A DNA stretch of 64,000 nt from positions 1 through 64,000 of the forward strand of contig DDKG01000004.1 of the NCBI GenBank assembly GCA_002339265.1, given 5' to 3'. Below are positions 1 to 64,000 of this stretch, in pieces. Source of the DNA: Massilia sp. UBA2604. GTDB lineage: Bacteria; Pseudomonadota; Gammaproteobacteria; Burkholderiales; Burkholderiaceae_D. The stretch's first letter is position 1. Every line of letters starts with the position of its first letter. The notes beneath the pieces are model-generated. The model did no database searches and was not told the origin of the DNA. It worked only from the letters and a program-made list of their open reading frames with translations. The translations under genes were made by a program, and so were the position numbers.

Positions 1-597
1 ACGGGCCTGATCGTGCAGGTGGGCGAGTGGGTGCTGGAGCAGGCCTGTGCGCAGGCGGCGATCTGGCAGCGCTCCGGCATTTCTCCGTTCCGGCTCGCGG
101 TGAACGTGTCGGCGCGGGAGTTTACGCCGTCCTTGCCTTCTCGCGTGTCGGATACGTTGCGGCGCTACCAGCTCGATCCATCGTGGCTGGAGCTGGAGAT
201 CACCGAGAGCACGCTGATGCACGACTTCGAGCGCGTGACGGCGATCATGGACCGGATCACGGCGCTGGGGGTGTCATTGTCGCTCGACGATTTCGGGACC
301 GGGTATTCGAGCCTGTCGTACCTGAAGCGGTTTCCGATCCAGACCCTCAAGATCGATCGGTCGTTCACCACCGGGATTCCGCGCGATCCGAGCGATTGCG
401 CGATCGCGGGGACCATCGTCAGCATGGCGCGCCAGCTCTGCCTGCGCGTGATCGCGGAAGGGGTGGAGACCCTGGATCAGCTGGAGTTCCTGCGCGAGGC
501 GGGGTGTGACGAGGTGCAGGGGTATCTGTATGCGGCGCCGTTGCCGGCGTATGAGTTCGAGCGGTGTTTGAGGGATAACTGGTTGTTGATGGCGTGA
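1..597 (+). CDS. EAL-domain cyclic-di-GMP phosphodiesterase, 3' part
   Basis: The reading frame is open from base 1 and stops at 595-597, so only the last 198 residues are present. They form the C-terminal half of an EAL domain: the block with LELEITES, then [26 protein letters not shown] and a GYLYAAPLP segment follow the family order. Such proteins hydrolyse c-di-GMP at the membrane or in the cytosol, often behind sensor, PAS or GGDEF domains that would lie upstream of the window. The DDFGTG metal-binding motif is intact, so this half looks catalytically competent. This is chromosomal DNA outside the prophage. Confidence 0.95.
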
Positions 598-696
598 GGT
601 GGCTAGGTCGCCTAGTGCGAGTCAGTACCACTGCACACGTCCGCGCCGGTAGTAGCGCTCCAGCGGCTCTACAATTCGCCAACACCCTCCGCACGT

Positions 697-720
697 CATT
701 CCCGCGTAGGCGGGAATCCA
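697..720. repeat. REP-like inverted repeat
   Basis: In the 198-base gap between the EAL gene and the tRNA, a short palindrome (arms TTCCCGC and GCGGGAA around GTAG) is embedded in a CATT...AATCC context typical of dispersed extragenic palindromic repeats of high-GC proteobacteria. The family assignment is from general knowledge; only one copy is seen here. Nothing else recognisable lies between 598 and 783. Confidence 0.5.
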
Positions 721-795
721 AGGCCGCTAGCGCCAACGAGCAGCGAACAACCTGACCGCTGGCAGATGATTTATGTATAATGCCGGTTCCTCCTA

Positions 796-885
796 GGAAG
801 CGTGGCCGAGTGGTTGAAGGCAGCAGTCTTGAAAACTGCCGACGGGTGAAACCGTTCGTGAGTTCGAATCTCACCGCTTCCGCCA
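796..885 (+). tRNA. tRNA-Ser(UGA)
   Basis: This 90-nt class II tRNA has acceptor arms GGAAGCG and CGCTTCC, discriminator G and an encoded CCA at 883-885. The anticodon stem-loop at 823-839 has anticodon TGA at 830-832, there is a long variable arm, and the T-loop is TTCGAAT. The gene is intact, but its last 14 bases are the phage attachment core, so the 3' end may now be supplied by the prophage. Its likely original terminator is now at about 58000, beyond the prophage. Confidence 0.97.
872..885. other. attL core (14-bp direct repeat)
   Basis: CACCGCTTCCGCCA is identical to 57972-57985. It covers the T-stem end, acceptor 3' strand and CCA of tRNA-Ser, a classic tyrosine-integrase target. The flanking bases differ on both sides, so the identity is exactly 14 bp. 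Confidence 0.9.
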
Positions 886-930
886 TCGAACCCCTTTTTC
901 TCCTATGGAGAGGGGTCAACTGATCAGCCT

Positions 931-951
931 TACCCCCATCTGTACCCCCAT
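931..951. promoter_or_regulatory. Left arm-type integrase sites (paired TACCCCCAT)
   Basis: TACCCCCAT occurs at 931-939 and 943-951, exactly 12 bp apart, about 46 bp inside attL. The same pair with the same spacing occurs at 57830-57850 inside attR. Shared phased repeats inside both prophage ends are the expected form of integrase arm-binding sites. The assignment is inferred from position and symmetry. Confidence 0.6.
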
Positions 952-952
952 C

Positions 953-1156
953 TCAAACAGCGGACTTTTTGACCCCTGTCGGCAGTCCGCCTTGCCATTC
1001 TGCGATCGCGATTTCGTCCCAGGCCACCGCGCGCGGCCCCAGCTGGACCGGTGCCGGGAACGTGCCGGCGCTGATCCGCTTGTAGATCGTGCTGCGCGCC
1101 ATGCCTACCATTTCCATCACGGCAGGGAGGCGCAGGAAGCGTTTTGCTTTGTCCAT
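953..1156 (-). CDS. AlpA-family excisionase / regulator
   Basis: This 67-residue protein consists of a MerR/AlpA-type winged helix: RLPAVMEMVGMARSTIYKRISAGTFPAPVQLGPRAVAW, followed by a short DEIAIAEW helix. Members bind DNA as excisionases or regulators of integrase. It is the last gene of the leftward operon and ends 68 bp from attL, next to the paired TACCCCCAT repeats, which favours an Xis role. The integrase is at the other prophage end, so Xis is made from the repressor-controlled early operon while Int has its own promoter. Confidence 0.85.
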   Translation of the reverse strand: MDKAKRFLRLPAVMEMVGMARSTIYKRISAGTFPAPVQLGPRAVAWDEIAIAEWQGGLPTGVKKSAV

Positions 1157-1161
1157 CGTAT

Positions 1162-1362
1162 TTACCCCTTCTTCGCTAAATTCGTTTCATTGGCGCTGGC
1201 CAGCAGCGCCGTGTAGCACTTGCCGTGCGCCGGCTTCTTCGCCACCAGCCCTCCGCCCGGCAGCGGCGCGCGCACATACCGCTCTCCGGTGCGGATGGTC
1301 ATGCCGCAGCTGGCGCACAGGTGGTCGCGGCGCGCGGTGTGCGTGATCTCGTCCAAATTCAT
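1162..1362 (-). CDS. Small two-Cys phage protein
   Basis: Starting at the ATG at 1360-1362, which overlaps the upstream stop, the product is 66 residues. It contains CASCGMTI and a later HGKC, a spacing that could bind one metal ion. No family is recognised with confidence. It lies between the excisionase and a 102-residue gene in the leftward operon. A longer upstream extension in this frame is ignored because it runs antiparallel through the neighbouring gene and lacks coding character. Confidence 0.7.
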   Translation of the reverse strand: MNLDEITHTARRDHLCASCGMTIRTGERYVRAPLPGGGLVAKKPAHGKCYTALLASANETNLAKKG

Positions 1363-1667
1363 CGGCCCGCCTCGCGGTCTGGCGCCAGATGCGCGGTGAG
1401 CCGCAGCGCCTCGCGCGCCGTGATCGTCTCCGGCGCCAGCCGTTGGTAGTGCTCCAGCGCGTCGCGCAGCAAGTCGATGGCTTCGTCCTTTCCCATGACA
1501 GTAGAGACGGGCCCCTGGCGCTCGATGCGCGCAGCCGCATCCCACTGGCGGCGCAGGTCATCCATCACTGCCGCCACCTGCGGCGTCAGCGCATCGCCAG
1601 GCCGCTGGGCCAACTGGTACATCACGTTCGCCATCTGCGCGCCGATGCGGCGGAGTTCGTCAGGCAT
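1359..1667 (-). CDS. Hypothetical phage protein, helical
   Basis: The protein has 102 residues, mostly charged helices (MPDELRRIGAQMANVMYQLA at the start). The chosen ATG at 1665-1667 lies inside the 3' end of the preceding gene and the stop overlaps the next start, so it is translationally coupled in the leftward operon. No domain is recognised. Confidence 0.7.
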   Translation of the reverse strand: MPDELRRIGAQMANVMYQLAQRPGDALTPQVAAVMDDLRRQWDAAARIERQGPVSTVMGKDEAIDLLRDALEHYQRLAPETITAREALRLTAHLAPDREAGR

Positions 1668-1887
1668 TATCTTTACCCTCCCGTGCGCCGCTGATCGGCA
1701 TGAAGGCGTCCGGTTTGAGGCACGCATAGTCGCGTGTCGGCACGCCACCCTTGTCGATGCATGCCTGCCGCAAATCACGGGAGTGCACGATTGCCACCAC
1801 GATGGAAACCGCGAACGCGATCGCCAATCCCGCGGCGCCCACCAAAATAGCGCCGGCAAAATATCCGGCAATACGATCTGCGCTCAT
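1660..1887 (-). CDS. Small single-pass membrane protein
   Basis: A 75-residue protein has one strong hydrophobic segment near residues 10-33 (GAILVGAAGLAIAFAVSIVV) and a polar C-terminal part with two cysteines (QACIDKGG, DYACLK). Its start overlaps the stop of the DUF2591 gene. The cysteine pair after the membrane segment would be periplasmic or cytosolic depending on topology. No family is recognised. Confidence 0.7.
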   Translation of the reverse strand: MSADRIAGYFAGAILVGAAGLAIAFAVSIVVAIVHSRDLRQACIDKGGVPTRDYACLKPDAFMPISGAREGKDNA

Positions 1888-2276
1888 GCATTCTCTCCTT
1901 GAGCAGCAGCTTGGATAGCTGCGTCGTCCGGCACCTCGTCGCCGAACTTGCTGATCACGTAAGCCCGCATTGCCGATACCAGCGCAGTCGGCCCAATAGC
2001 GCCGACGATTTCATGCGCGCCATTGCGAGCCGCCGTAGTCCACGCGCCATCGTTCAGCGGCTCGACCTTCATGCGTTCCCTCTCGATGATCGGCCCGCCC
2101 TGCGCCCAGTCGGTGGATGGCTTCCAGGCAGACGCCGGAATAACGCCGACAATGCAGCCATCGGCATCGCGCCATACGTCGCACTCAAGCGTCTTGTGCT
2201 GCGGGCCGAACGTCCAGCCTTCGGCGCGGGCCACCCAGTAATCCAGCAGTGCGCCGGTCAGTTCAGCGGTTTTCAT
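1884..2276 (-). CDS. DUF2591 / NinX-like phage protein
   Basis: The product has 130 residues. The pattern ELTGALLDYWVARAEG, then a DGC...PSTDWAQGGPIIERE block and a C-terminal AMRAYVISKFGDEVP match the DUF2591 (NinX) family, found in the nin regions and early operons of lambdoid phages. Its function is unknown. The ATG at 2274-2276 was chosen over an in-frame start eight codons upstream because the protein family begins with MKTAELTG. Confidence 0.8.
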   Translation of the reverse strand: MKTAELTGALLDYWVARAEGWTFGPQHKTLECDVWRDADGCIVGVIPASAWKPSTDWAQGGPIIERERMKVEPLNDGAWTTAARNGAHEIVGAIGPTALVSAMRAYVISKFGDEVPDDAAIQAAAQGENA

Positions 2277-2493
2277 GCGCGCCTCCTTCCTGAGCGGCAC
2301 GGATAGCGAACCGCATCCGCCCGGCGTCGTCGACCAGGTGGGCAGGCACCTCCTCGCGCATGCATACTGGCAATTGCGCGGCGGGCTTGCCGCAGCCGTG
2401 ACAGGTATAGCCGCGGCACGCGCTGTTCTGCGGGAATCCGTTGCGGCAAAGGCTGGGGCCGTCGACGGCAGCAGAGCATTTATCGACCATCAT
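2263..2493 (-). CDS. Small Cys-rich phage protein, possible zinc finger
   Basis: The product is 76 residues from two adjacent ATG codons at 2488-2493, preceded by AAGGAG. CRGYTCHGCGKPAAQLPVC gives a CxxxxCxxC cluster that could bind zinc. The C-terminal RFAIRAAQEGG repeats the ending IRAAQKGE of the Ea22-like neighbour, a relic of shared ancestry or recombination. No enzymatic role can be assigned. Confidence 0.65.
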   Translation of the reverse strand: MMVDKCSAAVDGPSLCRNGFPQNSACRGYTCHGCGKPAAQLPVCMREEVPAHLVDDAGRMRFAIRAAQEGGAHENR

Positions 2494-4604
2494 GGCTGTT
2501 CTCCTTTTTGAGCGGCACGGATAGCTGCGCGGAATTTGCTGTCGACGCGCTTCTCCCATTCCTTCCACTGCCTGGACGCGGGATCCGGTTTGAACCCGCC
2601 GGACAAGTAGCCTTTGCGGCTGCACGCCGGGCAGGTGTCGAACTTGCCCGGCTCGTCCTCATACGAGTGGCAATCCGATGCTTGGCACTGGTAGCGTGGG
2701 CCGCGACGCAGCTGCAACTCGAAATCGAGCTCACCAGTCGGCCAGTTCGCGAGCGGGCGGTAATCCGCTCCTGCATGCGCCTGCTTGGCGCCGGCCGCCG
2801 AAGCAGCTGTTCTCAGGTCAATGATGGTGCGGTCCTTCGCCTGCGCGTTGGCCTTCCAGTTCATCATGCCGTTATAAAAACGGTCACATTCGTCGGCGGC
2901 GTCCGTCAGCGTCTTCGCGGAGACCTGGATCATTCCGCCTGGATGGTTCGTAACGATGCGGCGCAGTCGATCGGCCATCTCGGTTTCCACTTGGCGCGCC
3001 TGCACCTCACTCGCGCTGTCGGCATCTGCCGGTGCGCTCTCTTCACTCTGTGCACGCACAACCGGAGAGGCGGCGAACCCGACTTCGACGCCGGCCCGGA
3101 AGGCATTGGCCTGATCGGTGACGCCGTGGTTGCCGTACAGGCCGTCGCCGATATAGTTGGCCGCCTCGCCGAGACGCGACTTGTACATTTCAAACTCATG
3201 GCGCACGTCGATCTTGGCGCCGGCTTCGTGCTGCGCCGCCTGAGAGGCGTCTGCGCCAATCAAACAGTATTCGCTCACCGCCAGCTCGGTGGCCTGATCG
3301 CGCGGCATGAACGCCCTTTCGACCAGATCTTCGACACGCTGCGCGACCTTGCCGCCGTCGAGGTTGTGCAGCTCGGCCATCACCTTGTCGACCAGCTCGT
3401 GGCGCGAGTTGATCTCGCCGAACATGCCGATGTGCGCCATCAGCTTATTCACCGCGTCGTAGAGCGCGAATGCCTGCAAGGTCGGAGCCACCGGCTCGGC
3501 CTGCTCCTGCGCTGGTTGATGCGCGTACTGCTCTGGGAACGCAACGAAGTGCGCCACGGCCACATACTCGTCAGGCATCGACACGCTGTTTGCGCCGTTG
3601 CTCGCCGCGATTTGCATGACTTCGCCTAAGATGCTGTTGATGGCGCCCCACGGGATCGGCTTGCGCAGCGCATCCCCTGCTGGCACTGTTGGCGCTGGTG
3701 CTGCGGCTGATCCTGGCAGCGTGCCCTTGATCCGGCCGGCCGCCTGGCCCAGCACCGTGAACAGAAGGCCGCGCACGTACTCGCCGGGCCGCTGGAACGC
3801 GTCTGCGTGGCCAAGCGCGCGCATCAGGAGACGTAGACGCGTCATCTCGCCGATGTCCAGCGGCGCGGCCTGAGAGGGCTCCGACAGGATGGGCCAGGCT
3901 TCGGCCACTAGGGCAAGGGACAGATCCCATACACGCTGTTCGCTCAAGCTCGTCTCGCTGGTGATGCAGGCGATGAGCTTGCGGCGCAGATGGTCTACAT
4001 CGCCGGACGCCAGCACGCTTTCGTCCGCTTCTTGTGCAACCTGCTCCGGTGCGGCTGTCGGCGCTGGCTGGTTGGCGAGGGCGGCGCGCAGAGCTACCGC
4101 GAACGATTCCCGGCCAGATGCTGGGCTTGCTTCGGGATCGCCGCGCCAGGCATTGCTGTGCTCGACAAGCGCCGTGTATCCGTCTTCGACCATCGCCTCG
4201 AAGTGGTCATCATCGGCCAGCGCATCCCCGGCTATAGGCGCTGATACTGGCGCAGCGCGGCGGGCGAATGCGATCAGTTCCAGCACGGCGGCAGGGTTGG
4301 CGGCGGCTATGAAGTTGGCGTCGTCCAACGGCTGCTGGTCGGTCAGCTCAAACCGCCCAGGCGCATCTTCGTACGAACCGGGCATGTCACCGCTGTTCCG
4401 AGCAGCTTCCGTCTCGGTGTGCGTGGTCGAAAGCTCGGCGACGGTGATCGGGTCGCCGTATTCGTCGTGGCCGACGTTGATGTGCGGCCAGGTGCCGGAG
4501 CATGTGCCGTCGAGGCGCACGGTCCATGGCCCAGGCGTGGCCGCGCGCGCCAGCGCTTCCAGGTGGTCGAGATTCAGCCCGCTATCGTTTTTGGTGGTGT
4601 TCAT
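2490..4604 (-). CDS. Large Ea22-like phage protein
   Basis: This 704-residue protein opens with the Ead/Ea22 pattern: LEALARAATPGPWTVRLDG and later DANFIAAANPAAVLELIAFA (residues about 95-113). Most relatives are 150-300 residues, so this one is long. It has low-complexity linkers, a central helical part and a C-terminal zinc-ribbon-like segment (CQASDCHSYEDEPGKFDTCPAC). The Ea22 family is non-essential early phage cargo without a proven function. It ends by overlapping the next small gene, consistent with one polycistronic mRNA. Confidence 0.8.
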   Translation of the reverse strand: MNTTKNDSGLNLDHLEALARAATPGPWTVRLDGTCSGTWPHINVGHDEYGDPITVAELSTTHTETEAARNSGDMPGSYEDAPGRFELTDQQPLDDANFIAAANPAAVLELIAFARRAAPVSAPIAGDALADDDHFEAMVEDGYTALVEHSNAWRGDPEASPASGRESFAVALRAALANQPAPTAAPEQVAQEADESVLASGDVDHLRRKLIACITSETSLSEQRVWDLSLALVAEAWPILSEPSQAAPLDIGEMTRLRLLMRALGHADAFQRPGEYVRGLLFTVLGQAAGRIKGTLPGSAAAPAPTVPAGDALRKPIPWGAINSILGEVMQIAASNGANSVSMPDEYVAVAHFVAFPEQYAHQPAQEQAEPVAPTLQAFALYDAVNKLMAHIGMFGEINSRHELVDKVMAELHNLDGGKVAQRVEDLVERAFMPRDQATELAVSEYCLIGADASQAAQHEAGAKIDVRHEFEMYKSRLGEAANYIGDGLYGNHGVTDQANAFRAGVEVGFAASPVVRAQSEESAPADADSASEVQARQVETEMADRLRRIVTNHPGGMIQVSAKTLTDAADECDRFYNGMMNWKANAQAKDRTIIDLRTAASAAGAKQAHAGADYRPLANWPTGELDFELQLRRGPRYQCQASDCHSYEDEPGKFDTCPACSRKGYLSGGFKPDPASRQWKEWEKRVDSKFRAAIRAAQKGEQP

Positions 4605-4611
4605 GAGGTCC

Positions 4612-5121
4612 TCAGCTATTTTCGATTGTCGGGATGGTGCAGTTCGTGAGCGCCCAGTCGATCCAGAATTCCAGCCACAGCAGGCGCGCCAGCACGTGGT
4701 CTTTGCCGTTGTCTACCTCGCCGCGCGCGTCGTAATCCCAGAAGCCGGGCGGCTTGCCTTCATTCGTCGCTTCTCGGCGCACGCGCGCAGCCCGGACATA
4801 CTCCAAGTCGGCTGGCAGCAGCGCGAATGCACCCGGATGTTCGGCCAGCAATGGCGTCTCTCGATGGAACTCGTCGCCGCATTCCAGATAGCGCCGCTCA
4901 TCGCGGCTCCAGCCCTGCCCGTAAAAAAGCTCGTGGATGCCGGCGTCCTTGCAGAAGTCATGCCACGCTGTATAGGACGGGCACCGGCTATTCCCGTTGC
5001 CGGTGTATGGGCAGTGCGCTGGCGCGTCCGCATGCGTCGCGCGCTCGGCGCGGATGCGAAGATGCTCGTCGCCTTTCGTGTAGCCTAGGACGCCGTTCCC
5101 GATGGTGATCGTGTAGCCCAT
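4612..5121 (-). CDS. Hypothetical phage protein with HNH-free acidic/aromatic core
   Basis: This product is 169 residues from the ATG at 5119-5121, preceded by a GGGGAG ribosome-binding site that overlaps the end of the upstream gene. It begins MGYTITIGNGVLGYTKGDEH and has a conserved-looking central block with GRGEVDNGKDH-like charge and WLEFWIDWAL near the end. Similar proteins occur in phage early operons, but I cannot name a domain. Confidence 0.7.
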   Translation of the reverse strand: MGYTITIGNGVLGYTKGDEHLRIRAERATHADAPAHCPYTGNGNSRCPSYTAWHDFCKDAGIHELFYGQGWSRDERRYLECGDEFHRETPLLAEHPGAFALLPADLEYVRAARVRREATNEGKPPGFWDYDARGEVDNGKDHVLARLLWLEFWIDWALTNCTIPTIENS

Positions 5122-5122
5122 A

Positions 5123-6100
5123 TCAGCCACGCTCCCCGGAGCCTTCTCCGCTGTGGGAGATAGCCGGAGCCGGTGCTGGGACATATTCCAGCATCGTGCG
5201 GTACACATCGCCGATCCGCCCTTCTTCGTTGCGGTCAGGATCGCAGCAATACTGGTCAAGGCCCGCGTCAACCATATCTTCGGTCGGATTTTCCGGAACC
5301 AGCTTCCAGCCTGCCGGGATTGCCGCATCCCTTGCTGCCCGCACCTGGCTTGCAACGTGCTGGTCGATGTGGGCGATGAGCGCAGCGACGCTCTTGAGGC
5401 CGCGACTCGGGTGCGCGCCGTTCCAGACCTTCACAAGCAGCTCGACGAACTCTGGCGTATCAATGCTTGGCACTCCCCTTACAGGTGCAGAACGGGCGGC
5501 GACAGGGTAGGTAACGCCTTCGACCGCGAGCCCATCCTGGGTGTAGCCGCGCGCCAGGCATGCGGCTCGGGCGGCCATGAGCGTCGGCGAGCCTTCTTCG
5601 TCGACATGCGGGTAATGCTTGCGCTTCTCGGGAGCCAGCTCGGCGCGCCGGGCCGCGACCGAGCAAAGGCAGCGCACCACCTCCAGCAGATCGTCATCGC
5701 CCGCGGCAACTGCAGTCCGCTCTTCGATGCGCACCAGGCCGGCGAGGTCCGTGCCCGGCGCCGGCGGCGCGCCGGCTTCGACGATTTCCACCACCTGGAC
5801 GCGCTCATGCTTCTCGCCGGCGTGAGAAAACGGGTGGCCGAGCGGCCCGACAAGGCCGTGGTTCTCGCTGGTAAGCAGAATCGACCAGGTGCGCGCCGGG
5901 CGGCCGGCCGCGGCGGCGCGGGCCGGAGCGGCGAACAGCTTGTCGCCAACCTGTGGCATGTTTTTGCGATCCTCCCAGCTGACGAGCGGCTCGCCGTCGA
6001 CGTAGCCTTCGAATTCACCGACCAGACGCGGCGCCGTGTTGATGCCGCGCGCGCTGGCCAGCACCTCGTAGTAGGCAGGGTTCAGATTGCAGTCGTTCAT
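5123..6100 (-). CDS. Phage early protein with C-terminal DUF551-like/Ea22-like tail region
   Basis: The product is 325 residues from the ATG at 6098-6100. It appears modular: an N-terminal MNDCNLNPAYYEVLASARG, a central segment around residues 100-150 mentioning HAGEKHERVQVVEIVE, and a C-terminal AIPAGWKLVPENPTEDMVDAGL, the last being a motif common in phage Ea22/DUF551 tails. This mosaic build is typical of lambdoid early-operon proteins. No activity can be deduced. It is coupled by overlap to both neighbours. Confidence 0.7.
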   Translation of the reverse strand: MNDCNLNPAYYEVLASARGINTAPRLVGEFEGYVDGEPLVSWEDRKNMPQVGDKLFAAPARAAAAGRPARTWSILLTSENHGLVGPLGHPFSHAGEKHERVQVVEIVEAGAPPAPGTDLAGLVRIEERTAVAAGDDDLLEVVRCLCSVAARRAELAPEKRKHYPHVDEEGSPTLMAARAACLARGYTQDGLAVEGVTYPVAARSAPVRGVPSIDTPEFVELLVKVWNGAHPSRGLKSVAALIAHIDQHVASQVRAARDAAIPAGWKLVPENPTEDMVDAGLDQYCCDPDRNEEGRIGDVYRTMLEYVPAPAPAISHSGEGSGERG

Positions 6101-6297
6101 CACTTTTCTCCTCGGTGTGTGCGGCGCGGTGCGACCGGCGCCAGTTTGTTTTTGAGCTTGTCGCGCTGCGCTTCGGCCAGGGCCAGCGCTGCTTCGAACC
6201 GCGCGATCTCGGCGAGCGCTTCGGTCAGCCCGTCGTATAGGTGGCGCGCCAGCCGCTCGGGGCACTGGTAGGTGGCGCGCAGGGCTTCGAAGCTCAC
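6100..6297 (-). CDS. Small coiled-coil protein, GTG start
   Basis: The 65-residue product starts at GTG 6295-6297, which shares bases with the TGA of the upstream 41-residue gene. The longer in-frame extension is antiparallel to that gene and not credible. Residues 18-50 (EALAEIARFEAALALAEAQR) form a continuous amphipathic helix, followed by a basic tail. The function is unknown. Confidence 0.6.
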   Translation of the reverse strand: MSFEALRATYQCPERLARHLYDGLTEALAEIARFEAALALAEAQRDKLKNKLAPVAPRRTHRGEK

Positions 6298-6419
6298 TTG
6301 CGGTCCCCATAGAGCGCGCGGGCGGCCCGCTCGTCGGCAGCGGCCTCGCTGCGCTGCACCTCGCCGATGATGATCAGTAAGACCATCACGGCAACCAGGC
6401 CCTGGCAGAAGCGGCGCAT
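6294..6419 (-). CDS. Tiny membrane protein (41 aa)
   Basis: The ATG at 6417-6419 opens a 41-residue frame with one hydrophobic stretch (LVAVMVLLIII) and a charged tail. It overlaps both neighbours by start/stop sharing, a pattern repeated through the operon and the main evidence that it is real. It is likely inserted in the inner membrane. Confidence 0.55.
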   Translation of the reverse strand: MRRFCQGLVAVMVLLIIIGEVQRSEAAADERAARALYGDRK

Positions 6420-6532
6420 CACAGCGGCCACCCATTCACGATCGCCGCGGTGCACAGGACGACCACAGCCGGCACCCTGACGGAGAAGCGGCGCGCGGCG
6501 GCGATATCGTGCTCGCTGTATGGGCGGTTCAT
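6419..6532 (-). CDS. Tiny membrane protein (37 aa)
   Basis: The ATG at 6530-6532 lies within the end of the upstream gene, and the stop TGA shares its A with the next ATG. The 37 residues have a basic N-terminal half and a hydrophobic VPAVVVLCTAAIV segment. Support comes from perfect start/stop coupling on both sides. The function is unknown. Confidence 0.5.
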   Translation of the reverse strand: MNRPYSEHDIAAARRFSVRVPAVVVLCTAAIVNGWPL

Positions 6533-6918
6533 GGCTTCACCGCCATTTCGCGCGCCACCTCACGCATGCCCTCAACCGCCCGCGCCGTCGCGGCCTCGAT
6601 GCGGTCCAGGCGAAGGCGCGCTTCCATGATCGGGACCAGCGATCCACGCGCCAGCTCGTCAACCGGCACCGTGAACAGCGTCAGCAGCTCGAAGCGCTCC
6701 GGCGCCGCCTGGGTCTGGGCCAGCCGCTCTTTGGTCTTGATCTGCTCCCACAGCGGGAAGCGCTTGTCGAGCGGCCGGCGGAAGTAGACGACGCTGCTCG
6801 GCTCGAGCGGCGTGCCGTCGTCGCCCCAGTCCAGCGGCAGGCCGGGCAGGGGCAGGTCATCGACGCGGCGCTGCAGCTCGGCGCCGGCCGGGGCTTGGGT
6901 GCTGGTGGTCGTGGTCAT
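6529..6918 (-). CDS. Hypothetical phage protein
   Basis: The 129-residue protein has a Thr/Pro-rich start, a central SSVVYFRRPLDKRFPLWEQI block and a helical C-terminus. It lies between a 58-residue gene and tiny membrane proteins, overlapping both, upstream of which is rdgC. No family is recognised. Confidence 0.7.
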   Translation of the reverse strand: MTTTTSTQAPAGAELQRRVDDLPLPGLPLDWGDDGTPLEPSSVVYFRRPLDKRFPLWEQIKTKERLAQTQAAPERFELLTLFTVPVDELARGSLVPIMEARLRLDRIEAATARAVEGMREVAREMAVKP

Positions 6919-7091
6919 TTCTTAGTGTCGTCCGGTTGGGTGGCTGAGGCCTTGTTGTCAATCGCCCTCAGGTCGCTGTAGTAGCGCGACGAGCCGCGGT
7001 TCGCGCGATAGTTCTTGATCGCGTCGTAGTCGGCCTGGGTCATGCCTTGGCTGTCGGCGCTGCGCGCGCGATAGGCGCGGCGCCGCTTCAT
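6915..7091 (-). CDS. Small basic protein (58 aa)
   Basis: The ATG at 7089-7091 overlaps the rdgC stop and the TGA overlaps the next ATG. The product starts MKRRRAYRARSADSQGM and is rich in Arg, Tyr and Asp, with no hydrophobic segment. A nucleic-acid-binding role is possible from charge alone. It is too short for many gene finders but is held between two coupled genes. Confidence 0.6.
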   Translation of the reverse strand: MKRRRAYRARSADSQGMTQADYDAIKNYRANRGSSRYYSDLRAIDNKASATQPDDTKK

Positions 7092-7987
7092 GATTTGGCC
7101 TCGCCGCCAAGGGCTTCGACCAGATCGGCCAGCAGCTTGGCCAGCTCGCCGGACATGAGGACGAAGGCGTTATCGAAACGCTCAGCATCGTTCGCCGCCG
7201 CGGCTTCGTTCTCGCGGATCACGTCGAGCGGCTTCACGCCCTTGATCGCCAGCGAGTCGGTCAGCACGAAGCTGATGCGGTCGTTCCAGGTCATGGCCAG
7301 GCGGGTGCACTGCTTGCCGGCGGCGATGTGGCGGCGGATGTCTTCCGGCTCGAGGGTGTGCGACTTGTATCCGATCTGGGCGCGGCTCTCGCCGGTGGCG
7401 CGCAGCGTCGCATCGCGGTCGATCGTGAAGCCGTATGGCGATTCGTCGGCCTCCAGCCAGCCGGTCATCACGGCGACCGGCGAGCGCTGCACGCGCAGCG
7501 ATTCCAGCGGCATGTTGTCCACGGCCTTGAGTAGCAGCTTGACGACGTCGTCGGCCTTGCCCGGCGCCGCGGCGTCGACCACCAGCCAGCCGTTCTTCGG
7601 GTCGATCCACACCAGCGTCGTGCGGGAAACGGAGAATGCCTTCGGCAGCATCTCGTCCGCAGCGCGCTCCTTCAGCTCGCGCATTGCCTTCTTCCCGGGC
7701 GGGAATCCCTGCTGCTCCTCCAACTCCGCCGCCATCGCCTTGGCGCGCTCGTTCACGGCCGCGCCCGGCAGGATCTTCTTCTGCGTCTTGAGCGCCAGGA
7801 GGAACTGGCCGGCCACTTCGTGCGCCAGCGCGTCGTCCGCGCCGCGCGGGCGGGCCCAGCCTTGGCGCAGCAGCTCGTTGCTCGACGCCGGCACGAAGGC
7901 CTGCGGCTCGAGGTATTCGGCCAGGCGGGCGACCGTCATGGCCCAGGGGGAGGGCAGGCGGTACACCTGCAGGTTGCGGAAGAACAT
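7088..7987 (-). CDS. rdgC: Recombination-associated protein RdgC
   Basis: The 299-residue product matches RdgC throughout: MFFRNLQVYRLP at the start, a GFVPP-like QAFVPASSNE segment, ERAKAMAAELEEQQGFPPGKKA, and a C-terminal RFDNAFVLMSGELAKLL. RdgC forms a ring dimer on double-stranded DNA and modulates RecA. Phage copies are common in recombination modules and may protect or remodel phage DNA. ATG 7985-7987 was chosen because the family starts MFF/MWF. The sequence is full length, and the gene lies in the repressor-controlled leftward operon. Confidence 0.93.
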   Translation of the reverse strand: MFFRNLQVYRLPSPWAMTVARLAEYLEPQAFVPASSNELLRQGWARPRGADDALAHEVAGQFLLALKTQKKILPGAAVNERAKAMAAELEEQQGFPPGKKAMRELKERAADEMLPKAFSVSRTTLVWIDPKNGWLVVDAAAPGKADDVVKLLLKAVDNMPLESLRVQRSPVAVMTGWLEADESPYGFTIDRDATLRATGESRAQIGYKSHTLEPEDIRRHIAAGKQCTRLAMTWNDRISFVLTDSLAIKGVKPLDVIRENEAAAANDAERFDNAFVLMSGELAKLLADLVEALGGEAKS

Positions 7988-8015
7988 TTGCGGATCCTTG
8001 TCGTAGTGGTCGGGG

Positions 8016-8138
8016 TTACAGCGGCGCGCTCGGGTCAACGGCGCCGCCCAGGCAGATCAGGGCGAAGAGCAGGGCGAACATCAGGCCCGGGCGGCGCTCG
8101 CACCAGTCGAGGCGGAAGAAAAGCAGGAAGCGGATCAT
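8016..8138 (-). CDS. Tiny membrane protein (40 aa)
   Basis: An ATG at 8136-8138 opens a 40-codon frame: a first hydrophobic patch (IRFLLFF), a charged turn, then LMFALLFALICLGGAV. It sits in the 168-base space between the 145-residue gene and rdgC in the leftward operon and follows a purine-rich GGAGACCGAC stretch. Coding is inferred from hydrophobic pattern and position. Confidence 0.5.
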   Translation of the reverse strand: MIRFLLFFRLDWCERRPGLMFALLFALICLGGAVDPSAPL

Positions 8139-8156
8139 GTCGGTCTCCAGGTCGGG

Positions 8157-8594
8157 TTAATGCGCGTCGCGCAGTTCGGTCAGGCGCTGGATCGCAGCGC
8201 GCACGATTGCGGCCATCGCCGCGGCGTCCTGGCTCGGGTGATCGGCGTAGGCCTCGCTCACGTTGCGCCGGCCGCTGCCCACGCTGACGGAAACGGTGCC
8301 GTCTTCCTGGTCGTGGCGGATGCTCAGACCAAGCTCGGTGCTGAGCGGCCCCGCCGCGTTCCAGCTGCGGCGCCAGTGCGGCGGAACCTGCGGCGTCATC
8401 GTCGAGAAGGTCAGCCGCGAGTTGTGGCCGCTGAACGGATGCGTGGTCGTCGGGCGCACGTAGATGAGCGGTGCGTCGAGCGTCAGCTCGGTTGGCGCTT
8501 TGTAGGTGCGGCGCCACTGCGCGTGAAGCTTCGCCAGCGCGATCTCATCCGCGAAGGCTTCGGCCAGGTATTCGTTGTCCCACTGCTTGGTCAT
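8157..8594 (-). CDS. First gene of the leftward early operon, unknown function
   Basis: This 145-residue protein has a helical N-terminus (WDNEYLAEAFADEIALAKLHAQW) and a C-terminal QDAAAMAAIVRAAIQRLTEL helix. It is the promoter-proximal gene of the leftward operon; CTGGAGAG precedes the ATG. The start lies about 60 bp downstream of a repressor-like operator and predicted promoter. No domain is recognised. Confidence 0.75.
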   Translation of the reverse strand: MTKQWDNEYLAEAFADEIALAKLHAQWRRTYKAPTELTLDAPLIYVRPTTTHPFSGHNSRLTFSTMTPQVPPHWRRSWNAAGPLSTELGLSIRHDQEDGTVSVSVGSGRRNVSEAYADHPSQDAAAMAAIVRAAIQRLTELRDAH

Positions 8595-8654
8595 GTAGCT
8601 CTCCAGTTTTCTGCGGCTCGGGAGGTGCTGAGCTCGCTGTCGTTGGAGTCATTA

Positions 8655-8717
8655 TTAGGCATCCCTAAAAACAAATCAACAAATTAATTGAGGTATGCCT
8701 AAATATTTAGGTAAAAT
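8655..8717. promoter_or_regulatory. Divergent early promoters with CI-type operators
   Basis: Two 14-bp palindromic sites, TTAGGCATCCCTAA (8655-8668) and TGAGGTATGCCTAA (8689-8702), plus a half site TTAGGTA near 8707, match those at the cI/cro region. On the plus strand TTGAGG (8688-8693), an 18-bp spacer and TAAAAT (8712-8717) form a promoter whose -35/spacer is covered by the second site. On the minus strand TTGATT and TAATAA flank the first site. Repression of both directions by the prophage repressor is inferred. Confidence 0.72.
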
Positions 8718-8723
8718 GTGTTC

Positions 8724-9031
8724 AACGGCCGAGTCTGGCTGTTTGCACGCCTGGAGCAGGGAGGGGAAACCGCCGACGCCCAGGTCTAAGAGCCAAGGAC
8801 GACCGGAAGGGCAACGCGTGGGTGGATCGTAGAGCGCGCCGGGGGACAGGCAGGGATGCCTGGGAAGTCTGCGAACAAGCGAAAGTGTCCGAAGGCGAAA
8901 GCATGGGATGCAGTAGCCCTCCACGGGGGTCGGTAGATGCCGGCCCTTCTAGGGAGGGTTACGCTCTGGAACCGAGGCTCTGCTGGGATAAAACGAAGCC
9001 AGGAACTTAGAAAGACCTACCTGAACAGCCA
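8724..9031 (+). ncRNA. Predicted ~300-nt structured RNA
   Basis: No convincing ORF crosses this stretch, but complementary segments nest as in a folded RNA. TGGCTGTT (8736-8743) pairs with AACAGCCA (9024-9031). CAGGCA/TGCCTG (8847-8862) closes a GGGA loop. CCCTCC (8917-8922) pairs with GGAGGG (8953-8958) around a GGGTCGG/CCGGCCC hairpin (8927-8946). GGTT/AACC closes 8957-8973. Several GAAA loops occur. It begins about 7 nt after a predicted -10 in an operator-controlled promoter. I do not recognise its class; ends are approximate. Confidence 0.6.
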
Positions 9032-9085
9032 AGAACAGAACTTGAACAGTACCTTTACAGGGTGCGTAGGAAAAAAGGCCCGAAA

Positions 9086-9454
9086 ATGTCGCAAAAATTG
9101 ACGCTGGCGCGCTACCTGGAGGGTAGGGGATCGGTGAAGTCGTTGACCCGCATCGAGGCGGAAGCATTCGGCGTCCCGTACCCCCTCATCTCGGGCTGGC
9201 CAGCACGTCACGGCACTCTCGAAATCACTGCGGACATGCTCAACAATCTCCGTGCCCGGATATCCAACGCGAACCGGGCTACAGCGAACAGGGCAAAGAA
9301 CGGATTGATCGGCCTCGGCGCTTTGTCCAGCGTACCTTCGGCGTGCTGCCAAGCGAATAATCTACTACCGACTCCGCCTCAATCGCTCAATGGGTTCGTT
9401 CTGCGTAAGGCAAAACGCTATAGCACCCGATCGGAGAGACTGCCAAAGTGTTAA
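9086..9454 (+). CDS. Small protein downstream of structured RNA
   Basis: From the ATG at 9086-9088 the product has 122 residues; an upstream in-frame start adds eight. The N-terminal 75 residues look conserved and folded: LTLARYLEGRGSVKSLTRIE, then GVPYPLISGWPARHG and EITADMLNNLRARI, ending in a short helix. The last 45 residues look unstructured. It shares the presumed transcript of the RNA at 8724-9031, so it could act with that RNA. No domain is recognised. Confidence 0.6.
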   Translation: MSQKLTLARYLEGRGSVKSLTRIEAEAFGVPYPLISGWPARHGTLEITADMLNNLRARISNANRATANRAKNGLIGLGALSSVPSACCQANNLLPTPPQSLNGFVLRKAKRYSTRSERLPKC

Positions 9455-9537
9455 AAAACTAACACATAGTGATGGACGGAAAGACGGTAAACGTAGTCGA
9501 GAAGCTTAGTTGCTGCGTGGAAATTGGAGAGATTCCC

Positions 9538-11244
9538 GTGGATAATACGTCACCTCTGCGGCTCGATCCGCGCACATCCCATATCCCCAGAATGAAAAAC
9601 CTCAGTATTAAACGCTTGATCGCGATTGTTATCGGCGCGCTCATCATTCTTACGCTATTTGTTGGCGTGCTCGGATACCGGTCCACACAACGCTCAGTCG
9701 AGCTCCTCGAGGGGCAGGCATTACGCTCATCGGTCCAGCAGTTGGGCATGTCGGGCCTGCAGTTGCGGATGGAAATGAACCGCAGCCATATTCTGCAGGC
9801 ACTTCAACATAATCCTGAGAATAAGCATGCGGCATTGCATAACCATCCCTTGTCGTTCCACAGCGATTTCATCGCAAGCAATAGTCAAGCGCTGCTCAAG
9901 GAGCACAACGCAATGCAGGCAGGCCTGAGGCGCCCTGAAACTCGCGAGAAATTCCAGGCGTGGACGACTGCCAGCGACGAAATGGGGATTCACCTTATCA
10001 GTAACGCAATGCGGGCCATTGAGGCGGGCGACTGGGACAAGGCCAACGAGGACCTCGGCAAGAAGATTAACCCGACCTATAACAGGTCAATGGCTGCCTA
10101 TAAGGAGATCCAGTCCTTCATGAGTGAACGGAATGTCGCGCAAGGCGTGGCGCTCCATGAGGAGCTTTCGATTTTGAACGCCGTGATGATTTCCGCAGTA
10201 ATTGCTGCAGTTTTACTGAGCTGCGGTGCGGCTATGTATCTGATCCGGGCCATCGGCACTCCACTATCCCAGGCCGTTGAAGTAGCGCGGCGCGTGGCCA
10301 GCGGAGATTTGTCCTCGCAACCTCAGGTGGATTCTCGTAACGAATTTGGGCAACTACTTGGCGCCTTGGGCGACATGACGTCTAGCTTGGCTGGAATCGT
10401 CAAAGATGTACGGGCCGGCAGTGAGGTCATCTCGACGGCGTCAACCGAGATCGCCGCAGGAAATATGGACTTGTCATCGCGAACTGAGCAGCAGGCCAGC
10501 GCGATCGAAGAAACTGCGGCCTCGATCGAGGAACTGACGAGCACGGTTCGACAAAATGCTGACAACGCTCGCCAGGCCAGCGAACTTGCGGCCTCTGCGA
10601 CCGAAATCGCAGTTCGCGGCGGGACGGTCGTAACCGAAGTGGTAAGTACCATGGGCGAGATCAACGAATCGGCCCGTAAGATCGTCGACATCATCAGCGT
10701 CATTGACGGAATCGCGTTCCAGACGAACATCTTGGCCCTGAATGCCGCGGTGGAAGCAGCGCGCGCGGGTGAACAGGGTCGTGGTTTCGCCGTGGTGGCG
10801 AGCGAGGTGCGCAACTTAGCGCATCGTTCGGCCAGTGCGGCGAAAGAGATCAAGGAACTGATCAGTGATTCCGTTGGCAAGGTGGACGTCGGCGCGCGAC
10901 TTGTGGACCAGGCCGGCGCGACGATGGAAGAAATCGTCCAGGGTGTGCAACGTGTCGCCGGCATCATGGGCGAGATCAGCGTAGCGAGCGCGGAGCAAAG
11001 GTCTGGCATCGAGCAGATTCACCAGGCCATTAGCCAGATGGATCAGTCGACGCAGCAAAATGCCGCCCTGGTTGAAGAGGCGGCAAGCGCCGCCGTGTCG
11101 ATGCAGGAGAGCGCAGCAAGCCTGGCTGACCGGGTGAGTGTGTTCAAGATCGGCGATACGCATAGTCCGAAAAGCACCGGCGCTGGGTCCACAATGGACG
11201 CCCGTGGTGCTGCCCAAGCATATCGGGTGAGACTATCTGCCTGA
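9538..11244 (+). CDS. Methyl-accepting chemotaxis protein
   Basis: A transmembrane helix ([20 protein letters not shown]) starts the receptor, followed by a four-helix periplasmic sensor of about 170 residues, a second helix ([20 protein letters not shown]), HAMP and the cytoplasmic signalling hairpin with the tip block around [20 protein letters not shown]. No NWETF-type pentapeptide ends the protein. A GGAGAG site precedes GTG 9538, giving 568 residues. The ATG at 9592 would match family starts better but lacks a ribosome-binding site. It is not a phage structural or replication gene, so it is probably lysogenic cargo. Confidence 0.92.
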
Positions 11245-11518
11245 TCGGATCTTGAACCGACGACATCAAGCTCACCCCTGCCATGCTCGAGGACCTGACG
11301 CAGCGCATAGCCGTCGCACGACGGTCGACGGCGAGCAAGGCGCTGCGCGGCCTGGATGGCGCTGGTAGGCCAGGCTCAGCTCGTCAACAAGATGAGCGCA
11401 GCACCTCGCCAACATTACGACCTCGCCTTGAGCCGCAGCGCGCCGCGGCCTCGCCATCGTTCCCTGGTTTTCTGGTGCGCCCCCCCGAAGCGCGCGCGAT
11501 CATCCAGGGTAGGGCGTG
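11245..11518. other. Intergenic stretch without recognisable gene
   Basis: This 274-base interval follows the chemotaxis gene. A plus-strand frame of 78 codons runs through it, but its Arg/Ser-rich composition and lack of a ribosome-binding site make coding doubtful. It may be a decayed gene remnant. Only the two hairpins at its right end are interpretable. Confidence 0.4.
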
Positions 11519-11542
11519 AAAAAAGCCCGCTCGGGGCGGGCT
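11519..11542 (-). terminator. Intrinsic terminator for the KilA-N gene
   Basis: Arms AGCCCGC (11524-11530) and GCGGGCT (11536-11542) flank a five-base loop. The run of A at 11519-11524 gives a U tract on the minus-strand transcript. It lies 50 bp beyond the stop of the KilA-N gene. Confidence 0.8.
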
Positions 11543-11560
11543 TCACGGTGAGCATTTGAG

Positions 11561-11586
11561 AGCGTTCCCGCCATAGCGGGAACGCT
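11561..11586. repeat. Perfect 11-bp inverted repeat
   Basis: AGCGTTCCCGC and GCGGGAACGCT flank CATA just past the KilA-N stop. There is no U tract, so it may be an extragenic palindrome, an mRNA 3'-end stabiliser or a protein site, not a terminator by itself. Confidence 0.6.
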
Positions 11587-11590
11587 AGAT

Positions 11591-12370
11591 TCAGCGAGGC
11601 CCGCTCAGGAGTTTTGGCAAGTGTTGAAGCGCTAGGGGATCGCGATCAGCAAAATAATCGGGTGCCCTTTCAGGCAGCCAGACATTGTTAAAATGAGCAC
11701 GAAAGTCAGCGAGATACTCGTTGGGGTACAGCCGAGCCGGAACCACTCGTCCATCAGCGAATCGATGGGAATAGGTAGGGAATGTTTTTGGATCAACCCC
11801 CTTGTTTTTCCTCATCCAGTCCGAAAACATACGGCCTTCCGAGATGTCTGGCATCAGATGCTCAGGAAGCGTGTATCCTGAATCTTCAAGAGGCGCAATC
11901 AGGCCGAAGGTGAGTTCGTTCAACATCGAAAAATGAGTTGACGGAATTGCTTGTCTGTTTGCAACATATCGCTGCAAATGAACAGGCATCGAAGACGGTT
12001 GCCTCGCGCCGCCCGACATCCAGTCGTAAATCCACTTCGTCACCTGAACTGCAAATCGCGGCGATAGCCACTGCGCCAGGTGGATTGCGACTTGGGGATG
12101 CACCCATGTGCCCTGCACGCGACCGCCACGAACGGATTGAACGAGCACGGTCGCCGCGATTGAGGTCTCACTGACCAGTTCGGCAATGAACTTTTGGGTT
12201 GGTGCCGAGTCCCAGTAGTGATTCCACTGTCTGTCTACTGCTTTGCACATTGCGGTGGCATTGATATAGCCGTCCAGCGCCCGCTGATCGATCATGACTC
12301 CACCGTCAACTTCATGCTGGATCAGCTCCAAGCTAAGTTGTTGATTTGAAGATTTATTTTGCGAATACAC
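11591..12370 (-). CDS. KilA-N domain protein, possible BstA-like abortive-infection factor
   Basis: The 259-residue product has an N-terminal KilA-N DNA-binding domain: RALDGYINATAMCKAVDRQW, then TWVHPQVAIHLAQWLSPRFA. A C-terminal domain includes FSMLNELTFGLIAPLEDSGY, LPEHLMPDISEGRMFSDWM and VPARLYPNEYLADFRAHFN. This layout resembles the prophage-encoded defence protein BstA, in which KilA-N precedes a distinct C-terminal region; other KilA-N proteins are anti-repressors. A GTG start follows AAGGAGAG. It is transcribed alone between its own promoter region and a terminator in the lysogeny segment. The BstA relation is an inference. Confidence 0.8.
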   Translation of the reverse strand: MYSQNKSSNQQLSLELIQHEVDGGVMIDQRALDGYINATAMCKAVDRQWNHYWDSAPTQKFIAELVSETSIAATVLVQSVRGGRVQGTWVHPQVAIHLAQWLSPRFAVQVTKWIYDWMSGGARQPSSMPVHLQRYVANRQAIPSTHFSMLNELTFGLIAPLEDSGYTLPEHLMPDISEGRMFSDWMRKNKGVDPKTFPTYSHRFADGRVVPARLYPNEYLADFRAHFNNVWLPERAPDYFADRDPLALQHLPKLLSGPR

Positions 12371-12379
12371 AATACTCTC

Positions 12380-12445
12380 CTTAGAGAGCTAAGAAAGCAT
12401 AAGATTCAAGTTTAGCTTGCTTAAGAATCGTAAGAGTCTTATACT
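12380..12445. promoter_or_regulatory. Palindrome-rich divergent promoter of KilA-N gene and small RNA
   Basis: The plus strand has TTGCTT (12417-12422), a 17-bp spacer and TATACT (12440-12445), a near-consensus sigma70 promoter. Palindromes CTTAG-AGAG-CTAAG (12380-12393), CAAG-TTTAG-CTTG (12407-12419) and TAAGAGTCTTA (12431-12441) overlap this promoter and the KilA-N leader. They suit autoregulation by a KilA-N protein, or a self-immunity element as known for BstA; either is inferred. Confidence 0.6.
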
Positions 12446-12451
12446 TCCTTA

Positions 12452-12553
12452 GCTGTTTTACCAAATGGTAAATAACGAGGTGTCCCGCGAAGAACAGCGT
12501 TATCTACCGACGAGTGAAAGCAATAGCCCTATGCGTGAGCATCAGGGCTTTTT
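12452..12553 (+). ncRNA. Predicted ~100-nt small RNA divergent from KilA-N gene
   Basis: The predicted start lies 7 nt after the TATACT box, and the end is an intrinsic terminator: AGCCCT (12525-12530), loop, AGGGCT (12544-12549), then TTTT. The stem extends outward through GTGAAA/TTTCAC. Upstream, TAACG and CGTTA can pair across about 25 nt. No plus-strand gene lies in this interval, so the promoter and terminator imply a non-coding transcript. Confidence 0.5.
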
Positions 12554-12573
12554 GTTTTCACTGGGTATACTAC

Positions 12574-12617
12574 CAGCAATTTTTAATTTGTCGGACAAAT
12601 AACTGCTGATTTTTTTG
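12574..12617 (+). terminator. Second plus-strand intrinsic terminator
   Basis: CAGCA (12574-12578) pairs with TGCTG (12604-12608) around an ATTTGT/ACAAAT palindrome, followed by ATTTTTTT. It backs up the terminator at 12525-12553. From 12618 to 12733 I see no further feature. Confidence 0.55.
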
Positions 12618-12733
12618 GGTTTCGCATATTTTGCTTGTTGAAGGCAGAATTTTCGGCAGTTGGATAGCGTTAATCGGTGTCGACCAGAGCCAATTTTCGA
12701 ATCCTCCCTTTTCCTAGGGCCTATCGCACCTCA

Positions 12734-12958
12734 CTACGCCAGGTGATCCGCCGGCCGGTCCTGGTGGTGTTCACCGGATCCGGTGCGCGGCGCCAGTTCT
12801 TCGAACGACGGGTAGTCCCAAATGATTTTCCAGAGTTCCCACCTGGCTGGGTCGATCTCATCGTTCGCCTGCAGACGGTTCTTGACGAGGACGGTAACTC
12901 GGCTTTCCAGCAGTACGCATTCCACGCGCAACGTCTGGACTCTATGAAGTCCGCTCAT
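12734..12958 (-). CDS. Small protein coupled to the SieB-like gene
   Basis: The 74-residue frame starts in the stop codon of the upstream gene (ATGA overlap at 12955-12958). A central LESRVTVLVKNRLQANDEIDPARWELW segment has mixed strand/helix character; the C-terminus is polar. Overlap with the membrane-protein gene is the main evidence that it is translated. Function unknown. Confidence 0.5.
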   Translation of the reverse strand: MSGLHRVQTLRVECVLLESRVTVLVKNRLQANDEIDPARWELWKIIWDYPSFEELAPRTGSGEHHQDRPADHLA

Positions 12959-13497
12959 CGCTCGACAATGGGCCAGGCGCCGCTCTTGCTGTCGCCATTG
13001 AATAGGTCTTCGAAGTCAATTCGGCCCCAACGTGGTGTGAGATACCAGTCGTCGTGGAAAGATGTATAGCCCGCGTTAAGATCAGGGAATATCCTCTTGC
13101 CCGCCAAGTCGTAATGTGCGAGTGATCCACTACCATTAGAGCCAATACTTTGATAGTAAATCTGCTCACCCATGCTGGTAGGGACAGCTATCCTGCGATA
13201 TCGCATGCGAGATTGCTTAATGCCAGACCTTCGGTCAACAATCGGAAAGAAGGCCTTCTTCAAGGGGCAAAAGACATAGCGCCATAGAGTTGCTTTCGAT
13301 GGCAAGAGCGTTCCCGCAACCATTATTGCAGAAAATAATAGACCAATTTGCAGCTCAAGCAGGTGATTCTTTCGAATTTCCGAAAAGTTCATTCCGAGCA
13401 TGTGTTCCTGCGGGACGTACAAGATGCATGCGGTGAATAGCATTGTCGGCCAAGCGAACTTAACGACTATTTCGATTGCTTTAATCACATCGTTCAT
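12955..13497 (-). CDS. SieB-like membrane protein (superinfection exclusion candidate)
   Basis: The 180-residue protein has two hydrophobic segments near residues 12-30 (VVKFAWPTMLFTACILYV) and 47-66 (LELQIGLLFSAIMVAGTLL), then a basic linker and a soluble C-terminal domain of about 100 residues. Two helices followed by a cytosolic domain, at this length and in a prophage lysogeny region, resemble SieB superinfection-exclusion proteins, but I see no diagnostic motif. The gene is AT-richer than its surroundings, a sign of separate origin. Confidence 0.6.
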   Translation of the reverse strand: MNDVIKAIEIVVKFAWPTMLFTACILYVPQEHMLGMNFSEIRKNHLLELQIGLLFSAIMVAGTLLPSKATLWRYVFCPLKKAFFPIVDRRSGIKQSRMRYRRIAVPTSMGEQIYYQSIGSNGSGSLAHYDLAGKRIFPDLNAGYTSFHDDWYLTPRWGRIDFEDLFNGDSKSGAWPIVER

Positions 13498-13544
13498 CGT
13501 GAGGCTCTCTAAATATCCCTACGGGACAATTGGCTTTAAGAGGA

Positions 13545-14075
13545 TTAATCGACAGTGGCTGGCACTACGTTGATATCCCTGCCGTTGACCGTGAGGTGCC
13601 GTATCTCGCTAGTAGTAACGAATCCGACGCAGCTTGCCGACATTGGTAACGAGGCTCCAAACCCATTCTCGAAGTGGAACGAGCCAGTTGGCCAGGCGAA
13701 GTAGAACTCGTCACCCTTGCCCCAGTTCTTCGCGTAAGGCGGCGTTTCGGCGCCGCCAAATTCAGCCAGGCCGGCGATGCGCTGCTGGCAGGCGAGCAGC
13801 GCCGATGCGACTGCGCGATCGTGGAGCTGGCTTGCGCTCGGCACCGCCGTGCGATAGACAGCCACGCCGACCAGAAGGACAATCGCCGCCAGCACTCCGA
13901 ACCCGAGCCACTCGCGCGGGCCGAGTAGCGACGCCTTGGGGCGAGCGGCCGCGCTGAGCTGGCCCTGGTGCTCGCGCAAGAAGGGCGGGTCCATGAAGGT
14001 CTGGCACCGCGGGCAGTTGATCAGCCCTGGGACGGTGATGTGGGCCTTGCAGCCGGGGCACTGGATGGAAGCCAT
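13545..14075 (-). CDS. Zinc-ribbon membrane protein, paralogue 1
   Basis: The 176-residue product starts MASIQCPGCKAHITVPGLINCPRC, a four-cysteine zinc ribbon. A transmembrane helix follows at about residues 53-72 (LGFGVLAAIVLLVGVAVY), then an external domain with ACQQRIAGLAEFG, PPYAKNWGKGDEFYFAWPTG and a C-terminal NGRDI. The protein two genes upstream has the same domain order and matching motifs. The cytosolic ribbon and exported domain suggest a membrane-anchored sensor or pilot; function unknown. Confidence 0.8.
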   Translation of the reverse strand: MASIQCPGCKAHITVPGLINCPRCQTFMDPPFLREHQGQLSAAARPKASLLGPREWLGFGVLAAIVLLVGVAVYRTAVPSASQLHDRAVASALLACQQRIAGLAEFGGAETPPYAKNWGKGDEFYFAWPTGSFHFENGFGASLPMSASCVGFVTTSEIRHLTVNGRDINVVPATVD

Positions 14076-14091
14076 TGGCGCGCCTCCGCGC

Positions 14092-14382
14092 TCACACGCA
14101 CTTGAACGTGAGTTCAGCCTTCGGGTAGTTACCGAAGACGAAAGGCGGCTGCGCCTCCTTCTCACTGGTGACGGTCGCGGTCTTGCCCTTGCTGGTGCAG
14201 AACGCTCCTGCCTCGGTCATCGCTTCTGCCTTCAAAGTTCCGGATCCGGAGAAGCCGGTTGCTGCTTGGCGAGACACGAAGAAGGTGTCGGGCCCCATCG
14301 CCACGACACCGGAATTGCTGGCGCAGCCGGCCAGGACGGCCGCCGCGCAGATGAACAGGATCTTACTCAAGACATACCCCAA
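14092..14382 (-). CDS. Putative lipoprotein
   Basis: The 96-residue protein has a signal peptide with lipobox LAGC (ILFICAAAVLAGC), then a mature part of about 75 residues with two further cysteines (FCTSKG, FKCV). It should be a lipid-anchored envelope protein. It sits between the two zinc-ribbon membrane paralogues on the same strand, suggesting one envelope-associated module. Confidence 0.8.
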   Translation of the reverse strand: MGYVLSKILFICAAAVLAGCASNSGVVAMGPDTFFVSRQAATGFSGSGTLKAEAMTEAGAFCTSKGKTATVTSEKEAQPPFVFGNYPKAELTFKCV

Positions 14383-14444
14383 CTCGGCATCTAAGCGTGC
14401 CGTTTCGCTCGCGCGAGTATAGCTGCTGCTGAGTTACAAAAATC

Positions 14445-14978
14445 TCACCAATCCTCACGACGTGGTGCTGTAGTCACGTCCTGGCCGTTCAACGATAGTT
14501 CAGTGATAAGGCCAGAGGTGACATCGCCTCTGCAGGTCGCCGACGCCGCGTTGAGTACCCCCTCGCTGTCGGCGTAAAAGAACACGCCCTTCGGCCAGAC
14601 GAAGTAGAACTCGGGCAGGGTGCCGTAATTCTTTGCTGGCGGCGGGGCGGGGACCTCGCCACCGATGGATAGCGCTGCAATGCGCGCCTGGCAGGTGGAC
14701 AGAGCCCGGGCAACCTGTTCGTCTGCGCTGACGCCTGGAACGGGTTCCATCCGCCGATCGCCGATGAGCACCAGGCATGCTGCCGCGGCGACGAGCGCTG
14801 CGGCGCCGATCCATCCCCTCCAGCCCGGCCAAGCGCGGTACGCCTCATCTGCATCGAATGGTTGCGCCAGGTAGACGGCGGCAAGCGGCTGGCCGCACCA
14901 GGGGCAATTTACATACCGTTTGCGTCTCTGCAGAGTCGAGCCACAGGCTGGGCATCTGATATTGGGCATGGCGATCAC
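14445..14978 (-). CDS. Zinc-ribbon membrane protein, paralogue 2
   Basis: This 177-residue protein repeats the design of the gene at 13545-14075: zinc ribbon (IRCPACGSTLQRRKRYVNCPWC), transmembrane helix (WIGAAALVAAAACLVLIG) and an external domain with TCQARIAALS, PPAKNYGTLPEFYFVWPKG and a closing NGQDVTTAP. An alternative start at the internal ATG gives MPNIRC. Tandem paralogy around a lipoprotein gene points to duplication inside this cargo segment. Confidence 0.8.
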   Translation of the reverse strand: MIAMPNIRCPACGSTLQRRKRYVNCPWCGQPLAAVYLAQPFDADEAYRAWPGWRGWIGAAALVAAAACLVLIGDRRMEPVPGVSADEQVARALSTCQARIAALSIGGEVPAPPPAKNYGTLPEFYFVWPKGVFFYADSEGVLNAASATCRGDVTSGLITELSLNGQDVTTAPRREDW

Positions 14979-15100
14979 CTCGTAAAACGCTCATGAACCG
15001 TTCAGAATCCAATGATAAGGACTTCCAGTAAGCCAAATTCTCCCTAAAAATCACTATACGACTTCTGGTACAGCCAACGCTTGCGGCGAAATTACCGGGT

Positions 15101-16600
15101 TTAGCCTAATCCGAACATCGCCGCAATCGAGATGTGCGCATAGCGGGAGTACTTGTTAAGCGTGCGAACTGATGGCCAGATGTAGAGATGGTCAGGGAAG
15201 TCGGCGACCGGGATCAGATAAGTGGCTTCGATCCGTTCATTAGAGCGATCCGCTCGCACCCAGATGATGAAGTCCACTGGCGGCGTGTGCGCGAGCGCAA
15301 CTTTCCAGCACGCATGGCTCCGCTCGTACCGACACCGTGTGCAAAGTAGGCGGGCAGTTACCCCGTTGAACCGATATGTGCGTGGGCTGAGCTTTTCGAC
15401 CTGGGCGTTCGCCGCGGCCGCGCATCGCTCGAGCTCGATCGTCATGTCACGGGTGATGCACCGCATCCGATACCGGATGATGGCGCTTTGGGTGAGGGAT
15501 GGCCAGCTCACCCCAGCGAGACCCATGGCGGACGTGATGCCATTAAAGCGCGCGGCATACGATTTCACGGCTGGACCGCCGCTGGCATTGATCAAGTCCG
15601 GAGTGACCTTGCCGTGCTCGACAAATATCTGGCGGAGTGCATCGAGCATTTCATCATCTGACCATTGCCGGCGCCGGTGCTTTCGTTCGTCGCGTGCCGC
15701 CTCGAGCCTATCGCGTGGCACAATCGCGTCAAATGCGTCATCTACCTTGACCCAAGTCGCCAAGGCGTTGGCGCGGCGAGAGCTTTTCAGGCGCTGCGTG
15801 CTTCTGTTGAATACCAAGGTGCCCGCGTACTTGTCGTTCGTGAGAACCTGCTTGACGTGGTACGGCGACCAGGTCCGGCCGAACTCATTCGCGATTCCCT
15901 CATTGTTGAGGCGACGTGCGATGCCTGTGTCGGTCATGCGCTCACCCAGGTACATGTCGTAAATGCGGTGGATGACGGCCACCTCGTCGTCTGGGCCTAG
16001 CGTGTAAGTTACGCGGTCAGTCGGCATAGACTTGCGCTCGCCGGCGCCGAGCAGGCCCTTCGGCTGTCCGGTCGCAGAGATCACGATGCGGCGCAGTCCA
16101 TAGCCAGCCAGGCCGCCTTGCTTGAACCCGGCTTCAGTGAGGCGGCACTGCGCTCGAAACACTTTCGCTGACAGCTCGCGACTATACTCGGCGGCCATGG
16201 CCCGCTTGAGGCCCTTGAGCACGGCCGCGAGAGGTGATCCGTCGTTCGTGAAAGGCTCCGCGCAGTACGCGACGGCGATGCCAGCCCGGCGGCAGGCATA
16301 TTCGTAGTAGGCGCTCTCGTCGACGTCCTGGAACCGGCCCCAGCGGCTCACGTCATAGACCAAGACAACATTGAAGTCGGCACGGCCGGCTTGAATATCG
16401 GTTAGCAGTTCCAGCAGACCAGCGCGCCCATTCAAGGTAAGACCGCTGCGCCCCTGATCGCGGTATACCTTCACGATTGCGAAGCCGTGCGCCCCAGCGT
16501 ATTCCTGCAGCGCGGCCTCTTGATGCTTGGTCGAGTAATTCTGGTGCTCGGTCGATGCCCGTAGATACAGCGCGGCTCGGTCGGCGTATGCCTTCAGCAC
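15101..16600 (-). CDS. Large serine recombinase A
   Basis: The N-terminal resolvase/invertase catalytic domain contains the nucleophile in YLRAST (Ser16), the DQGRSG motif and VVLVYDVSRWGRFQD. A recombinase domain follows (GYGLRRIVI, TDTGIARRLNNEGI, LTNDKYAG). The last 200 residues are unusual, ending IAAMFGLG. Length 499 fits large serine recombinases. The GTG start follows GGAGG and overlaps the end of recombinase B. The prophage already has a tyrosine integrase, so this gene probably belongs to a nested element or has another DNA-rearranging role. Confidence 0.9.
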   Translation of the reverse strand: MLKAYADRAALYLRASTEHQNYSTKHQEAALQEYAGAHGFAIVKVYRDQGRSGLTLNGRAGLLELLTDIQAGRADFNVVLVYDVSRWGRFQDVDESAYYEYACRRAGIAVAYCAEPFTNDGSPLAAVLKGLKRAMAAEYSRELSAKVFRAQCRLTEAGFKQGGLAGYGLRRIVISATGQPKGLLGAGERKSMPTDRVTYTLGPDDEVAVIHRIYDMYLGERMTDTGIARRLNNEGIANEFGRTWSPYHVKQVLTNDKYAGTLVFNRSTQRLKSSRRANALATWVKVDDAFDAIVPRDRLEAARDERKHRRRQWSDDEMLDALRQIFVEHGKVTPDLINASGGPAVKSYAARFNGITSAMGLAGVSWPSLTQSAIIRYRMRCITRDMTIELERCAAAANAQVEKLSPRTYRFNGVTARLLCTRCRYERSHACWKVALAHTPPVDFIIWVRADRSNERIEATYLIPVADFPDHLYIWPSVRTLNKYSRYAHISIAAMFGLG

Positions 16601-18123
16601 GTGGCCTCCAGCGAGCCACGGCTATCGAGACCGAACATCGCGCCTACAGTCGGATACCGTACGCGAGCGAATTGGTCGAGGTTCGAATCCTTCAAGTAGA
16701 TCGTGCCTAGTGCCAAGTCATCTCGGCTGAAAAGGAAGTAGTCAGCTACGACCCCCGCGATCGGTTCCATCCGGCCCACGATAGTGAAGTCGGCATTTGG
16801 GCTGCCTCGAATTCTCCAGTTCCGCTGGCCGCGCCGAGGGTTTCGCGGGACGGCAATCTCGATCAGGACTCGAAGGCGCCCATTTATGAGGACTCCGGTC
16901 TGGTCGTCTATCGGGTGGGTGGTCCCGCCGGCGGCCACGGTGAGAGTTTCGACCTCGTGCCGAAGCCCGGCGCATGCCGCGGCGAGTAGCCGTTTCGTCG
17001 CCACGAACGCATATTTTGGGGAATCTGGCAGACCGGCCGCTTTGTAGGCGCTCATGAGGGAGCCAAACGTGCGCACCAGCAACTGCGGATCCGGCATCAG
17101 GGGGTCGGCTGCGATAATCTTCGCGTTCACGGCCCCATGCCGGTCGTGGCAGGCCTGAAGAAGCGCAACCTGCTCATCTCGAGTGGGTCGCCTCAGTCGA
17201 CGTGCGCGCTCTGCCTGGACTCGAGCAAAGACCTCGGCATCGATGATCGGAGCGACCGCTTCCTGCTTCACGATCCATTGGTCGGCAGCGTTGCGAGTTC
17301 GACGGGTAGAGAGCTTGCACGAGCGCCGGTTGTAAGCGAGGGCCCCACAATACTTCACGTTCGTCAGTAGCGAATTGATCATCGCTTGCGTCCATGGCCG
17401 GCCAAACTCGCTTGGCACCGCCTCGCTGTTGAGTAAGCGCGCGAGACCGGCTTCACTGGCGCCTTGCTCGAGGTAGAGGGCGTACAGGCGCCGCACTGTA
17501 GCCACTTCGTGCTCAGGACCCAAGACCAGCACAACGCGATCGGTTGCGGATATCTTCGACTCGCCGTATTCGAGAATGGCACGCGGCGTGCCGCAAGCCT
17601 TTAGCGCCAGGCGCCGAAGGCCATACCCAGCATGTCCACCTTGTTTGAAGCCCATCGCAATGAACCTGGCCTGCGCGGCGAACACCTTCTCGGAAAGGTC
17701 GCGGCTGTATTCGGCCGCCATAACGCGCTTCATGCTCTTGAGAAGGGAGGCATACGGTCCTGCATCGTCGGCGAAGCGCTCGCCGCAATAGGTGACTTTG
17801 ATCCCCGCGCGCCTGCAGGTGTGCTCGTGGTATGCAGCCTCGTCGATGTCTTGGAATCTCCCCCATCGACTGATGTCAAATACAAGAATCTGGCCGAAGT
17901 CGGGCGTCGCTGACTGAACGTCACGCATGAGTGCGAGCAGGCCCGCACGCCGTCGAATGTCCAGGCCGCTTTTGCCATCGTCGACGTACTCGCGAATGAT
18001 CTCGATGTCGCGCGCGGCTGCGTATTCCTGGATCCTGGCTCGCTGGTGGTCTGTCGAGTAGTCCTGACTCTCGGTCGACATGCGGACGTACATCACAGCA
18101 CGATTTGCGGCGTAGTCGACCAT
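16594..18123 (-). CDS. Large serine recombinase B
   Basis: The 509-residue paralogue of recombinase A has its catalytic Ser16 in YVRMST, then DDGKSGLDI, ILVFDISRWGRFQD, MAAEYSRDLSEKVF and a recombinase domain ending LLTNVKYCGALAYN. The C-terminus closes with VGAMFGLD, matching A. ATG 18121-18123 was chosen over an earlier in-frame start because GGAGG precedes it. A and B are co-transcribed and overlap by seven bases, so they may act as a heteromeric pair. Confidence 0.9.
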   Translation of the reverse strand: MVDYAANRAVMYVRMSTESQDYSTDHQRARIQEYAAARDIEIIREYVDDGKSGLDIRRRAGLLALMRDVQSATPDFGQILVFDISRWGRFQDIDEAAYHEHTCRRAGIKVTYCGERFADDAGPYASLLKSMKRVMAAEYSRDLSEKVFAAQARFIAMGFKQGGHAGYGLRRLALKACGTPRAILEYGESKISATDRVVLVLGPEHEVATVRRLYALYLEQGASEAGLARLLNSEAVPSEFGRPWTQAMINSLLTNVKYCGALAYNRRSCKLSTRRTRNAADQWIVKQEAVAPIIDAEVFARVQAERARRLRRPTRDEQVALLQACHDRHGAVNAKIIAADPLMPDPQLLVRTFGSLMSAYKAAGLPDSPKYAFVATKRLLAAACAGLRHEVETLTVAAGGTTHPIDDQTGVLINGRLRVLIEIAVPRNPRRGQRNWRIRGSPNADFTIVGRMEPIAGVVADYFLFSRDDLALGTIYLKDSNLDQFARVRYPTVGAMFGLDSRGSLEATC

Positions 18124-18177
18124 ATAGCCTCCAATTTTGATGTTGCGCAAAAGGCCGCAAATTCTTTGGGAGACTAT

Positions 18178-18396
18178 ATGAGGATGAGCAATGGCGCTAC
18201 AAAAACGATCACGCCGCTTGTGTTAGCTGTGGCATTAGAGCTGCGACGCACGCATGGGACAGCACTAGCCGCAAGCTATCTGAATGAGGTTGGGGTCGCA
18301 TTAGAAGTCGCGGTGGAACTATTAGCGGAGGAGGTCGCAGTACGCACCATAGACTACAAACTAGAATGGAAGCGCCGGCTCGACGATCTCAGGTAG
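18178..18396 (+). CDS. Small protein divergent from the recombinase pair
   Basis: The ATG at 18178-18180 follows GGGAG and gives 72 residues: a helical protein with ITPLVLAVALELRRTHGTAL, ASYLNEVGVALEVAVELLAEE and a basic end (WKRRLDDLR). It is divergent from the recombinases with about 55 bp between starts, so it could be their regulator or directionality factor. That role is inferred only from position. Confidence 0.6.
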   Translation: MRMSNGATKTITPLVLAVALELRRTHGTALAASYLNEVGVALEVAVELLAEEVAVRTIDYKLEWKRRLDDLR

Positions 18397-18651
18397 CGGT
18401 TGCCAATGAATCGGCTCGAGAGAGTGCCATTCCATCATATCCGCGAGATAAGGTTCGGTCGGAAATCCCGAGTGGCCGCAAATGTCCGAGAGGTCTGGCT
18501 CGTTGAACGAAACGAGCAATATCGGCAGGTGGCCGAAACGCGGCTGCAGCCGATTGAGAATACTGGTGGCAGCTGCTTCGGTCGGCCAACAGCTGTTAAT
18601 CTTGACCACCGCAACGCGTACGCAGCAGAGGTCCATAACTACACACTGCAC
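18361..18651 (-). CDS. Small protein in repressor operon
   Basis: The 96-residue frame starts at a GTG that shares one base with the repressor stop; an ATG five codons later is an alternative. It shows regular hydrophobic spacing: RVAVVKINSCWPTEAAATSI, LQPRFGHLPILLVSFNEPDL. Its 3' end overlaps the convergent small gene by 36 bases. Co-transcription with cI suggests expression in the lysogen. No family is recognised. Confidence 0.6.
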   Translation of the reverse strand: MQCVVMDLCCVRVAVVKINSCWPTEAAATSILNRLQPRFGHLPILLVSFNEPDLSDICGHSGFPTEPYLADMMEWHSLEPIHWQPLPEIVEPALPF

Positions 18652-19361
18652 TAATAATGTTCTCGTTCGCTACGAACCACGCGACCGATGATGATGCACT
18701 CAGCGCCCTTGCATAGTTTTCGGTGGTATTCCTGGGCACGGTTGTCGGAAACCAGGTACCAATCGCCGGCATCGCGGGTGAGGCGCTTAATCACGTCTTC
18801 ACCCTCGTAGTTGATGACAAAGACCGCGCCATCGGAAGGTTCGGTGTCGAGTTTGTTGATGAAGACAGTGTCTCCTTCGTTGAACGTCGGCTCCATACTG
18901 CGGCCGCGCACGCGTATCGCGATCAGATGCTCAGCGCGCAGTTGGCGCCGCCGCAACCAGTCGGCTGGCACGGTGGCGGTCGATCCGTCATATGGCTCCG
19001 GCTCGACTCCGAAACCGCTTACTCCAGCCGAGACCAGAAGGCGTACCTTCGGGATGTGCACGAAAGCTCCGCTGTCTGGGTCGGCGGCGGCGACTAGCTT
19101 GACGTCTTCGATTCGATCAGCCGACGGCGCCTTGGCTGGCCCAGATCCCTTGCCATGCAAGAGCCACATCGGATCGATCCCGAGCACCTCACAGACCTTC
19201 GTCAGTCGGATGCCCGATATTTCCTTGATGCCGCCATCAGCGACACTCTTCTCCCAGTCGGTAGCCGTAGGCGGCGAGATGCGAACGGCCTTCGCAAAAT
19301 CACTCTTGCTTAGCCCCTTTGCAGCGCGTGCTTCGGCCAATCTTAGTTTCCATTGTTCCAT
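18651..19361 (-). CDS. CI-like prophage repressor (HTH + S24 peptidase)
   Basis: The 236-residue product has an N-terminal XRE helix-turn-helix (RAAKGLSKSDFAKAVRISPPTATDWE) and a LexA/CI-type S24 autoprotease domain. The Ala-Gly cleavage pair lies in LVSAGVSG, the catalytic Ser in VRGRSMEPTF and the Lys in EDVIKRL. RecA-stimulated self-cleavage would induce the prophage. The start codon overlaps an operator (19361-19374), so it is probably autoregulated. Sites of the same type occur 10.7 kb away. Confidence 0.95.
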   Translation of the reverse strand: MEQWKLRLAEARAAKGLSKSDFAKAVRISPPTATDWEKSVADGGIKEISGIRLTKVCEVLGIDPMWLLHGKGSGPAKAPSADRIEDVKLVAAADPDSGAFVHIPKVRLLVSAGVSGFGVEPEPYDGSTATVPADWLRRRQLRAEHLIAIRVRGRSMEPTFNEGDTVFINKLDTEPSDGAVFVINYEGEDVIKRLTRDAGDWYLVSDNRAQEYHRKLCKGAECIIIGRVVRSEREHY

Positions 19362-19434
19362 TAGGTAATCCTAATCTTTTTTTGGTGAGGCAAGCCTAAA
19401 AACGCTTGCCTAATAATTTAGGTATGCCTAAAAT
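19361..19434. promoter_or_regulatory. cI/cro operator array and cro promoter
   Basis: Sites TTAGGTAATCCTAA (19361-19374), TGAGGCAAGCCTAA (19386-19399) and TTAGGTATGCCTAA (19418-19431) lie between the divergent genes, with a partial site near 19406. The rightward promoter is TTGCCT (19406-19411), 17-bp spacer and TAAAAT (19429-19434). The third operator covers its spacer and -10. A further site, TTAGGCATACCGAA, lies inside the cro gene at 19549-19562. Confidence 0.8.
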
Positions 19435-19440
19435 GGATCC

Positions 19441-19659
19441 ATGAATCGAGACATTACGCCCGATGAAATCATCGACGCCCTGGGCGGGACGTCAGAAGTA
19501 GCTCGGCTATGCGAGATACAACCGCCTTCGGTATCTGAATGGCGAAGATTAGGCATACCGAAGGCGCAGCTAAAGTTTCTGCGCTTGGCGCGTCCAGCCG
19601 TCTTCTCTGACCTGGGTCTTGCCGAATCGGTTCCCCGTCGCCGTATTGGCGACGTCTGA
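19441..19659 (+). CDS. Cro/YdaS-like HTH protein
   Basis: This 72-residue protein contains a Cro/YdaS-type fold: DEIIDALGGTSEVARLCEI, PPSVSEWRRLGIPKAQLKFL. It is divergent from cI and first in the rightward early operon, and the YdaT-like gene follows. The ATG lies 7 nt after the -10 box, so the mRNA is probably leaderless; no ribosome-binding site fits in the space. It would bind the same operators to lock in lytic growth. Confidence 0.85.
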   Translation: MNRDITPDEIIDALGGTSEVARLCEIQPPSVSEWRRLGIPKAQLKFLRLARPAVFSDLGLAESVPRRRIGDV

Positions 19660-19733
19660 GCTTCTGTGATTTCGAGCTGAGCAGTTTTCATAGTGTTGTC
19701 AGATTAGCTTTCTATCTGGAAAGAGTCACGAAG

Positions 19734-20303
19734 ATGAGTATTCAAAATCAGTCGTTGGTCGAAATCCTGCGCTCCGCCATTGAGGCCTGGCGCACCACCC
19801 AGCGCATGAGTCGCGAGGCCGTGGCGATCGCGATCGTCGAGGCTCACCTAGCGTACGCCGCTGGCGCGGCCGCCGAGATCAGCTTCGAGTTCGTGGGCAG
19901 CGATGCCTACGACCGCGCGAAGAAGGCTGCGCAGAAGATTTTCCGCTGGCTGGACGAGGGCAACCTGCCGGCCAACATGATCCCGTCGATGCTGGCCGCG
20001 CTGCCGGCTGAGCAGCGCCTGACTGCCATGAACCAGATCCTGTGCCCGCTCGGCATCGAAGCGCGTGCAGCCGATCAGGCGCCGGCAATCGGCTTCGACC
20101 CGCTGAAGCACCTGAAGAACATCGCTAAGGAAAGCGCGGAAGGGAAGTTGGCGCTGCTCCAGGTCGGCGCCGAGGCCTCCGAGGAGCAGCTGCTCGCCGT
20201 GCGCATCGAACTGACCGAAGCGGCCGAGGCCTATCAAGCTGCTGCAGACGACGTGACCGCCGAGATTCACGCCCGCCGGGCACTGGCCCGCGCGAGCGCC
20301 TAG
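19734..20303 (+). CDS. YdaT-like phage protein
   Basis: The 189-residue protein matches the YdaT layout: an N-terminal helical LRSAIEAWRTTQRMSREAVA, IVEAHLAYA, then KIFRWLDEGNLPANMIPSMLAALPAEQRL, followed by a longer C-terminal helix. YdaT proteins accompany YdaS/Cro-like regulators in Rac-type prophages and act as growth-inhibiting regulators in E. coli. Position directly after the Cro-like gene agrees. GGAAAGAG precedes the ATG. Confidence 0.75.
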   Translation: MSIQNQSLVEILRSAIEAWRTTQRMSREAVAIAIVEAHLAYAAGAAAEISFEFVGSDAYDRAKKAAQKIFRWLDEGNLPANMIPSMLAALPAEQRLTAMNQILCPLGIEARAADQAPAIGFDPLKHLKNIAKESAEGKLALLQVGAEASEEQLLAVRIELTEAAEAYQAAADDVTAEIHARRALARASA

Positions 20304-20362
20304 TCGACGTAGGCAGCGCCCAGGCGGCGGGATGGCGCCGCCACCAACACCGAGGAGTGAAC

Positions 20363-20566
20363 TTGAAAAACGTACCGAAGCTGCTGGACACGCTGCGCGA
20401 CCGCTTCCAGATCAAGAGCGATGCGGCCCTGGCGCGCGAGCTGGACATCGCGCCGAGCGTGCTCAGCAAGCTGCGTGCCGGCGCCACCCTGGGCCCGACC
20501 GTGATCCTCAGCATCCACGAGCGCTTGGGCGTATCGGTGAAAGAGATCCGCGCGCTGGCGGCGTAA
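20363..20566 (+). CDS. Small HTH transcriptional regulator
   Basis: The 67-residue protein is a compact XRE-like helix-turn-helix: KSDAALARELDIAPSVLSKL, then LGPTVILSIHERLGVSVKEI. The start codon is most likely TTG 20363-20365, five bases after GAGGAG; the GTG at 20357 lies inside that site. It may control early phage genes in a CII- or Cro-like way, but the role is not shown by the sequence. Confidence 0.75.
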   Translation: MKNVPKLLDTLRDRFQIKSDAALARELDIAPSVLSKLRAGATLGPTVILSIHERLGVSVKEIRALAA

Positions 20567-20641
20567 AGCCCGCTCCTCACCGATACCACGATAACCCGGC
20601 ACCTGTCCGCAGGCCTGCGCCGGATCACAGAAGGAGAAGGG

Positions 20642-20746
20642 ATGGATCAACAGGAAGAAGGGGACGCAGCGCCGGCGCCGATCGAGCCCGGCCACGTGAT
20701 GAGCCGCGAGAAATACGAGCAGATGCTCGCAGAGCAGCAGATGTGA
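20642..20746 (+). CDS. Tiny acidic protein (34 aa)
   Basis: AAGGAGAAGGG places a strong ribosome-binding site before the ATG at 20642-20644. The product is 34 residues, acidic at the start and helical at the end (MSREKYEQMLAEQQ). The good initiation site in a gene-tight operon is the evidence for coding. Function unknown. Confidence 0.55.
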   Translation: MDQQEEGDAAPAPIEPGHVMSREKYEQMLAEQQM

Positions 20747-20749
20747 AAA

Positions 20750-20769
20750 GACCCGGTTGCAGCCGGGTC
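20750..20769 (+). terminator. Hairpin after tiny gene, possible attenuator
   Basis: GACCCGG (20750-20756) and CCGGGTC (20763-20769) form a strong stem, but only CCTT follows, so termination would be weak. It lies within the rightward early operon and may be a partial terminator sensitive to antitermination. Confidence 0.45.
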
Positions 20770-20800
20770 CCTTAAAGCAGTTCCTTGGAGAGGAAACCAA

Positions 20801-21061
20801 ATGTTAGCACAATCGAATCCACCGGCGGTGCACGCCGGTGAAGATCAGTCTTCGCCGCCAGCTTGCCTGTCGGCCATTTCCTATGCGACCGAGCCACGCG
20901 AGCCCCGCGCCAGCGAGGCGGCAACGCTGAACCAGCTGGTGATCGATAACGACTGGCTGCGTGCCGGCGACGCCGTCTTCATCATCGAGACCTGCCGCCA
21001 CACCCTGACCGATGCAGACCTGAATGCGGCCGCGCGCGCCGTGATCGGCGGTGCCGCGTGA
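20801..21061 (+). CDS. Hypothetical phage early protein
   Basis: The 86-residue protein has a disordered Pro/Ser-rich N-terminus and a folded-looking C-terminal half (QLVIDNDWLRAGDAVFIIE, TLTDADLNAAARAVI). GGAGAGGAAA precedes the ATG, and the stop overlaps the next GTG start. No domain is recognised. Confidence 0.7.
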   Translation: MLAQSNPPAVHAGEDQSSPPACLSAISYATEPREPRASEAATLNQLVIDNDWLRAGDAVFIIETCRHTLTDADLNAAARAVIGGAA

Positions 21062-21780
21062 GCGACCTGACTCCGGACCGCTTCCTGCGCGACGTCGCCG
21101 GCCACAAGCTGACCATCCTGCGTGACGACGGCGTTTACCGCCATCTGCGCTTCAGCCGCCCTGATACCGGCTGCATGCACTTCGACCTGATCACGTGGCC
21201 TGGTCATCTGTGCTACGCCGGCGACATGGGCACTTACGTGTTCACCCGCCTCCGCGACATGTTCGATTTTTTCCGGCGCTCGAAGTCGAAAGAGCTCTTC
21301 GCCGTCGACCATTACTACTGGGCCGAGAAGGTCGAAGCCGGCGGCCGCGCGGGCCGCGGCAACGGTGTGACCCAGTTCAGCAAAGCCAAGTTCGACGCCG
21401 CTGTGCGGCAGCGAGTCGCGGACTTCCTGGAGGGCGAGACCAGCGAGGCCGTAGACCTCGGCGAGACCGAGCTATTCGCCTGCGCGCTGGGCGATCTGCG
21501 CGCTGCCGTCGAGCGAGAAGTGATCGGCGCGGACGACAACGATATCCGCTGCTTCGACGCCGCCAATGAATTCGTTTTCGGGGCGGAAGACAGCGAGGCC
21601 TGGAGCGCATACTTCGGCGCCGAGACGACCTTCGAGTTCACGGACTTCTGGGAGGTCAATCACGACGAGTTCACGCACCGCTTCCAGTGGTGCTGCTATG
21701 CGCTGGCCTGGGGCATCAAGCAGTACGACGAATCGAAGGCAGCGGCACGCGCGGCCGAAGGCGAAGAGGTGTCAGCATGA
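21058..21780 (+). CDS. Conserved-looking phage early protein
   Basis: This 240-residue protein starts at GTG 21058. The N-terminal part (FLRDVAGHKLTILRDDGVYRH, MHFDLITWPGHLCYAGDMG) suggests a compact alpha/beta fold, and the C-terminal part is acidic. Similar proteins are seen in betaproteobacterial prophages between regulators and replication genes, but no activity is known to me. Overlaps at both ends show operon membership. Confidence 0.75.
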   Translation: MSDLTPDRFLRDVAGHKLTILRDDGVYRHLRFSRPDTGCMHFDLITWPGHLCYAGDMGTYVFTRLRDMFDFFRRSKSKELFAVDHYYWAEKVEAGGRAGRGNGVTQFSKAKFDAAVRQRVADFLEGETSEAVDLGETELFACALGDLRAAVEREVIGADDNDIRCFDAANEFVFGAEDSEAWSAYFGAETTFEFTDFWEVNHDEFTHRFQWCCYALAWGIKQYDESKAAARAAEGEEVSA

Positions 21781-22235
21781 CGCGCGCCAGCTACGTCACC
21801 CCTGGCCAGACTGCTGCCCGCCTGGATAACCTGCGCCGCCTGGTCGGCGCGCTGCTGGTCGGCCCGCTGAGCCGCATCGCAATCGGCAACCTGCTGCAGA
21901 TTGGACCGTCCGGCGTCCGCAAGTACCTCGCCGACCTCGGCGCGCGCGTCACCTCGGCGCGCGGCGACGACGGCCTCATGTGCTACCTGGCCATCACGCC
22001 GGAGCAGGCCCAGGCCTACCTGGCGCAGCTCGCGGCGGCGCCGGTGTCGCGCCCGACCGGCATGCAGAAACGCGCGAAGGATCTCGCCACGATCGGCGCC
22101 GGCCGCCACATCCACGTTATGCTGGACGACAGCCACTTCGCGGTGCGCCTGCACTCGGCGCCGGCCGCGCGCGACCCGCTGGTCGCCGCTTTCTTCGGTC
22201 AGCGCGCCGCGGAGGTCCAACATGGCCACCAATAA
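21777..22235 (+). CDS. Hypothetical phage early protein, HTH-like
   Basis: From the ATG at 21777-21779, overlapping the previous stop, the product is 152 residues. TAARLDNLRRLVGALLVGPLSRIAIGNLLQIGPSGVRKYL resembles a winged-helix region (the quoted span is residues 10-48 and only key helices are meant), followed by a linker and SHFAVRLHSAPAARDPLVAA. DNA binding is plausible. Confidence 0.65.
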   Translation: MTRASYVTPGQTAARLDNLRRLVGALLVGPLSRIAIGNLLQIGPSGVRKYLADLGARVTSARGDDGLMCYLAITPEQAQAYLAQLAAAPVSRPTGMQKRAKDLATIGAGRHIHVMLDDSHFAVRLHSAPAARDPLVAAFFGQRAAEVQHGHQ

Positions 22236-22635
22236 AGGAACCCGCACCGCGATGCGCGGCACTGCAGCCTATGCCGCCGGCGCATACCTGCACAAGCACG
22301 GCCCGATGAAGCAGCACGAGCTGTTCGCCGTGGTCGACATGGGCCACAAGACCGGCCACCAGGAAGACACCCTGCAGCGCGCGATCAGCAGCGGCTGGCT
22401 GGTCCAGCAGGACGACGAGAAGATCAACATCAGCCGCTTCGCCCGCGCGCACTACGACCAGCTGGAGGGCGAGAAGGCCCGTCCAGTCGGCCAGATCGCC
22501 GCGGCACGCCAGCCGGTCGACGTCTTTGCGCGCCCGCCGCTGAGCAAGCACTTTATCCCGAACCCGCGCGGCACCCGCCAGGACATCCCCGCGTGGTCGG
22601 TGCGCAGCGGGCAGTCCTTCCACACGAAAGCCTGA
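22222..22635 (+). CDS. Hypothetical phage protein, winged-helix-like
   Basis: The ATG at 22222-22224 lies inside the 3' end of the previous gene. The 137-residue product has AAYLHKHGPMKQHELFAVVD, TLQRAISSGWLVQQDDE and ISRFARAHYD, the layout of a winged helix with the beta wing at WLVQQDDEK. The C-terminus is extended and basic. It is paired with the preceding gene, which looks similar in type. A regulatory role is inferred. Confidence 0.7.
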   Translation: MATNKGTRTAMRGTAAYAAGAYLHKHGPMKQHELFAVVDMGHKTGHQEDTLQRAISSGWLVQQDDEKINISRFARAHYDQLEGEKARPVGQIAAARQPVDVFARPPLSKHFIPNPRGTRQDIPAWSVRSGQSFHTKA

Positions 22636-22649
22636 TCATGGCTGTGTCG

Positions 22650-23342
22650 TCAATTCGTAGGGCACGCCTCCAGCAGCGCCGTGCGCAGTGCGTCCAACTC
22701 GCTGAGAGCAAGTTGGAAGGATCGGCGCAGGGAGGAGCCGTAACGGATGAGTTCCTCGCGCGCCCGCGCAGCAGCCTGCTCGGCATCAAGGTGATGCGTG
22801 TCTGCATATCTCACCTCAGCTGTGATGAGGGTCTCGACCAAGGAGTTGTGGGTATTGGTGGTCATGGCCAAACTCTTCGCGAGCGTGAACGTGTGGATTA
22901 TCTGGCCTTGAAGTCGAGTGTCGTGAATGCCGCCGAGCTTCGGAATAAGGCCGTCAAATATAGGGAAAGGATAATCGGGCAGCGGGAACACAACTCGAAT
23001 CGGCTCGCCGTGCGGGACCCCTACAATCGCATCTCCAACCTGTGTCTGTATGTACATGAGCGTGGTTTCGACTTCAGCCAGCAGGCAACGAAGCATTCCC
23101 TCCTCTTCCTGACGCTGGTTGATCGCTTCACGACGACGCTGCTGCTCTGCCTGGTCGGTGCTGACGAATATAGCCGCAACAATGGCAGCGACGGATCCCA
23201 CGGCCTGCACCCACGCCGGCCAATCGAATTCACCCTCCACAGGGGCGAAGATGATCCGGGCAATCGCGAGGAGCAACGCCGCTATGGCGGCCAGCGCATA
23301 CAGGTGCCAAAACCTACGAAGGTGTGTTTGTTCTTTTGTCAT
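22650..23342 (-). CDS. Opposite-strand membrane protein (moron candidate)
   Basis: The 230-residue protein has two transmembrane helices near residues 8-30 (FWHLYALAAIAALLLAIARI) and 40-60 (WVQAVGSVAAIVAAIFVST), then a long coiled-coil and soluble domain with RRREAINQRQEEEGMLRCLL. It is encoded against the direction of the early operon and squeezed between two plus-strand genes, the typical signature of a gene acquired independently. Such two-helix proteins sometimes act in phage exclusion, but nothing specific is seen here. Confidence 0.75.
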   Translation of the reverse strand: MTKEQTHLRRFWHLYALAAIAALLLAIARIIFAPVEGEFDWPAWVQAVGSVAAIVAAIFVSTDQAEQQRRREAINQRQEEEGMLRCLLAEVETTLMYIQTQVGDAIVGVPHGEPIRVVFPLPDYPFPIFDGLIPKLGGIHDTRLQGQIIHTFTLAKSLAMTTNTHNSLVETLITAEVRYADTHHLDAEQAAARAREELIRYGSSLRRSFQLALSELDALRTALLEACPTN

Positions 23343-23356
23343 CAAAGGAGCATAGC

Positions 23357-23920
23357 ATGATGCGCCGCTCACCCCTCAAGCAGGGCAAGCCGCTCGAGCG
23401 CAAGACGCCGATGGCGCGCGGCACCGGCTTCAAGTCGCCCGCCGCCGGCGCGGGCCTGCTGCGCGTCGCCGCAGTCCAGGCGCAGGCCCGGGCCCGCGAG
23501 CCGAAGCTGCGCAAGCCGATCGCCTCCCGCGGTATGAAGGGCCGCCCGGCGACCGCTGACGAGCAGCGCTTCATGACGGCGATCGCCGCCCTGGGCTGCA
23601 TCGCATGCAAGAAGGACGGCTGGCACAACCCGGACGTCAGCGTGCACCACATCGACGGCCGCACGAAGCCGGGCGCGCACCTGCTGGTTCTGCCGCTGTG
23701 CGCTGGCCACCACCAGGACGGCACCGGCCCAAACCCGACCCTCATCGCGGTCCACCCGTACAAGGCGCGCTTCGAAGAGCGCTACGGCGCCCAGCGCGCG
23801 CTGCTGGCGGAGTGTCTCGAGATGATCAAAAACCAAATCGGCCTGCGCTATACCGGATGCGCGGCCACCAACCTCACTGCGGAGCAAAGAAATGGGTGCA
23901 TTTTGTGTATTCGGTATTAG
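23357..23920 (+). CDS. Ref-like RecA-dependent nuclease
   Basis: The 187-residue protein has a basic disordered N-terminus (RRSPLKQGKPLERKTPM, SPAAGAGLL) and an HNH-type core: GCIACKKDGWHNPDVSVHHIDG, LLVLPLCAGHHQDG. This is the arrangement of phage P1 Ref, which cuts DNA at RecA-bound D-loops and enhances recombination. The paired Cys, HHI and GHH residues are all present. Its place among early genes, together with RdgC in the left operon, fits phage control of RecA. Confidence 0.85.
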   Translation: MMRRSPLKQGKPLERKTPMARGTGFKSPAAGAGLLRVAAVQAQARAREPKLRKPIASRGMKGRPATADEQRFMTAIAALGCIACKKDGWHNPDVSVHHIDGRTKPGAHLLVLPLCAGHHQDGTGPNPTLIAVHPYKARFEERYGAQRALLAECLEMIKNQIGLRYTGCAATNLTAEQRNGCILCIRY

Positions 23921-24269
23921 CCGGACCGTGTGCCAAGCGGCGGCTGCAAGGAAAGTTCCAACGATCGATCTTGAGACGCGCAAGAACCTGACGCCAGCCG
24001 AGTGGGTGGTGCGCCGCGATGCCTTGGCAGATCAATTATTCGCCGAGGCCACGCGCCGCGTGAAGATCAGCCCGGAGTTGGACGCGCCTCAGTTCTGCAA
24101 TGACTGGATTGCGGCGGATCCTTCGCACGTGCGCGACACAGTTCTGATGGTACGCGGGCCGAAGCTCGACAAGCATGGCAATCGCATTATCCGCGACGGC
24201 GCGCCTGTCGAAACTTGGCTCGACTATCGGGCCGAGTGCGAGCGCCTCGGTATCGCTGCTGCAGCATGA
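23892..24269 (+). CDS. Hypothetical phage protein
   Basis: The 125-residue protein overlaps the 3' end of the Ref gene in another frame, with GGAGCAAAGAA before the ATG. The C-terminal block (FCNDWIAADPSHVRDTVLMV, then DYRAECERLGI) is well ordered. No family is recognised. Confidence 0.65.
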   Translation: MGAFCVFGISRTVCQAAAARKVPTIDLETRKNLTPAEWVVRRDALADQLFAEATRRVKISPELDAPQFCNDWIAADPSHVRDTVLMVRGPKLDKHGNRIIRDGAPVETWLDYRAECERLGIAAAA

Positions 24270-24763
24270 AGAAGCCGCGCAACAAGAAATACCGCCCGCG
24301 CCCGGTGGCGCAGGCCGGCGGCCTGATCGTGCTGGACCGCTGCGCCGCGCGCGGCCAAGCCGCCGCGCCGCTGGCCGCCGACCAGCTGGCCGACCTGGGC
24401 CTGGCGTACTGGCTGAGCCTGGAGCAGTTGCGCACCGGCGACGCCACGGAGGAAGCCTGGTCGTGTGTAGTGGCCGCGCTGAACATCGCCATGGCGCTGG
24501 CCGAGGCGGACATCGGCGCCGAGCACGAGCAGGCCATCGTGCGCGCGCTGGACGGCGCATTCCGAGCCAAGGTTCGGAGCGCCAAGACCGGCAACTTCCG
24601 CCTGGACGGCGACGCCATGCGCGACATCGAGGCCGCTCTGACGATCCACGATGGCCAATGGAGCTGGCCACCCAGGGCGAGACGGTCGCCGCGCTGCAGC
24701 TGGTGCGCCGCCGGATCGATGAAGGGCACGTCTACAAGGAAGCCGCATGACGCGGCGCCATAG
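24266..24763 (+). CDS. Hypothetical phage protein with possible 3' frameshift
   Basis: The ATG at 24266 overlaps the previous stop. Residues 1-130 look coding throughout: KKPRNKKYRPRPVAQAGGL, a helical LADLGLAYWLSLEQLRTG and IVRALDGAFRAKVRSAKTG. After about base 24656 this frame becomes Trp/Pro/Ser/Arg-rich, whereas the +1-shifted frame (ATG 24658 to stop 24750) gives a natural amphipathic helix, ELATQGETVAALQLVRRRI. A one-base change, real or a sequencing error, may have split the original C-terminus. Confidence 0.6.
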   Translation: MKKPRNKKYRPRPVAQAGGLIVLDRCAARGQAAAPLAADQLADLGLAYWLSLEQLRTGDATEEAWSCVVAALNIAMALAEADIGAEHEQAIVRALDGAFRAKVRSAKTGNFRLDGDAMRDIEAALTIHDGQWSWPPRARRSPRCSWCAAGSMKGTSTRKPHDAAP

Positions 24764-24779
24764 ATAGAAAGGAAACGAC

Positions 24780-25502
24780 ATGGGAAGCATGCTGACAATG
24801 CAAACCGCCGCCGGCGCCGACGTCACGATGTCGAGCCGCGAGATCGCCGACCTGGTTGAGAAGCGGCACGACAATGTGCTGCGCACTATCGAGAGCCTAC
24901 TGGCGCGCGGCACGATCGCACTCCCTCAACTTGAGGAAGTGCCGAACGACGGGCCCGGTCCGAAGATGATCCGTCAATACCGCGTCGGCAAGCGCGACTC
25001 GTATGTGATCGTGGCGCAGCTGTCGCCCGAGTTCACTGCGCGCCTGGTCGACCGCTGGCAGGAGCTGGAGGCCGCCGCGCCGGCGCCAGCCATCCCGCAA
25101 TCGTTCTCTGCTGCGCTGCGCCTGGCGGCCGAGCAGCAGGATGTGATCGAGGCCCAGGCCGCCCAGCTCGCCGCCGCCGCGCCGGCGGTGGAGTTCGTCG
25201 AGCGCTACGCCGACTCGACCGGCACGAAGGGATTCCGCGAGGTGGCCAAGCTGCTGGGCGCGAACGAAAACCTGTTCCGCGAATTCCTGGTCGACCAGAA
25301 GATCATGTACCGCCTCGCCGGCGCGTTGACGCCCCACTCTCAGCACATGGACGCCGGCCGTTTCTGCGTAAAGGCGGGCACTGCCGGCACCGGGCATGCG
25401 TTCAACTCCGCGCGCTTCACGCCGAAGGGTGTGACCTGGATCGCGGGTGAGTGGGCAAAGCACCAGGTGGCGCTGCGCCAGAAGGAGGTGGGCCATGCTT
25501 GA
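24780..25502 (+). CDS. Rha-family regulator with KilAC antirepressor domain
   Basis: The 240-residue protein has an N-terminal Rha domain (VTMSSREIADLVEKRHDNVL, RDSYVIVAQLSPEFTARLVDRW) and a C-terminal KilAC-type antirepressor domain (GFREVAKLLGANENLFREFL, MYRLAGALTPHSQHMDAG). Rha proteins interfere with infection in strains lacking IHF; KilAC modules occur in antirepressors. It precedes the replication genes and has GAAAGGAAA before its ATG. The combination of the two domains is common in phages. Confidence 0.9.
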   Translation: MGSMLTMQTAAGADVTMSSREIADLVEKRHDNVLRTIESLLARGTIALPQLEEVPNDGPGPKMIRQYRVGKRDSYVIVAQLSPEFTARLVDRWQELEAAAPAPAIPQSFSAALRLAAEQQDVIEAQAAQLAAAAPAVEFVERYADSTGTKGFREVAKLLGANENLFREFLVDQKIMYRLAGALTPHSQHMDAGRFCVKAGTAGTGHAFNSARFTPKGVTWIAGEWAKHQVALRQKEVGHA

Positions 25503-25992
25503 CCGTGCAACCCTGCGCCAAATGGCGCAGACCCTCCCGGCCGTCACCATCGACTCGGCGCAGTTGCTTGAGCTGCTGGACGCTGCCGACCGGGCGCCGA
25601 CGACCAAGGCCCGGTCGCCCCGCGAGCCGCGTCAGGCGTCACCCGACGATGAGAAGTGCGCGCGCTGGCTGTTTAGCGTGCTGCGGCAGACCGCGCCGGC
25701 CGCGCGCGAGCCGAACTTCACCACCTGGGCGAACGACGTGCGCCTGATTCGGGAGCGCGACGACCGCACTCACCGCGAGATCTGCGAGCTGTTCCAGTGG
25801 GCCCATTCGGATTCGTTCTGGTGCCAGAACATCCTGTGTCCGAAGAAGCTACGCGAGAAGTGGGACCAGCTGGCCCTGAAGCGTGAGCGCAGCACCCCGG
25901 GCCTGCGCACGGTGCCGAGCCTGGGCAAGGCCGGCGCGGCGACCGCGCAGAACGCCGCGCGCTGGCTGGAGGAGCATGGCGATGCAGCCTAA
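25495..25992 (+). CDS. Phage replication-associated protein
   Basis: The ATG at 25495 overlaps the previous stop, and the product has 165 residues. The C-terminal region DDEKCARWLFSVLRQTAPAA, FTTWANDVRLIRERD, HREICELFQWAHSDSFW, NILCPKKLREKWDQL is the segment that ends many phage replication initiators (O-like proteins), here without a large N-terminal DNA-binding domain. It is followed by a helicase-loader-like gene, matching the usual O-P order. Confidence 0.7.
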   Translation: MLDRATLRQMAQTLPAVTIDSAQLLELLDAADRAPTTKARSPREPRQASPDDEKCARWLFSVLRQTAPAAREPNFTTWANDVRLIRERDDRTHREICELFQWAHSDSFWCQNILCPKKLREKWDQLALKRERSTPGLRTVPSLGKAGAATAQNAARWLEEHGDAA

Positions 25993-26632
25993 CGACCGAA
26001 AGCAGTTCCTCACGCTCCTGACCGGCATCGCCGACTACTATGGCAAGGAGCTTTCGACTGGCGTGATCGGCCTGTACTGGGAAGGGCTGCGCCAGTACGA
26101 CATCGAGGCCGTCGAGCGCGCGCTGTGGGCGCACACCCAGAACCCGGACAGCGGCCAGTTCATGCCGAAGATCGCCGACGTCACGAAGGTGCTGCAGGGT
26201 CGCACCGAGGACCAGGCGCAACTGGCGTGGTCCAAGGTCGACGGCGCCGTGCGGCAGATCGGTAACTGGGCCGACGTCGCCTTCGATGACCCGATCGTGC
26301 ACCGCGTGCTGGCGGACATGGGCGGCTGGGTCCGGATCTGCCAGCACGACGAGGAGAAGTGGCCCTTCATTGGCAAGGAATTCATCACGCGGTACCGCGG
26401 CTTCAAGATCGCCGGCGCCGCACCGGCATACCCGCGCTACTTCCTGGGCACCGCCAGCACGCACAACACGGCTGAAGGCCTGGCCAAGCCCTGCGTGCGC
26501 CTGGTCGGCAATCCCGAGGTGGCGCGCCAGGTCATCGCCGGCGGGCTGGCGCCGGGAGCGCTGCTGCTCGACGGCTTTAACCAGCAACTGGGCGGCGCCC
26601 GGCCTGCGCTGCGGGTGGCGAACGATGGTTGA
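25982..26632 (+). CDS. DUF6475-like phage replication protein (helicase-loader position)
   Basis: The 216-residue protein begins QPNDRKQFLTLLTGIADYYG and has LYWEGLRQYDIEAVERALWA, FMPKIADVTKVLQG, RVLADMGGWVRICQ and FITRYRGFK, matching DUF6475-type proteins that occupy the lambda P position. ATG 25982 was preferred over 25976 because it is correctly spaced from GGAGGAG. It would load the host helicase onto phage DNA; that role is inferred from position. Confidence 0.75.
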   Translation: MQPNDRKQFLTLLTGIADYYGKELSTGVIGLYWEGLRQYDIEAVERALWAHTQNPDSGQFMPKIADVTKVLQGRTEDQAQLAWSKVDGAVRQIGNWADVAFDDPIVHRVLADMGGWVRICQHDEEKWPFIGKEFITRYRGFKIAGAAPAYPRYFLGTASTHNTAEGLAKPCVRLVGNPEVARQVIAGGLAPGALLLDGFNQQLGGARPALRVANDG

Positions 26633-26912
26633 AGCCGTGGGCGCGGGCCGCGCGCTTGGCGAAATCTGCGCCCTGTGCGGCCACTTCAAGATGAAGGAAT
26701 ACCCCGAGCACGCGAAGGTCGGGGTAGGGCGCTGCGATGGCCGGGCCGCCGGCCGGGTAGACGTCATCAAGCCCTTCCTGCCGTGGAACCGCCCAGCGTG
26801 CGACCGGTACACGGCGCCGGCGAACCTAGCCGATCGAAAGGCATGGGCCGCGAAGCGCCGGGCGGATGAACAGAAAAACAATGAAGCACACCAAAACGAA
26901 AGGATGAAATGA
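26625..26912 (+). CDS. Small Cys-containing phage protein
   Basis: The 95-residue protein starts in the end of the replication gene. ICALCGHFKMKEYPEHAKVG, GRCDG and ACDRY provide four cysteines that could bind zinc; the C-terminus is a basic helix (LADRKAWAAKRRADEQ). Small proteins of this type often follow replication genes in betaproteobacterial prophages. Function unknown. Confidence 0.7.
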   Translation: MVEAVGAGRALGEICALCGHFKMKEYPEHAKVGVGRCDGRAAGRVDVIKPFLPWNRPACDRYTAPANLADRKAWAAKRRADEQKNNEAHQNERMK

Positions 26913-26934
26913 ACAATCCACACGAGGTCCATCA

Positions 26935-27285
26935 ATGAGCAACCAGCGCGCGCTCCAGGCGCTCGGCCGGCTCAAGACCGGCACCATGAACAAGACCGAG
27001 GCCGCCTACGCCGCCACGCTTGACGCCCGGCGCCACGCCGGCGAGGTGGCCTGGTTCAAGTTCGAGGGGGTCAAGCTGCGGCTGGCCGACAACACCTTTT
27101 ACACACCCGATTTCGCCGTCATGCTGGCCGACGGCTCGCTGGAGATGCATGAAGTGAAAGGCTACTGGCAGGACGATGCCCGTGCGAAGATCAAAATCGC
27201 GGCTGACCTCTATCCGATGCTTTTCTTGGCCGTTCGAGCGAAATCTAAAAAGGAGGGTGGAGGCTGGAGTTGCGAATTTTTTTGA
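26935..27285 (+). CDS. PD-(D/E)XK phage endonuclease (DUF1064-like)
   Basis: The 116-residue protein contains an N-terminal acidic helix (MNKTEAAYAATLDARRHAG), then FYTPDFAVMLADG and MHEVKGYWQDDARAKIKIA: the E, PD and ExK residues of the PD-(D/E)XK fold, with Lys in EVKG. Proteins of this family occupy the Holliday-junction resolvase position of lambdoid phages. It is the last gene before the opposite-strand Septu pair. A resolvase role is probable, not proven. Confidence 0.8.
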   Translation: MSNQRALQALGRLKTGTMNKTEAAYAATLDARRHAGEVAWFKFEGVKLRLADNTFYTPDFAVMLADGSLEMHEVKGYWQDDARAKIKIAADLYPMLFLAVRAKSKKEGGGWSCEFF

Positions 27286-27328
27286 TTGCCGTCCACGCTC
27301 CGGGGCTGTGAGTAGAAAATCCTGTCGC

Positions 27329-28072
27329 TCACATTGCTGAAACAACCTTCTTGGCCTCAATGTAGACGTCGCACTTCATAAGGAAGCTCTTGCAGAACGC
27401 GGAAAACTTAGCATTTGGCAAAGCGAGCGATTCGATTGTCATTAGTGCTTCCTTTAGTCGCCTTAATCTCCTGGTCTTTTTCGTTTGGGTGTCTGCTTCT
27501 TCTAAGTCTTTAAGTGCATACTCGATCGCTTGCGCAAATCCTTTCAAGCTAATTAGGATTTCTGCTCTCGGTTTCCAGAGGCGAATTCCCTCAAGGCTGA
27601 AGACTTCTATCGTCCTCTTTGAAATTGTGTAGTTTGCTCCGGTCTTCGCAATAACTGATATGCCTTCAAAATCAAAATATCCAGTGGGATCAGTATCATA
27701 CGGGTTCAATATCGGTTCTTTAGTCGTGTCGTGATCTGATTTTGATATGTTGCACGGGCCGCAAGCAGGGAGAAGATTGCTCCATTCGAATGTCATGTCA
27801 GGGTAGATTGATTTTGGCTGAAAGTGCTCTACCTGCAAATAGCCTCCTTCAGCGGGATGGCATTCGCAGAATGCACATTTTCCGTGTGAGCTACAACTTA
27901 AAATTGCTTGAATTTGCCTGTGACGGTAATGGGCAACGAGGGATTCCCGCTCTTGCTCAGGAATCAGCTTATAAGAGCCATATTTGGCTATTGCACTTTG
28001 CAGCGCCGTTAGCCATTTTCCACCTTCGCTAGATAAAATGGCGGGCTCTGGAAGACGGTCTAGCTTAATCAT
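27329..28072 (-). CDS. Septu-type HNH endonuclease (PtuB-like)
   Basis: The 247-residue protein has an HNH domain: CAFCECHPAEGGYLQVEHF, WSNLLPACGPCNISKSDHD, with paired Cys, the catalytic His in EHF and the Asn in WSNLL. The rest is helical. The ATG at 28070-28072 overlaps the end of the upstream ATPase gene, so the two are translationally coupled. An HNH nuclease paired with a small AAA ATPase is the definition of Septu (PtuA/PtuB) defence; no reverse transcriptase is nearby, which argues against a retron of the Ec78 kind. Confidence 0.8.
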   Translation of the reverse strand: MIKLDRLPEPAILSSEGGKWLTALQSAIAKYGSYKLIPEQERESLVAHYRHRQIQAILSCSSHGKCAFCECHPAEGGYLQVEHFQPKSIYPDMTFEWSNLLPACGPCNISKSDHDTTKEPILNPYDTDPTGYFDFEGISVIAKTGANYTISKRTIEVFSLEGIRLWKPRAEILISLKGFAQAIEYALKDLEEADTQTKKTRRLRRLKEALMTIESLALPNAKFSAFCKSFLMKCDVYIEAKKVVSAM

Positions 28073-29324
28073 GATCAAGCGCCTCAAGTGCTGCGAGCTC
28101 AGCGGTGAGGACCACTAGAATCGAATCATCCGGGTGGCAAACATTGTGAAGCTCGATCATCACTCCCTTCAACTCCTTTAGGTTCTTCTCGCGAACATTT
28201 TTCAGTGCTGCTGAAACCAATTTTTCATAAATCTTATTTTCTAGGCTTCTCACGCCCATCACATCAGATAAAATTTGATCTGTATTCCACCCCGAGTATG
28301 ACCTATTGGCAGGAGCCAGGCGAGTTGGCTCATTCGGATTGGTACGAGCGGGCATGATAATCACTTCGTTGTTATTGGCTGACGCCAACAGGTGCGGTGA
28401 GTGAGTTGTTACGATAAACTGCAGATTCGGGAAAATTCTTGATAGGCCATCTCGGATCGTGAATTGCCACTCGGGGTGCAGATGCAGATCAAGCTCATCA
28501 ATTAACACAGTTCCGGTAGCTGTCCTTACTAATCGTTCACCGGGTGCCCTCGTTTCTTCAACCCATTGAAATATGGTGCAGATAATCAGCAAAATTGCTT
28601 GAAATCCGGATGAAACTTCTTCAAGATAACATTCTTTGCCGTATATTTTGAAAATTGGTTCTAGATCCCGTTCCGTTTTAACGTAAGAGAAATTGCTGTC
28701 AAAAGGTGCAAGATATGGCAGTTGCTCGATTAGATGATTCCAGTTTGCCCGCTCTTCCTGGGCCCAATCCTTGTCGATAACAAAATATCGGTTAATAAAC
28801 CACTGTTTAATGCTGGGGGAGTGCTCTCCGTAAAGGGATTGTGTTGTTCTGTTAGAATAGGCAGATATCGAGTCTTCGACGCTTGCCTCTCTTTTTAGTC
28901 CTTGAATTTGTTCATATTTAATACTGCGTTGTGCGCCTATGAATAGCGGAACGTCAGAGCCGATAATTTCAGGTGTCTGATAGTTTGAAATAGACGTTCT
29001 GTTAGTGGCGGGAGGAGGGGTTGTCCAGCGCTTTAGCGAGCTGCTACGATACGTTGTTGAAATTCCCGCGCCCTTACCAGTGCCGACTCGGAACTTTTTG
29101 TTGCCAATTGACATATCGACCCAGAACTCGGCGTTCTCTCGAAATCTTGAGTGCGTGAAAGTCGTAGCGAAGCAATGGGATACGCCTGCGAGAACGGACG
29201 TCTTTCCGCAACCGTTCGGTCCAGCGAGGAAGTTGAAGCCGTCATTGAAAAGAACGTCCAGCTCAGGAAATTGCCGGAACCCTTCTAAGTGCAGTGATTC
29301 AATTATTGTTTTCATAATATTCAT
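28065..29324 (-). CDS. Septu-type AAA ATPase (PtuA-like)
   Basis: The 419-residue protein is an SMC/ABC-type ATPase: Walker A in FLAGPNGCGKTSVLAG (residues about 32-45), signature region VSSGFQAILLIICT, Walker B TGTVLIDELDLHLHPEWQF and the H-switch FIVTTHSPHLLAS. This is the OLD/PtuA-like architecture without a TOPRIM domain. An in-frame ATG three codons later is an alternative start. The pair lies on the opposite strand to the surrounding early and late genes and is clearly AT-richer, both signs of horizontal acquisition by the prophage. Confidence 0.82.
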   Translation of the reverse strand: MNIMKTIIESLHLEGFRQFPELDVLFNDGFNFLAGPNGCGKTSVLAGVSHCFATTFTHSRFRENAEFWVDMSIGNKKFRVGTGKGAGISTTYRSSSLKRWTTPPPATNRTSISNYQTPEIIGSDVPLFIGAQRSIKYEQIQGLKREASVEDSISAYSNRTTQSLYGEHSPSIKQWFINRYFVIDKDWAQEERANWNHLIEQLPYLAPFDSNFSYVKTERDLEPIFKIYGKECYLEEVSSGFQAILLIICTIFQWVEETRAPGERLVRTATGTVLIDELDLHLHPEWQFTIRDGLSRIFPNLQFIVTTHSPHLLASANNNEVIIMPARTNPNEPTRLAPANRSYSGWNTDQILSDVMGVRSLENKIYEKLVSAALKNVREKNLKELKGVMIELHNVCHPDDSILVVLTAELAALEALDHD

Positions 29325-29476
29325 TCGGGTAAGGGAGGTGACGGTTTGAGGTTCGCCCTGGAACAGTAGGACTATCCTACTTCAACACGGTGGTGGCTTG
29401 CAATTTGGAAAATCTCGGACATAGCGCATCTATTCAGTGCTACTGGTAATCTTGTAGAAATTCCACGGAGAAACCC

Positions 29477-30019
29477 ATGTTCGCCGAGCGCTACCTCAAC
29501 GCACTGAGCACTTCCAACCTGCAGGACGATGATCAGCACCACCAGACGGAGCCGCTCGTCGCTGCGGCGCTGGCCGACCTGTCGGGCGGCTCGGGCGAGC
29601 TGTTCGGGTCGATGCTGCTGCGCGCGCACATCGCGGGCGTGCCGCGCCAGCCGGTCGAGAGCGCCGCCCGCGATCTGGCTGTGCTGCTGCGCGTGTGGAC
29701 CAGCGCAGTGGCGCATAAGGGCTTCGACCGCAAGTGGATGAACATCAAGGCCGAATGGGACATCACGGCCGCATACAAGATGTACGCCAAGATCGCGCGC
29801 GTTAGCCTGGCGCATTGGCTGGGCGGCGAGTGCTCGTGCTGCCATGGCGCCAAGGTCGTTGAGAGCCGCGCGTGCACGCACTGCAATGGCAGCGGCCGCG
29901 AGCCCGTCCTGGGCGGCGCGCTCGAGCGCGAGAAGGTGCTCGACATGATCAGCGAGCTGGAGGGACTGTTCCAAGCGCACAGCGCGCGGGCGGCGGCCAA
30001 GATGCGGAAGGCTGCATGA
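29477..30019 (+). CDS. Probable Q-like late antiterminator with DnaJ-type zinc motif
   Basis: The 180-residue protein has helical LAVLLRVWTSAVAHKGFDRK, WDITAAYKMYAKIARVSLAHWL and a two-pair zinc motif CSCCHGAKVVESRACTHCNG. Phage late regulators of the Q/antitermination group often carry such a zinc knuckle and sit just upstream of the packaging genes, as here. ATG 29477 follows GGAG at 29466-29469. The late operon contains several intrinsic terminators that would require an antiterminator. Confidence 0.65.
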   Translation: MFAERYLNALSTSNLQDDDQHHQTEPLVAAALADLSGGSGELFGSMLLRAHIAGVPRQPVESAARDLAVLLRVWTSAVAHKGFDRKWMNIKAEWDITAAYKMYAKIARVSLAHWLGGECSCCHGAKVVESRACTHCNGSGREPVLGGALEREKVLDMISELEGLFQAHSARAAAKMRKAA

Positions 30020-30225
30020 TGCGGTCGAAGCTATCGGCAGCGGCTCTTATCATCGCACTTGATCTACTCGTGGAGAGAGAAATCAAGGGTACATCGCCTA
30101 TCAAGAATCCACGAGGCCTGCTGCCGCAATTAACCGACGGCAGCCCGGCGTCAGTGCCGCGCGCATACGTGGCTCGCACCAGTCGCCACCCATACCTCAA
30201 GCGGAAGAAGGGCCGTTTTGCATAG
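30016..30225 (+). CDS. Small basic phage protein
   Basis: Two adjacent ATG codons at 30016 and 30019 overlap the Q-like stop. The 69-residue product has a short hydrophobic N-terminus (SAAALIIALDLLV) and a basic C-terminus (TSRHPYLKRKKGRF). Function unknown. Confidence 0.55.
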   Translation: MMRSKLSAAALIIALDLLVEREIKGTSPIKNPRGLLPQLTDGSPASVPRAYVARTSRHPYLKRKKGRFA

Positions 30226-30391
30226 CGCCGAACAGGCAATGCTCATCAGTATTGCAAAGCGCAGAAACCCGGCGTAAACTACGGGCTTCACATATCCCTC
30301 GATCCACGTAATGCGCGCTTCGGCGCCAACGTCACCCGAGGCAGTCGAGCAGTCCAGCCAGCAGTAAAGCCGGCGCTCGCCTAGAAAAAAG

Positions 30392-30418
30392 GGCTCACCT
30401 TCTCGGTGGGCCTTTTTC
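30392..30418 (+). terminator. Intrinsic terminator after Q-like region
   Basis: GGGCTCACC (30392-30400) pairs with GGTGGGCC (30406-30413), followed by five T. It closes the early/Q transcript, so the late genes need a new promoter or antitermination. Between 30226 and 30391 no gene is evident. Confidence 0.85.
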
Positions 30419-30484
30419 GTTTCCGGCCCACTTGTCAGATAGACCTGGGGCCGACTAGCCCGGCCTCATTGAGGCTGGGGCAAC

Positions 30485-30607
30485 CTATTTCAGCCACTGC
30501 GCTATCCAATTTAACAGGGGCAGCAGCGCGTAGAAGGTGGATGCTAGCGCGAATAGGCAACGTGCTATTGCGTTCAGTAGTGCGGTAAGTTCTTTAAGCT
30601 GGTGCAT
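30485..30607 (-). CDS. Small hydrophobic peptide (40 aa), toxin-like
   Basis: CAGGAG eight bases before the ATG at 30605-30607 supports a 40-residue peptide: a short amphipathic start, then an almost unbroken hydrophobic run (CLFALASTFYALLPLLNWIA) ending WLK. It runs against the late genes, between a terminator and the tRNA-Gly. The form resembles type I toxin peptides or small phage membrane peptides; no antisense RNA was identified. Confidence 0.5.
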   Translation of the reverse strand: MHQLKELTALLNAIARCLFALASTFYALLPLLNWIAQWLK

Positions 30608-30742
30608 GGATCTCCTGGATTTGTTCTACCACTATATGTGGCTCTAAAAGCCCGTTCCTCTGGTGGGTTTTCCGGCGGCACAGCCTTCATCCTCTAATAC
30701 CTGCTCTGGCCGAAACGCTGGACCATTAATTTTTCTTACTTC

Positions 30743-30818
30743 GCGGGCATAGCTCAGTTGGTAGAGCGCGAGCCTTCCAAGCTCGATGTCGCCGGTTCGA
30801 TCCCGGCCGCCCGCGCCA
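30743..30818 (+). tRNA. Prophage tRNA-Gly(UCC)
   Basis: This 76-nt cloverleaf has anticodon loop CTTCCAA with TCC at 30776-30778, anticodon stem CGAGC/GCTCG, T-arm GCCGG/CCGGC with TTCGATC and an encoded CCA. The acceptor stem is GCGGGC/GCCCGC with an A-C mismatch at position 7-66. It lies inside the prophage, ahead of the late genes. It would read GGA and GGG, uncommon glycine codons in this GC-rich genome. Confidence 0.93.
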
Positions 30819-30849
30819 GTGTCTCCCTGCCCGGATGATCCGGGACTTC

Positions 30850-30889
30850 GCCGCCCCTCGCAGCAATGCGCCGGGCGGCTTTTCTTTTT
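30850..30889 (+). terminator. Terminator after tRNA-Gly
   Basis: GCCGCCC (30850-30856) pairs with GGGCGGC (30873-30879) and is followed by TTTTCTTTTT, about 30 nt after the tRNA CCA. Confidence 0.85.
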
Positions 30890-30902
30890 CGTAGGTGCCT
30901 CT

Positions 30903-31115
30903 ATGAAGCGCAAGATCGTTATCAAATCATCGTCGATTCAGACTCGCTCGCCGGTTGGATTCGCCGTCCTGTTCTGGCTGCTGTTGGACCGCCTGGATGC
31001 GCCGGGATGGGCCTTCGGCGTGCTCTGGACCTTCGTCGGTTTGCTCGCGCTCGCCTACATCGCGTCGTTCTGGACCGAGTCCGCCCGCGATGTTCCCGGT
31101 TTCGGGGAGAAGTAG
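30903..31115 (+). CDS. Small two-helix membrane protein
   Basis: The 70-residue protein has two hydrophobic segments (VGFAVLFWLLLDRL and AFGVLWTFVGLLALAYIASF) and a charged tail. It begins the gene cluster leading to terminase. Its form could suit a holin, but the lysis cassette lies elsewhere (53951-55308), so the role is open. The stop is followed at once by a GTG-start gene. Confidence 0.6.
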   Translation: MKRKIVIKSSSIQTRSPVGFAVLFWLLLDRLDAPGWAFGVLWTFVGLLALAYIASFWTESARDVPGFGEK

Positions 31116-31116
31116 C

Positions 31117-31206
31117 GTGAGCGTCGAAGACGAACTGGCCTGGCTGCGCTATACGGTGCAGCGTCAGCGCGAGCAGGTCGCCGACCGCGCGCGAGGTAAT
31201 GCATGA
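31117..31206 (+). CDS. Tiny helical protein (29 aa)
   Basis: GTG 31117-31119 follows GGGGAG with good spacing. The 29 residues form one helix (VEDELAWLRYTVQRQREQVA). The stop overlaps the next ATG by four bases. The coupled arrangement is the evidence for coding. Confidence 0.5.
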   Translation: MSVEDELAWLRYTVQRQREQVADRARGNA

Positions 31207-31508
31207 ACGATACCGCCCGCATCTACCGCGCTGAGATATTGCGCGCCGTCCTGGGCGGCAACCCGCCGCCGGCTAAGGCGCATGACCTGACTCGCCTGAA
31301 CCAGATCGCCATGCACCTCGCCGAGTGCGAGGAGGCGCAGACGATTCTGCGTGCGAAGGGCCACGGCCGCGCCGGCATGTCCTTCGTCGACATGGCGCGC
31401 AGTGTGCCCGAAAACGTCAAGCAGATCCTGCGCGACATCTTTAAGACGAAGCCGACGTCACCCGCGCCCGACATCTCCGAGGCGCATGAGCCATGGAAGG
31501 CAAGTTGA
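31203..31508 (+). CDS. Hypothetical phage protein
   Basis: The 101-residue protein has two helical blocks (RIYRAEILRAVLGG; LTRLNQIAMHLAECEEAQTI) and ends in a disordered tail. It belongs to a run of coupled small genes before terminase. No family is recognised. Confidence 0.65.
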   Translation: MNDTARIYRAEILRAVLGGNPPPAKAHDLTRLNQIAMHLAECEEAQTILRAKGHGRAGMSFVDMARSVPENVKQILRDIFKTKPTSPAPDISEAHEPWKAS

Positions 31509-31651
31509 TGGCACCGGTGAAACTCAAGCTGCGCACCCGCGTTGCGTGGTGGGTTCGGCCTGCACTCGCAGCCGCCTTTGTGCTGGCCATGCTGGCTGAT
31601 CGCTGGATCGACTCGATCGTCGACCGAGGCGTCAAGGTCGAGTGGACATGA
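31508..31651 (+). CDS. Small single-pass membrane protein
   Basis: The 47-residue product has a basic N-terminus (KLKLRTR) followed by a hydrophobic helix (WVRPALAAAFVLAMLADRW) and a polar end. Its stop overlaps the HNH start. N-in topology is predicted from the positive charges. Confidence 0.55.
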   Translation: MAPVKLKLRTRVAWWVRPALAAAFVLAMLADRWIDSIVDRGVKVEWT

Positions 31652-31971
31652 AGCTGCAGCAGTTGCGAACGAATCTGCCTTCGGCACCGAGCCGTGTGAA
31701 CATGCTGCCCGCCCAGCGGCCCGACACTGTCGAGCGCAAGCGCGGGTCGGCCGGCGTGCGGGATCGCGAGCGCATCCGCGCGCGTGACTGCGGTCTGTGT
31801 CAGGAATGCCGGCGCCAGGGCAAGACGACACTGGGCGCCGCGGTCGACCACATCATTGCGCTGTGGAAGGGTGGCAGTGACGAAGACGACAACAAGGAAC
31901 TGCTGTGCATCCCGTGCCACGACGCCAAGTCGGCGCGCGAAGCGGCGGAGCGTGCGAAAGGACATCTGTGA
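31648..31971 (+). CDS. HNH endonuclease of the packaging region
   Basis: The 107-residue protein contains RARDCGLCQECRRQGKTTLG, AAVDHIIALWKGG and NKELLCIPCHDAKSARE: the HNH signature with two Cys pairs and catalytic His in DHI. HNH proteins of this size lie next to terminase in HK97-type phages, where gp74 of HK97 helps terminase cut DNA. The same partnership is inferred here. Confidence 0.85.
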   Translation: MKLQQLRTNLPSAPSRVNMLPAQRPDTVERKRGSAGVRDRERIRARDCGLCQECRRQGKTTLGAAVDHIIALWKGGSDEDDNKELLCIPCHDAKSAREAAERAKGHL

Positions 31972-32309
31972 AAGCCGAACTAATCCCTGAAGAATCCTTC
32001 ACGCTGCAGGTCGGCTGTCATCAGATCGAAGGCATGCGTGTCGTCTCGAAATGGAATGGCCTCATCGAGCTGCGCAACGCGAAGAACGAGGTGTTGATCG
32101 TCTCGGCATCTGAGCGCAGTCCCTTCGGCGGCGCGTTCGACACCCTCTTCGGCGACATCTTCCGGACCGCAGCGCAGACCAAGGAGGCCGGCACTGTGAT
32201 CGTCATGGGGTCGCCTGACCTGGTGGCGCGCCTGAGGGTCGCCGAGTCGGCGTCCGCTTCAGGAACCCCTTCGCCGGCGCCCGAGCCCCGGCCACCCCGC
32301 GCGCCCTGA
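31968..32309 (+). CDS. Hypothetical protein before terminase
   Basis: GTG 31968 overlaps the HNH stop. The 113-residue product is a small beta-rich protein (EESFTLQVGCHQIEGMRVVS; EVLIVSASERSPFGGAFDTL) with a Pro/Ser/Ala-rich tail. No family is recognised. Confidence 0.6.
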   Translation: MKAELIPEESFTLQVGCHQIEGMRVVSKWNGLIELRNAKNEVLIVSASERSPFGGAFDTLFGDIFRTAAQTKEAGTVIVMGSPDLVARLRVAESASASGTPSPAPEPRPPRAP

Positions 32310-32317
32310 GGAGGGTA

Positions 32318-32343
32318 GGGGTGTTGTAAGTCTACAACGCCCC
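32318..32343. repeat. Inverted repeat upstream of terminase
   Basis: GGGGTGTTGTA and TACAACGCCCC flank AGTC; the 11-bp arms contain one G-T pair. No T tract follows. Position just before the terminase genes makes a packaging-site or mRNA-structure role possible. Confidence 0.5.
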
Positions 32344-32404
32344 GGCCTCGGACACCGACTAGCACCTCACGCGCAGAAAAAAGTCCCCTTGGAGGAAATT
32401 GTTA

Positions 32405-32872
32405 ATGGCTTTAACAGGCAAAAAGCGAGCCTTCGCCGATGCCGTGTTGGCCGGGTTCTCGAATAAGGAAGCAGCAATTCGTGCTGGCTACAGCGCGGCC
32501 ACCGCGGCGCAAGCGGGCGCCCGTCTTGTTAAAGACAAAGACGTCGCCGCGCACCTCGCGTCGAACAAAAAAGCCGCTCCTGGTGCCCCAGTAGTGGCGG
32601 CTTCGCCTCCACCACCGGCGCCGACCTTCGACATCAACGCAGTCCTGATGCACTCGGACCCCAGGGCCTTTCTCCTGGCAGCGATGAACGACGCGGCGCT
32701 TGAAGCAAAGTTGCGCATTGACGCGGCGAAAGCACTTATGCCGTTCACTCACAAGAAGCTGGGTGAGGGCGGGAAGAAAGAGCAGGTGGGCGAGAAGGCG
32801 AAGTCCGTCGCAGGGCGCTTCGGCCAAGCGGCTGCACCGCGTCTCGCCGCTACCGGCGGTAAGAAGGTCTAA
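32405..32872 (+). CDS. terS: Terminase small subunit
   Basis: The 155-residue protein has the N-terminal helix-turn-helix typical of small terminases: KRAFADAVLAGFSNKEAAIRAGYSAATAAQAG, with a later helical oligomerisation region and a polar tail. It recognises the packaging site and partners the large subunit encoded directly downstream. ATG 32405 follows GGAGGAAA. Confidence 0.87.
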   Translation: MALTGKKRAFADAVLAGFSNKEAAIRAGYSAATAAQAGARLVKDKDVAAHLASNKKAAPGAPVVAASPPPPAPTFDINAVLMHSDPRAFLLAAMNDAALEAKLRIDAAKALMPFTHKKLGEGGKKEQVGEKAKSVAGRFGQAAAPRLAATGGKKV

Positions 32873-32874
32873 CG

Positions 32875-34593
32875 ATGGGCGCTACTCCAGCATGGACAAC
32901 CGCCTGTCGGGATTGGGCGCAGCGACTCATCGATGGCGAGTCGATCATCCCGCCGCCAATTTTCCCCAATGAAGCGGATCAAGCGCTCGCGATCTTCAAG
33001 CAGCTGCAGGTCACCGACCTGCCAAAAACGGTCTGGGATGAGGCGCTCGACGAATATCGTAGCCCGAACTTCGGCGAGTGCAGCGAGCAGTGGGTCTTCG
33101 ACTTTGTCGCTGCGATCTTCGGCGGGTACGACGCGGAGACTGGAAACCAGCTGATTCGCGAATACTATTTGCTGATCAGTAAGAAGAACACGAAGTCGAC
33201 GATCGCGGCCGGCATCATGCTCACCGCGGTCATCCTATGCTGGCGCGAGGGCGAAGAGCACCTCATCCTGGCACCGACAAAAGAAGTCGCCGACAACAGC
33301 TTTAAGCCGGCGGCGGCGATGGTGCGCGCTGATCCTGAGTTGCTAGACCTGTTTCACGTCCAGGATCACATTCGCACGATCACTCACCGCGTATCGAAGG
33401 CGTCGCTCAAGGTCGTCGCGGCCGACACCGATACCGTCTCGGGTAAGAAATCCGGTCGCATCCTAATCGATGAGCACTGGCTCTTCGGCAAGCGTGCGAA
33501 CGCAGAGGCCATGTTCATGGAGGCGCTCGGCGGCCAAGTGTCGCGAAACGAAGGCTGGGTAATCTACTTGACTACACAAAGTGACGAGCCGCCAGCGGGT
33601 GTATTCAAGGACAAGCTGAATTACTTCCGTGATGTCCGCGACGGCAAGATCGACGACCCGCGCTCGTTGGGCGTGCTGTACGAGTACCCGCCAGAGCTGA
33701 TTAAGAGGAAGGCGTATCTCGACCCGACCACCTTCTACATAACCAACCCGAATATGGGTCGATCGGTCAGCGCCGAGTGGCTGGAGGACCAGCTTAGAAA
33801 GTTCCAAGCAAGGACGGACGGAGCCTTCCAGCAGTTCTTGGCAAAGCACCTGAATATCGAGATCGGCTTGAACTTGCGTGCCGACCGTTGGGTCGGGGCC
33901 GATTTCTGGGAGCGACAGGCCAAGGCGCCGGGCATCACACTCCACGAGCTGCTGTCTCGCTGCGAAGTAGTCACCGCCGGCATTGACGGCGGCGGCCTGG
34001 ATGACTTGCTTGGTCTGGCATTCGTCGGCCGCGAGCGCGGTACCGGCAAGTGGCTCGCATGGACGCGTGCCTGGGCGCACCCGATTGCGATGGAGCGCCG
34101 CAAGAGCGAGGAAAGCAAATACGACGACTTCCAGGCGCAGGGCGACCTCGTGATCATTGAGGAGCTGCCAGGCGACGTCGCCGAGGTGGCGGCCGTGGTC
34201 AAGGAAGTCAACGAGTCGGGCCTGCTCGCATCCGTCGGCCTGGATCCGGAGAAGACCCACAAGGTCATGTTCCAGGCGCTGGTCGATGCCGAGATCGACG
34301 AGAAAAAGTGCTTCGGCGTCTCGCAGGGTTGGAAGCTTATCGGCGCCATAAGCGTCACCGAGCGGAAGCTGGCCGAGGGCGTGCTGCTGCACGGCGGCCA
34401 GCCGCTCATGAACTGGTGTGTCAGCAATGCCAAGATCGAGCCGCGTGGTAACGCCGCTTTGATCACCAAGCAGGCCTCCGGCACTGGGAAGATCGACCCG
34501 CTGATGGCGCTGTTCAACGCCGTCCAGCTCATGGCACTGAACCCGGAGCCAGCACAGACCACTTCAATCTACGACGAGGGCGTAACGATATGA
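32875..34593 (+). CDS. terL: Terminase large subunit (HK97-type)
   Basis: The 572-residue ATPase-nuclease has an N-terminal motor domain with YYLLISKKNTKSTIAAGIML as the atypical Walker A region, a coupling segment HLILAPTKEVADNSF, Walker B GRILIDEHWLFG and the YLTTQS motif. The nuclease domain has TAGIDGGGLDDLLG and later VGLDPEKTH. It powers DNA translocation into the prohead through the portal and cuts the concatemer. Full length for the family. Confidence 0.93.
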   Translation: MGATPAWTTACRDWAQRLIDGESIIPPPIFPNEADQALAIFKQLQVTDLPKTVWDEALDEYRSPNFGECSEQWVFDFVAAIFGGYDAETGNQLIREYYLLISKKNTKSTIAAGIMLTAVILCWREGEEHLILAPTKEVADNSFKPAAAMVRADPELLDLFHVQDHIRTITHRVSKASLKVVAADTDTVSGKKSGRILIDEHWLFGKRANAEAMFMEALGGQVSRNEGWVIYLTTQSDEPPAGVFKDKLNYFRDVRDGKIDDPRSLGVLYEYPPELIKRKAYLDPTTFYITNPNMGRSVSAEWLEDQLRKFQARTDGAFQQFLAKHLNIEIGLNLRADRWVGADFWERQAKAPGITLHELLSRCEVVTAGIDGGGLDDLLGLAFVGRERGTGKWLAWTRAWAHPIAMERRKSEESKYDDFQAQGDLVIIEELPGDVAEVAAVVKEVNESGLLASVGLDPEKTHKVMFQALVDAEIDEKKCFGVSQGWKLIGAISVTERKLAEGVLLHGGQPLMNWCVSNAKIEPRGNAALITKQASGTGKIDPLMALFNAVQLMALNPEPAQTTSIYDEGVTI

Positions 34594-34763
34594 GCTTCAT
34601 CGACTGGGCGACCCTCGTCGCCGGAATTCTTGGCCTCGCGCTAGTCACGATCGGCGCCTGGATGATCTATCCGCCAGCCGGCTTCATCATTGCCGGCTCG
34701 GGCCTGCTGGCCTGGTCTTACATCATCTCGCGCGCCATGGCGCGTGCGGGCGCCAAAGGATAA
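34590..34763 (+). CDS. Small membrane protein between terL and portal
   Basis: The 57-residue product, whose ATG overlaps the terL stop, has two hydrophobic helices (LVAGILGLALVTIGAWMIY and GFIIAGSGLLAWSYIIS) and a basic tail. Small membrane proteins at this position recur in HK97-like phages; their role is unknown. Confidence 0.7.
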   Translation: MSFIDWATLVAGILGLALVTIGAWMIYPPAGFIIAGSGLLAWSYIISRAMARAGAKG

Positions 34764-34766
34764 CGG

Positions 34767-36029
34767 ATGTTCCTTCGACAGTTTTTTTCCGGCCAGGGCG
34801 CCAGCGCTGGCGGCGGATGGTCGTCCGGACTCGGTGGCGCTCGCTCGGAGGCCGGCCCGATCGTGACGCCAGAAAACGCGCTCTCGCTCACCGCGCTGCA
34901 GGCTTGCGTCACGCTGCTTGGTGAGAGCGTTGGTCAACTGCCGTGCGAGCTATTCCGCCGGAAGGGCGAAGGCGAGCGCGAACCCGCGCGCAACCACAAG
35001 CTCTATCGAGTGATCGCGTGGGAGCCCAACTCGTGGCAGACGCCAATCGAATACAGGGAGCAAAGCCAGCTCAAGGCTGGTTTGAAGGGAAATTCGTTCA
35101 GCGAAATCGTCCGGGATACCGACGGCACGCCAATCGCACTTCATCCCATCGACGGGGTGGTTGCTGTTTACAAGGGCAGCGACCTGCGCCCGTATTACAG
35201 TATCGACGGCGGCCCGCTTCTGCCGCAGCGGATGATCCACCATGTGCGATGGGTTGGGCTGAATAGCTATGTCGGCCTGTCGCCGGTCATGCTCCACGCG
35301 AACGCGATCGGGCATGCGCAGGCGATCCAGCAGTACGCCGGCAAGTCGTTCATGAACGGGACCGCGCTGTCCGGTGTGATCGAGCGGCCGCGCGAATCAT
35401 CGCCGATCAAAGACCAGAGCGTTATCGATCGCATCACCGACAGGTGGCAGCAGATGTACGGCGGCAGCAGTAATGCCAAGCGCGTCGCGATGCTGCAGGA
35501 GGGGATGACCTTCAAGCCGTTGTCGATGACCAACCTCGACGCGGAGCTGATTCCCGCCCTCAAGCTGACCGTTCTGGACATCGCGCGCATTTACAAGGTG
35601 CCGCCGCACATGATCGGCGAGCTGGATAAGGCGACGTTCTCGAATATCGAGCACCAGGCCATCCAGTTCGTGATTTACACGCTGCTGCCATGGATCAAGC
35701 GCCACGAGCAGGCCATGATGCGCGATCTGCTGCTTCCGAGCGAGCGGGCCGAGTATTACATCGAATTCAACGTCTCTGGCCTGTTGCGCGGCGACCAGAA
35801 GTCGCGCTACGAGGCATACGCGGTAGCGCGAAACTGGGGGTGGCTGTCGGTCAATGACATCCGGCGCCTGGAGAATCTGCCACCGATCGCCGGAGGCGAC
35901 GTCTACCTGCAGCCGCTGAACATGGTGGATGCCGCAAACCCGGGCGCCGGGCCGCGCACCCAAGTACCGCCGCCTGACACCAAGGCCAAGCCTGAGCAGG
36001 TCAAAGAAATCGAAGGAATCCTCGCATGA
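34767..36029 (+). CDS. Portal protein (HK97 family)
   Basis: The 420-residue protein matches HK97-type portals: LTALQACVTLLGESVGQLPC near residue 40, RDTDGTPIALHPIDGVVAVY, GLSPVMLHANAIGHAQAIQQ, IYKVPPHMIGELDKATFSNI and a C-terminal LLRGDQKSRYEAYAVARNWG. It forms the dodecameric DNA channel at one capsid vertex. It ends by overlapping the protease gene. Confidence 0.94.
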   Translation: MFLRQFFSGQGASAGGGWSSGLGGARSEAGPIVTPENALSLTALQACVTLLGESVGQLPCELFRRKGEGEREPARNHKLYRVIAWEPNSWQTPIEYREQSQLKAGLKGNSFSEIVRDTDGTPIALHPIDGVVAVYKGSDLRPYYSIDGGPLLPQRMIHHVRWVGLNSYVGLSPVMLHANAIGHAQAIQQYAGKSFMNGTALSGVIERPRESSPIKDQSVIDRITDRWQQMYGGSSNAKRVAMLQEGMTFKPLSMTNLDAELIPALKLTVLDIARIYKVPPHMIGELDKATFSNIEHQAIQFVIYTLLPWIKRHEQAMMRDLLLPSERAEYYIEFNVSGLLRGDQKSRYEAYAVARNWGWLSVNDIRRLENLPPIAGGDVYLQPLNMVDAANPGAGPRTQVPPPDTKAKPEQVKEIEGILA

Positions 36030-36988
36030 AGAACCGTTTCCGCATCGCCGGCATGATTTTCAATCAGCCGCTGATGGTGACCGAGGCGATGCTGGACCAG
36101 GCTGCGGCCTGGGCGAACCAGCAGATGAGCCTGAACATCGTCAACCTGAGCGTCAACGGCGCCCAGCCGCAGATGATGGAGGACGACGATGATCACCCTT
36201 ACGAAACTGCAGCGATGCGCGCCGAGTCGGCGCGGCGCCAGCAGATCGCTAACACCGGTGTGGCGATCATCCCGGTGCACGGCGTCCTCGTGAGCCGCAG
36301 CATGCAGATGAATCCCTGCGAAACGATGACCAGCTACGAGCAGGTGCGGGCCCAGGTCCACGCCGCTCTGGCGGATCCGGCAGTCGAGCAGATCGCGTTC
36401 GACATCGATAGCCCCGGCGGAAGCACGACCGGGTGCTACGAACTGGCGGACTTCCTGTTCGAAGCCCGTGGCGTTAAGCCGATGAGCGCGATCATCCACT
36501 ACAACGGTTTTTCAGCCGCGTACCTAATCGCGGCCGCCGTCGGCAACGTATCAGTGTCGCGGACGTCCGGTGTCGGGTCGGTCGGCGTGATCGCCAAGCA
36601 CTTGGACCTGTCGGCTCGCAACGAGCAGATGGGTGTGAAGGTTACGACCGTCTCGGCCGGCGCGCACAAAAATGACCTCTCGCCTCATGAGCCGATTACC
36701 GAGCAGTCGATGAAATTCCTGACCGACATGGTGCAGGGCTACTACACCCAGTTCGTCGACACGGTTGCCAAGTTCCGAGGGATGGCTGTCGAGGCAGTTC
36801 GCGCCACTGAGGCCGGCGTTTTCTTCGGCCAAGCGGGCGTCGATATCGGTTTTGCCGATCGTATCGAAACGCCGCAGGCAGCCATCGACCGAATTGCTGC
36901 TGAAGCGCGCCAGTCTCGCGCAGCACGCAGCACCCAGACTTCCATCGGCGCCCGCGCGAAAGCGATGGCGCTCCAGACCCAAATTTGA
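36026..36988 (+). CDS. Prohead protease, S49/SppA-like
   Basis: The 320-residue protein is a ClpP/SppA-fold protease: AIIPVHGVLVSRSM, FDIDSPGGSTTGCYELADFL (about residue 125-145), HYNGFSAAYLIAAAVGNVSV with the likely nucleophile Ser, and TSGVGSVGVIAKHLDLSARN with the likely general-base Lys. It should process the capsid protein's N-terminal region and any scaffold during maturation. The first 60 residues may be a propeptide. Confidence 0.92.
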   Translation: MKNRFRIAGMIFNQPLMVTEAMLDQAAAWANQQMSLNIVNLSVNGAQPQMMEDDDDHPYETAAMRAESARRQQIANTGVAIIPVHGVLVSRSMQMNPCETMTSYEQVRAQVHAALADPAVEQIAFDIDSPGGSTTGCYELADFLFEARGVKPMSAIIHYNGFSAAYLIAAAVGNVSVSRTSGVGSVGVIAKHLDLSARNEQMGVKVTTVSAGAHKNDLSPHEPITEQSMKFLTDMVQGYYTQFVDTVAKFRGMAVEAVRATEAGVFFGQAGVDIGFADRIETPQAAIDRIAAEARQSRAARSTQTSIGARAKAMALQTQI

Positions 36989-37011
36989 CCGCGTTCGCGG
37001 GCAAGCAACCA

Positions 37012-37035
37012 AGCCGCCCTCGAGGCGGCTTTTTC
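37012..37035 (+). terminator. Intrinsic terminator between protease and capsid genes
   Basis: AGCCGCC (37012-37018) and GGCGGCT (37024-37030) flank CTCGA, followed by TTTTT. It lies directly upstream of the capsid gene, within the late operon. Confidence 0.85.
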
Positions 37036-37054
37036 TATTCTAGGAGAGGCACTT

Positions 37055-38374
37055 ATGCCAACCATCAATGAGCTCCGCAGCGAACGCGCCAAGGTCAACG
37101 CCAGCGTGCAAGCCCTGGCCAAGATCGAAGCTGACGGCGGCCAGCTCAACACCGAGCAGGTCCAGCAATTTACCGACTTGCAGGCCAAATTCGATGACCT
37201 GACCGCCCAGATCGGCCGTATGGAAGCTGCCGAGCGTGTGGCTGCTGCCGCCGCCGTGCCGGTCGACCGCGCCCAGGCCAGCGCGCACCAGCCACAGGCA
37301 CCGCCGGCTGGCAGCATGGCTGCGCGTCCGCGTGAGCCAGAGATCCCGGGTCTCGGTATGTCGCGCATGGTCCGCGCGCTGGTCGCGGCCCAAGGCAATC
37401 AACAGGCCGCCGCCAAATTTGCCGCAGACAACCACTTCGGCGATGACGTCGCGATGGCTCTGAGCACCCTGACCCCTGGCGCCGGCGGCGTCCTGGTCCC
37501 GACGAACATGGCCCGCGAAGTCATCGAGCTGTGGCGTCCGAAATCGGTCGTCCGCACCCTCGGCGCGCGCCCGATGCCGCTGGTGAATGGCAATCTGACC
37601 ATGCCTCGCCTGAAGGGCGGCGCTGTCGTCGGCTACGTCGGCACCGAAACCGACATCCCGACCACTGGTCCGCAGTTCGATGACCTGAAGCTGACGAGCA
37701 AAAAGCTCGCCGGCCTGGTTCCGATCTCGAACGACCTGCTGTCGTACTCCGGCACGAACCCGAACGTTGACAAGATCGTCGTGGACGACCTGGCAACCGC
37801 CATGGGCGCGCGCGAAGACAAGGGCTTCATCCGTGATGACGGCAACAACAACACCCCGAAAGGCTTGCTGCACTGGGCGCTGGCCGGATTCAAGTTCGTC
37901 GCGTCCGCCGGCGACACCATCCAGAAAATCGAGACCGATCTGAACAAGCTGATCCTGGCACTCGAAGGCGTCGATGCGAATCTGGGCCGCCCTGGCTGGA
38001 TCATGTCGCCGCGCACCTTCCGCTTCCTGGAAGGCATGCGCGACGGCAACGGCAACAAGGTTTTCCCGGAAATGAAGGACGGCATGTTGAAAGGCTACCC
38101 GGTCGGCAAGACCACCCAGGTGCCGAACAACCTGGGCGCCGGTTCGAACGCTTCGGAGCTGTATTTCGTCGACTTCAACGACTGTTTCATCGGCGAGGAC
38201 GAGAGCCTGCTGATCGACTACTCCAAGGAAGCGGCCTACAAGGACGGTAACGGTGACATGGTCAGCGCCTTCCAGCGTGATCAGACCCTGGTGCGCGTGA
38301 TCGCGAAGCACGACTTCGGCCCGCGTCACGTCGAATCGGTCTCGATCCTGACCGGCGTTACCTGGGGCGCTTAA
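37055..38374 (+). CDS. Major capsid protein (HK97 fold)
   Basis: The 439-residue protein has an N-terminal delta/scaffold region of about 110 residues (INELRSERAKVNASVQALA, FTDLQAKFDDLTAQIGRM; coiled coil) and an HK97-type capsid domain with GGVLVPTNMAREVIELWRPK, TLGARPMPLVNGNLTMPRL, GLVPISNDLLSYSG and PGWIMSPRTFRFL. The N-terminal region is probably removed by the neighbouring protease. GGAGAGG precedes the ATG. Confidence 0.95.
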   Translation: MPTINELRSERAKVNASVQALAKIEADGGQLNTEQVQQFTDLQAKFDDLTAQIGRMEAAERVAAAAAVPVDRAQASAHQPQAPPAGSMAARPREPEIPGLGMSRMVRALVAAQGNQQAAAKFAADNHFGDDVAMALSTLTPGAGGVLVPTNMAREVIELWRPKSVVRTLGARPMPLVNGNLTMPRLKGGAVVGYVGTETDIPTTGPQFDDLKLTSKKLAGLVPISNDLLSYSGTNPNVDKIVVDDLATAMGAREDKGFIRDDGNNNTPKGLLHWALAGFKFVASAGDTIQKIETDLNKLILALEGVDANLGRPGWIMSPRTFRFLEGMRDGNGNKVFPEMKDGMLKGYPVGKTTQVPNNLGAGSNASELYFVDFNDCFIGEDESLLIDYSKEAAYKDGNGDMVSAFQRDQTLVRVIAKHDFGPRHVESVSILTGVTWGA

Positions 38375-38448
38375 TCAGCGCGTGGCCCTGACTCGGGGCT
38401 GAAAGCGGCGCTGTCCGGCGTCGCTCACCATCTACAAGCGAGAACCTC

Positions 38449-38595
38449 ATGAAAGTCGTCAAATTCCTCAAGCCGTGGAAGATTTACAGCCCCGGCGACG
38501 TCGCTGGCTTCGACGAAGACCAGGCCGAAGCCCTGATCAAAGCCAAGGCTGCCGAGCCGCACGCTGAAGATAAAGCCAAGCCAGCCGCGAAGTAA
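38449..38595 (+). CDS. Small protein after capsid gene
   Basis: The 48-residue protein (KVVKFLKPWKIYSPGDVAGF at the start, then an Ala/Lys-rich tail) resembles the short gene that follows the capsid gene in many siphophages and describes a phage-capsid accessory strand-turn motif. No ORF of comparable quality lies in the other frames. Function unknown. Confidence 0.65.
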   Translation: MKVVKFLKPWKIYSPGDVAGFDEDQAEALIKAKAAEPHAEDKAKPAAK

Positions 38596-38608
38596 GTCCG
38601 CGCGCGAA

Positions 38609-38884
38609 ATGACCGTCATGACTCACCTGCACATCGCCCCGAGCGTCCTGACCATCCGCGTGTACGACGCACCGGGCGGCTACGAAGCACGCCGGCCGTA
38701 CGTGGGAATCATGACGGTCAGCCACCTCTCGGACACGGTCGTCTACCTGCACGGCGCCGTCGGCAAGATCGACCGCGCCACACACCGGGCGGCCCTGGCC
38801 ATGCTGCGCGAGCGCGGCGTTACCACGGTGCAGTACGAACGCCGCGGGCAAATGAAAACACTCAGCTTGATAGCAAAGGAATAA
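38609..38884 (+). CDS. Hypothetical structural-region protein
   Basis: The 91-residue product is beta-rich (VLTIRVYDAPGGYEARRPYV; TVVYLHGAVGKIDR) with a C-terminal helix and GVTTVQYERRGQ. An ATG three codons later is an alternative start. No family is recognised; it may be a head accessory or internal protein. Confidence 0.65.
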   Translation: MTVMTHLHIAPSVLTIRVYDAPGGYEARRPYVGIMTVSHLSDTVVYLHGAVGKIDRATHRAALAMLRERGVTTVQYERRGQMKTLSLIAKE

Positions 38885-38886
38885 CA

Positions 38887-39306
38887 ATGGCGCAGCAATT
38901 CTCCGTACCGGTGCGAAACGCCCGCCTCGACGCGATCGAGGCAGCAATCGGCGCATCGCCGAAGCTGCGCTTCTACAGCGGTGCCCAGCCGTCCAGCTGC
39001 GCCGCAGCGCGCACCGGCACGCTGCTCGCCGAACTGGCCCTGCCGTCCGACTGGATGGCGCAGGCCGCCGCCGGCTCCAAGGCGTTCGCCGGCAGCTGGT
39101 CGGGCGCCGGCGCCGCCGCGGCCGGCGCGGGCACGAACATCGGTCACTTCGCCATCATGGATGCGGCCGGCACCACCTGTCACCAGCAGGGAAAAGTCGG
39201 CGCCACCGGCGACGGCACGGCCGACATGACGGTCGACAACCTGAGCCTGGCGCAGGGTCAGGCGATCTCGGTTACCGCCTTCACGCTGACCGACGGGAAC
39301 GCCTGA
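38887..39306 (+). CDS. Head or neck structural protein, unknown
   Basis: The 139-residue protein starts QQFSVPVRNARLDAIEAAIG and continues with beta-rich, Gly/Ala-rich segments (FAGSWSGAGAAAAGAGTNIG; GQAISVTAFTLTDG). Similar proteins occur in prophage structural regions, but their place in the virion is not known. The stop overlaps the next ATG. Confidence 0.65.
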   Translation: MAQQFSVPVRNARLDAIEAAIGASPKLRFYSGAQPSSCAAARTGTLLAELALPSDWMAQAAAGSKAFAGSWSGAGAAAAGAGTNIGHFAIMDAAGTTCHQQGKVGATGDGTADMTVDNLSLAQGQAISVTAFTLTDGNA

Positions 39307-39683
39307 TGAGGCGCTACTACCTGACAGACATCCTGGGCACCGGGGAGGCGGACATCGACGAGTTCCGTCCGGTGCCTGCTGAGTACGGAGTCAACTTCGC
39401 CTGGTCGATGCCGTCCAGCGCCGACGGCCTTCCGCTGAACAACTGGGGGCTGGTGGAAGTCAGCCTTGCCGGCGATGCGGCTCTGGCCGCAATGGCTGCT
39501 GACCCGCGATTGGACGCGCTGCCCTTCGTGGCGCGCGAAACGCTGCTGGCCGAAATCGACCCGGCAGCGGTTGCTGTGATGCGCGATGCGCTGGCGCGCC
39601 GCAGGATTGACGTCGGCTTCACGAGCGCGGCGACCTTCGGCGACATCCTCGACAACATCACCTGGCGCTCCAATCACCCATAA
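39306..39683 (+). CDS. Hypothetical structural-region protein
   Basis: The 125-residue product begins RRYYLTDILGTGEADIDEFR and ends with TFGDILDNITWRS. Central helices contain LAAMAADPRLDALPFVARET. It is coupled to the previous gene by one-base overlap. No domain is recognised. Confidence 0.65.
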   Translation: MRRYYLTDILGTGEADIDEFRPVPAEYGVNFAWSMPSSADGLPLNNWGLVEVSLAGDAALAAMAADPRLDALPFVARETLLAEIDPAAVAVMRDALARRRIDVGFTSAATFGDILDNITWRSNHP

Positions 39684-39686
39684 AAC

Positions 39687-40808
39687 ATGGCGACCCCGTT
39701 CTTTCTAGACACGTTTGATGGTCCAGACAACCAGTTCTTGGAATCATATTCTGCGAACTGGGTGAAGTCGGCCAGCCAGGCGGGCAGAGCAATGCTGCTC
39801 GGTGGTCGCCTCTACCAGAGCAATGCTGACACCGCCGTCTATTGCCGTAGCGACGTGCAGCCGCCAACGGCCGATTACGACGTAAGCGCGTCGCTGTACT
39901 TCGCCAGCGGAAACGGGGCGCCATCTGTCGGCGTCTGCGGTCGAATGGCTGGACCCGGTAGCGCGGCTCTAACGTTCTACCAGGCCCGAATCGTCAACAA
40001 CGGGTCAGGGATCGTTCTCGCGCGTTTCATCAACGGCGCGACGGTAACGCTCTCGTCGGTCGCCTACAGTGCACCTGCTGGCGCCGAGCCGAAGCTGGCC
40101 CTTCGCATGAAAGGCGACCAACTCAGTGTCCTGCTGGACGGCGTTGTCGTGGTCGGACCGATCACGGACAGCAACATTACTGCAGCGGGATATGCCGGCA
40201 TCCGCATGGCGAGCGCGTCGGCAAATCAGATTCGCATCGACAACTTCGCAGTCGAGCCGATCGAGGAGAGCGTCGCCGCAATTGTCGCGACGCTGAGCGC
40301 GACTCTAGAGCCGGCATCTATCGGCAGCGCGGCTCAGCTGGGAGCCGCCGCGGCGCTCACCGCGACATTGTCCCCGGCGGCCCTGGCATCGGCGGCCACG
40401 CTCGCATCGAAAGCTGGCCTGACGAAGACTCTGGCGCGGGCCGTGCTGACATCGACCGCCTACATCGAGGCAGAGCCGCCGCAGCAGGACGGAGTCGAAG
40501 GAACGCTTGCGAAAATACTGGCCGCCGCCACGCTCGCGGCATCGGCCAGCTTGGTCGTGAGGGGAGCATTGTCGTCGACCCTCAATGACTCGACCCTTGT
40601 GGCCGTCGCTGCCCTCGGTGCCGCGCCGCCGCCAGCGGAGTTTGATATTTCAAAAATTCACCCGTCCCGACGAGTCGTTTTCGAAGGTAGCGGCAGCCGC
40701 GTCACGCTCTACGAGGGCAGCGGCTCGCGCATAACGCCATTCGACGGCAGCGGTAGCCGGGTGACGCCCTTCGAAGGAAGCGGCAGCAGACTTACGAGGT
40801 TCGAATGA
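39687..40808 (+). CDS. LamG-like virion protein with C-terminal decapeptide repeats
   Basis: The 373-residue protein has an N-terminal concanavalin/LamG-like sandwich (FFLDTFDGPDNQFLESY, YDVSASLYFASGNGAPSVGV, LRMKGDQLSVLLDGVVVVG, ASANQIRIDNFAV; residues 1-190). An Ala/Thr-rich helical stretch follows. The C-terminus has four ten-residue units built on GSGSR plus a hydrophobic-Thr pair and an acidic residue (VTLYEGSGSR, ITPFDGSGSR, VTPFEGSGSR). It is probably exposed on the head as a decoration or sugar-binding protein. This is inferred. Confidence 0.7.
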   Translation: MATPFFLDTFDGPDNQFLESYSANWVKSASQAGRAMLLGGRLYQSNADTAVYCRSDVQPPTADYDVSASLYFASGNGAPSVGVCGRMAGPGSAALTFYQARIVNNGSGIVLARFINGATVTLSSVAYSAPAGAEPKLALRMKGDQLSVLLDGVVVVGPITDSNITAAGYAGIRMASASANQIRIDNFAVEPIEESVAAIVATLSATLEPASIGSAAQLGAAAALTATLSPAALASAATLASKAGLTKTLARAVLTSTAYIEAEPPQQDGVEGTLAKILAAATLAASASLVVRGALSSTLNDSTLVAVAALGAAPPPAEFDISKIHPSRRVVFEGSGSRVTLYEGSGSRITPFDGSGSRVTPFEGSGSRLTRFE

Positions 40809-41140
40809 GCAGCAGGGAACCAATCAAGATTGGCGATAAGTGGACGGTCGACCGCGACGTCGACGAGATCAGTCACTACCTCGCCGACATCACCCAAGAG
40901 CTTATCGATCGCGCTACGACCGCTGTGTCGGTGGTGCTGGTCCTGGCCGGCGTGGCGCAGGTCGAGCAACCCAGTATTCAGGTGGCCACCCTGGAGGGCG
41001 TCCAGCGCACCTATGTCGTTGCCCTGTTGGGGCCTGTTGATGGCCCTCGGCCAGCGGACTGGCGATGGGTGGCGCGCGTGACCTGCGCGAATGGCGAGCG
41101 ATTCGACAAAACAACCTGGTTCAACGAGGTAGACCCATGA
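40805..41140 (+). CDS. Hypothetical structural-region protein
   Basis: The 111-residue product starts REPIKIGDKWTVDRDVDEIS and contains AVSVVLVLAGVAQVEQPSIQ and ADWRWVARVTCANGERFDKT. It resembles proteins found between head and connector genes in betaproteobacterial siphophages. A role cannot be assigned. It overlaps both neighbours. Confidence 0.65.
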   Translation: MSSREPIKIGDKWTVDRDVDEISHYLADITQELIDRATTAVSVVLVLAGVAQVEQPSIQVATLEGVQRTYVVALLGPVDGPRPADWRWVARVTCANGERFDKTTWFNEVDP

Positions 41141-41322
41141 TCGACGTGTCCAAACTGCCCGCCGTGCGCGTCCAGCTCGAGCGCGACCTCGCGGCGCGGG
41201 CCGAGCCGGCGGCGGCGTCGAGCCCGACGTCAAGGCCTGTCGAATACGCGCGTGCGCCAGTGACCACCGGTGGCCAGCCTGGCGCCGGCCGGCCGCCAGC
41301 AACACAGGAAGCCATCCGATGA
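41137..41322 (+). CDS. Short Pro/Ala-rich protein
   Basis: The 61-residue product has one helix (DVSKLPAVRVQLERDLAARA) and a disordered Pro/Gly/Thr-rich tail. Overlaps with both neighbouring genes support translation. Function unknown. Confidence 0.55.
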   Translation: MIDVSKLPAVRVQLERDLAARAEPAAASSPTSRPVEYARAPVTTGGQPGAGRPPATQEAIR

Positions 41323-41879
41323 GCTGGAAACTGATCACGCCGCCCACCGGGCTGGCGGTGTCGATGGCCGAGGCGCGCACCGCCGCGCGGGTGGACGTCG
41401 ACGAAGAGGGCACCTCGCCGCTGGATGGCGAGATCCAGCGCGCGATCCGGACGTACACCACCGAGGCGGAGGGTGAGACCAACCGCGCCATCATGGAACA
41501 AACCTGGCGCTTGACGCTGGATCGCTTCAACGGCGCGATCGAACTGCGCCGCCCGCCGCTGCTGCAAGTCGTGCATGTGAAGTTCTACGACGCCGACGAC
41601 GTGCGGCAGACGCTCGACCCGCAGGACTACCAGATCGACGGCGATAGTGAGCCGGGGTACATCGTGCCGGCGCCGGGCAAGGCCTGGCCAGCGACTGCGG
41701 CGCGCATCAATGCGGTCGAGGTGCAAATCCGTTGCGGCTACGGCCCAGATCACAACTCGGTGCCAGATGCGATCTCTGGCTTTATCCTGGCGCGCCTAAG
41801 CGAGCACTTTCAGTCCGGCGGCCAGGCGAAGAACGAACACGTGAAGCGGCTGCTGTGGCCGGAGGTGGTGTGCGGATGA
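41319..41879 (+). CDS. Head-tail connector protein (gp6-like adaptor)
   Basis: The 186-residue protein matches the phage gp6/connector family: LAVSMAEARTAARVD at the start, helical IQRAIRTYTTEAEGETNRA, then RRPPLLQVVHVKFYDADDVR, DPQDYQIDG and a C-terminal helix AISGFILARLSEHF. It would form a ring beneath the portal. Confidence 0.88.
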   Translation: MSWKLITPPTGLAVSMAEARTAARVDVDEEGTSPLDGEIQRAIRTYTTEAEGETNRAIMEQTWRLTLDRFNGAIELRRPPLLQVVHVKFYDADDVRQTLDPQDYQIDGDSEPGYIVPAPGKAWPATAARINAVEVQIRCGYGPDHNSVPDAISGFILARLSEHFQSGGQAKNEHVKRLLWPEVVCG

Positions 41880-42178
41880 TGAACGACAGAATCACCCTGC
41901 AGCGGCCCGGACCCGGTGCCGGCAAGCTGCGCGCGGCAGACGCCTGGACCAAGATCGCCGAAGTCTGGGCGCACGTGCTGTTCCCGTCCGGGATCGAGGT
42001 GGTGCGCGCCGGCGCCGAGGTCTCGATCGTCAAGTGCTCGATCAAGATTCGCGCCCGGCGCGACATCGACACCGGCTGCCGCGTGCTGTTCAAGGGCAAG
42101 GCGTACGACATCAAGTCGGCGCTGCCAGACACGAAGGATAGCCAGTTCATGTTCTTGGTGTGCGACGGGGTGTCGTGA
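41876..42178 (+). CDS. Head closure protein (phage head-tail joining)
   Basis: The 100-residue product has the small beta-barrel pattern of SPP1 gp16/HK97 gp7-type stoppers: DRITLQRPGPGAGKLRAADA, WTKIAEVWAHVLFPSGIEVV, IKIRARRDIDTGCRVLFKGK, AYDIKSALPDTKDSQFMFLV. It closes the DNA channel after packaging. Two adjacent ATG codons overlap the preceding stop. Confidence 0.85.
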   Translation: MMNDRITLQRPGPGAGKLRAADAWTKIAEVWAHVLFPSGIEVVRAGAEVSIVKCSIKIRARRDIDTGCRVLFKGKAYDIKSALPDTKDSQFMFLVCDGVS

Positions 42179-42687
42179 TCGATTACGACACCTCGGCATA
42201 CGGGGATGCCATGACCGCGATGAAGAAGACGATCACCGAGGCAATGGGCGAGTCCACGCTGCGCACGGTCGGCTTCGCCGGGGTTGAAATTTTCCGGGAT
42301 CAGGCACAGCAAAACTCTCTGAAGCATTACGAGACGGGAACGCTCTACTCCAACATCATCGTCAAGCGACTCGAAGAGGAATCGGACGGTGGTCGCCGAC
42401 AGGTCTACATCGTCACTGTTCGCAATGGCACGGCCGGCAGCCCAGGAGCCTTTTACTGGCGATTTGTCGAATTTGGTCACAAGTTCGTCCCACGAAATAC
42501 TAAGCGCAGCAAGACCGGTCGCACGGTCGGCTGGAAGGCTCACCGTAAAGCGGCTGAGCTGGAGTACGGCACAGCAAGCGCGCCGGCGTATCCGTTCATG
42601 CGGCCCGCCTACGAAAGCAAGAAGCACGAGGCAGTCGACGTAATGACTCGAACCTTAGCTGAACAGATTGCGAGGAATGCCCGATGA
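42175..42687 (+). CDS. Tail completion / HK97 gp10-like protein
   Basis: GTG 42175 overlaps the previous stop and gives 170 residues. KHYETGTLYSNIIVKRL, FYWRFVEFGHKFVP and ASAPAYPFMRPAYESKKHEA are the diagnostic motifs of HK97 gp10-type neck proteins, which link head closure and tail tube. Length is a little above the family average. Confidence 0.87.
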   Translation: MIDYDTSAYGDAMTAMKKTITEAMGESTLRTVGFAGVEIFRDQAQQNSLKHYETGTLYSNIIVKRLEEESDGGRRQVYIVTVRNGTAGSPGAFYWRFVEFGHKFVPRNTKRSKTGRTVGWKAHRKAAELEYGTASAPAYPFMRPAYESKKHEAVDVMTRTLAEQIARNAR

Positions 42688-43034
42688 CCCCTGAAGACCA
42701 TATCGACGCCCTGCTGCTGCACCTGGCCGGCGGCCGCGTCTTCCCCGACGTGGCGCCGAAGGGCACAGCGCGGCCGTTCATCACCTACCAGGCGGTGGGC
42801 GGCGCACCGCTGAACTTCCTGAGCGGCGACCGCCCCGACAAGCAGCCGGTGCGCATGCAGGTCAACGTCTGGTCCGAACGTCGCGCGGAAGCGTCCGAGA
42901 TCGGCATGCTCGTCGAGGATGCCATGCGCTCCGCGACCGAGCTGCAGGTCGAGGTTCTGACCGGCCGAGTGGCCACCTACGACGAAGAAACCGACCTACG
43001 CGGAACCATGCAGGACTTCAGCCTCTTCTGCTGA
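42684..43034 (+). CDS. Tail terminator protein (DUF3168-like)
   Basis: The 116-residue product has IDALLLHLAGGRVFPDVAPK, PFITYQAVGGAPLNFLSG, MQVNVWSERRAEASEIGMLV and a C-terminal TDLRGTMQDFSLF. This matches DUF3168 (lambda U-like) tail terminators, which cap the tail tube end that joins the head. Confidence 0.85.
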   Translation: MTPEDHIDALLLHLAGGRVFPDVAPKGTARPFITYQAVGGAPLNFLSGDRPDKQPVRMQVNVWSERRAEASEIGMLVEDAMRSATELQVEVLTGRVATYDEETDLRGTMQDFSLFC

Positions 43035-43054
43035 CCCAGCAACACCCCATCCCC

Positions 43055-43085
43055 AAGCCGCCTCGCGAAAGCCAGGCGGCTTTTT
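43055..43085 (+). terminator. Intrinsic terminator before tail-tube gene
   Basis: AAGCCGCCT (43055-43063) pairs with AGGCGGCTT (43074-43082), followed by T residues. It separates the neck genes from the abundant tail-tube gene within the late operon. Confidence 0.85.
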
Positions 43086-43125
43086 CTTTGCCCGGACGCC
43101 GGGCGCTTACCCCTGAAAGGCACCT

Positions 43126-43758
43126 ATGCAACTGCCCAACAACATCGCGTTCGCCGTGGCGACCGCATTCGCTGCCGCTGTCAGCATCACCGCGATCACC
43201 AACGCAACCGAGGCGGTGGCCTCCGCGACCAACACCTTCGCTGTCGGCGACTTCGTCGAGTACACCGGCGGCTGGAGCAAGGCCAATGGCCGCGTCTTCC
43301 GCCTGAAGGCCGCCAGCGGCACCACCTTCACCCTGGAAGGCCTGGACACCACCGACACCAGCCTGTTCCCGGCAGGCGCCGGCACTGGCACGGTCCGTAA
43401 GGTCACTACCTGGGTGCCGATCACCGGCGTGGTGAGCGCCGAGGTCTCGGGCGGCGACGGCAAAACCGTCGAGGTGCCGCTGCTGGACAGCGACATGCCG
43501 GTGATGCTGCCGGACGGCTTCACTGCCACCACCGTAACCGTGACGATCGCCGACGACAAGTCGCTGCAGCACCACGCTGCCCTGAAGCTGGTGTCGGACG
43601 GCGTCAAGCTGACCTGCCTGCGCGGCATTCTGCCGGGCGGCGGCGTGCTGCTGTACGCCGGCTACTGCTCGTTCAACGAGTCGCCCAGCCTGGCCAAGGG
43701 CAGCGTGATGGCCGTGCGCGCCGTGTTCTCGCTGCAGAACAAGGTCGTCCGCTACTAA
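43126..43758 (+). CDS. Major tail (tube) protein
   Basis: The 210-residue protein contains ATNTFAVGDFVEYTGGWSKA, FRLKAASGTTFTLEGLDTTD, TWVPITGVVSAEVSGGDGKT and a C-terminal block ending FSLQNKVVRY. Position between tail terminator and chaperone, its length and beta-rich content fit siphovirus tube proteins. The tube polymer would pack around the tape measure. Confidence 0.85.
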   Translation: MQLPNNIAFAVATAFAAAVSITAITNATEAVASATNTFAVGDFVEYTGGWSKANGRVFRLKAASGTTFTLEGLDTTDTSLFPAGAGTGTVRKVTTWVPITGVVSAEVSGGDGKTVEVPLLDSDMPVMLPDGFTATTVTVTIADDKSLQHHAALKLVSDGVKLTCLRGILPGGGVLLYAGYCSFNESPSLAKGSVMAVRAVFSLQNKVVRY

Positions 43759-43803
43759 ACCCGTTGCCAGCCGGCGCCGAATGGTTGGCGCTGGCCTTCC
43801 CAG

Positions 43804-43833
43804 CCCGCGGGGTAGCGCCTCGCGGGTCTTTTT
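43804..43833 (+). terminator. Intrinsic terminator after tail-tube gene
   Basis: CCCGCG (43804-43809) pairs with CGCGGG (43821-43826), followed by TCTTTTT. It probably insulates the highly expressed tube gene. Confidence 0.8.
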
Positions 43834-43857
43834 ACCTCCTCTCGAAAGAAAATCATC

Positions 43858-44175
43858 ATGGCAAAAGCAAAACTCTCCCTGGCTGACGAAGCAACCTTCA
43901 AGGCAAAAGTCGAGATCCCGGTCCCTGGCGGCAAGATCGCCGAAGTGGAATGGGTGTTCGCGTGGATGGAGCGCGACAAGTTCAAGGAATTCATCAAGAA
44001 CCTGGAAGGTGCCGACGACGTCGATGCGCTGATGGACATCAGCCGCGGCTGGGATCTGGACGACCAGTTCGGCCGCACCGCTGTCGAGAAGATGACCCAG
44101 AAGTATATCGGCGCAGCGCGCGCCGTTCTGGACAAGTTCATCGCCGAGCTGACCGGCGCCCGCGCAAAAAACTAA
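43858..44175 (+). CDS. Tail assembly chaperone, short form (gpG-like)
   Basis: The 105-residue product starts AKAKLSLADEATFKAKVEIP and has a helical middle (WVFAWMERDKFKEFIKNLEG) and a C-terminal helix ending ARAKN. It occupies the lambda gpG position, between tube and tape measure genes. The last codons hold the heptamer A-AAA-AAC immediately before the TAA stop, for programmed frameshifting to the long form. Confidence 0.88.
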   Translation: MAKAKLSLADEATFKAKVEIPVPGGKIAEVEWVFAWMERDKFKEFIKNLEGADDVDALMDISRGWDLDDQFGRTAVEKMTQKYIGAARAVLDKFIAELTGARAKN

Positions 44176-44489
44176 GGGCCGTCGCCTCGGCCCTCTACGA
44201 GCCGGAGCCCTCCGAAGCCGACTTGGCGGTGGCGGGCCTCACGCTGGAGGACTTGGCGACGGAGCCCGTCGAAATCTGGCCCGAGAACTACCGGGCCTAC
44301 TGCCTGTTCCACAGCCTGCGTCGGCAGTGGCGGATCGCGCCGATGGGCGGCCCGCTCGGGCTCGACTTCGCGATCGCCTTCCATCGAATGGATCGGATGG
44401 GCTTGACCACGGAGGAATACAACCAGCTGGACGAAGACCTTCAGGTGATGGAAGACGCAGCGCTCGAGGCGATGCGGAGCAAGGAATAA
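43858..44489 (+). CDS. Tail assembly chaperone, -1 frameshift fusion (gpGT-like)
   Basis: A -1 shift at 44166-44172 bypasses the stop and continues LRAVASALYEPEPSEADLAV through IWPENYRAYCLFHSLRRQWR to a stop at 44487-44489, giving about 210 residues. The T-like domain has no independent start with a ribosome-binding site. The gpG/gpGT pair chaperones tape measure protein in all well-studied long-tailed phages. The fusion is deduced from heptamer, frame and gene order. Confidence 0.85.
44166..44172 (+). other. Programmed -1 frameshift slippery site
   Basis: AAAAAAC is in register A-AAA-AAC with the gpG frame, followed one base later by the stop codon. This is the classic X-XXY-YYZ motif and sits exactly at the G/T junction. 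Confidence 0.88.
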
Positions 44490-44496
44490 CAGTGTT

Positions 44497-44518
44497 GCCG
44501 CCATTTAGCGGCTTTTTT
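44497..44518 (+). terminator. Intrinsic terminator before tape measure gene
   Basis: GCCGC (44497-44501) and GCGGC (44508-44512) flank CATTTA, followed by six T. It overlaps the leader of the tape measure gene. Confidence 0.75.
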
Positions 44519-44529
44519 ATGGGCAGCGC

Positions 44530-47500
44530 ATGAGCCAGACCGTCAACGAAGCAATCATCAAGGTCAACGTCGACGCCACCGGCGTGGAAGAGGGCAACCG
44601 TCGCATCGATGCCTCCACCGCGCGCACGGGTAAGAATCTCGAAAATCTGGGCGCCACCGCGCAGAAAACCGGCAAGTCCCTCGATACGCTCGGCTCTGGC
44701 CCTGGCCTGCGAAACGTAAGTGATGGCGCCGGCGCCGCCGCCGGCCAGGTCGACCGGGCGACGAAGAGCATGGCCGAGTCAATCCAGCGCGCCACGGCCA
44801 CGATGAACGCAGGCGCGAAGGGCACCGCCGCGTACTACGAGGCCCTGGCCAACTCGCGCGGCCTGAACATCGCCACGCTGCGCCCATACCTGGATCAACT
44901 CGACGCTGTTACCCGCAAGACCCAGCAGGCTGCAGTCGCCCAGCGGCAGCTCGACGCCGGCAACAACTTCCTCGCCGGTCTGCGCGCGCAAGCTGACGGG
45001 ATCGGCAAGACCGCATCGCAACTAGCGGCCCTCCGTGCCGAGGAACTGGGTGTGGCAGACGCCGCGCGTCCGCTGATCGAGCAGCTGCAGGCCGCTGAGG
45101 AAGCGGCCGGCAACGCTGGTGGCTCGGTGAGCGGGTTTGCCGCTGCGGTGGCAAGTATTGCAACCGGAGCCGGCGTTGCAGCCGTTGTCCAGCTGTCGGA
45201 TGAGTACGGTAAATACACCGCGCAACTGAAGCTCGCGACCACCGGCCAGAGCGAATTCTTGAATGCTCAGGGAGCGGTGCGCCGCATCGCGGCCGGCGCA
45301 CAGTCCGACCTGTCGGCAACCGCGTCCCTCTACGCGAGCATCACCAAGAGTACCCGCGACCTCGGGATCGCTCAGTCGCAGGTCGCGGATATCACGGAAA
45401 CCGTGAGCCTGGCCCTCAAGGTCTCGGGCGCTTCGACTAACGAGGCAGCGTCAGCAATTCTGCAATTGTCCCAGGCATTCGCATCTGGCGTCCTGCGTGG
45501 CGACGAGTTCAATTCGGTCAACGAGGCATCCCCACGTCTGATGCAGGCGCTGGCTGACGGCATTGGCGTGCCGGTCGGCGCATTGCGTGCGATGGCCGAG
45601 CAGGGTGCGCTCACGACCGACGTTCTGGCGAACGCGCTCCCGCGCGCGCTGACGGCGCTGCGCACCGAGGCGAAATCGGTCGAATCGATCGGCGGCGCCG
45701 TCACGGTCCTCAAAAACAACCTGATGGAGCTGGTGGGGTCGACCGCCCAATCGAATGGCGCGGTCAGTCTGCTCTCGGGCAGCATCGGCCTGCTGGCCGA
45801 TAACCTGGTGCTGGTCGGCGGGGTTGTCGCGACCGGCGCGCTAGCCAAGCTAGGCTCGATGGCAGGCGTCGCTGCGGCGAAGGCCTATGAGAATGTTGCA
45901 GCGAGCCGCGCGCTCGCCGCGGCAAATCTGGCGACCGCCAACACGAACGTTGCGGCTACGGCAGCGGCATCAGCGACGGCGGCTGCGCGCGTTAACGAGC
46001 TGCGCGCCGCCGTCCTGGCAGCGGAGGGCAATGCCGCGCTCGCGATCGCGACGAATGGCCTGATCCCGGCCCAAGCGCGCGCGGCGACTGCCGCGGCGGC
46101 GCATACCGCTGCGTTGACCGCGCAGGCGGCCGCGGCTCGTGCGGCTTCCGTTTCGATCACGGCCGCGCGCGGCGCGCTAGCGTTTGTCGGCGGGCCGATT
46201 GGCGCCGTCATCACCGTGCTCGGCCTGGCCGCGACAGCCTGGGCCGTGTGGGGCAATGCGGCAGAGGACGCCAATAACCAGGCGTCCGAGTCGACCGAGG
46301 AATCGACGGCCGACATGATCGCCCGCCTCGACGAGCAGATCGCGAAGCTTCGCGAGCGCAACGCCCTGGCCGCGACCGAGCCGCGCATCAAGGCGCTGGA
46401 CGGCATCAGCGAGGTGGACAAGGACGGTCTCGCACGCGCGAAGGCGGCGCTTGACGAAAATAAGGCGGCCCAGGCGAAGTTCGCGGAAAATTCGCGCGAG
46501 CGCATGATGCTGCAGCTCGAAGAAGTGGAGCTGTCGGGCAAGTACGAGGCGGCGCTCGACCGCGTAAAAGCGCTGCAGGGCGAGGTTGCTAAAGCAGCCG
46601 CGCGTACCAGAGACGAGCGCCTCGACGACTGGTATGCGAAGAACGGGACGTCGGCGCAGCGTCTGGCCGCCGAGCTCGCGGACCTAAAAAATCAGTTCGG
46701 CACCATCCCTCCCGAAATGGAGAAGCTGGTGCGCGCCAAGTTCACCGATCCGGCGGCCACCAAGGCGCTCGCCGACCAGGCGAAGGCGGCGAAGGAATAC
46801 GCCGACCTGATCGACCGCATCAGCGGCAAGAGCGCGGGCGTCGACGCCGACTACGTGGAGAACCTGCAGAAGCTGGCCGGTGGCTATGCCGCCGGTAAGC
46901 AGTCGATGGCGGACTATGTGGCCACCGTCGAGGCGTACATCAAGCAGCAGCCGTTCGTCGCGCAGGCTGAAGAAGAGCGGAAGAAATCGATCGAGCAGTA
47001 CGACAAGATGCTCGAGAGCGTCGAGAAGCGCGCAAGTAAGGCGCAAAGCGATGCGCAGTCTCAGCGCGATGAAAACGAACAGATCGGGCTCGGCGCGCAG
47101 GCGCTGGCCGAGCTGAACGCCACTCGCCTGGAGAGCTTGGCGCTGCGTGCCGAAGAGCAGGTATGGGTAGCCGAAGGCCTGGACATTACCGGGGCGATGG
47201 CGGAGGAATACCGCAAGGAGGCGGCGGCGCTGCGCGAGCGCGCGGAGGCCATTCGCGATGGCGCTGCAAAGCAGATCAGCTTCGATGCGGCGAAGAAGGC
47301 GGGCGAGGAGCTGAAAGACTTCCTTGACCCGGCACGTGCGCAATCCTTCGGCGACGCGCTGCGCGAAGCGTTCGGCGGCGCCGGAGATTCGATCAGCAAG
47401 CTGACCGCCTCGCTGACGGGCTTCTCCCAACGGCAGGCGGAGATCGAGAAGAATCGCGGCAATGCGGCGCTTCTCTACCTGGAAGGGAAAAAGACCGAGT

Positions 47501-50463
47501 TCGAGTACCTGGCCGACGTCGAGGCGCTGAGCAAGCGCAGCACCCAGAACCAACTGGCCGGCTACGGCGCCATGACCGGCGCCGCCGCTGGCTTCTTCAA
47601 TGAGCAGAGTCGTGGCTACAAGGCGCTGCAGACCGCATCGCAGGTCTTCCACGCCGCCGAACTGGCCATGACGCTGGCGGAGCTGGTGCCGAAGGGTATC
47701 AGCGCAGTGCTGGGGCAGGGCCAGGGCGACCCGTACACCGCCTTCGGCCGCATGGCTGCTATGGCGGCGATCGTGGCCGGCCTGGGCGTCGCCATCGGCG
47801 GCGTGTCGGGCGGCGGCTTGCCTCTGTCGCAGCAGCGGCAGGAGAAGCAGGGCACCGGCAGCGTGCTCGGTTCGGACGCGAAGTCGGAATCGATCGCGCG
47901 GTCGCTCGATGCCATCGAGGGTGCCACACTCCAGGGTTTGGGCATCAGCAATGGCATGCTGACCTCGCTGCGCAACATCGAGGCCGGTATCGGGCAGTTC
48001 GCCTCGCTGCTGGTGCGCACAACCGGCGTGACTGGCGGGTTCGGCTCGGAAATGAACAGGGCAGCGTTCGATTCGAAGTCGATCGGGATCGGCGGCGCGC
48101 TGGCCGGCGCCGGCGTGGGCGGCGGCCTTGGCAGCACGGCGGCCCTGACATACCTGGGGGCAGGCTTCGGCCCGGTGGGCATGGTGCTGGGCAGCGCGCT
48201 GGGTGCGGTGCTCGGCAAGACCTTCATCGGTAAGGCCCTGGGCAGCATCTTCGGCGGGAAACAATCCGTCGAGGACACCGGTTTCACCCTGGCGCCGTCG
48301 AGCTTTGGCGGCATCCTGGCCGGCGGCACCGATGCGGCGCAGTATGCCGACATCAAGAAGGACGGCGGGTGGTTCGGCAAAGACAAGTACAGCACCGTGC
48401 TCGAAGGCCTGGGCGCCGAGGGCAACCGCCAGATCGCCAGCATCCTGACGTCGCTGTACGACACGGTCTTCCAGGCCGGAAGCATGCTGGAGGTAGGTGC
48501 CGACGGCTTCGCCGCGCAGCTGAACAGCTTCGTGGTCGATATCGGCAAGGTGTCGCTGAAGGGGCTGTCGGACGACGAGATCGAGAAGGAGCTGTCGGCC
48601 GTGTTTTCCAAGGTCGGCGACGACCTGGCCAAGTTCGGCATCGGCGGCCTGGAGCAGTTCCAGAAGGTGGGCGAGGGCTACCTCGAGACCCTGACCCGGG
48701 TGGCCACCAACTACCAGGCTGTGACGGTGGTCACGGACTCGATGGGGATGACGTTCGACGCGGTCGGCTTGGCGTCGGTCGGCGCGCGCGAGCGGCTGAT
48801 CGACCTCGTCGGCGGCCTGGACGAATTCACCTCGAGCGCCGACCAATTCCTGTCGGACTTCTATACCGACCAGGAGCGCGCGAACTCCCTGCGCGCGCGG
48901 ATCTCGCCAACGCTGGACCAGTACGGCATCGAGACCGGCGCCGAAGACTCGCTGCAGCAGTTCCGCAGCGTGGTCACCGGCCTGGACCTGACGACCGAGG
49001 CCGGCGCGCGCGCCTACGCGACCCTGATCCAGATAGCTCCGGCGTTCAAGCAGATCGCGGACGTCGATGCGGCCATCTTCGAAGAGCGGGCTGACCTGCA
49101 GAAGGAATTGGACCAGCTAACGCTGTCCGAGACCCAACTGCTGGCCCAGCAGCGCGCCGCGCTCGACGAGAGCAACCGCTCGCTGTTCGACCAGATCCAG
49201 GCGGTAAAGGCGAAACAGGCGGCCGACCAGGCGGCGACCGAGGCGGCGGCCAAGGCGATTCAGGACATGAAGGACGCCGCGGCGTCGCTCATGACCGGCG
49301 TCGACGGCGCTTTCTCGGTGCTGCAGCGCGTGGTCGACCGCCAGAAGAAAGCGCTCCAGGAAGAGATCAACGTGCGCACGGCCTCGATCCAGAAGATCGA
49401 AGCGCTGTCGCAATCTTTGCGCTCGACCTTGGATGGCATGACGGTTTCCGGCCGCGAGGCTGAGGACCGCCAGGCTGCCCAGGCGCAGATTCAGGCCGCC
49501 CTGGCCATCGCCAAGGCATCGGGCACTCTGCCGAAAGCCGAAGACCTGCGCAACGCGCTGTCGGTGGTCAGCAAGGATTCGTCCGCGCTGTTCGCCACGC
49601 AGGAGGACTACCTGCGCGACTTCTACGCTACCCGGATCGGTATCGAGGATCTGGCCGGCCTGACCGACGATGCACTGTCGGTCGAGGAGCGCAGCCTCCA
49701 GCGCCTGGAGGACCAGGTCAAGCAGTACGAGCTGATGCTCGAGCGCGAGCAGGAGCAGATCGACGTCCTGAAGGGGATTTCCACCATCGGGCTGTCGATC
49801 GAGCAGGCCATCCGCGCGCTGCACGGCGCGATGGCGGCGGCCAGCGCGAACCCGGTCAATTCGGCCGCCTCGGCAATCAACGACGCCTACAAGTCGGCGC
49901 TGGGCCGGGCGCCGGATCAGGCCGGGCTCGACTACTGGAAGAACGTCGCCGCCGGCGGCACCTCGACCGGTGCAATTGTCGACTCCATCAAGAACTCGCC
50001 CGAGGCGCAGCTCCAGAAGCTCTACAAGGACGTGTTCGGCCGCACGGCTGACGCGGCCGGACTGGACTACTGGCTGGGCCAGGTCAACAAGGGCATCAGC
50101 CTGGGTGCGATCAAGGACACGTTCGAGAACAGCGACGAGAAGAAGGGGCTTCGCGGCTTCGCCGTCGGCGCGAACTACATCCCGGTCGACATGCCCGCAA
50201 TGGTCCACCAGGGCGAACGCATCATCCCCGCGGCTGACAACCGCGAGCTGATGCGCCGCCTGGCCAGCCCGGAGCAGGGCAACGAGGTGTTGGTCGCTGA
50301 GATCCGCGCGCTGCGTGAGGAGGTTGCGCTTCTTCGCGGCGAAGCCGAACGGGGAACCGACGCGGCGGTGCAGCTCGCCGATCAGTTCGACAACGTGACG
50401 GACGGTGGAAACGCCTGCCGTGTCGAAGTCATCAATAAAGTACGCACCAAGGAGGCCGCATGA
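44530..50463 (+). CDS. Tape measure protein with C-terminal DUF4214 pair
   Basis: This 1977-residue protein sets tail length. It has a helical N-terminus, a tape measure domain around residues 215-390 (VVQLSDEYGKYTAQLKLATT; EFNSVNEASPRLMQALADGI), a Gly/Ala hydrophobic helix near 548-575, a long coiled-coil part, and Gly-rich hydrophobic segments near 1070-1100 and 1185-1240. Residues about 1776-1870 contain two DUF4214 units (SALGRAPDQAGLDYWKN; DVFGRTADAAGLDYWLG), unusual in a tape measure. It is much longer than lambda gpH. Confidence 0.93.
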   Translation: MSQTVNEAIIKVNVDATGVEEGNRRIDASTARTGKNLENLGATAQKTGKSLDTLGSGPGLRNVSDGAGAAAGQVDRATKSMAESIQRATATMNAGAKGTAAYYEALANSRGLNIATLRPYLDQLDAVTRKTQQAAVAQRQLDAGNNFLAGLRAQADGIGKTASQLAALRAEELGVADAARPLIEQLQAAEEAAGNAGGSVSGFAAAVASIATGAGVAAVVQLSDEYGKYTAQLKLATTGQSEFLNAQGAVRRIAAGAQSDLSATASLYASITKSTRDLGIAQSQVADITETVSLALKVSGASTNEAASAILQLSQAFASGVLRGDEFNSVNEASPRLMQALADGIGVPVGALRAMAEQGALTTDVLANALPRALTALRTEAKSVESIGGAVTVLKNNLMELVGSTAQSNGAVSLLSGSIGLLADNLVLVGGVVATGALAKLGSMAGVAAAKAYENVAASRALAAANLATANTNVAATAAASATAAARVNELRAAVLAAEGNAALAIATNGLIPAQARAATAAAAHTAALTAQAAAARAASVSITAARGALAFVGGPIGAVITVLGLAATAWAVWGNAAEDANNQASESTEESTADMIARLDEQIAKLRERNALAATEPRIKALDGISEVDKDGLARAKAALDENKAAQAKFAENSRERMMLQLEEVELSGKYEAALDRVKALQGEVAKAAARTRDERLDDWYAKNGTSAQRLAAELADLKNQFGTIPPEMEKLVRAKFTDPAATKALADQAKAAKEYADLIDRISGKSAGVDADYVENLQKLAGGYAAGKQSMADYVATVEAYIKQQPFVAQAEEERKKSIEQYDKMLESVEKRASKAQSDAQSQRDENEQIGLGAQALAELNATRLESLALRAEEQVWVAEGLDITGAMAEEYRKEAAALRERAEAIRDGAAKQISFDAAKKAGEELKDFLDPARAQSFGDALREAFGGAGDSISKLTASLTGFSQRQAEIEKNRGNAALLYLEGKKTEFEYLADVEALSKRSTQNQLAGYGAMTGAAAGFFNEQSRGYKALQTASQVFHAAELAMTLAELVPKGISAVLGQGQGDPYTAFGRMAAMAAIVAGLGVAIGGVSGGGLPLSQQRQEKQGTGSVLGSDAKSESIARSLDAIEGATLQGLGISNGMLTSLRNIEAGIGQFASLLVRTTGVTGGFGSEMNRAAFDSKSIGIGGALAGAGVGGGLGSTAALTYLGAGFGPVGMVLGSALGAVLGKTFIGKALGSIFGGKQSVEDTGFTLAPSSFGGILAGGTDAAQYADIKKDGGWFGKDKYSTVLEGLGAEGNRQIASILTSLYDTVFQAGSMLEVGADGFAAQLNSFVVDIGKVSLKGLSDDEIEKELSAVFSKVGDDLAKFGIGGLEQFQKVGEGYLETLTRVATNYQAVTVVTDSMGMTFDAVGLASVGARERLIDLVGGLDEFTSSADQFLSDFYTDQERANSLRARISPTLDQYGIETGAEDSLQQFRSVVTGLDLTTEAGARAYATLIQIAPAFKQIADVDAAIFEERADLQKELDQLTLSETQLLAQQRAALDESNRSLFDQIQAVKAKQAADQAATEAAAKAIQDMKDAAASLMTGVDGAFSVLQRVVDRQKKALQEEINVRTASIQKIEALSQSLRSTLDGMTVSGREAEDRQAAQAQIQAALAIAKASGTLPKAEDLRNALSVVSKDSSALFATQEDYLRDFYATRIGIEDLAGLTDDALSVEERSLQRLEDQVKQYELMLEREQEQIDVLKGISTIGLSIEQAIRALHGAMAAASANPVNSAASAINDAYKSALGRAPDQAGLDYWKNVAAGGTSTGAIVDSIKNSPEAQLQKLYKDVFGRTADAAGLDYWLGQVNKGISLGAIKDTFENSDEKKGLRGFAVGANYIPVDMPAMVHQGERIIPAADNRELMRRLASPEQGNEVLVAEIRALREEVALLRGEAERGTDAAVQLADQFDNVTDGGNACRVEVINKVRTKEAA

Positions 50464-51395
50464 CTGTAAAGGTGAGGGTCATGGTCCCGATCGACGTCAA
50501 GGCCAGCATGATCAAGGCCGGGACGTCGGTCCCCGAACCAGACACGTCGAAGGGCGAGGTGGCCTGGGTGGCAAGCGCGAGCCAGGTCGTGGGCAATGAG
50601 CGCACGTACAACGGATCCATCTGGATCTGCGCGCAGGCACATTCCGGCCGTACGGCAACTCCCGACCTCGACACGCTTTACTGGACGCGGCTGGGCCCGA
50701 CGAACCGCATGGCGCCATTCGACGACTATTCGAACACGAAAGTGGTCGGAGTCACGTCGATGACCTATGTGGTGCAGCCCGGGTTTCTGAATGGCCTCGC
50801 GGTCTACGGCATGGAAGGAGCGACGTACGAGATCGTCGTCCGCGACGCCCCGGGCGGCGCGGCCATGCGCTCGTGGAGCGGCGATCTGTACAGCCAGGCA
50901 GCAGGCTTCTACGAGCTGCTGTTCTCACCGCTGCTGCCGACTGAGCAATTGTCGTTCGACGACATTCCACTGTCGCCGACGGCAGAGGTGACCATCACAG
51001 TCACGTCGGCGCCCGGCGGGCGCGTTGCGATCGGCACCATCAAGATGGGCGACTGGCGACAGTTCGTCGAGAACGGCATGCCAGGGGGCACTCGGCACGG
51101 TGCCGAGTCAACTCGCAAGAGCCGCACGCTGCGCGAATACAACGCCGACGGCACCTACAAGATCGTCCGCCGCGCCAGTAGCCGTGACGTGACCTGCAGC
51201 ATCGTCGTCCATCCGGACCAGGCGATGCAGGCAGACGCGATCCTGGGCGAGGTCGAGGACCTGGCCGTTCCCTTCGAGGCGAGCGGTCTGCCGAAGTACG
51301 GCTACTTGAACACGCTCGGATTTGTCACCGGAACCATCCGCGCCGACTCGCCGGGCACGGCCAGCATCAATTTGAAAGTTGAAGGGAATATCTGA
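50460..51395 (+). CDS. Tail protein downstream of tape measure
   Basis: The 311-residue protein begins VKVRVMVPIDVKASMIKAGT and contains a short carbohydrate-binding-like segment (WVASASQVVGNERTYNGSIW, YWTRLGPTNRM). A beta-rich middle follows (TYEIVVRDAPGGAAM; EVTITVTSAPGGRVAIGTIK), and a C-terminal domain of about 110 residues has LREYNADGTYKIVRRASSRD. It occupies the distal-tail position but shows no clear lambda gpL/gpI/gpJ or Dit motif. It is probably a tail-tip or hub component. Confidence 0.7.
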   Translation: MTVKVRVMVPIDVKASMIKAGTSVPEPDTSKGEVAWVASASQVVGNERTYNGSIWICAQAHSGRTATPDLDTLYWTRLGPTNRMAPFDDYSNTKVVGVTSMTYVVQPGFLNGLAVYGMEGATYEIVVRDAPGGAAMRSWSGDLYSQAAGFYELLFSPLLPTEQLSFDDIPLSPTAEVTITVTSAPGGRVAIGTIKMGDWRQFVENGMPGGTRHGAESTRKSRTLREYNADGTYKIVRRASSRDVTCSIVVHPDQAMQADAILGEVEDLAVPFEASGLPKYGYLNTLGFVTGTIRADSPGTASINLKVEGNI

Positions 51396-52102
51396 TGGCA
51401 GTTACTCCAGTACCGTCGATGACGGACATCCCACCCTTCCCAGCCCTCTCGGATCGTGCTGCTGGCAGCTACAACGGTATGGCATTCGCCTTCGGCACAC
51501 ACATGGCCGAGAAGTTCAATGACGAAATTGTCGCTGTAGCCGGGAGCGCGGTCGCGAATGCTACCGAGGCAGCGGGTCACGCCGAAGCAGCGAGTGAGTC
51601 AGCGCAGTCTGCTGAGACTGCCGCGCAGGCCGCAGCGCAGGTCGCTGGCGCCAATCCTTGGGTCAGCGGGACGACCTACGCAAAGAACGTTGCGGTCATA
51701 AGCCAGGTTAACTTCCAGGCCTATCGCCGGATGGTTGCCGGCGCGGGCACGACGGACCCCGCAAACGACACCGGCGCCATATGGATGCCGCTGTTTGGCA
51801 ACGGATCGTTCAGCATTGGCGCTAACTCGTCGGCCACCTTCGACCTGGCGGCTCGAAATTTCTTCACGCGCACGATGTCGTCGAGCGAGACATGGGTCTT
51901 CGCGAATTGCCCGACCAACGGTTTCTCGTTTGGCGTCGAGCTGACCTACGCCGGCGGCACTCTGGCCCTTCCAACTAGCGTCAAGTCCCCCAACAACGTC
52001 GTCTATTCGTTCGTCGCCGGCAAGACATACCTGCTGCTGTTCGTTACCACGAACAAGGGCACGCGCTGGCGCATGTCTGTCACCGAAGCCTACGACAACT
52101 GA
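51395..52102 (+). CDS. Tail fibre-like protein
   Basis: The 235-residue product has an N-terminal attachment segment (MTDIPPFPALSDRAAGSYNG), an Ala/Glu-rich coiled-coil shaft (AAGHAEAASESAQSAETAAQ) and a carbohydrate-binding-like block (NPWVSGTTYAKNVAVISQVN; TDPANDTGAIWMPL). The C-terminal beta domain starts after FSIGANSSATFDLAA. This is the layout of short trimeric fibres. Confidence 0.8.
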   Translation: MAVTPVPSMTDIPPFPALSDRAAGSYNGMAFAFGTHMAEKFNDEIVAVAGSAVANATEAAGHAEAASESAQSAETAAQAAAQVAGANPWVSGTTYAKNVAVISQVNFQAYRRMVAGAGTTDPANDTGAIWMPLFGNGSFSIGANSSATFDLAARNFFTRTMSSSETWVFANCPTNGFSFGVELTYAGGTLALPTSVKSPNNVVYSFVAGKTYLLLFVTTNKGTRWRMSVTEAYDN

Positions 52103-52109
52103 GGCCATC

Positions 52110-52949
52110 ATGGACCAGAATATTTTCAAGGCGATGTTCGCCGCCGCGCAGGTTCGCCCTGGGCAAGTGCAATGGACGACTCCAGGCACTTACTCTTGGG
52201 TGGTGCCACTCGGCGTGTACTTCATCAGCCCAGTCTGCATAGGTTCCGGCGGGTCGTCGGGGCCAGTGTCCAGCGTGGGGGCTGCGGGAGGCGGAGGTGG
52301 TGGCTTGCGATACGCCAAGTTCATCGCAGTAACGCCTGGCGAGACGCTCACAATTGTGGTGGGTGCCGTAGCGCAACTCGCGGCTGGCGGGGACACCATT
52401 ATTCGTAGAGGCAGCACCGTGCTCCTGACGGCCGGAGGCGGCCGAGCGGGGACTTCCAGCGGCGGTGAGGGGGGCTCGGGCACGGCATTCGACGCCAACG
52501 TGGGCGGCGGTAACGGCGGCAGAGGGAAATCTAACGGCGTCACCGGCGTCCCTATATTCGGCGGGGGTGGCGGCGCGGGCGGGTATTCCGGTGACGGAGG
52601 CGGGTACAACACCTCTATCCCCGCGAGTGGCGGCGCGGGAGGCGCGGGCGGGAGCATGTCTGCTTCGGGGTGGGGCGGCGGCGGGGGCGGCGGTGGCGTA
52701 GGACTCAATGGCGAGGGGGCATCCGGAGCTGCTGGCCAAGGCTCAGGATCAGGAGGCACTGCCCAAGGCGGTACGGGTGGCTCGGGCGGCCAAGCTGGCT
52801 TCGCCGGCTTAGGTGTATCGAACAGCAGTGGCGGTCGGCACGGCGGAGGGGCGGGCGGAAACAGCTCGACAATCGGAGCGAGCGGCGCCTGCCGCATTAT
52901 TTGGGGCTCCGGCCGAGCATACCCTTCAACGCTGACTCAAGATATGTAA
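52110..52949 (+). CDS. Glycine-rich tail adhesin
   Basis: The 279-residue protein starts with a helix and a beta section (VQWTTPGTYSWVVPLGVYFI), then a Gly-rich domain of about 200 residues with repeated GGGG, GGAGG and GxGG patterns, ending GASGACRIIWG. Gly-rich stretches of this type form polyglycine-II sandwiches in T4-like adhesin gp38 and in siphophage tip proteins, where loops contact host receptors. It is the best candidate for receptor binding in this prophage. Confidence 0.85.
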   Translation: MDQNIFKAMFAAAQVRPGQVQWTTPGTYSWVVPLGVYFISPVCIGSGGSSGPVSSVGAAGGGGGGLRYAKFIAVTPGETLTIVVGAVAQLAAGGDTIIRRGSTVLLTAGGGRAGTSSGGEGGSGTAFDANVGGGNGGRGKSNGVTGVPIFGGGGGAGGYSGDGGGYNTSIPASGGAGGAGGSMSASGWGGGGGGGGVGLNGEGASGAAGQGSGSGGTAQGGTGGSGGQAGFAGLGVSNSSGGRHGGGAGGNSSTIGASGACRIIWGSGRAYPSTLTQDM

Positions 52950-52959
52950 AGGGCGCACT

Positions 52960-53472
52960 ATGTATTTTCGACCATCTACCAATGAAGTATTCACTCTGCA
53001 CGGCGAGATTCGTAGCGCACTATGGGAGTCATCGTCCATCATTTTGCAGGACGTGATCACCGGCGACTGCCTGGCCGACGCCGGCGTCTATCCGCTGGTT
53101 TATGAAAAGCCCGCTGTCGAGCCTGGTCAGATGGCCGAGCCGCTGACGGTCGAGCTGATCGACGAGCAGTGGACGCAACTCTGGACGGTGCGCGATGCAA
53201 CGCCTGATGAACTGGAGGCGATGAAGCCGCCAGTTCCGGCCGAGGTCACCATGCGCCAGGCCCGACTCGCGCTGCTGGCCATCGGCAAGCTCGACCAGGT
53301 GGCGCCGGCGATCGAGTCGCTTGAAGGTGCCGAACGCGACGCGGCCCGCATCGAGTGGGAGTTCTCCAGCACCGTGGTGCGTAGCCGCCCGCTGGTGGTC
53401 CTGCTGGGCCAGGCGCTGGGCCTCGACGACGAGGAGCTTGATCAACTTTTCATCACCGCAGCGGGGTTGTAA
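52960..53472 (+). CDS. Tail fibre assembly-like protein
   Basis: The 170-residue product has a beta-rich N-terminus (YFRPSTNEVFTLHGEIRSAL; GVYPLVYEKPAVEPGQMAEP) and a helical C-terminus (VTMRQARLALLAIGKLDQVA; LLGQALGLDDEELDQLFITA). Position directly after the adhesin and this strand-then-helix plan fit fibre assembly/chaperone proteins. The stop overlaps the next ATG. Confidence 0.7.
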   Translation: MYFRPSTNEVFTLHGEIRSALWESSSIILQDVITGDCLADAGVYPLVYEKPAVEPGQMAEPLTVELIDEQWTQLWTVRDATPDELEAMKPPVPAEVTMRQARLALLAIGKLDQVAPAIESLEGAERDAARIEWEFSSTVVRSRPLVVLLGQALGLDDEELDQLFITAAGL

Positions 53473-53954
53473 TGAAAGCAGCGTTTTATCGTGGCACGCG
53501 CCCGGGCCTGGCCGGCATCTACAACCGCCTGGTGCGGTGGTGGACCAAGTCGCCGTACTCGCACGTCGAGCTGATCTTCTACGACGGCGAGAAGTGCGCC
53601 GGCGCGCTGGCCGCTTCCGCCTCGAACATGGACGGCGGCGTGCGCACCAAGGTGATCGACTTCGACCCGTCGCGCTGGGACTTCATCGAGCTGCCCGATG
53701 CGCTGGCCGACCGCGCCTGGCAGTGGTTCCGCGACCACGACGGCGCGCCGTACGACCTGGTCGGCAACCTGCAATTCGTGCTGGCGCCGATCCCGCACAG
53801 CCAGCGCCGCTGGTTCTGCTCCGAGGCCGTGGCCGCCGCGCTCGGCATCCCGGACCCCTGGCGATACTCGCCTGGCACGCTGGCCAGCGCGCTGACCCTC
53901 CTGCAACAGCCCGCTCCGGCGGGTTTTTTTACGCCCGTCGAAAGGCCCCAATGA
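53472..53954 (+). CDS. Papain-like cysteine hydrolase (NlpC/YiiX-type)
   Basis: The 160-residue protein has a permuted papain-like core: WWTKSPYSHVELIFYDGEKC with His of SHVEL, and PHSQRRWFCSEAVAAALGIP with Cys of FCSE. These form the His/Cys pair of the YiiX/NlpC-P60 group, likely cutting peptidoglycan or attached lipids. An intrinsic terminator lies inside its last 15 codons, so translation may extend past the ancestral gene end. It precedes the lysis genes. Confidence 0.82.
   Translation: MKAAFYRGTRPGLAGIYNRLVRWWTKSPYSHVELIFYDGEKCAGALAASASNMDGGVRTKVIDFDPSRWDFIELPDALADRAWQWFRDHDGAPYDLVGNLQFVLAPIPHSQRRWFCSEAVAAALGIPDPWRYSPGTLASALTLLQQPAPAGFFTPVERPQ
53910..53930 (+). terminator. Intrinsic terminator inside the hydrolase 3' end
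   Basis: CCCGC (53910-53914) and GCGGG (53919-53923) flank TCCG, followed by seven T. It lies within the reading frame of the hydrolase and upstream of the holin. Confidence 0.8.
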
Positions 53955-54196
53955 AGATCACCCCGCCCGAAATGGGCAGCTACGCCGGCGGCGCCGTCGC
54001 GATCGGCACCTCGCTGACGCTGACCCAGGTCGGCATCATCGTCGGCATCGTGACCGCGCTGCTGACGTTCGCCCTGAATGCCTGGTACACGGCGAAGAAG
54101 AACGCGCGCGAGCAGCAGCTGGCGGACCTCGAGCGCCGCGAGCGCGAGGTGCGGCTGGCGCAGATGCAGGCCCAGGGCTGCGAGGTGAAGTCGTGA
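53951..54196 (+). CDS. Holin
   Basis: The 81-residue protein has a Gly-rich hydrophobic region (MGSYAGGAVAIGTSLTLTQV; IIVGIVTALLTFALNAWYTA) with two potential helices and a strongly charged C-terminus (NAREQQLADLERREREVRLA). It is directly upstream of the lysozyme, with overlapping start and stop, so a holin of the two-helix type is very likely. Confidence 0.88.
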   Translation: MKITPPEMGSYAGGAVAIGTSLTLTQVGIIVGIVTALLTFALNAWYTAKKNAREQQLADLERREREVRLAQMQAQGCEVKS

Positions 54197-54753
54197 GCCG
54201 CCGGGCAGCCGGCCTGGCCGGCCTGGTCGCGATCGTCGGCGCCGTCGCCGCCGGCGCGCTGCACGACGTGACGCCGCGCTTCGAGGGCACCGAGCTCACG
54301 ACCTATCGCGACTTGGGCGGCGTGCTGACCTACTGCACTGGCGCCACCGAGGATGCGCAGTCGGGCAAGACCTACACGCCGGAGCAGTGCCGGGCGCAGC
54401 TCGATCGTGACCTGGAGCGGCACGCGGCCGGCATCGCGCGCTGCGTTCCGCTGGCCAGCATGACGGACGGCCAGAAGGTTGCCTTCGTTGACGCGGCGTA
54501 CAACATCGGCGTCGGCAACTTCTGCGGTTCGAGTATGGCCCGCCGGGCGAACGCTGGTGACATGGTCGGCGCGTGTGACGCTCTGCTCGCATGGAACAAG
54601 GTCAAGATCTGGCGGCCGGTCATTGGTCGGGATGGGAAGACGGTCAAGGACGCGAACGGGAAGGTCGTTATGCGCCAGGTGCTGGAGGAGGTGCGTGGGC
54701 TGACGCGCCGGCGCGCCGCCGAGCGCGAGCTGTGCCTGCGAGGCCTGCCATGA
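54193..54753 (+). CDS. Endolysin, GH24 lysozyme (SAR type)
   Basis: GTG 54193 overlaps the holin stop; the product has 186 residues. A hydrophobic N-terminal helix of moderate strength (AGLAGLVAIVGAVAAGALHD) is a signal-anchor-release segment. The GH24 catalytic stretch follows: FEGTELTTYRDLGGVLTYC with Glu in FEG, then TGAT. Later DAAYNIGVGNFCGSSMARR is typical. It would be exported by Sec, held in the membrane and released on depolarisation to cut the cell wall. Confidence 0.92.
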   Translation: MSRRAAGLAGLVAIVGAVAAGALHDVTPRFEGTELTTYRDLGGVLTYCTGATEDAQSGKTYTPEQCRAQLDRDLERHAAGIARCVPLASMTDGQKVAFVDAAYNIGVGNFCGSSMARRANAGDMVGACDALLAWNKVKIWRPVIGRDGKTVKDANGKVVMRQVLEEVRGLTRRRAAERELCLRGLP

Positions 54754-55163
54754 TCCCGATTGCGACAGCCATCGCGGCGCCGGCCGTCGCCGCACGATCG
54801 TACCGCGCGCTGGCGGCCAGCATCCTGCTGCTGGCCGGCCTGCTGCTGGCCGGCGTCGCAGGCTGGGTCGCCAACGGCTGGCGGCACGGCGCCGAGATCG
54901 CCGAACTGCGCCGCGCGCACGCCGAGTTCCGCGCCGGCCTGTCCGAGCAGGCGCTTGCCGACGTCCAGGCCGACGCGGCGACGGTCCGCCAGGCCGCGAC
55001 CGAGTTCCGCACCATCCAATCCATCCTGGCGCCGAAGATGACGGCGCTCACCAAGGAGCTGCGCAATGCGAAGCCTCTCCCTCCTGATTGCCGTCCTGAT
55101 CCTGTCCGGGTGCGCAACCTCGACGCCGCAATCGACGCCGCCAACCAGGCCATCCCTCGATAG
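54750..55163 (+). CDS. Inner-membrane spanin Rz-like protein
   Basis: The 137-residue protein starts in the lysozyme stop and has an N-terminal membrane helix (LAASILLLAGLLLAGVAGWV) followed by a long coiled-coil periplasmic domain (IAELRRAHAEFRAGLSEQAL; AATVRQAATEFRTI). This is the Rz arrangement; the partner Rz1 is encoded in an overlapping frame. Confidence 0.88.
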   Translation: MIPIATAIAAPAVAARSYRALAASILLLAGLLLAGVAGWVANGWRHGAEIAELRRAHAEFRAGLSEQALADVQADAATVRQAATEFRTIQSILAPKMTALTKELRNAKPLPPDCRPDPVRVRNLDAAIDAANQAIPR

Positions 55164-55308
55164 CGCGCTGGCCGCGCCGTGCCCCCAGATCGTGCGCCCG
55201 GCCGCCGACGACTTCGACGCTTGGCAGGCCTGGGCTATCGACCTGCTGCGTCAGTACGCGGAATGCGCTGCCCGGCATGCGAAGACGGTTCAGGCGTGGC
55301 CGAATTAG
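55066..55308 (+). CDS. Outer-membrane spanin Rz1-like lipoprotein
   Basis: The 80-residue product starts inside the Rz gene in another frame and has a lipoprotein signal (SLLIAVLILSGC) and a Pro-rich mature start (TSTPQSTPPTRPS). With Rz it spans the periplasm to fuse the membranes at lysis. The extension past the Rz stop is longer than in lambda. Confidence 0.88.
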   Translation: MRSLSLLIAVLILSGCATSTPQSTPPTRPSLDSALAAPCPQIVRPAADDFDAWQAWAIDLLRQYAECAARHAKTVQAWPN

Positions 55309-55471
55309 ACCCGCGGCGCGGGCCGCCTTGAATGAGCACGCGCTGGATGACCTGCAGCGGGGTGCCGCATTGGTGAAGCGACAGCACGCCGGCGGCCATG
55401 CCGTACACTCCCGCGATGTTCACGGCAAGGTCGACTTGGAGCGCGGTCAACCGATCAGTTCGTTTGTCCAT
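55235..55471 (-). CDS. Small protein antisense to the Rz1 end
   Basis: The ATG at 55469-55471 opens a 78-residue frame on the minus strand with good coding pattern: RLTALQVDLAVNIAGVYGMA, LSLHQCGTPLQVIQRVLIQG, then a polar tail that overlaps Rz1. No strong ribosome-binding site is seen. It may be real lysogen-expressed cargo or chance; the ordered helical part favours real. Confidence 0.5.
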   Translation of the reverse strand: MDKRTDRLTALQVDLAVNIAGVYGMAAGVLSLHQCGTPLQVIQRVLIQGGPRRGSNSATPEPSSHAGQRIPRTDAAGR

Positions 55472-55533
55472 GAAGCAATCGTACCGACCGAATGTGACCG
55501 CAGTTTGAGCGGGATCAAATCCTTCGACTGCTA

Positions 55534-55553
55534 TACTGTATAAATGTACAGTA
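55534..55553. promoter_or_regulatory. LexA box overlapping a promoter and start codon
   Basis: TACTGTATAAATGTACAGTA matches the LexA operator CTGT-N8-ACAG in full and is nearly the E. coli consensus. The extended -10 box TGCTATACT (55529-55537) overlaps its left arm, and the ATG of the next gene (55544) lies in its centre. LexA bound here would block transcription until SOS induction. Confidence 0.82.
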
Positions 55554-55837
55554 AAGTGAAACAGCTTCGTCGGCGCGGCCAAAAGCGTGACGAGCGCGAG
55601 TACCTGGCGGCCGAGCCTTGCGTGGGGGACCTGACGATGGTCGCCTGCGCCGGCGGCTACGAGCTCAACATTTCTGCGTGGGACGACTCGTCTGGAGCGC
55701 CGCTCATCCTGCCACTTCGCGACGCCCGCCTCATCACCATGCACGGCAACAAGATGCTGTTCTCCGGCGTCGAGCGTGATAGCAGCGGCGTCGGCTTCGA
55801 ACAGGAGTGGGCGGTCCAGGTGATCGGCGCCAAGTAG
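55544..55837 (+). CDS. SOS-controlled small protein
   Basis: The 97-residue protein (YSKVKQLRRRGQKRDEREYL, then a beta-rich LTMVACAGGYELNISAWDDS, HGNKMLFSGVERDSSGVGFE) has no recognised domain. Its start lies inside the LexA box, about 7 nt after the -10 box, so the mRNA is probably leaderless; GTG 55556 is an alternative start. Expression is expected during DNA damage, when the prophage itself is induced. Confidence 0.75.
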   Translation: MYSKVKQLRRRGQKRDEREYLAAEPCVGDLTMVACAGGYELNISAWDDSSGAPLILPLRDARLITMHGNKMLFSGVERDSSGVGFEQEWAVQVIGAK

Positions 55838-55982
55838 GCTTGAGACTGTACTATTGAACCCTGTCGACCCGAATCAAAACAAGGGGTTACGGCGGCACCT
55901 AGAGCGGTTATGTAGTACAGGCCGTCCGCGCTAACCGGTTGTCCTGGAAAGGGAAATCGGCAAAGCATGGATAGATTCATAG

Positions 55983-56006
55983 CCTAACCAAGCTATTAGG
56001 TTTTTC
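55983..56006 (+). terminator. Terminator after the SOS gene
   Basis: CCTAA (55983-55987) pairs with TTAGG (55996-56000), followed by five T. The 55838-55982 interval holds no other feature. Confidence 0.65.
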
Positions 56007-56027
56007 TCATTAAATCGTAATGGATTG

Positions 56028-56600
56028 CTATTGGCCATATTGGCGGTAGAAGTGGAAGGCCAAAAAACATAGGCCTATGACGACTCCGGATAAGGAGCTA
56101 TATTTTACGGCCCTAAATGCTGGCTCTCCCTTCTTCACGCGTTTCCATTCTTCCTTTAATACCCTCTGAGATTCTGAAACAATGGATGTTTCAACATCGC
56201 TGAAATGCGAGTCTTTCTTTTCGGAGTCTCGGGCGCGTATTTCAGTAATTGTGTCGTCAAGAAAGGTGGAGATGGAATTACTCAGAGCCTTATGCTCATC
56301 AGGATTTAGTCTAAGCAAAATTCTGAGCCCGAGCGATTTAAGACGGTCGATAGTTTCGAAGTTCTTCTCCAGAAATTCCGAAGCGTTGACGTTTTTATCC
56401 TTAGCCTTATCTGTAGCATATGCAGCCAGTTCACTCACGCCACCGATATACTCTGCTAGATCGTTTCTTAGAGAATCTACCCATGCTTGGCGAAATTCGG
56501 ACGTCTTCTGCTCTTTGCTGAGTACAGTGGTGATCAGAACCATTACTGCGCCAATAATAGAAGCAGCGATCGCACCCAAGGCCGCGTCGGGGATGTTCAT
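56028..56600 (-). CDS. Membrane protein with internal coiled coil
   Basis: The 190-residue protein has an N-terminal membrane helix (ALGAIAASIIGAVMVLITTV), a conserved-looking EQKTSEFRQAWVDSLRNDLA segment, a long helical middle and a second helix near the C-terminus (SGVVIGLCFLAFHFYRQY). The gene is AT-rich compared with the prophage core. Proteins with this N-terminal motif occur in many proteobacteria and next to integrases; no function is established to my knowledge. Its position beside attR is typical of conversion or defence cargo. Confidence 0.7.
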   Translation of the reverse strand: MNIPDAALGAIAASIIGAVMVLITTVLSKEQKTSEFRQAWVDSLRNDLAEYIGGVSELAAYATDKAKDKNVNASEFLEKNFETIDRLKSLGLRILLRLNPDEHKALSNSISTFLDDTITEIRARDSEKKDSHFSDVETSIVSESQRVLKEEWKRVKKGEPAFRAVKYSSLSGVVIGLCFLAFHFYRQYGQ

Positions 56601-56625
56601 ATTCTTCTTTCTAAAATTTGTAGAA

Positions 56626-57825
56626 TCAAACTGAAGGTGATGAGCAATAAGCTGACCACGCTTCCATAAGCATTTTACGCTTCTCGATTAAGTCGCCACG
56701 GCGGTAAGCCGCCTCCACCTTGTCTGGCAAGCTGTGCGCCAGCGCGTGCTCGCAGACCTCGCGCGGGAACGAGTTCCCAACCGACTCCGCGCACCAGTCG
56801 CGGAACGTCGACCGGAAACCGTGCATCGTAATGTCGCCCCGCCCCATCCTGCGCAACACAGCAGTCAAACTCATGTCGGATAGTAAAGACCCCTCTTTGC
56901 GCCCGGGGAATATCGCATCGCCCAGCCTCGGCGCCTTACTCAGGATTTCGATGGCGCGGGTAGATAGCGGCACACGATGCTCGCGCCCGGCTTTCATTCG
57001 CTCCGGCGGCACGGTCCAGATGGCCGAATCAAAATCGATCTCGCTCCATAGAGCGCCGCGAATCTCGCCAGAACGGGCTGCCGTGAGGATGCCGAACTCG
57101 ACAGCTCGAGCAGCGATCCCTTCGCGCTGGCGCAGGTCGACCATGAAGCTGCCGATCTCTTGCCAAGGGAGGGCGGCATGGTGGGTCACGCGCGCAACCC
57201 GGCTCGGATCGGCGAGTAGATGGTCGAGATGCCCACGCCAGCGCGCCGGATTCTCGCCGACGCGGAAGCGGCTGACCGTCGCCCAGTCCAGAATGCTCTC
57301 GATCCGGCCGCGCAGCCTGGTCGCGGTTTCAGTCTTTTCTTGCCAGATCGGCTGGAGCACCTTCACCACGAGGGCGGTATCGATTGCCGCCACGGGCAGG
57401 GCGCCGATGATCGGGCTGGCGTAGGCCGCGATCGTGCTTTCCCATTGAGCGGCGTGCTTCACGTTTTTCCAGCTACCTCGGTGCGCAGCGATGTAAGATG
57501 ATGAGCAGTCGTCAAACGTGATCGCCTTCGCTCGCTCCAGGGCATCCCCTAACTGCGCGGCCTTGCGTTGTTCCAGCGGGTCGCCGCCGGCGAGCAGCGT
57601 CGACCGACAGGACCTGGCATGTTCGCGCGCCTGGGCGAGTGTTACGGTGTGCAGCGGGCCCAGGCCCATCTGGCGCTCTTTGCCGGCGCGGATGAAGCGG
57701 AAGATCCAGCTTTTCGTGCCGGACTTCGAGACCTGCAGGTACAGGCCGCCGCCATCGCCGTAGTAGCCTGGCTCCTTCATCCTGTTGACGGCCAATGCCG
57801 TCAACTTCTCAACTGTCCTGCCCAA
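56626..57825 (-). CDS. int: Tyrosine integrase (P4 type)
   Basis: The 399-residue protein has an N-terminal DUF4102 arm-binding domain (YGDGGGLYLQVSKSGTKSWI), a core-binding domain and a catalytic domain with the first Arg in TAARSGEIRGALW, the HxxR-type MHGFRSTFRDW and nucleophile Tyr374 in VEAAYRRGD. It integrates at tRNA 3' ends, consistent with the tRNA-Ser target. The start is probably TTG 57823-57825 after GGGGGTAGGA. The gene reads away from attR. Confidence 0.93.
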   Translation of the reverse strand: MGRTVEKLTALAVNRMKEPGYYGDGGGLYLQVSKSGTKSWIFRFIRAGKERQMGLGPLHTVTLAQAREHARSCRSTLLAGGDPLEQRKAAQLGDALERAKAITFDDCSSSYIAAHRGSWKNVKHAAQWESTIAAYASPIIGALPVAAIDTALVVKVLQPIWQEKTETATRLRGRIESILDWATVSRFRVGENPARWRGHLDHLLADPSRVARVTHHAALPWQEIGSFMVDLRQREGIAARAVEFGILTAARSGEIRGALWSEIDFDSAIWTVPPERMKAGREHRVPLSTRAIEILSKAPRLGDAIFPGRKEGSLLSDMSLTAVLRRMGRGDITMHGFRSTFRDWCAESVGNSFPREVCEHALAHSLPDKVEAAYRRGDLIEKRKMLMEAWSAYCSSPSV

Positions 57826-57829
57826 ATCC

Positions 57830-57951
57830 TACCCCCATTTCTACCCCCATTGGCAACGTAGATTGTAATGGATTCAGGTAGACACTAATAGAGCATTTTT
57901 GGTCGGTTCCTCCTATGAGAGCGAGTCGATTCTAGACGTTGGTAGACACTA
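57830..57951. promoter_or_regulatory. Right attachment-arm repeats
   Basis: TACCCCCAT occurs at 57830-57838 and 57842-57850, 12 bp apart, matching the left pair at 931-951. GGTAGACACTA occurs at 57877-57887 and 57941-57951. They lie between int and attR, where integrase arm sites, Xis or IHF sites and the int promoter are expected. The assignment is inferred. Confidence 0.6.
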
Positions 57952-57971
57952 GGAGATATGGCGGAGGCGGA

Positions 57972-57985
57972 CACCGCTTCCGCCA
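57972..57985. other. attR core (14-bp direct repeat)
   Basis: Identical to 872-885. It forms the right half of a near-perfect inverted repeat (TGGCGGAGGCGG at 57959-57970 against CCGCTTCCGCCA), as expected for paired core-type integrase sites. Confidence 0.88.
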
Positions 57986-57999
57986 AGCATATCGAATCA

Positions 58000-58023
58000 A
58001 AGCCCCACAAGACGGGGCTTTTT
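58000..58023 (+). terminator. Displaced terminator of tRNA-Ser
   Basis: AAGCCCC (58000-58006) pairs with GGGGCTT (58014-58020), followed by TTT. It begins 15 bp after attR, which is where the tRNA-Ser terminator would be in an unoccupied chromosome. The prophage has moved it 57 kb from the tRNA. Confidence 0.75.
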
Positions 58024-58055
58024 CGTTCACAGGTGCGCGTCAAGCGCACCGTTCG

Positions 58056-59378
58056 TCACGTTTGACGGGCCGAGGCCGGCACATGGTCGAGACTGCGCCT
58101 GATTGCAAGGGCCAGGCGTTTGGCCTGCTCCGGCTCGATCGTTGAAATCGTGATGCGCAGCCCCTTTACTTCTTCGGCGACCGAGAAACCTTCGCCATGC
58201 CGCACCAGCCATCCCTGCCGCGCCAGTGACAGGGCGACACCACGGTCGTCGCCGGCCAGCGGCACCCACAGATTCAACCCGTCGCCATCGGCCAGGCAAG
58301 CAATCGCCTGTTCCTGCAAGGCAGCCTCAAGGTCGCGGCGACGGCGCGTGTAATCATCCCTCGCCTGACCGATGAGGCGCGCGCCATCAGGACTGCTCAA
58401 GGTGAACTCCACCATATCCTGCAGCAGGTGGCTGACCCACGCAGTGCCCGCGACCAGGCGCCGGCGCAGCTGACGCGACGTCGCCGCATCGCTGGCGACC
58501 GCCGCGACCCGGATGTCGGGCCCCAGCGCCTTGGCGAACGAACGGATCAGGGCCCAGCGCACCGTGCTGCGCGGAATGACCGAGTGATAGTCCATGTTCG
58601 ACAGCAGCGCGAAGTGATCATCGACGATGACCATGACATTCGGATACCGGCCTAGCACGCGCGCGATGGCACGCGCACGCTTCTCGGACAGGCTGCAGCC
58701 GGTCGGATTGTGCGCGCGCGGCGTCAGGATGACGGCCTGCGCCCCCTTTTCGAGCGCGGTTTCGAGCTCGCCCGCCAGCATGCCCTCGCCATCGACGGCA
58801 ACGCCAACCGGCTGCAGGCCCAGGGTGCGCAGCGTGTTGATACCGCTGAGGAAGCAGGGGTTCTCCACCGCGACCTTGTCGCCGGCCAGCAGGTCCAGGC
58901 TCAGCAGCCGTTCGATCGCATCCACCGCCCCATGGGCGAGATCGACCTCGAAGCCAGCGGGGCAGTCCGGCGCGCACCAGGCGCGGATATGGGCGTCGAG
59001 CGCGGCATTGACGGTCGGCTCGCCGTACAGCCGCGGCGCACGCCCTGCGGCGAGCAGCGCGCGTCCAAGGTCCGGAAGCCAGGCCGGATTCGGATTGCCG
59101 CTGGCCAGGTCTTCCAGCGGCGTGTCGGGCATGGCGCCTTCCTGTTCGCCCTGCGCATACTGGTTCCGGATGGTCGTTCCCAGCCGTCCCTGCGTCACGG
59201 CGATGCCGGACGTGACCAGGCGCCGGTAAGCCGATGCGACCGTATTGCGGTTGACCCCCAGTTCAGCCGCGAGATCGCGCACCGGCGGCAGCGAGTCGCC
59301 GGACTCCAGCTGTCCCGACTGGACCAGGGCGCGTACGCAGTCGACGATTTCGGCAGCGGTTTTACCGTGTAGCTTCAT
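58056..59378 (-). CDS. ptsJ: MocR-family regulator PtsJ-like
   Basis: The 440-residue protein has an N-terminal GntR winged helix (GDSLPPVRDLAAELGVNRNT; VASAYRRLVTSGIAVTQGRL) and a C-terminal fold-I aminotransferase-like domain. The PLP Lys is likely in SFAKALGPD; ILTPRAHNPTG and VIVDDHFALLSN are typical of the PtsJ subgroup, tied to vitamin B6 metabolism in enterobacteria. It is chromosomal, just beyond the tRNA terminator, and full length. Confidence 0.85.
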   Translation of the reverse strand: MKLHGKTAAEIVDCVRALVQSGQLESGDSLPPVRDLAAELGVNRNTVASAYRRLVTSGIAVTQGRLGTTIRNQYAQGEQEGAMPDTPLEDLASGNPNPAWLPDLGRALLAAGRAPRLYGEPTVNAALDAHIRAWCAPDCPAGFEVDLAHGAVDAIERLLSLDLLAGDKVAVENPCFLSGINTLRTLGLQPVGVAVDGEGMLAGELETALEKGAQAVILTPRAHNPTGCSLSEKRARAIARVLGRYPNVMVIVDDHFALLSNMDYHSVIPRSTVRWALIRSFAKALGPDIRVAAVASDAATSRQLRRRLVAGTAWVSHLLQDMVEFTLSSPDGARLIGQARDDYTRRRRDLEAALQEQAIACLADGDGLNLWVPLAGDDRGVALSLARQGWLVRHGEGFSVAEEVKGLRITISTIEPEQAKRLALAIRRSLDHVPASARQT

Positions 59379-59481
59379 TTGTATCAGGACAGATTTTTAT
59401 ATTTGCCAGGCCACTCGGCGCAGCCGTCGCGTTCCTGATTTTCTCACACCCGACACTGGTTCAAGCCAGCAATACTGGTCT

Positions 59482-59499
59482 CATCATCATCATCATCAT
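59482..59499. repeat. (CAT)6 trinucleotide repeat
   Basis: Six perfect CAT units lie about 105 bp upstream of the ptsJ-like start, in the intergenic region behind the SAM hydrolase gene. A slippage-prone tract at this distance might affect expression; there is no direct evidence. The remaining gap (59379-59547) shows only a short CTGG/CCAG palindrome. Confidence 0.8.
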
Positions 59500-59547
59500 T
59501 GTCATAGGGTAGAAATATATGGCCCTATGCTGAAGCCTGGTTTGTCG

Positions 59548-60489
59548 CTAGCGCGACGGCGAACCGGCCCTGCTGATTTCCACGTTCCAGTCCACACCGG
59601 ACTCGATCTTATGCCGCTGCGCGAAACTCCCCTGGCTGATCGCCACCGCCACTTCCAGCAAGCTGTTCAGGTACACCAGCGGCTGGCCCTTGTCGACGCC
59701 GCCGAAGGTGTGCTCATACGGCGCCACCACCTCGGCCACCTTTTTACCCTTGTGCAGGAACCGCACCCGCACCTTGTCGTGCGCGCCGATCTTGAGTTCC
59801 TCGAACAGCGCCTTCGGAATATTGGTCCACACATTCCCGTATTTCACATCCAGCACCGGAATGATCCCGCGAACGACATCGCCCTTGCGCTCGGCCTTTT
59901 GATAGGCAAGCTTGACCACCGAATCGCTCGGCAGCACCGGCCCGACCTGTTCGAAGGGTATCGCCCCCGACGCCAGCCGCGCCCCGACGAAGGCATACAC
60001 GTCACGGCCATGGAAGGTGTACGACTCCGCCGACCCTTCCAGCCGATTGACCTTTTCATCGATCTCGCGCAATTCGGCCACGCCATCGCGCTCGGCGATC
60101 AGGGTGAACAGGCCGTTATCGGGTCCGACAAAGTAGCGGCCTTCGCGCGTCTTGAGCACCACCGACTTGCGCGCGGTGCCCACGCCCGGGTCGATCACGT
60201 TCACGAACACGCTGCCTTTCGGCCAGTAGTTCGCCGTCTGGTACAGCCGATAGGCGCCGAGCCAGATATCGTATTCGGGAATATTGTGCGTCAGCTCCGA
60301 CACCTGCAAGGTCGGGTCCACGCCGAACGCTACCCCGCGCATGGCCGACGCGGCGCCGTCCGCCGTGCCGAAATCGGTCATCAGCACCAGCGCGTGTCTG
60401 GCACCCTGCGCGCACTGGGCTTGCGCCAGTGCCGGACCCGCCATCAACGCGCCGAGGCACAGCGCACCAATCAATCCAGACAGTTTCAT
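59548..60489 (-). CDS. Exported SAM hydroxide adenosyltransferase-like protein
   Basis: The 313-residue protein starts with a Sec signal peptide (LIGALCLGALMAGPALAQAQ), followed by the DUF62/SAM hydroxide adenosyltransferase core: HALVLMTDFGTADGAASAMR, VFVNVIDPGVGTARKSV, RYFVGPDNGLFTLI and a C-terminal beta domain with GQPLVYLNSLLEVAVAISQG. The family splits S-adenosylmethionine into adenosine and methionine. A periplasmic location is unusual for this activity and suggests use of external substrate. It lies directly downstream of a TonB receptor gene. Confidence 0.87.
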   Translation of the reverse strand: MKLSGLIGALCLGALMAGPALAQAQCAQGARHALVLMTDFGTADGAASAMRGVAFGVDPTLQVSELTHNIPEYDIWLGAYRLYQTANYWPKGSVFVNVIDPGVGTARKSVVLKTREGRYFVGPDNGLFTLIAERDGVAELREIDEKVNRLEGSAESYTFHGRDVYAFVGARLASGAIPFEQVGPVLPSDSVVKLAYQKAERKGDVVRGIIPVLDVKYGNVWTNIPKALFEELKIGAHDKVRVRFLHKGKKVAEVVAPYEHTFGGVDKGQPLVYLNSLLEVAVAISQGSFAQRHKIESGVDWNVEISRAGSPSR

Positions 60490-60507
60490 GATGTCGTCCC
60501 TGAACTC

Positions 60508-63000
60508 TTAAAAGGTGTACCGCAGGCGAGCGTAATAGTAGGCGCCATTCAAGCCGATCGGATTGATGAAGTTATAGGGCAGGGCGCCGCCGTAGGTTGC
60601 GTTATTGGTCTCGCGCACCCGCTGCGGATAGCGGTCGAGGATATTGTCGCCACCGACCGCCAGCGTCAGCTGCGTGGTCAGCTTGTATTGCGCCTCGAGA
60701 TCCAGGGTCCACACCGCGCCGAAGCGCTGGGCATGCACGCCGTCGATCAGTTCGGCCTCTTCGTCATACGAGAAATCCTGCAGCTTGCCGAAGCGGGTGG
60801 CGCGCGCCTGCACGCCCCAGCGCGCCGCCTGCCAGTCGGCGCTCAGCACCAGCTTGTTGCGCGGCGACGCATTCCGGATGCGGAACAGATTGTTCTCGGT
60901 CAGCAGCGTCAGTTCGGGATCGATCTGCCCCAGCGCGGTTGAACTCTGGCGCACGTCGTCGATCTTCGTCTTGTTGAGGTTGAGCGCCGCATTCAGGTCC
61001 AGCCGGCCGCCGGCAAATGGCAGGTCGTGGTGCACCACCACGTCAAACCCGGTCGTCGTGGTGTCGAGCAAATTGGCCAGGTAGGCCACCGACTGGATAT
61101 CGCTGCGGCCGATCCCGGCCAGATAGGCGGTGGCCGCATCGCTTTGCAGGTCGCTGGTGCGCGTGATGCGGTCCTTCAGCTTGATGCGGTAGGCGTCCAC
61201 CGTCACATTGGTATTGCGCTGCGGTCGCCACGCCGCGCCCAGCGACAGGTTGGTGGACTTCTCCGGATCGAGGTCCTGGGCCCCGAAGGCGCGCGCCAGC
61301 GCGTCGCTGGCCGGCAGCAGCGACGCCGTCTGCAGCCCGGTGCCGTCGCTGTTGAAGTTCAGGGTCGAGAAGCGAAAGCCCGTCTGCACCAGAGCCGGCG
61401 CGCGGAAGCTGTTCGACAGCGAGCCGCGCAGCAGGAAGGTGTCACTGAACTTGTAGCGCGCCGACAGCTTGCCGGTGCTGGCGTTGCCGAAGTCGCTGTA
61501 GTCCGAATAGCGCGCCGCCAGGCCCACCAGCAGGCGCGATGTGAGATCGCTCTCGATGTCGGCGTACACCGAGCGCAGCGAGCGGCTGCCATCGAAGGTG
61601 TCTTGCGGACGCAGTCCCGGCCCGGCCTGCGCGCCCGGCGGCGCGCCGGGCACGGACCCTGCGGCATACGAGGCCGGATCGCCCGGCGAACTGGTATAGG
61701 TCTCGCGCACGTATTCGGCGCCCAGCGCCAGGTTGACCGGCGCGCCGATGCCCAGGTCCAGTTCGCGCGTCAGGTCGGCATTGACGGCGTTCTGCTCGTA
61801 GTCGAAGGTGGACAGGTGAAAGCGCGTCGGGCTGGCGGCGCCGAGCGAGGCATTCACCGAATTGGCGAGATCGTAGTGGAACTCATTGCCGCCATGGCGT
61901 GCGCTCAGGTCCCAGTTCCACGGCCCGGTGGCGAAGCGCAGGCCGGCATTGATGCTGACGTCCGTCATGTCGCCTTTGGTGGTGGGCCGGTAGCCGTTCG
62001 GATACAGCTCCGGCACGTTGGACGGATCGCCTGGATAGCGGAAATAGGCGCTGCCGTCCGACTTGCGCTTGTTGATGGTGGCGAAGGAATAGGCGTCCAC
62101 GCCGTTCGCGATTTCCACCTGCGTGTTGTAGAAGGCATAGTTGTTGCGCTGCTCCGAATCGCCCGACTTGAACAGCACCTGGCCGTCGAGCGCCATGTCT
62201 TGCGGCGTCGAATTCCACGAGGTCCAGCCGGCGTCGCTCCTGCCGGCGCGGTTGGTCGGATTGCGCTCGCGGGTCTCGGCGCCGAAGCGGAAGAAGCCGG
62301 TGTCGCCGATCGGCACGCCATAGTCGGCGTTCACGATCACGGTCTGGCCGTCTGTTTTTCTTTCGTCCGTCGGTTCGAAGTCGGTGTGGTTGGCGCCGTA
62401 GCTCACCGAGGCCGAGCCGCCCGTGCGCGCCTTCTTGAGCACGATATTGATGACGCCCGCCACCGCGTCGCTGCCGTACTGGGCGCCGGCGCCGTCGCGC
62501 AGGATCTCGATATGGTCGATGGCGCCAGGAGGAATCGCGTTGACGTCCACCGGGACGATGCCGGCGAAGCTGCTCTCGGTGTCGAGCACCGCGCTCGCAT
62601 GGCGGCGCTTGCCGTTGACCAGCACCAGCACCTGGTCGGGCGCCAGGCCGCGCAGCTGGATGCCGCGCACCGAGTCGGCGGCGCCGCTCGATTCGATGCG
62701 CGGGAAGTTGATCGACGGCGCCAGTTCCTGCAAGGCGGCGCCCAGGTCGCCGCTGGCCAGTGCGTTCTCCACCTCGCGCGCGCCGAAGCGGTCGATTGGC
62801 ACGGCGCTGTCGAACACGGTACGGTTGCGCGCGCGCGAACCGACGACGGTCACCTGGTCGATGGTCGCAAGATCGACGGCGGGTGCGTGGTGAACGGCGG
62901 CGGCATTCTGCGCTTGCGCGGCCGGCACGAGCGCCAGCAGCACGGCGCAGGCGAGGACGCTGCGCCGCAGGGGCAGGTCTGGAAGGGTAGGGCGAGGCAT
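60508..63000 (-). CDS. TonB-dependent outer-membrane receptor
   Basis: From ATG 62998-63000 the product has 830 residues: a signal peptide (SVLACAVLLALVPAAQAQ), a TonB-box-like segment and plug (QVTVVGSRARNRTVFDSAVP; GIQLRGLAPDQVLVLVNGKR; DHIEILRDGAGAQYGSDAVA), then a beta-barrel of about 620 residues ending with aromatic LRYTF. It transports an unknown ligand. The pairing with an exported SAM-hydrolysing enzyme suggests a nucleoside-type or sulfonium substrate; this is inferred. Confidence 0.93.
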   Translation of the reverse strand: MPRPTLPDLPLRRSVLACAVLLALVPAAQAQNAAAVHHAPAVDLATIDQVTVVGSRARNRTVFDSAVPIDRFGAREVENALASGDLGAALQELAPSINFPRIESSGAADSVRGIQLRGLAPDQVLVLVNGKRRHASAVLDTESSFAGIVPVDVNAIPPGAIDHIEILRDGAGAQYGSDAVAGVINIVLKKARTGGSASVSYGANHTDFEPTDERKTDGQTVIVNADYGVPIGDTGFFRFGAETRERNPTNRAGRSDAGWTSWNSTPQDMALDGQVLFKSGDSEQRNNYAFYNTQVEIANGVDAYSFATINKRKSDGSAYFRYPGDPSNVPELYPNGYRPTTKGDMTDVSINAGLRFATGPWNWDLSARHGGNEFHYDLANSVNASLGAASPTRFHLSTFDYEQNAVNADLTRELDLGIGAPVNLALGAEYVRETYTSSPGDPASYAAGSVPGAPPGAQAGPGLRPQDTFDGSRSLRSVYADIESDLTSRLLVGLAARYSDYSDFGNASTGKLSARYKFSDTFLLRGSLSNSFRAPALVQTGFRFSTLNFNSDGTGLQTASLLPASDALARAFGAQDLDPEKSTNLSLGAAWRPQRNTNVTVDAYRIKLKDRITRTSDLQSDAATAYLAGIGRSDIQSVAYLANLLDTTTTGFDVVVHHDLPFAGGRLDLNAALNLNKTKIDDVRQSSTALGQIDPELTLLTENNLFRIRNASPRNKLVLSADWQAARWGVQARATRFGKLQDFSYDEEAELIDGVHAQRFGAVWTLDLEAQYKLTTQLTLAVGGDNILDRYPQRVRETNNATYGGALPYNFINPIGLNGAYYYARLRYTF

Positions 63001-63112
63001 CTGGATTCCTTGCACGGTCTTGGCTGAACCATAATCTTACTAACAAGGAATTTTGCAACCAACAATCAATTGTCTATATGCTTATGAGCGCCGCGGTATG
63101 CCACATCCCGCA

Positions 63113-63820
63113 CTAGCCCTGCTTGCGCTTCTTGCCGCCCGCCGCGAACATCTCGATCTTCCTGGTCGGCCCCGACACGATCAACAGGTCGGCCGAGCGG
63201 ATCGTCGTCTCCGGCAGCGCATGCTGGAAATCCTCGTTCGCGCGCTTGACGCCGACCACGGTCACCCCGAAGCGCGTACGCACATGCGACTCCGACAGCG
63301 TGCGGTTATGGGTCTCGGCCGGCGCATGGATCTTGGCGATCGCGAACCCGTCCTCGAACTCGATGAAGTCCATCATGCGTCCCGTGATCAGGTGCGCCAC
63401 GCGGGCGCCCATGTCGGCCTCCGGGTAGATCACGTGGTGGGCGCCGATGCGCTGGGCGATCTGGCCGTGCTCCGGCGTCATGGCCTTGACCCAGATGTCC
63501 TTGATGCCCAGTTCCGTCAGCACCATCAGGGTCATCAGGCTCGCCGCCAGGTCCGAGCCGATGCCGACGATCGCGTGCGAGAAGTCGGCCACGCCCAGCT
63601 GCAGCATCACGTTCTCGTTGGTCGAATCGGCCTGTACGGCGTGGGTCAGGCGGTCGCCCCAGATCTGCACCAGGTCTTCGCGCGTGTCGATGCCCATGAC
63701 GTCGTGGCCCAGCCGCATCAGCGACTGCGCCACCGCGCCGCCGAAGCGTCCGAGGCCGATGACGACCACGCTGTCGCCGGACGAAAATGCGAACTGCTCT
63801 GTAAAAATTCTACCCAACAA
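63113..63820 (-). CDS. ktrA: Potassium-uptake regulatory protein KtrA/TrkA type
   Basis: The 235-residue protein has an N-terminal RCK Rossmann domain (VVVIGLGRFGGAVAQSLMRL; GIDTREDLVQIW) and a C-terminal RCK-C domain. The single RCK-N/RCK-C size fits KtrA rather than the double TrkA. It forms a cytosolic ring that gates the membrane subunit encoded upstream. The start is TTG 63818-63820, seven bases after GAGGAG, inside the end of the previous gene. Confidence 0.87.
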   Translation of the reverse strand: MLGRIFTEQFAFSSGDSVVVIGLGRFGGAVAQSLMRLGHDVMGIDTREDLVQIWGDRLTHAVQADSTNENVMLQLGVADFSHAIVGIGSDLAASLMTLMVLTELGIKDIWVKAMTPEHGQIAQRIGAHHVIYPEADMGARVAHLITGRMMDFIEFEDGFAIAKIHAPAETHNRTLSESHVRTRFGVTVVGVKRANEDFQHALPETTIRSADLLIVSGPTRKIEMFAAGGKKRKQG

Positions 63821-64000
63821 TTGGATGCTCCTCAGGATAACGGTAAGGCATGCGCCGCTCGCCCAGTACCAGCGAGGTCGCGAAGGTGATCGTGCCCACC
63901 CGGCCCACGAACATGAGCAGGGCCAGCACCAGCTGGCCGGACACGGGCAGGTCGCCGGTGATGCCGGTCGACAGGCCGGCGCTGCCGAAGGCCGCGATCA
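63810..64000 (-). CDS. ktrB: TrkH/KtrB potassium transporter, C-terminal part
   Basis: The last 62 residues are present, continuing past the window edge. AAFGSAGLSTGITGDLPVSG is the fourth pore loop, with the selectivity-filter Gly in GLSTG, followed by the helix LVLALLMFVGRVGTITFATS and a short tail RMPYRYPEEHPIVG. It overlaps the ktrA start, so both are made from one mRNA. Confidence 0.88.
   Translation of the reverse strand, partial: IAAFGSAGLSTGITGDLPVSGQLVLALLMFVGRVGTITFATSLVLGERRMPYRYPEEHPIVG

What the first reader, a model, noticed from the sequence alone, without database searches (positions are those of the whole stretch)
8724..9031. Large structured RNA gene under prophage repressor control
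A 300-nt ORF-poor stretch carries at least five nested complementary segments, a closing 8-bp helix joining its two ends (8736-8743 with 9024-9031), GNRA-type loops and a predicted promoter whose -35 and spacer overlap a repressor operator. It would be the first product of rightward transcription from this locus on induction, ahead of a small unknown gene at 9086. I cannot match it to HEARO/omega RNA, GOLLD, ROOL, group I or group II introns, tmRNA or RNase P by eye.
Basis: partly seen in the sequence, partly recalled or inferred. Interest (0 to 1): 0.82.

Follow-up and report, generated by a model that had tools for sequence, protein, structure and literature searches.

The report
Unrecognised family of structured phage RNA
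A stretch of about 300 bases in a prophage related to those of soil Massilia bacteria encodes an elaborately folded RNA of a family not yet listed in the RNA catalogue, found in several kinds of phage; in this phage it looks set to be switched on when the virus leaves its dormant state, and what it does is not known.

Summary
Window 8724 to about 9065 encodes a structured RNA without an Rfam match, even at E<=10. I collected 42 related RNAs: 31 like the window's, 11 from other phages. Pairs co-vary: a 67-pair model has 81 double-change cells against 28.7 in shuffles, 0/500; a revised core helix, with 20 distinct strand combinations, beats shuffled partners, 0/500. The promoter overlaps operators that recur beside an S24-type repressor. 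Neighbours vary: small protein F0 here, a primase gene before it in 7 of 10 distinct distant loci, an HNH gene in two. Rfam's Betaproteobacteria-1 RNA (RF02932) also sits before F0 (L031, three genomes) and after primase (two cases), though 10 of 14 RF02932 loci checked showed neither. A short variable sequence occurs twice per RNA and co-varies with itself (0/5000), unexplained. Best reading: a new family of early-lytic, probably trans-acting phage RNA; there are no expression data.

The parts
8651..8679 (-). divergent leftward promoter-like site (TTGATT-17-AATAAT)
   Evidence: consensus scan; not evidence of function by itself
8655..8668 (.). operator 1, TTAGGCATCCCTAA
   Evidence: related sites at 19361, 19386, 19418, 19549 beside the CI-like gene
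8688..8717 (+). promoter-like site of the RNA, TTGAGG-18-TAAAAT
   Evidence: a box TAnnnT lies just upstream in 28 of 29 loci by a loose pattern
8689..8702 (.). operator 2, overlaps the -35 and spacer of the RNA promoter
8724..9065 (+). structured RNA (5' end inferred from the -10 box; 3' end not determined)
   Evidence: alignments; covariation
8724..8743 (+). P1 hairpin (8724-8730 with 8737-8743); not examined in the distant RNAs
   Evidence: helices 1-2 (96.7% and 81.7% of cells paired); per-sequence list
8749..8785 (+). P2: co-varying stem with near-constant apical motif AGGGAGGGGnAACCGCCGA
   Evidence: (38 distinct combinations, 0/500)
8792..8812 (+). P3 hairpin
   Evidence: helices 5-6; one double change only
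8816..8839 (+). possible pseudoknot GCGUG (8816-8820) with CGCGC (8835-8839), crossing P4*
   Evidence: all 5 pairs stand in 19 of 24 RNAs with little variation, 1-3 of 5 in the other five as aligned; compensatory change read by eye in L075 and L077 only
8827..8874 (+). P4*: UCGUAGA (8827-8833) with UCUGCGA (8868-8874), closes P5
   Evidence: 20 distinct combinations, 0/500; replaces my first P4 model
8847..8862 (+). P5 hairpin
   Evidence: helix 9, 4 of 6 pairs with changes on both sides
8885..8911 (+). P6 hairpin with GCGAAAGC arm
   Evidence: helices 10-11 (one-sided changes only)
8905..8909 (+). copy 1 of the co-varying direct repeat (GGGAU here; up to 10 nt in relatives)
8913..8962 (+). 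P7 (8913-8919 with 8956-8962) around a variable hairpin P8 (8927-8946)
   Evidence: P7 100% paired with 25 double-change cells; P8 as drawn from the window pairs in only 45.5% of cells, so P8 is not shared in that form
8985..8989 (+). copy 2 of the co-varying direct repeat
9049..9065 (+). P10 hairpin just upstream of the F0 start region
   Evidence: helix 14 (96.1% paired, no double change)
9086..9454 (+). F0: small protein (122 aa), N-terminal domain related to that of an HNH protein
   Evidence: no Pfam or PHROG match
18651..19361 (-). CI/LexA-type repressor (HTH_3 + Peptidase_S24) beside four more operator-like sites

Best explanation
Window 8724 to about 9065 is a gene for a structured phage RNA of about 300 nt, belonging to an RNA family with no match in Rfam 15. 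In this prophage it would be silent in the lysogen, because the CI-like repressor's operator covers its promoter, and be made early after induction together with the small protein F0. It most likely acts in trans, as a folded RNA or a ribonucleoprotein, during early lytic growth or DNA replication. Fold, family, promoter-like site and operators are shown computationally; transcription, trans action and any target are inferred. It may do a job similar to that of the Rfam Betaproteobacteria-1 RNA, which can stand in the same places.
For: Covariation over 31 RNAs: 81 double-change cells vs 28.7+-3.9, 0/500. P4* with 20 distinct strand combinations and P2 with 38, 0/500 each. Distant members found by covariance models, e.g. 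L083 90.7 bits, L082 89.7, L086 85.0, L076 57.0. No shared reading frame. Promoter and operators with similar sites by the repressor. Neighbours differ: F0 follows in the window and in the loci found through it, no F0 match in L055, L058, L065, L067, primase just upstream in 7 of 10 distinct distant loci, HNH genes next to it in L084 and L085, so a cis role for one gene fits less well. Of 7 genomes with an F0 match among 392, 3 have this RNA and 3 have RF02932 just upstream; the seventh, a partial match, has neither.
Against: No transcript evidence. No conserved protein partner recognised across the family. The RNA is rare in species-representative genomes: 6 of 392 of the family sample, 1 of 369 of the class sample and 1 of 379 of the order sample (the single hit in the last two is the same Massilia genome; these runs used stricter filters that lose weak matches). 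Where it follows the primase gene it may simply be a 3' UTR of that operon. In Massilia-type phages conservation runs on into the F0 leader, which also fits a cis role. The tie to RF02932 is partial: 10 of 14 RF02932 loci checked had neither an F0 nor a primase match.
Confidence: 0.6

Rival explanations
1. Cis-acting leader: the RNA controls transcription or translation of the gene that follows it (F0 in Massilia-type prophages), for example as a protein-binding attenuator or antitermination element.
For: RNA and F0 are co-oriented and contiguous, and the conserved region includes the P10 hairpin and the leader up to the F0 start. F0 is preceded by a structured RNA of one of two families in 6 of 7 genomes.
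Against: By inspection the genes after the RNA differ between phage lineages, one being HNH (L084), and F0 is not matched in L055, L058, L065, L067. In 7 of 10 distinct distant loci the RNA follows a primase gene. No terminator-like site was found at 8600-9500 (1.3 expected).
Confidence: 0.17
2. Mobile RNA-plus-nuclease element: the RNA is a ribozyme or homing-type RNA that travels with an HNH nuclease; F0 is a derivative that lost the nuclease domain.
For: In L085 an HNH protein whose N-terminal domain is homologous to F0 (36% over 75 aa, E 3e-13; hhalign probability 97.0, E 1.2e-10) ends 5 nt before the R2 match; in L084 an HNH gene starts about 30 nt after it. The L085 protein has 97 homologues, each listed with an HNH domain; 85 of 97 align over at least 70% of it. 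The RNA appears in unrelated gene settings.
Against: No interrupted gene was noticed, but empty sites were not searched for. No match to intron or omega-RNA families in 22 of 22 sources scanned. Only 2 of 10 distinct distant loci have a neighbouring HNH gene that I recognised.
Confidence: 0.12
3. Replication RNA: the transcript primes or regulates phage DNA replication.
For: 7 of 10 distinct distant loci have it directly after a primase gene, in several with a helicase gene before that; RF02932 lies after primase in Acidovorax phage AP1 and in genome G205.
Against: In the window no primase was recognised among the proteins that I scanned around it, and the RNA is under the CI operator; in L084 it lies between terminase and portal genes.
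Confidence: 0.1

Closest known systems
Betaproteobacteria-1 RNA (Rfam RF02932)
   Same: Can occupy the same two places: upstream of F0 (L031, G020, G332, G079) and directly after a phage-type primase (Acidovorax phage AP1, G205). Structured RNA; L031 carries a P2-like element of the new family beside it (R1 E 3.5e-6; R2).
   Different: The new RNA does not match the RF02932 model (window at E<=10; no match at the RNA in 21 other loci). Of 14 RF02932 loci, 10 showed neither F0 nor primase within about 3 kb, and RF02932 is commoner (11 of 245 genomes over its cut-off).
GOLLD, ROOL and similar large phage RNAs (kind recalled; only a search listing seen)
   Same: Phage-borne, structured, not coding, function unclear (recalled).
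   Different: Larger (recalled); the new RNA matches no Rfam model here.
HEARO/omega RNA and HNH-associated group I introns (recalled)
   Same: RNA next to an HNH gene, in L084 and L085.
   Different: No Rfam match; no interrupted gene noticed.

Membership tests
RF02932 Betaproteobacteria-1 RNA | score above the Rfam covariance-model threshold (49.4 bits) | tested here: not met
   Window region: no match at E<=10. No match at the RNA in 21 further loci: 17 at gathering cut-offs, 4 at E<=1. Positive cases: L031 93.2 bits, AP1 93.4 bits.
RF02932 Betaproteobacteria-1 RNA | genomic place (before F0; after primase); not a defining feature in Rfam, compared as a hint at function | tested here: inconclusive
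   Shared in L031, AP1, G020, G332, G079, G205, not in 10 of the 14 RF02932 loci examined.
Any of 4227 Rfam 15 families (tmRNA, RNase P, group I/II introns, HEARO, GOLLD, ROOL and others) | covariance-model match | tested here: not met
   22 sources holding the RNA (window and 21 loci) were scanned, not all 42; the whole window at gathering cut-offs gave two tRNAs only.
CI-repressed early phage transcript | operator of the phage's own repressor at the promoter | tested here: met
   for the window. In 16 of 29 loci the same dyad recurs elsewhere in the held DNA; 13 of 29 show none, four of them holding only 1.4-4.1 kb (no chance control).
CI-repressed early phage transcript | RNA induced by mitomycin C or repressor loss | not testable with these tools
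   No expression data.
Self-splicing or homing ribozyme | catalysis; interrupted target gene | not tested
   No search for empty sites; catalysis needs the bench.

The most novel reading that the evidence does not exclude
A new class of mobile functional RNA, possibly a ribozyme or guide-like RNA, that works with F0/HNH-type proteins and uses two identical, phage-specific sequence copies as alternative partners of one strand or as paired recognition sites for a phage- or host-specific target.
Probability: 0.12. Interest if true: 0.9.

Novelty: new variant of a known kind. Interest (0 to 1): 0.72.

Why it matters
It adds a well-supported structured RNA family, without a match in Rfam, to temperate phages and shows that it and RF02932 can stand in for each other upstream of the same protein. 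That links two orphan RNAs in one testable question, with a candidate protein neighbour (F0 / F0-HNH), a repressor-controlled promoter and precise helices to probe. The co-varying internal repeats are unusual for a phage RNA as far as I know and would be informative about mechanism.

Tried and rejected
The 67-pair model still contains that first P4 and a P8 that pairs in 45.5% of cells only.

Tried without result: DNA similarity in the phage and plasmid collections for the window and for distant members; protein F0 in the same collections; R2 in the first 30-40 kb of four named phage records (one weak chance-like match, E 0.36; one of these records turned out to hold RF02932); fold search with the F0 model (best E 3.6). 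Partner strand for the repeats: the 5' strand of P6 is complementary to both copies in several RNAs (listing), but the test is not significant in the distant set (113/500 for copy 1, 169/500 for copy 2) nor for copy 2 in the Massilia-type set (180/500), so I leave it open. CsrA sites (GGA) were considered for the repeats: several copies lack GGA (list). The complement of the long copies does not occur in the held DNA of L077, L082, L083, L084, L085. Resemblance of some motifs to RNase P and SRP RNA was noticed from memory only and is not supported by the Rfam scans.

Caveats on counts: A3 holds 31 sequences, 30 distinct; the 42-sequence set adds 11 distant RNAs, of which L085 is nearly identical to L083, hence '10 distinct'. 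Left out: L003/L024 (RNA cut by the contig end), L080 (weak R2 match), L057 (same RNA as L055 by eye), other loci of contigs already used, and the RF02932-type loci L031, L042, L043. In the P4* test one distant sequence (L078) was mis-anchored by my pattern and one (L084) has a mismatch; both were kept in. In the repeat test L079 was kept although my scoring misses its shifted copy. The anchors of the repeat test were chosen after I had seen the repeats. Most relatives were found by exact P2 or core patterns, so invariance of those motifs is partly built in.

Full report
What is there. The window is a prophage whose nearest relatives include Massilia records (a Massilia brevitalea contig; protein names in the listing); its own assembly is not held. 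Between leftward genes (8157-8594, then RdgC at 7088-8038) and the small gene F0 (9086-9454) lies a stretch of about 360 nt. There is no Rfam match there at gathering cut-offs; up to E = 10 there are two matches, E 1.1 and 1.4, both inside the F0 gene on the other strand. Folding the window sequence alone is unremarkable (z -1.51), so the finding could not be judged from the window.

Relatives. F0 led to eight viral contigs; in those that reach far enough upstream the RNA region is much better conserved than F0 itself, except in L006/L031. Exact searches for RNA motifs, protein-profile searches and two covariance models (R1; R2) enlarged the set to 42 RNAs: 31 like the window's and 11 distant. 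The distant ones score 28.6 to 91.0 bits with R2. The six best matches of the L082 terminase are aquatic phages, two of them Pelagibacter phages, at 47-60% identity, so hosts outside the Burkholderiales are possible but not shown. The RNA is uncommon in species-level genomes: 6 of 392, 1 of 369 and 1 of 379 in the family, class and order samples, and 5 of 62 genomes of the M. brevitalea genus by DNA, two of these only short matches at the 5' part.

Structure. On 31 aligned RNAs (30 distinct) a hand-built 67-pair model gives 90.2% paired cells, 19 pairs and 81 cells with changes on both sides (shuffled 12.6 and 28.7; 0/500), and falls to 34-42% when partners are slid by 1-3 columns. P7 alone has 25 double-change cells with no broken pair; P8, drawn from the window, pairs in 45.5% only. 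Distant sequences then showed that one helix was wrong: UAGAGC does not pair with GCUCUG downstream but, as part of UCGUAGA, with UCUGCGA just after P5. Anchored extraction of both strands in 42 RNAs gives 20 distinct combinations whose helices exceed shuffled partners by about eight standard deviations (132 vs 97.7+-4.3, 0/500). P2 behaves likewise (38 distinct, 270 vs 218.6+-6.1, 0/500). Its apex AGGGAGGGGnAACCGCCGA is nearly constant, partly because it was used as a search key. A pseudoknot GCGUG/CGCGC crossing P4* is possible, with compensatory change only in two distant RNAs by eye.

An unexpected feature. After the P6 loop (GAACUCA in most distant RNAs) stands a variable sequence that is repeated about 70-92 nt downstream, outside the core, mostly after GAAUCUA: AGGGAUGUAC twice in L083, AGGAAAUCAC twice in L077, AGGAAGCAG twice in L084. 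The window-type RNAs share GGGAU, GGGAUA, GGGAUG, GGGGU, GGGGUA or GGGGUG between the two places. Own copies are far more alike than shuffled ones: all 28 distinct pairs 165 vs 97.8+-5.9; 10 distant 67 vs 30.1+-5.3; 18 window-type 98 vs 76.9+-4.8; 0/5000 each. The anchors were set after the repeats had been noticed, so the test measures their coupling, not their discovery. Both copies could compete for the 5' strand of P6, which fits L083, L077, L079, L082 and the window by inspection, but the test is not significant in the distant set. I record it as real and unexplained.

Control. The RNA promoter-like site (8688-8717) and a divergent one (8651-8679) are overlapped by the dyads TGAGGTATGCCTAA and TTAGGCATCCCTAA; similar sites recur four times at 19361-19562 beside a repressor with HTH and S24 peptidase domains. 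Other phages have different dyads (for example TTTACCCCTAGGTAAA or CTTTAGTTTACTAAAG) in the same place; in 16 of 29 loci a copy recurs elsewhere in the held DNA, and in at least seven it lies 23-55 nt before an ORF of one shared cluster (F1) that I take for the repressor by eye. No chance control was run for these other phages. So the RNA is at the position of an OL-type control region and should be made on induction. This is inference from sequence.

Neighbours and the known counterpart. F0 (251 homologues, the best 120 listed) has a confident helical N-terminal domain (block means of pLDDT above 80 for residues 1-70; whole model 74.9), no solved look-alike, no Pfam or PHROG family. Its domain is homologous to the N-terminus of an HNH protein that ends just before the RNA in L085; that protein has 97 homologues, each listed with an HNH domain, 85 of them aligned over at least 70% of it. 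In 7 of 10 distinct distant loci the RNA follows a primase gene (for L079 only the end of the gene is held). Acidovorax phage AP1, found through its helicase, has an unannotated gap after its primase that holds RF02932, Betaproteobacteria-1 RNA (93.4 bits). RF02932 also lies upstream of F0 in L031 (93.2 bits) and in genomes G020, G332 and G079, and after a primase in G205. Thus two RNA families with no detected sequence relation can use the same two places. The limits: among 14 RF02932 loci of about 3 kb examined, 3 had F0, 1 had primase, 10 had neither, so RF02932 has other settings too. L031 and, more weakly, L043 carry a P2-like element of the new family next to the RF02932 core (E 3.5e-6 and 0.006), as if cores were exchanged inside a shared frame. 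I treat RF02932 as a possible functional counterpart, not as the family itself.

Literature. Seven searches of the held open-access library listed no paper that I recognised as describing this RNA; I saw the listed titles and abstract beginnings only (for broad searches a small part of the papers found), plus three passages of PMC8040213. The paper that I recall as the source of Betaproteobacteria-1 is not held, so I cannot say what it reports on context, and I cannot exclude a description elsewhere.

Verdict. Existence of a conserved structured RNA family: very likely (about 0.95). Lysogeny-repressed, early-lytic expression in the window-type prophages: likely. Action in trans: favoured (about 0.6), because the RNA keeps its core while its neighbours change. 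Specific biochemical function: unknown.

Noticed in passing
window 9469-11483: A methyl-accepting chemotaxis gene (9469-11244) lies between full-length F0 and a second, different F0 C-terminal fragment (11262-11483, 61% identical over 75 residues to another phage's F0): an apparent cargo insertion, also present in the near relative G001 as far as the spacing of its two F0 matches shows.
   Followed up: partly
window 15101-18150: Two large serine recombinases in tandem, overlapping by a few bases (Resolvase + Recombinase domains); a pair of the same cluster stands in L024.
   Followed up: no
L059 7292-7486: RT-15 RNA (Rfam RF03018, 169.9 bits) about 4 kb from the new RNA in another prophage contig.
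   Followed up: no
L077 3807-3892: C4 antisense RNA (RF01695, 66.3 bits) about 2.4 kb from a distant member of the new RNA family.
   Followed up: no
window 28065-29324: AAA ATPase of the RecF/AbiEii-like type on the minus strand, possibly a defence gene.
   Followed up: no
L090 6124-6696: Five tRNAs and a weaker sixth tRNA-like match just downstream of the primase gene in an uncultured phage, where some related phages have one of the two structured RNAs.
   Followed up: partly
L026, L028, L030, L033-L036 and other window-type loci: Sister prophages share the layout but have different operator dyads, a set useful for immunity-group studies.
   Followed up: partly
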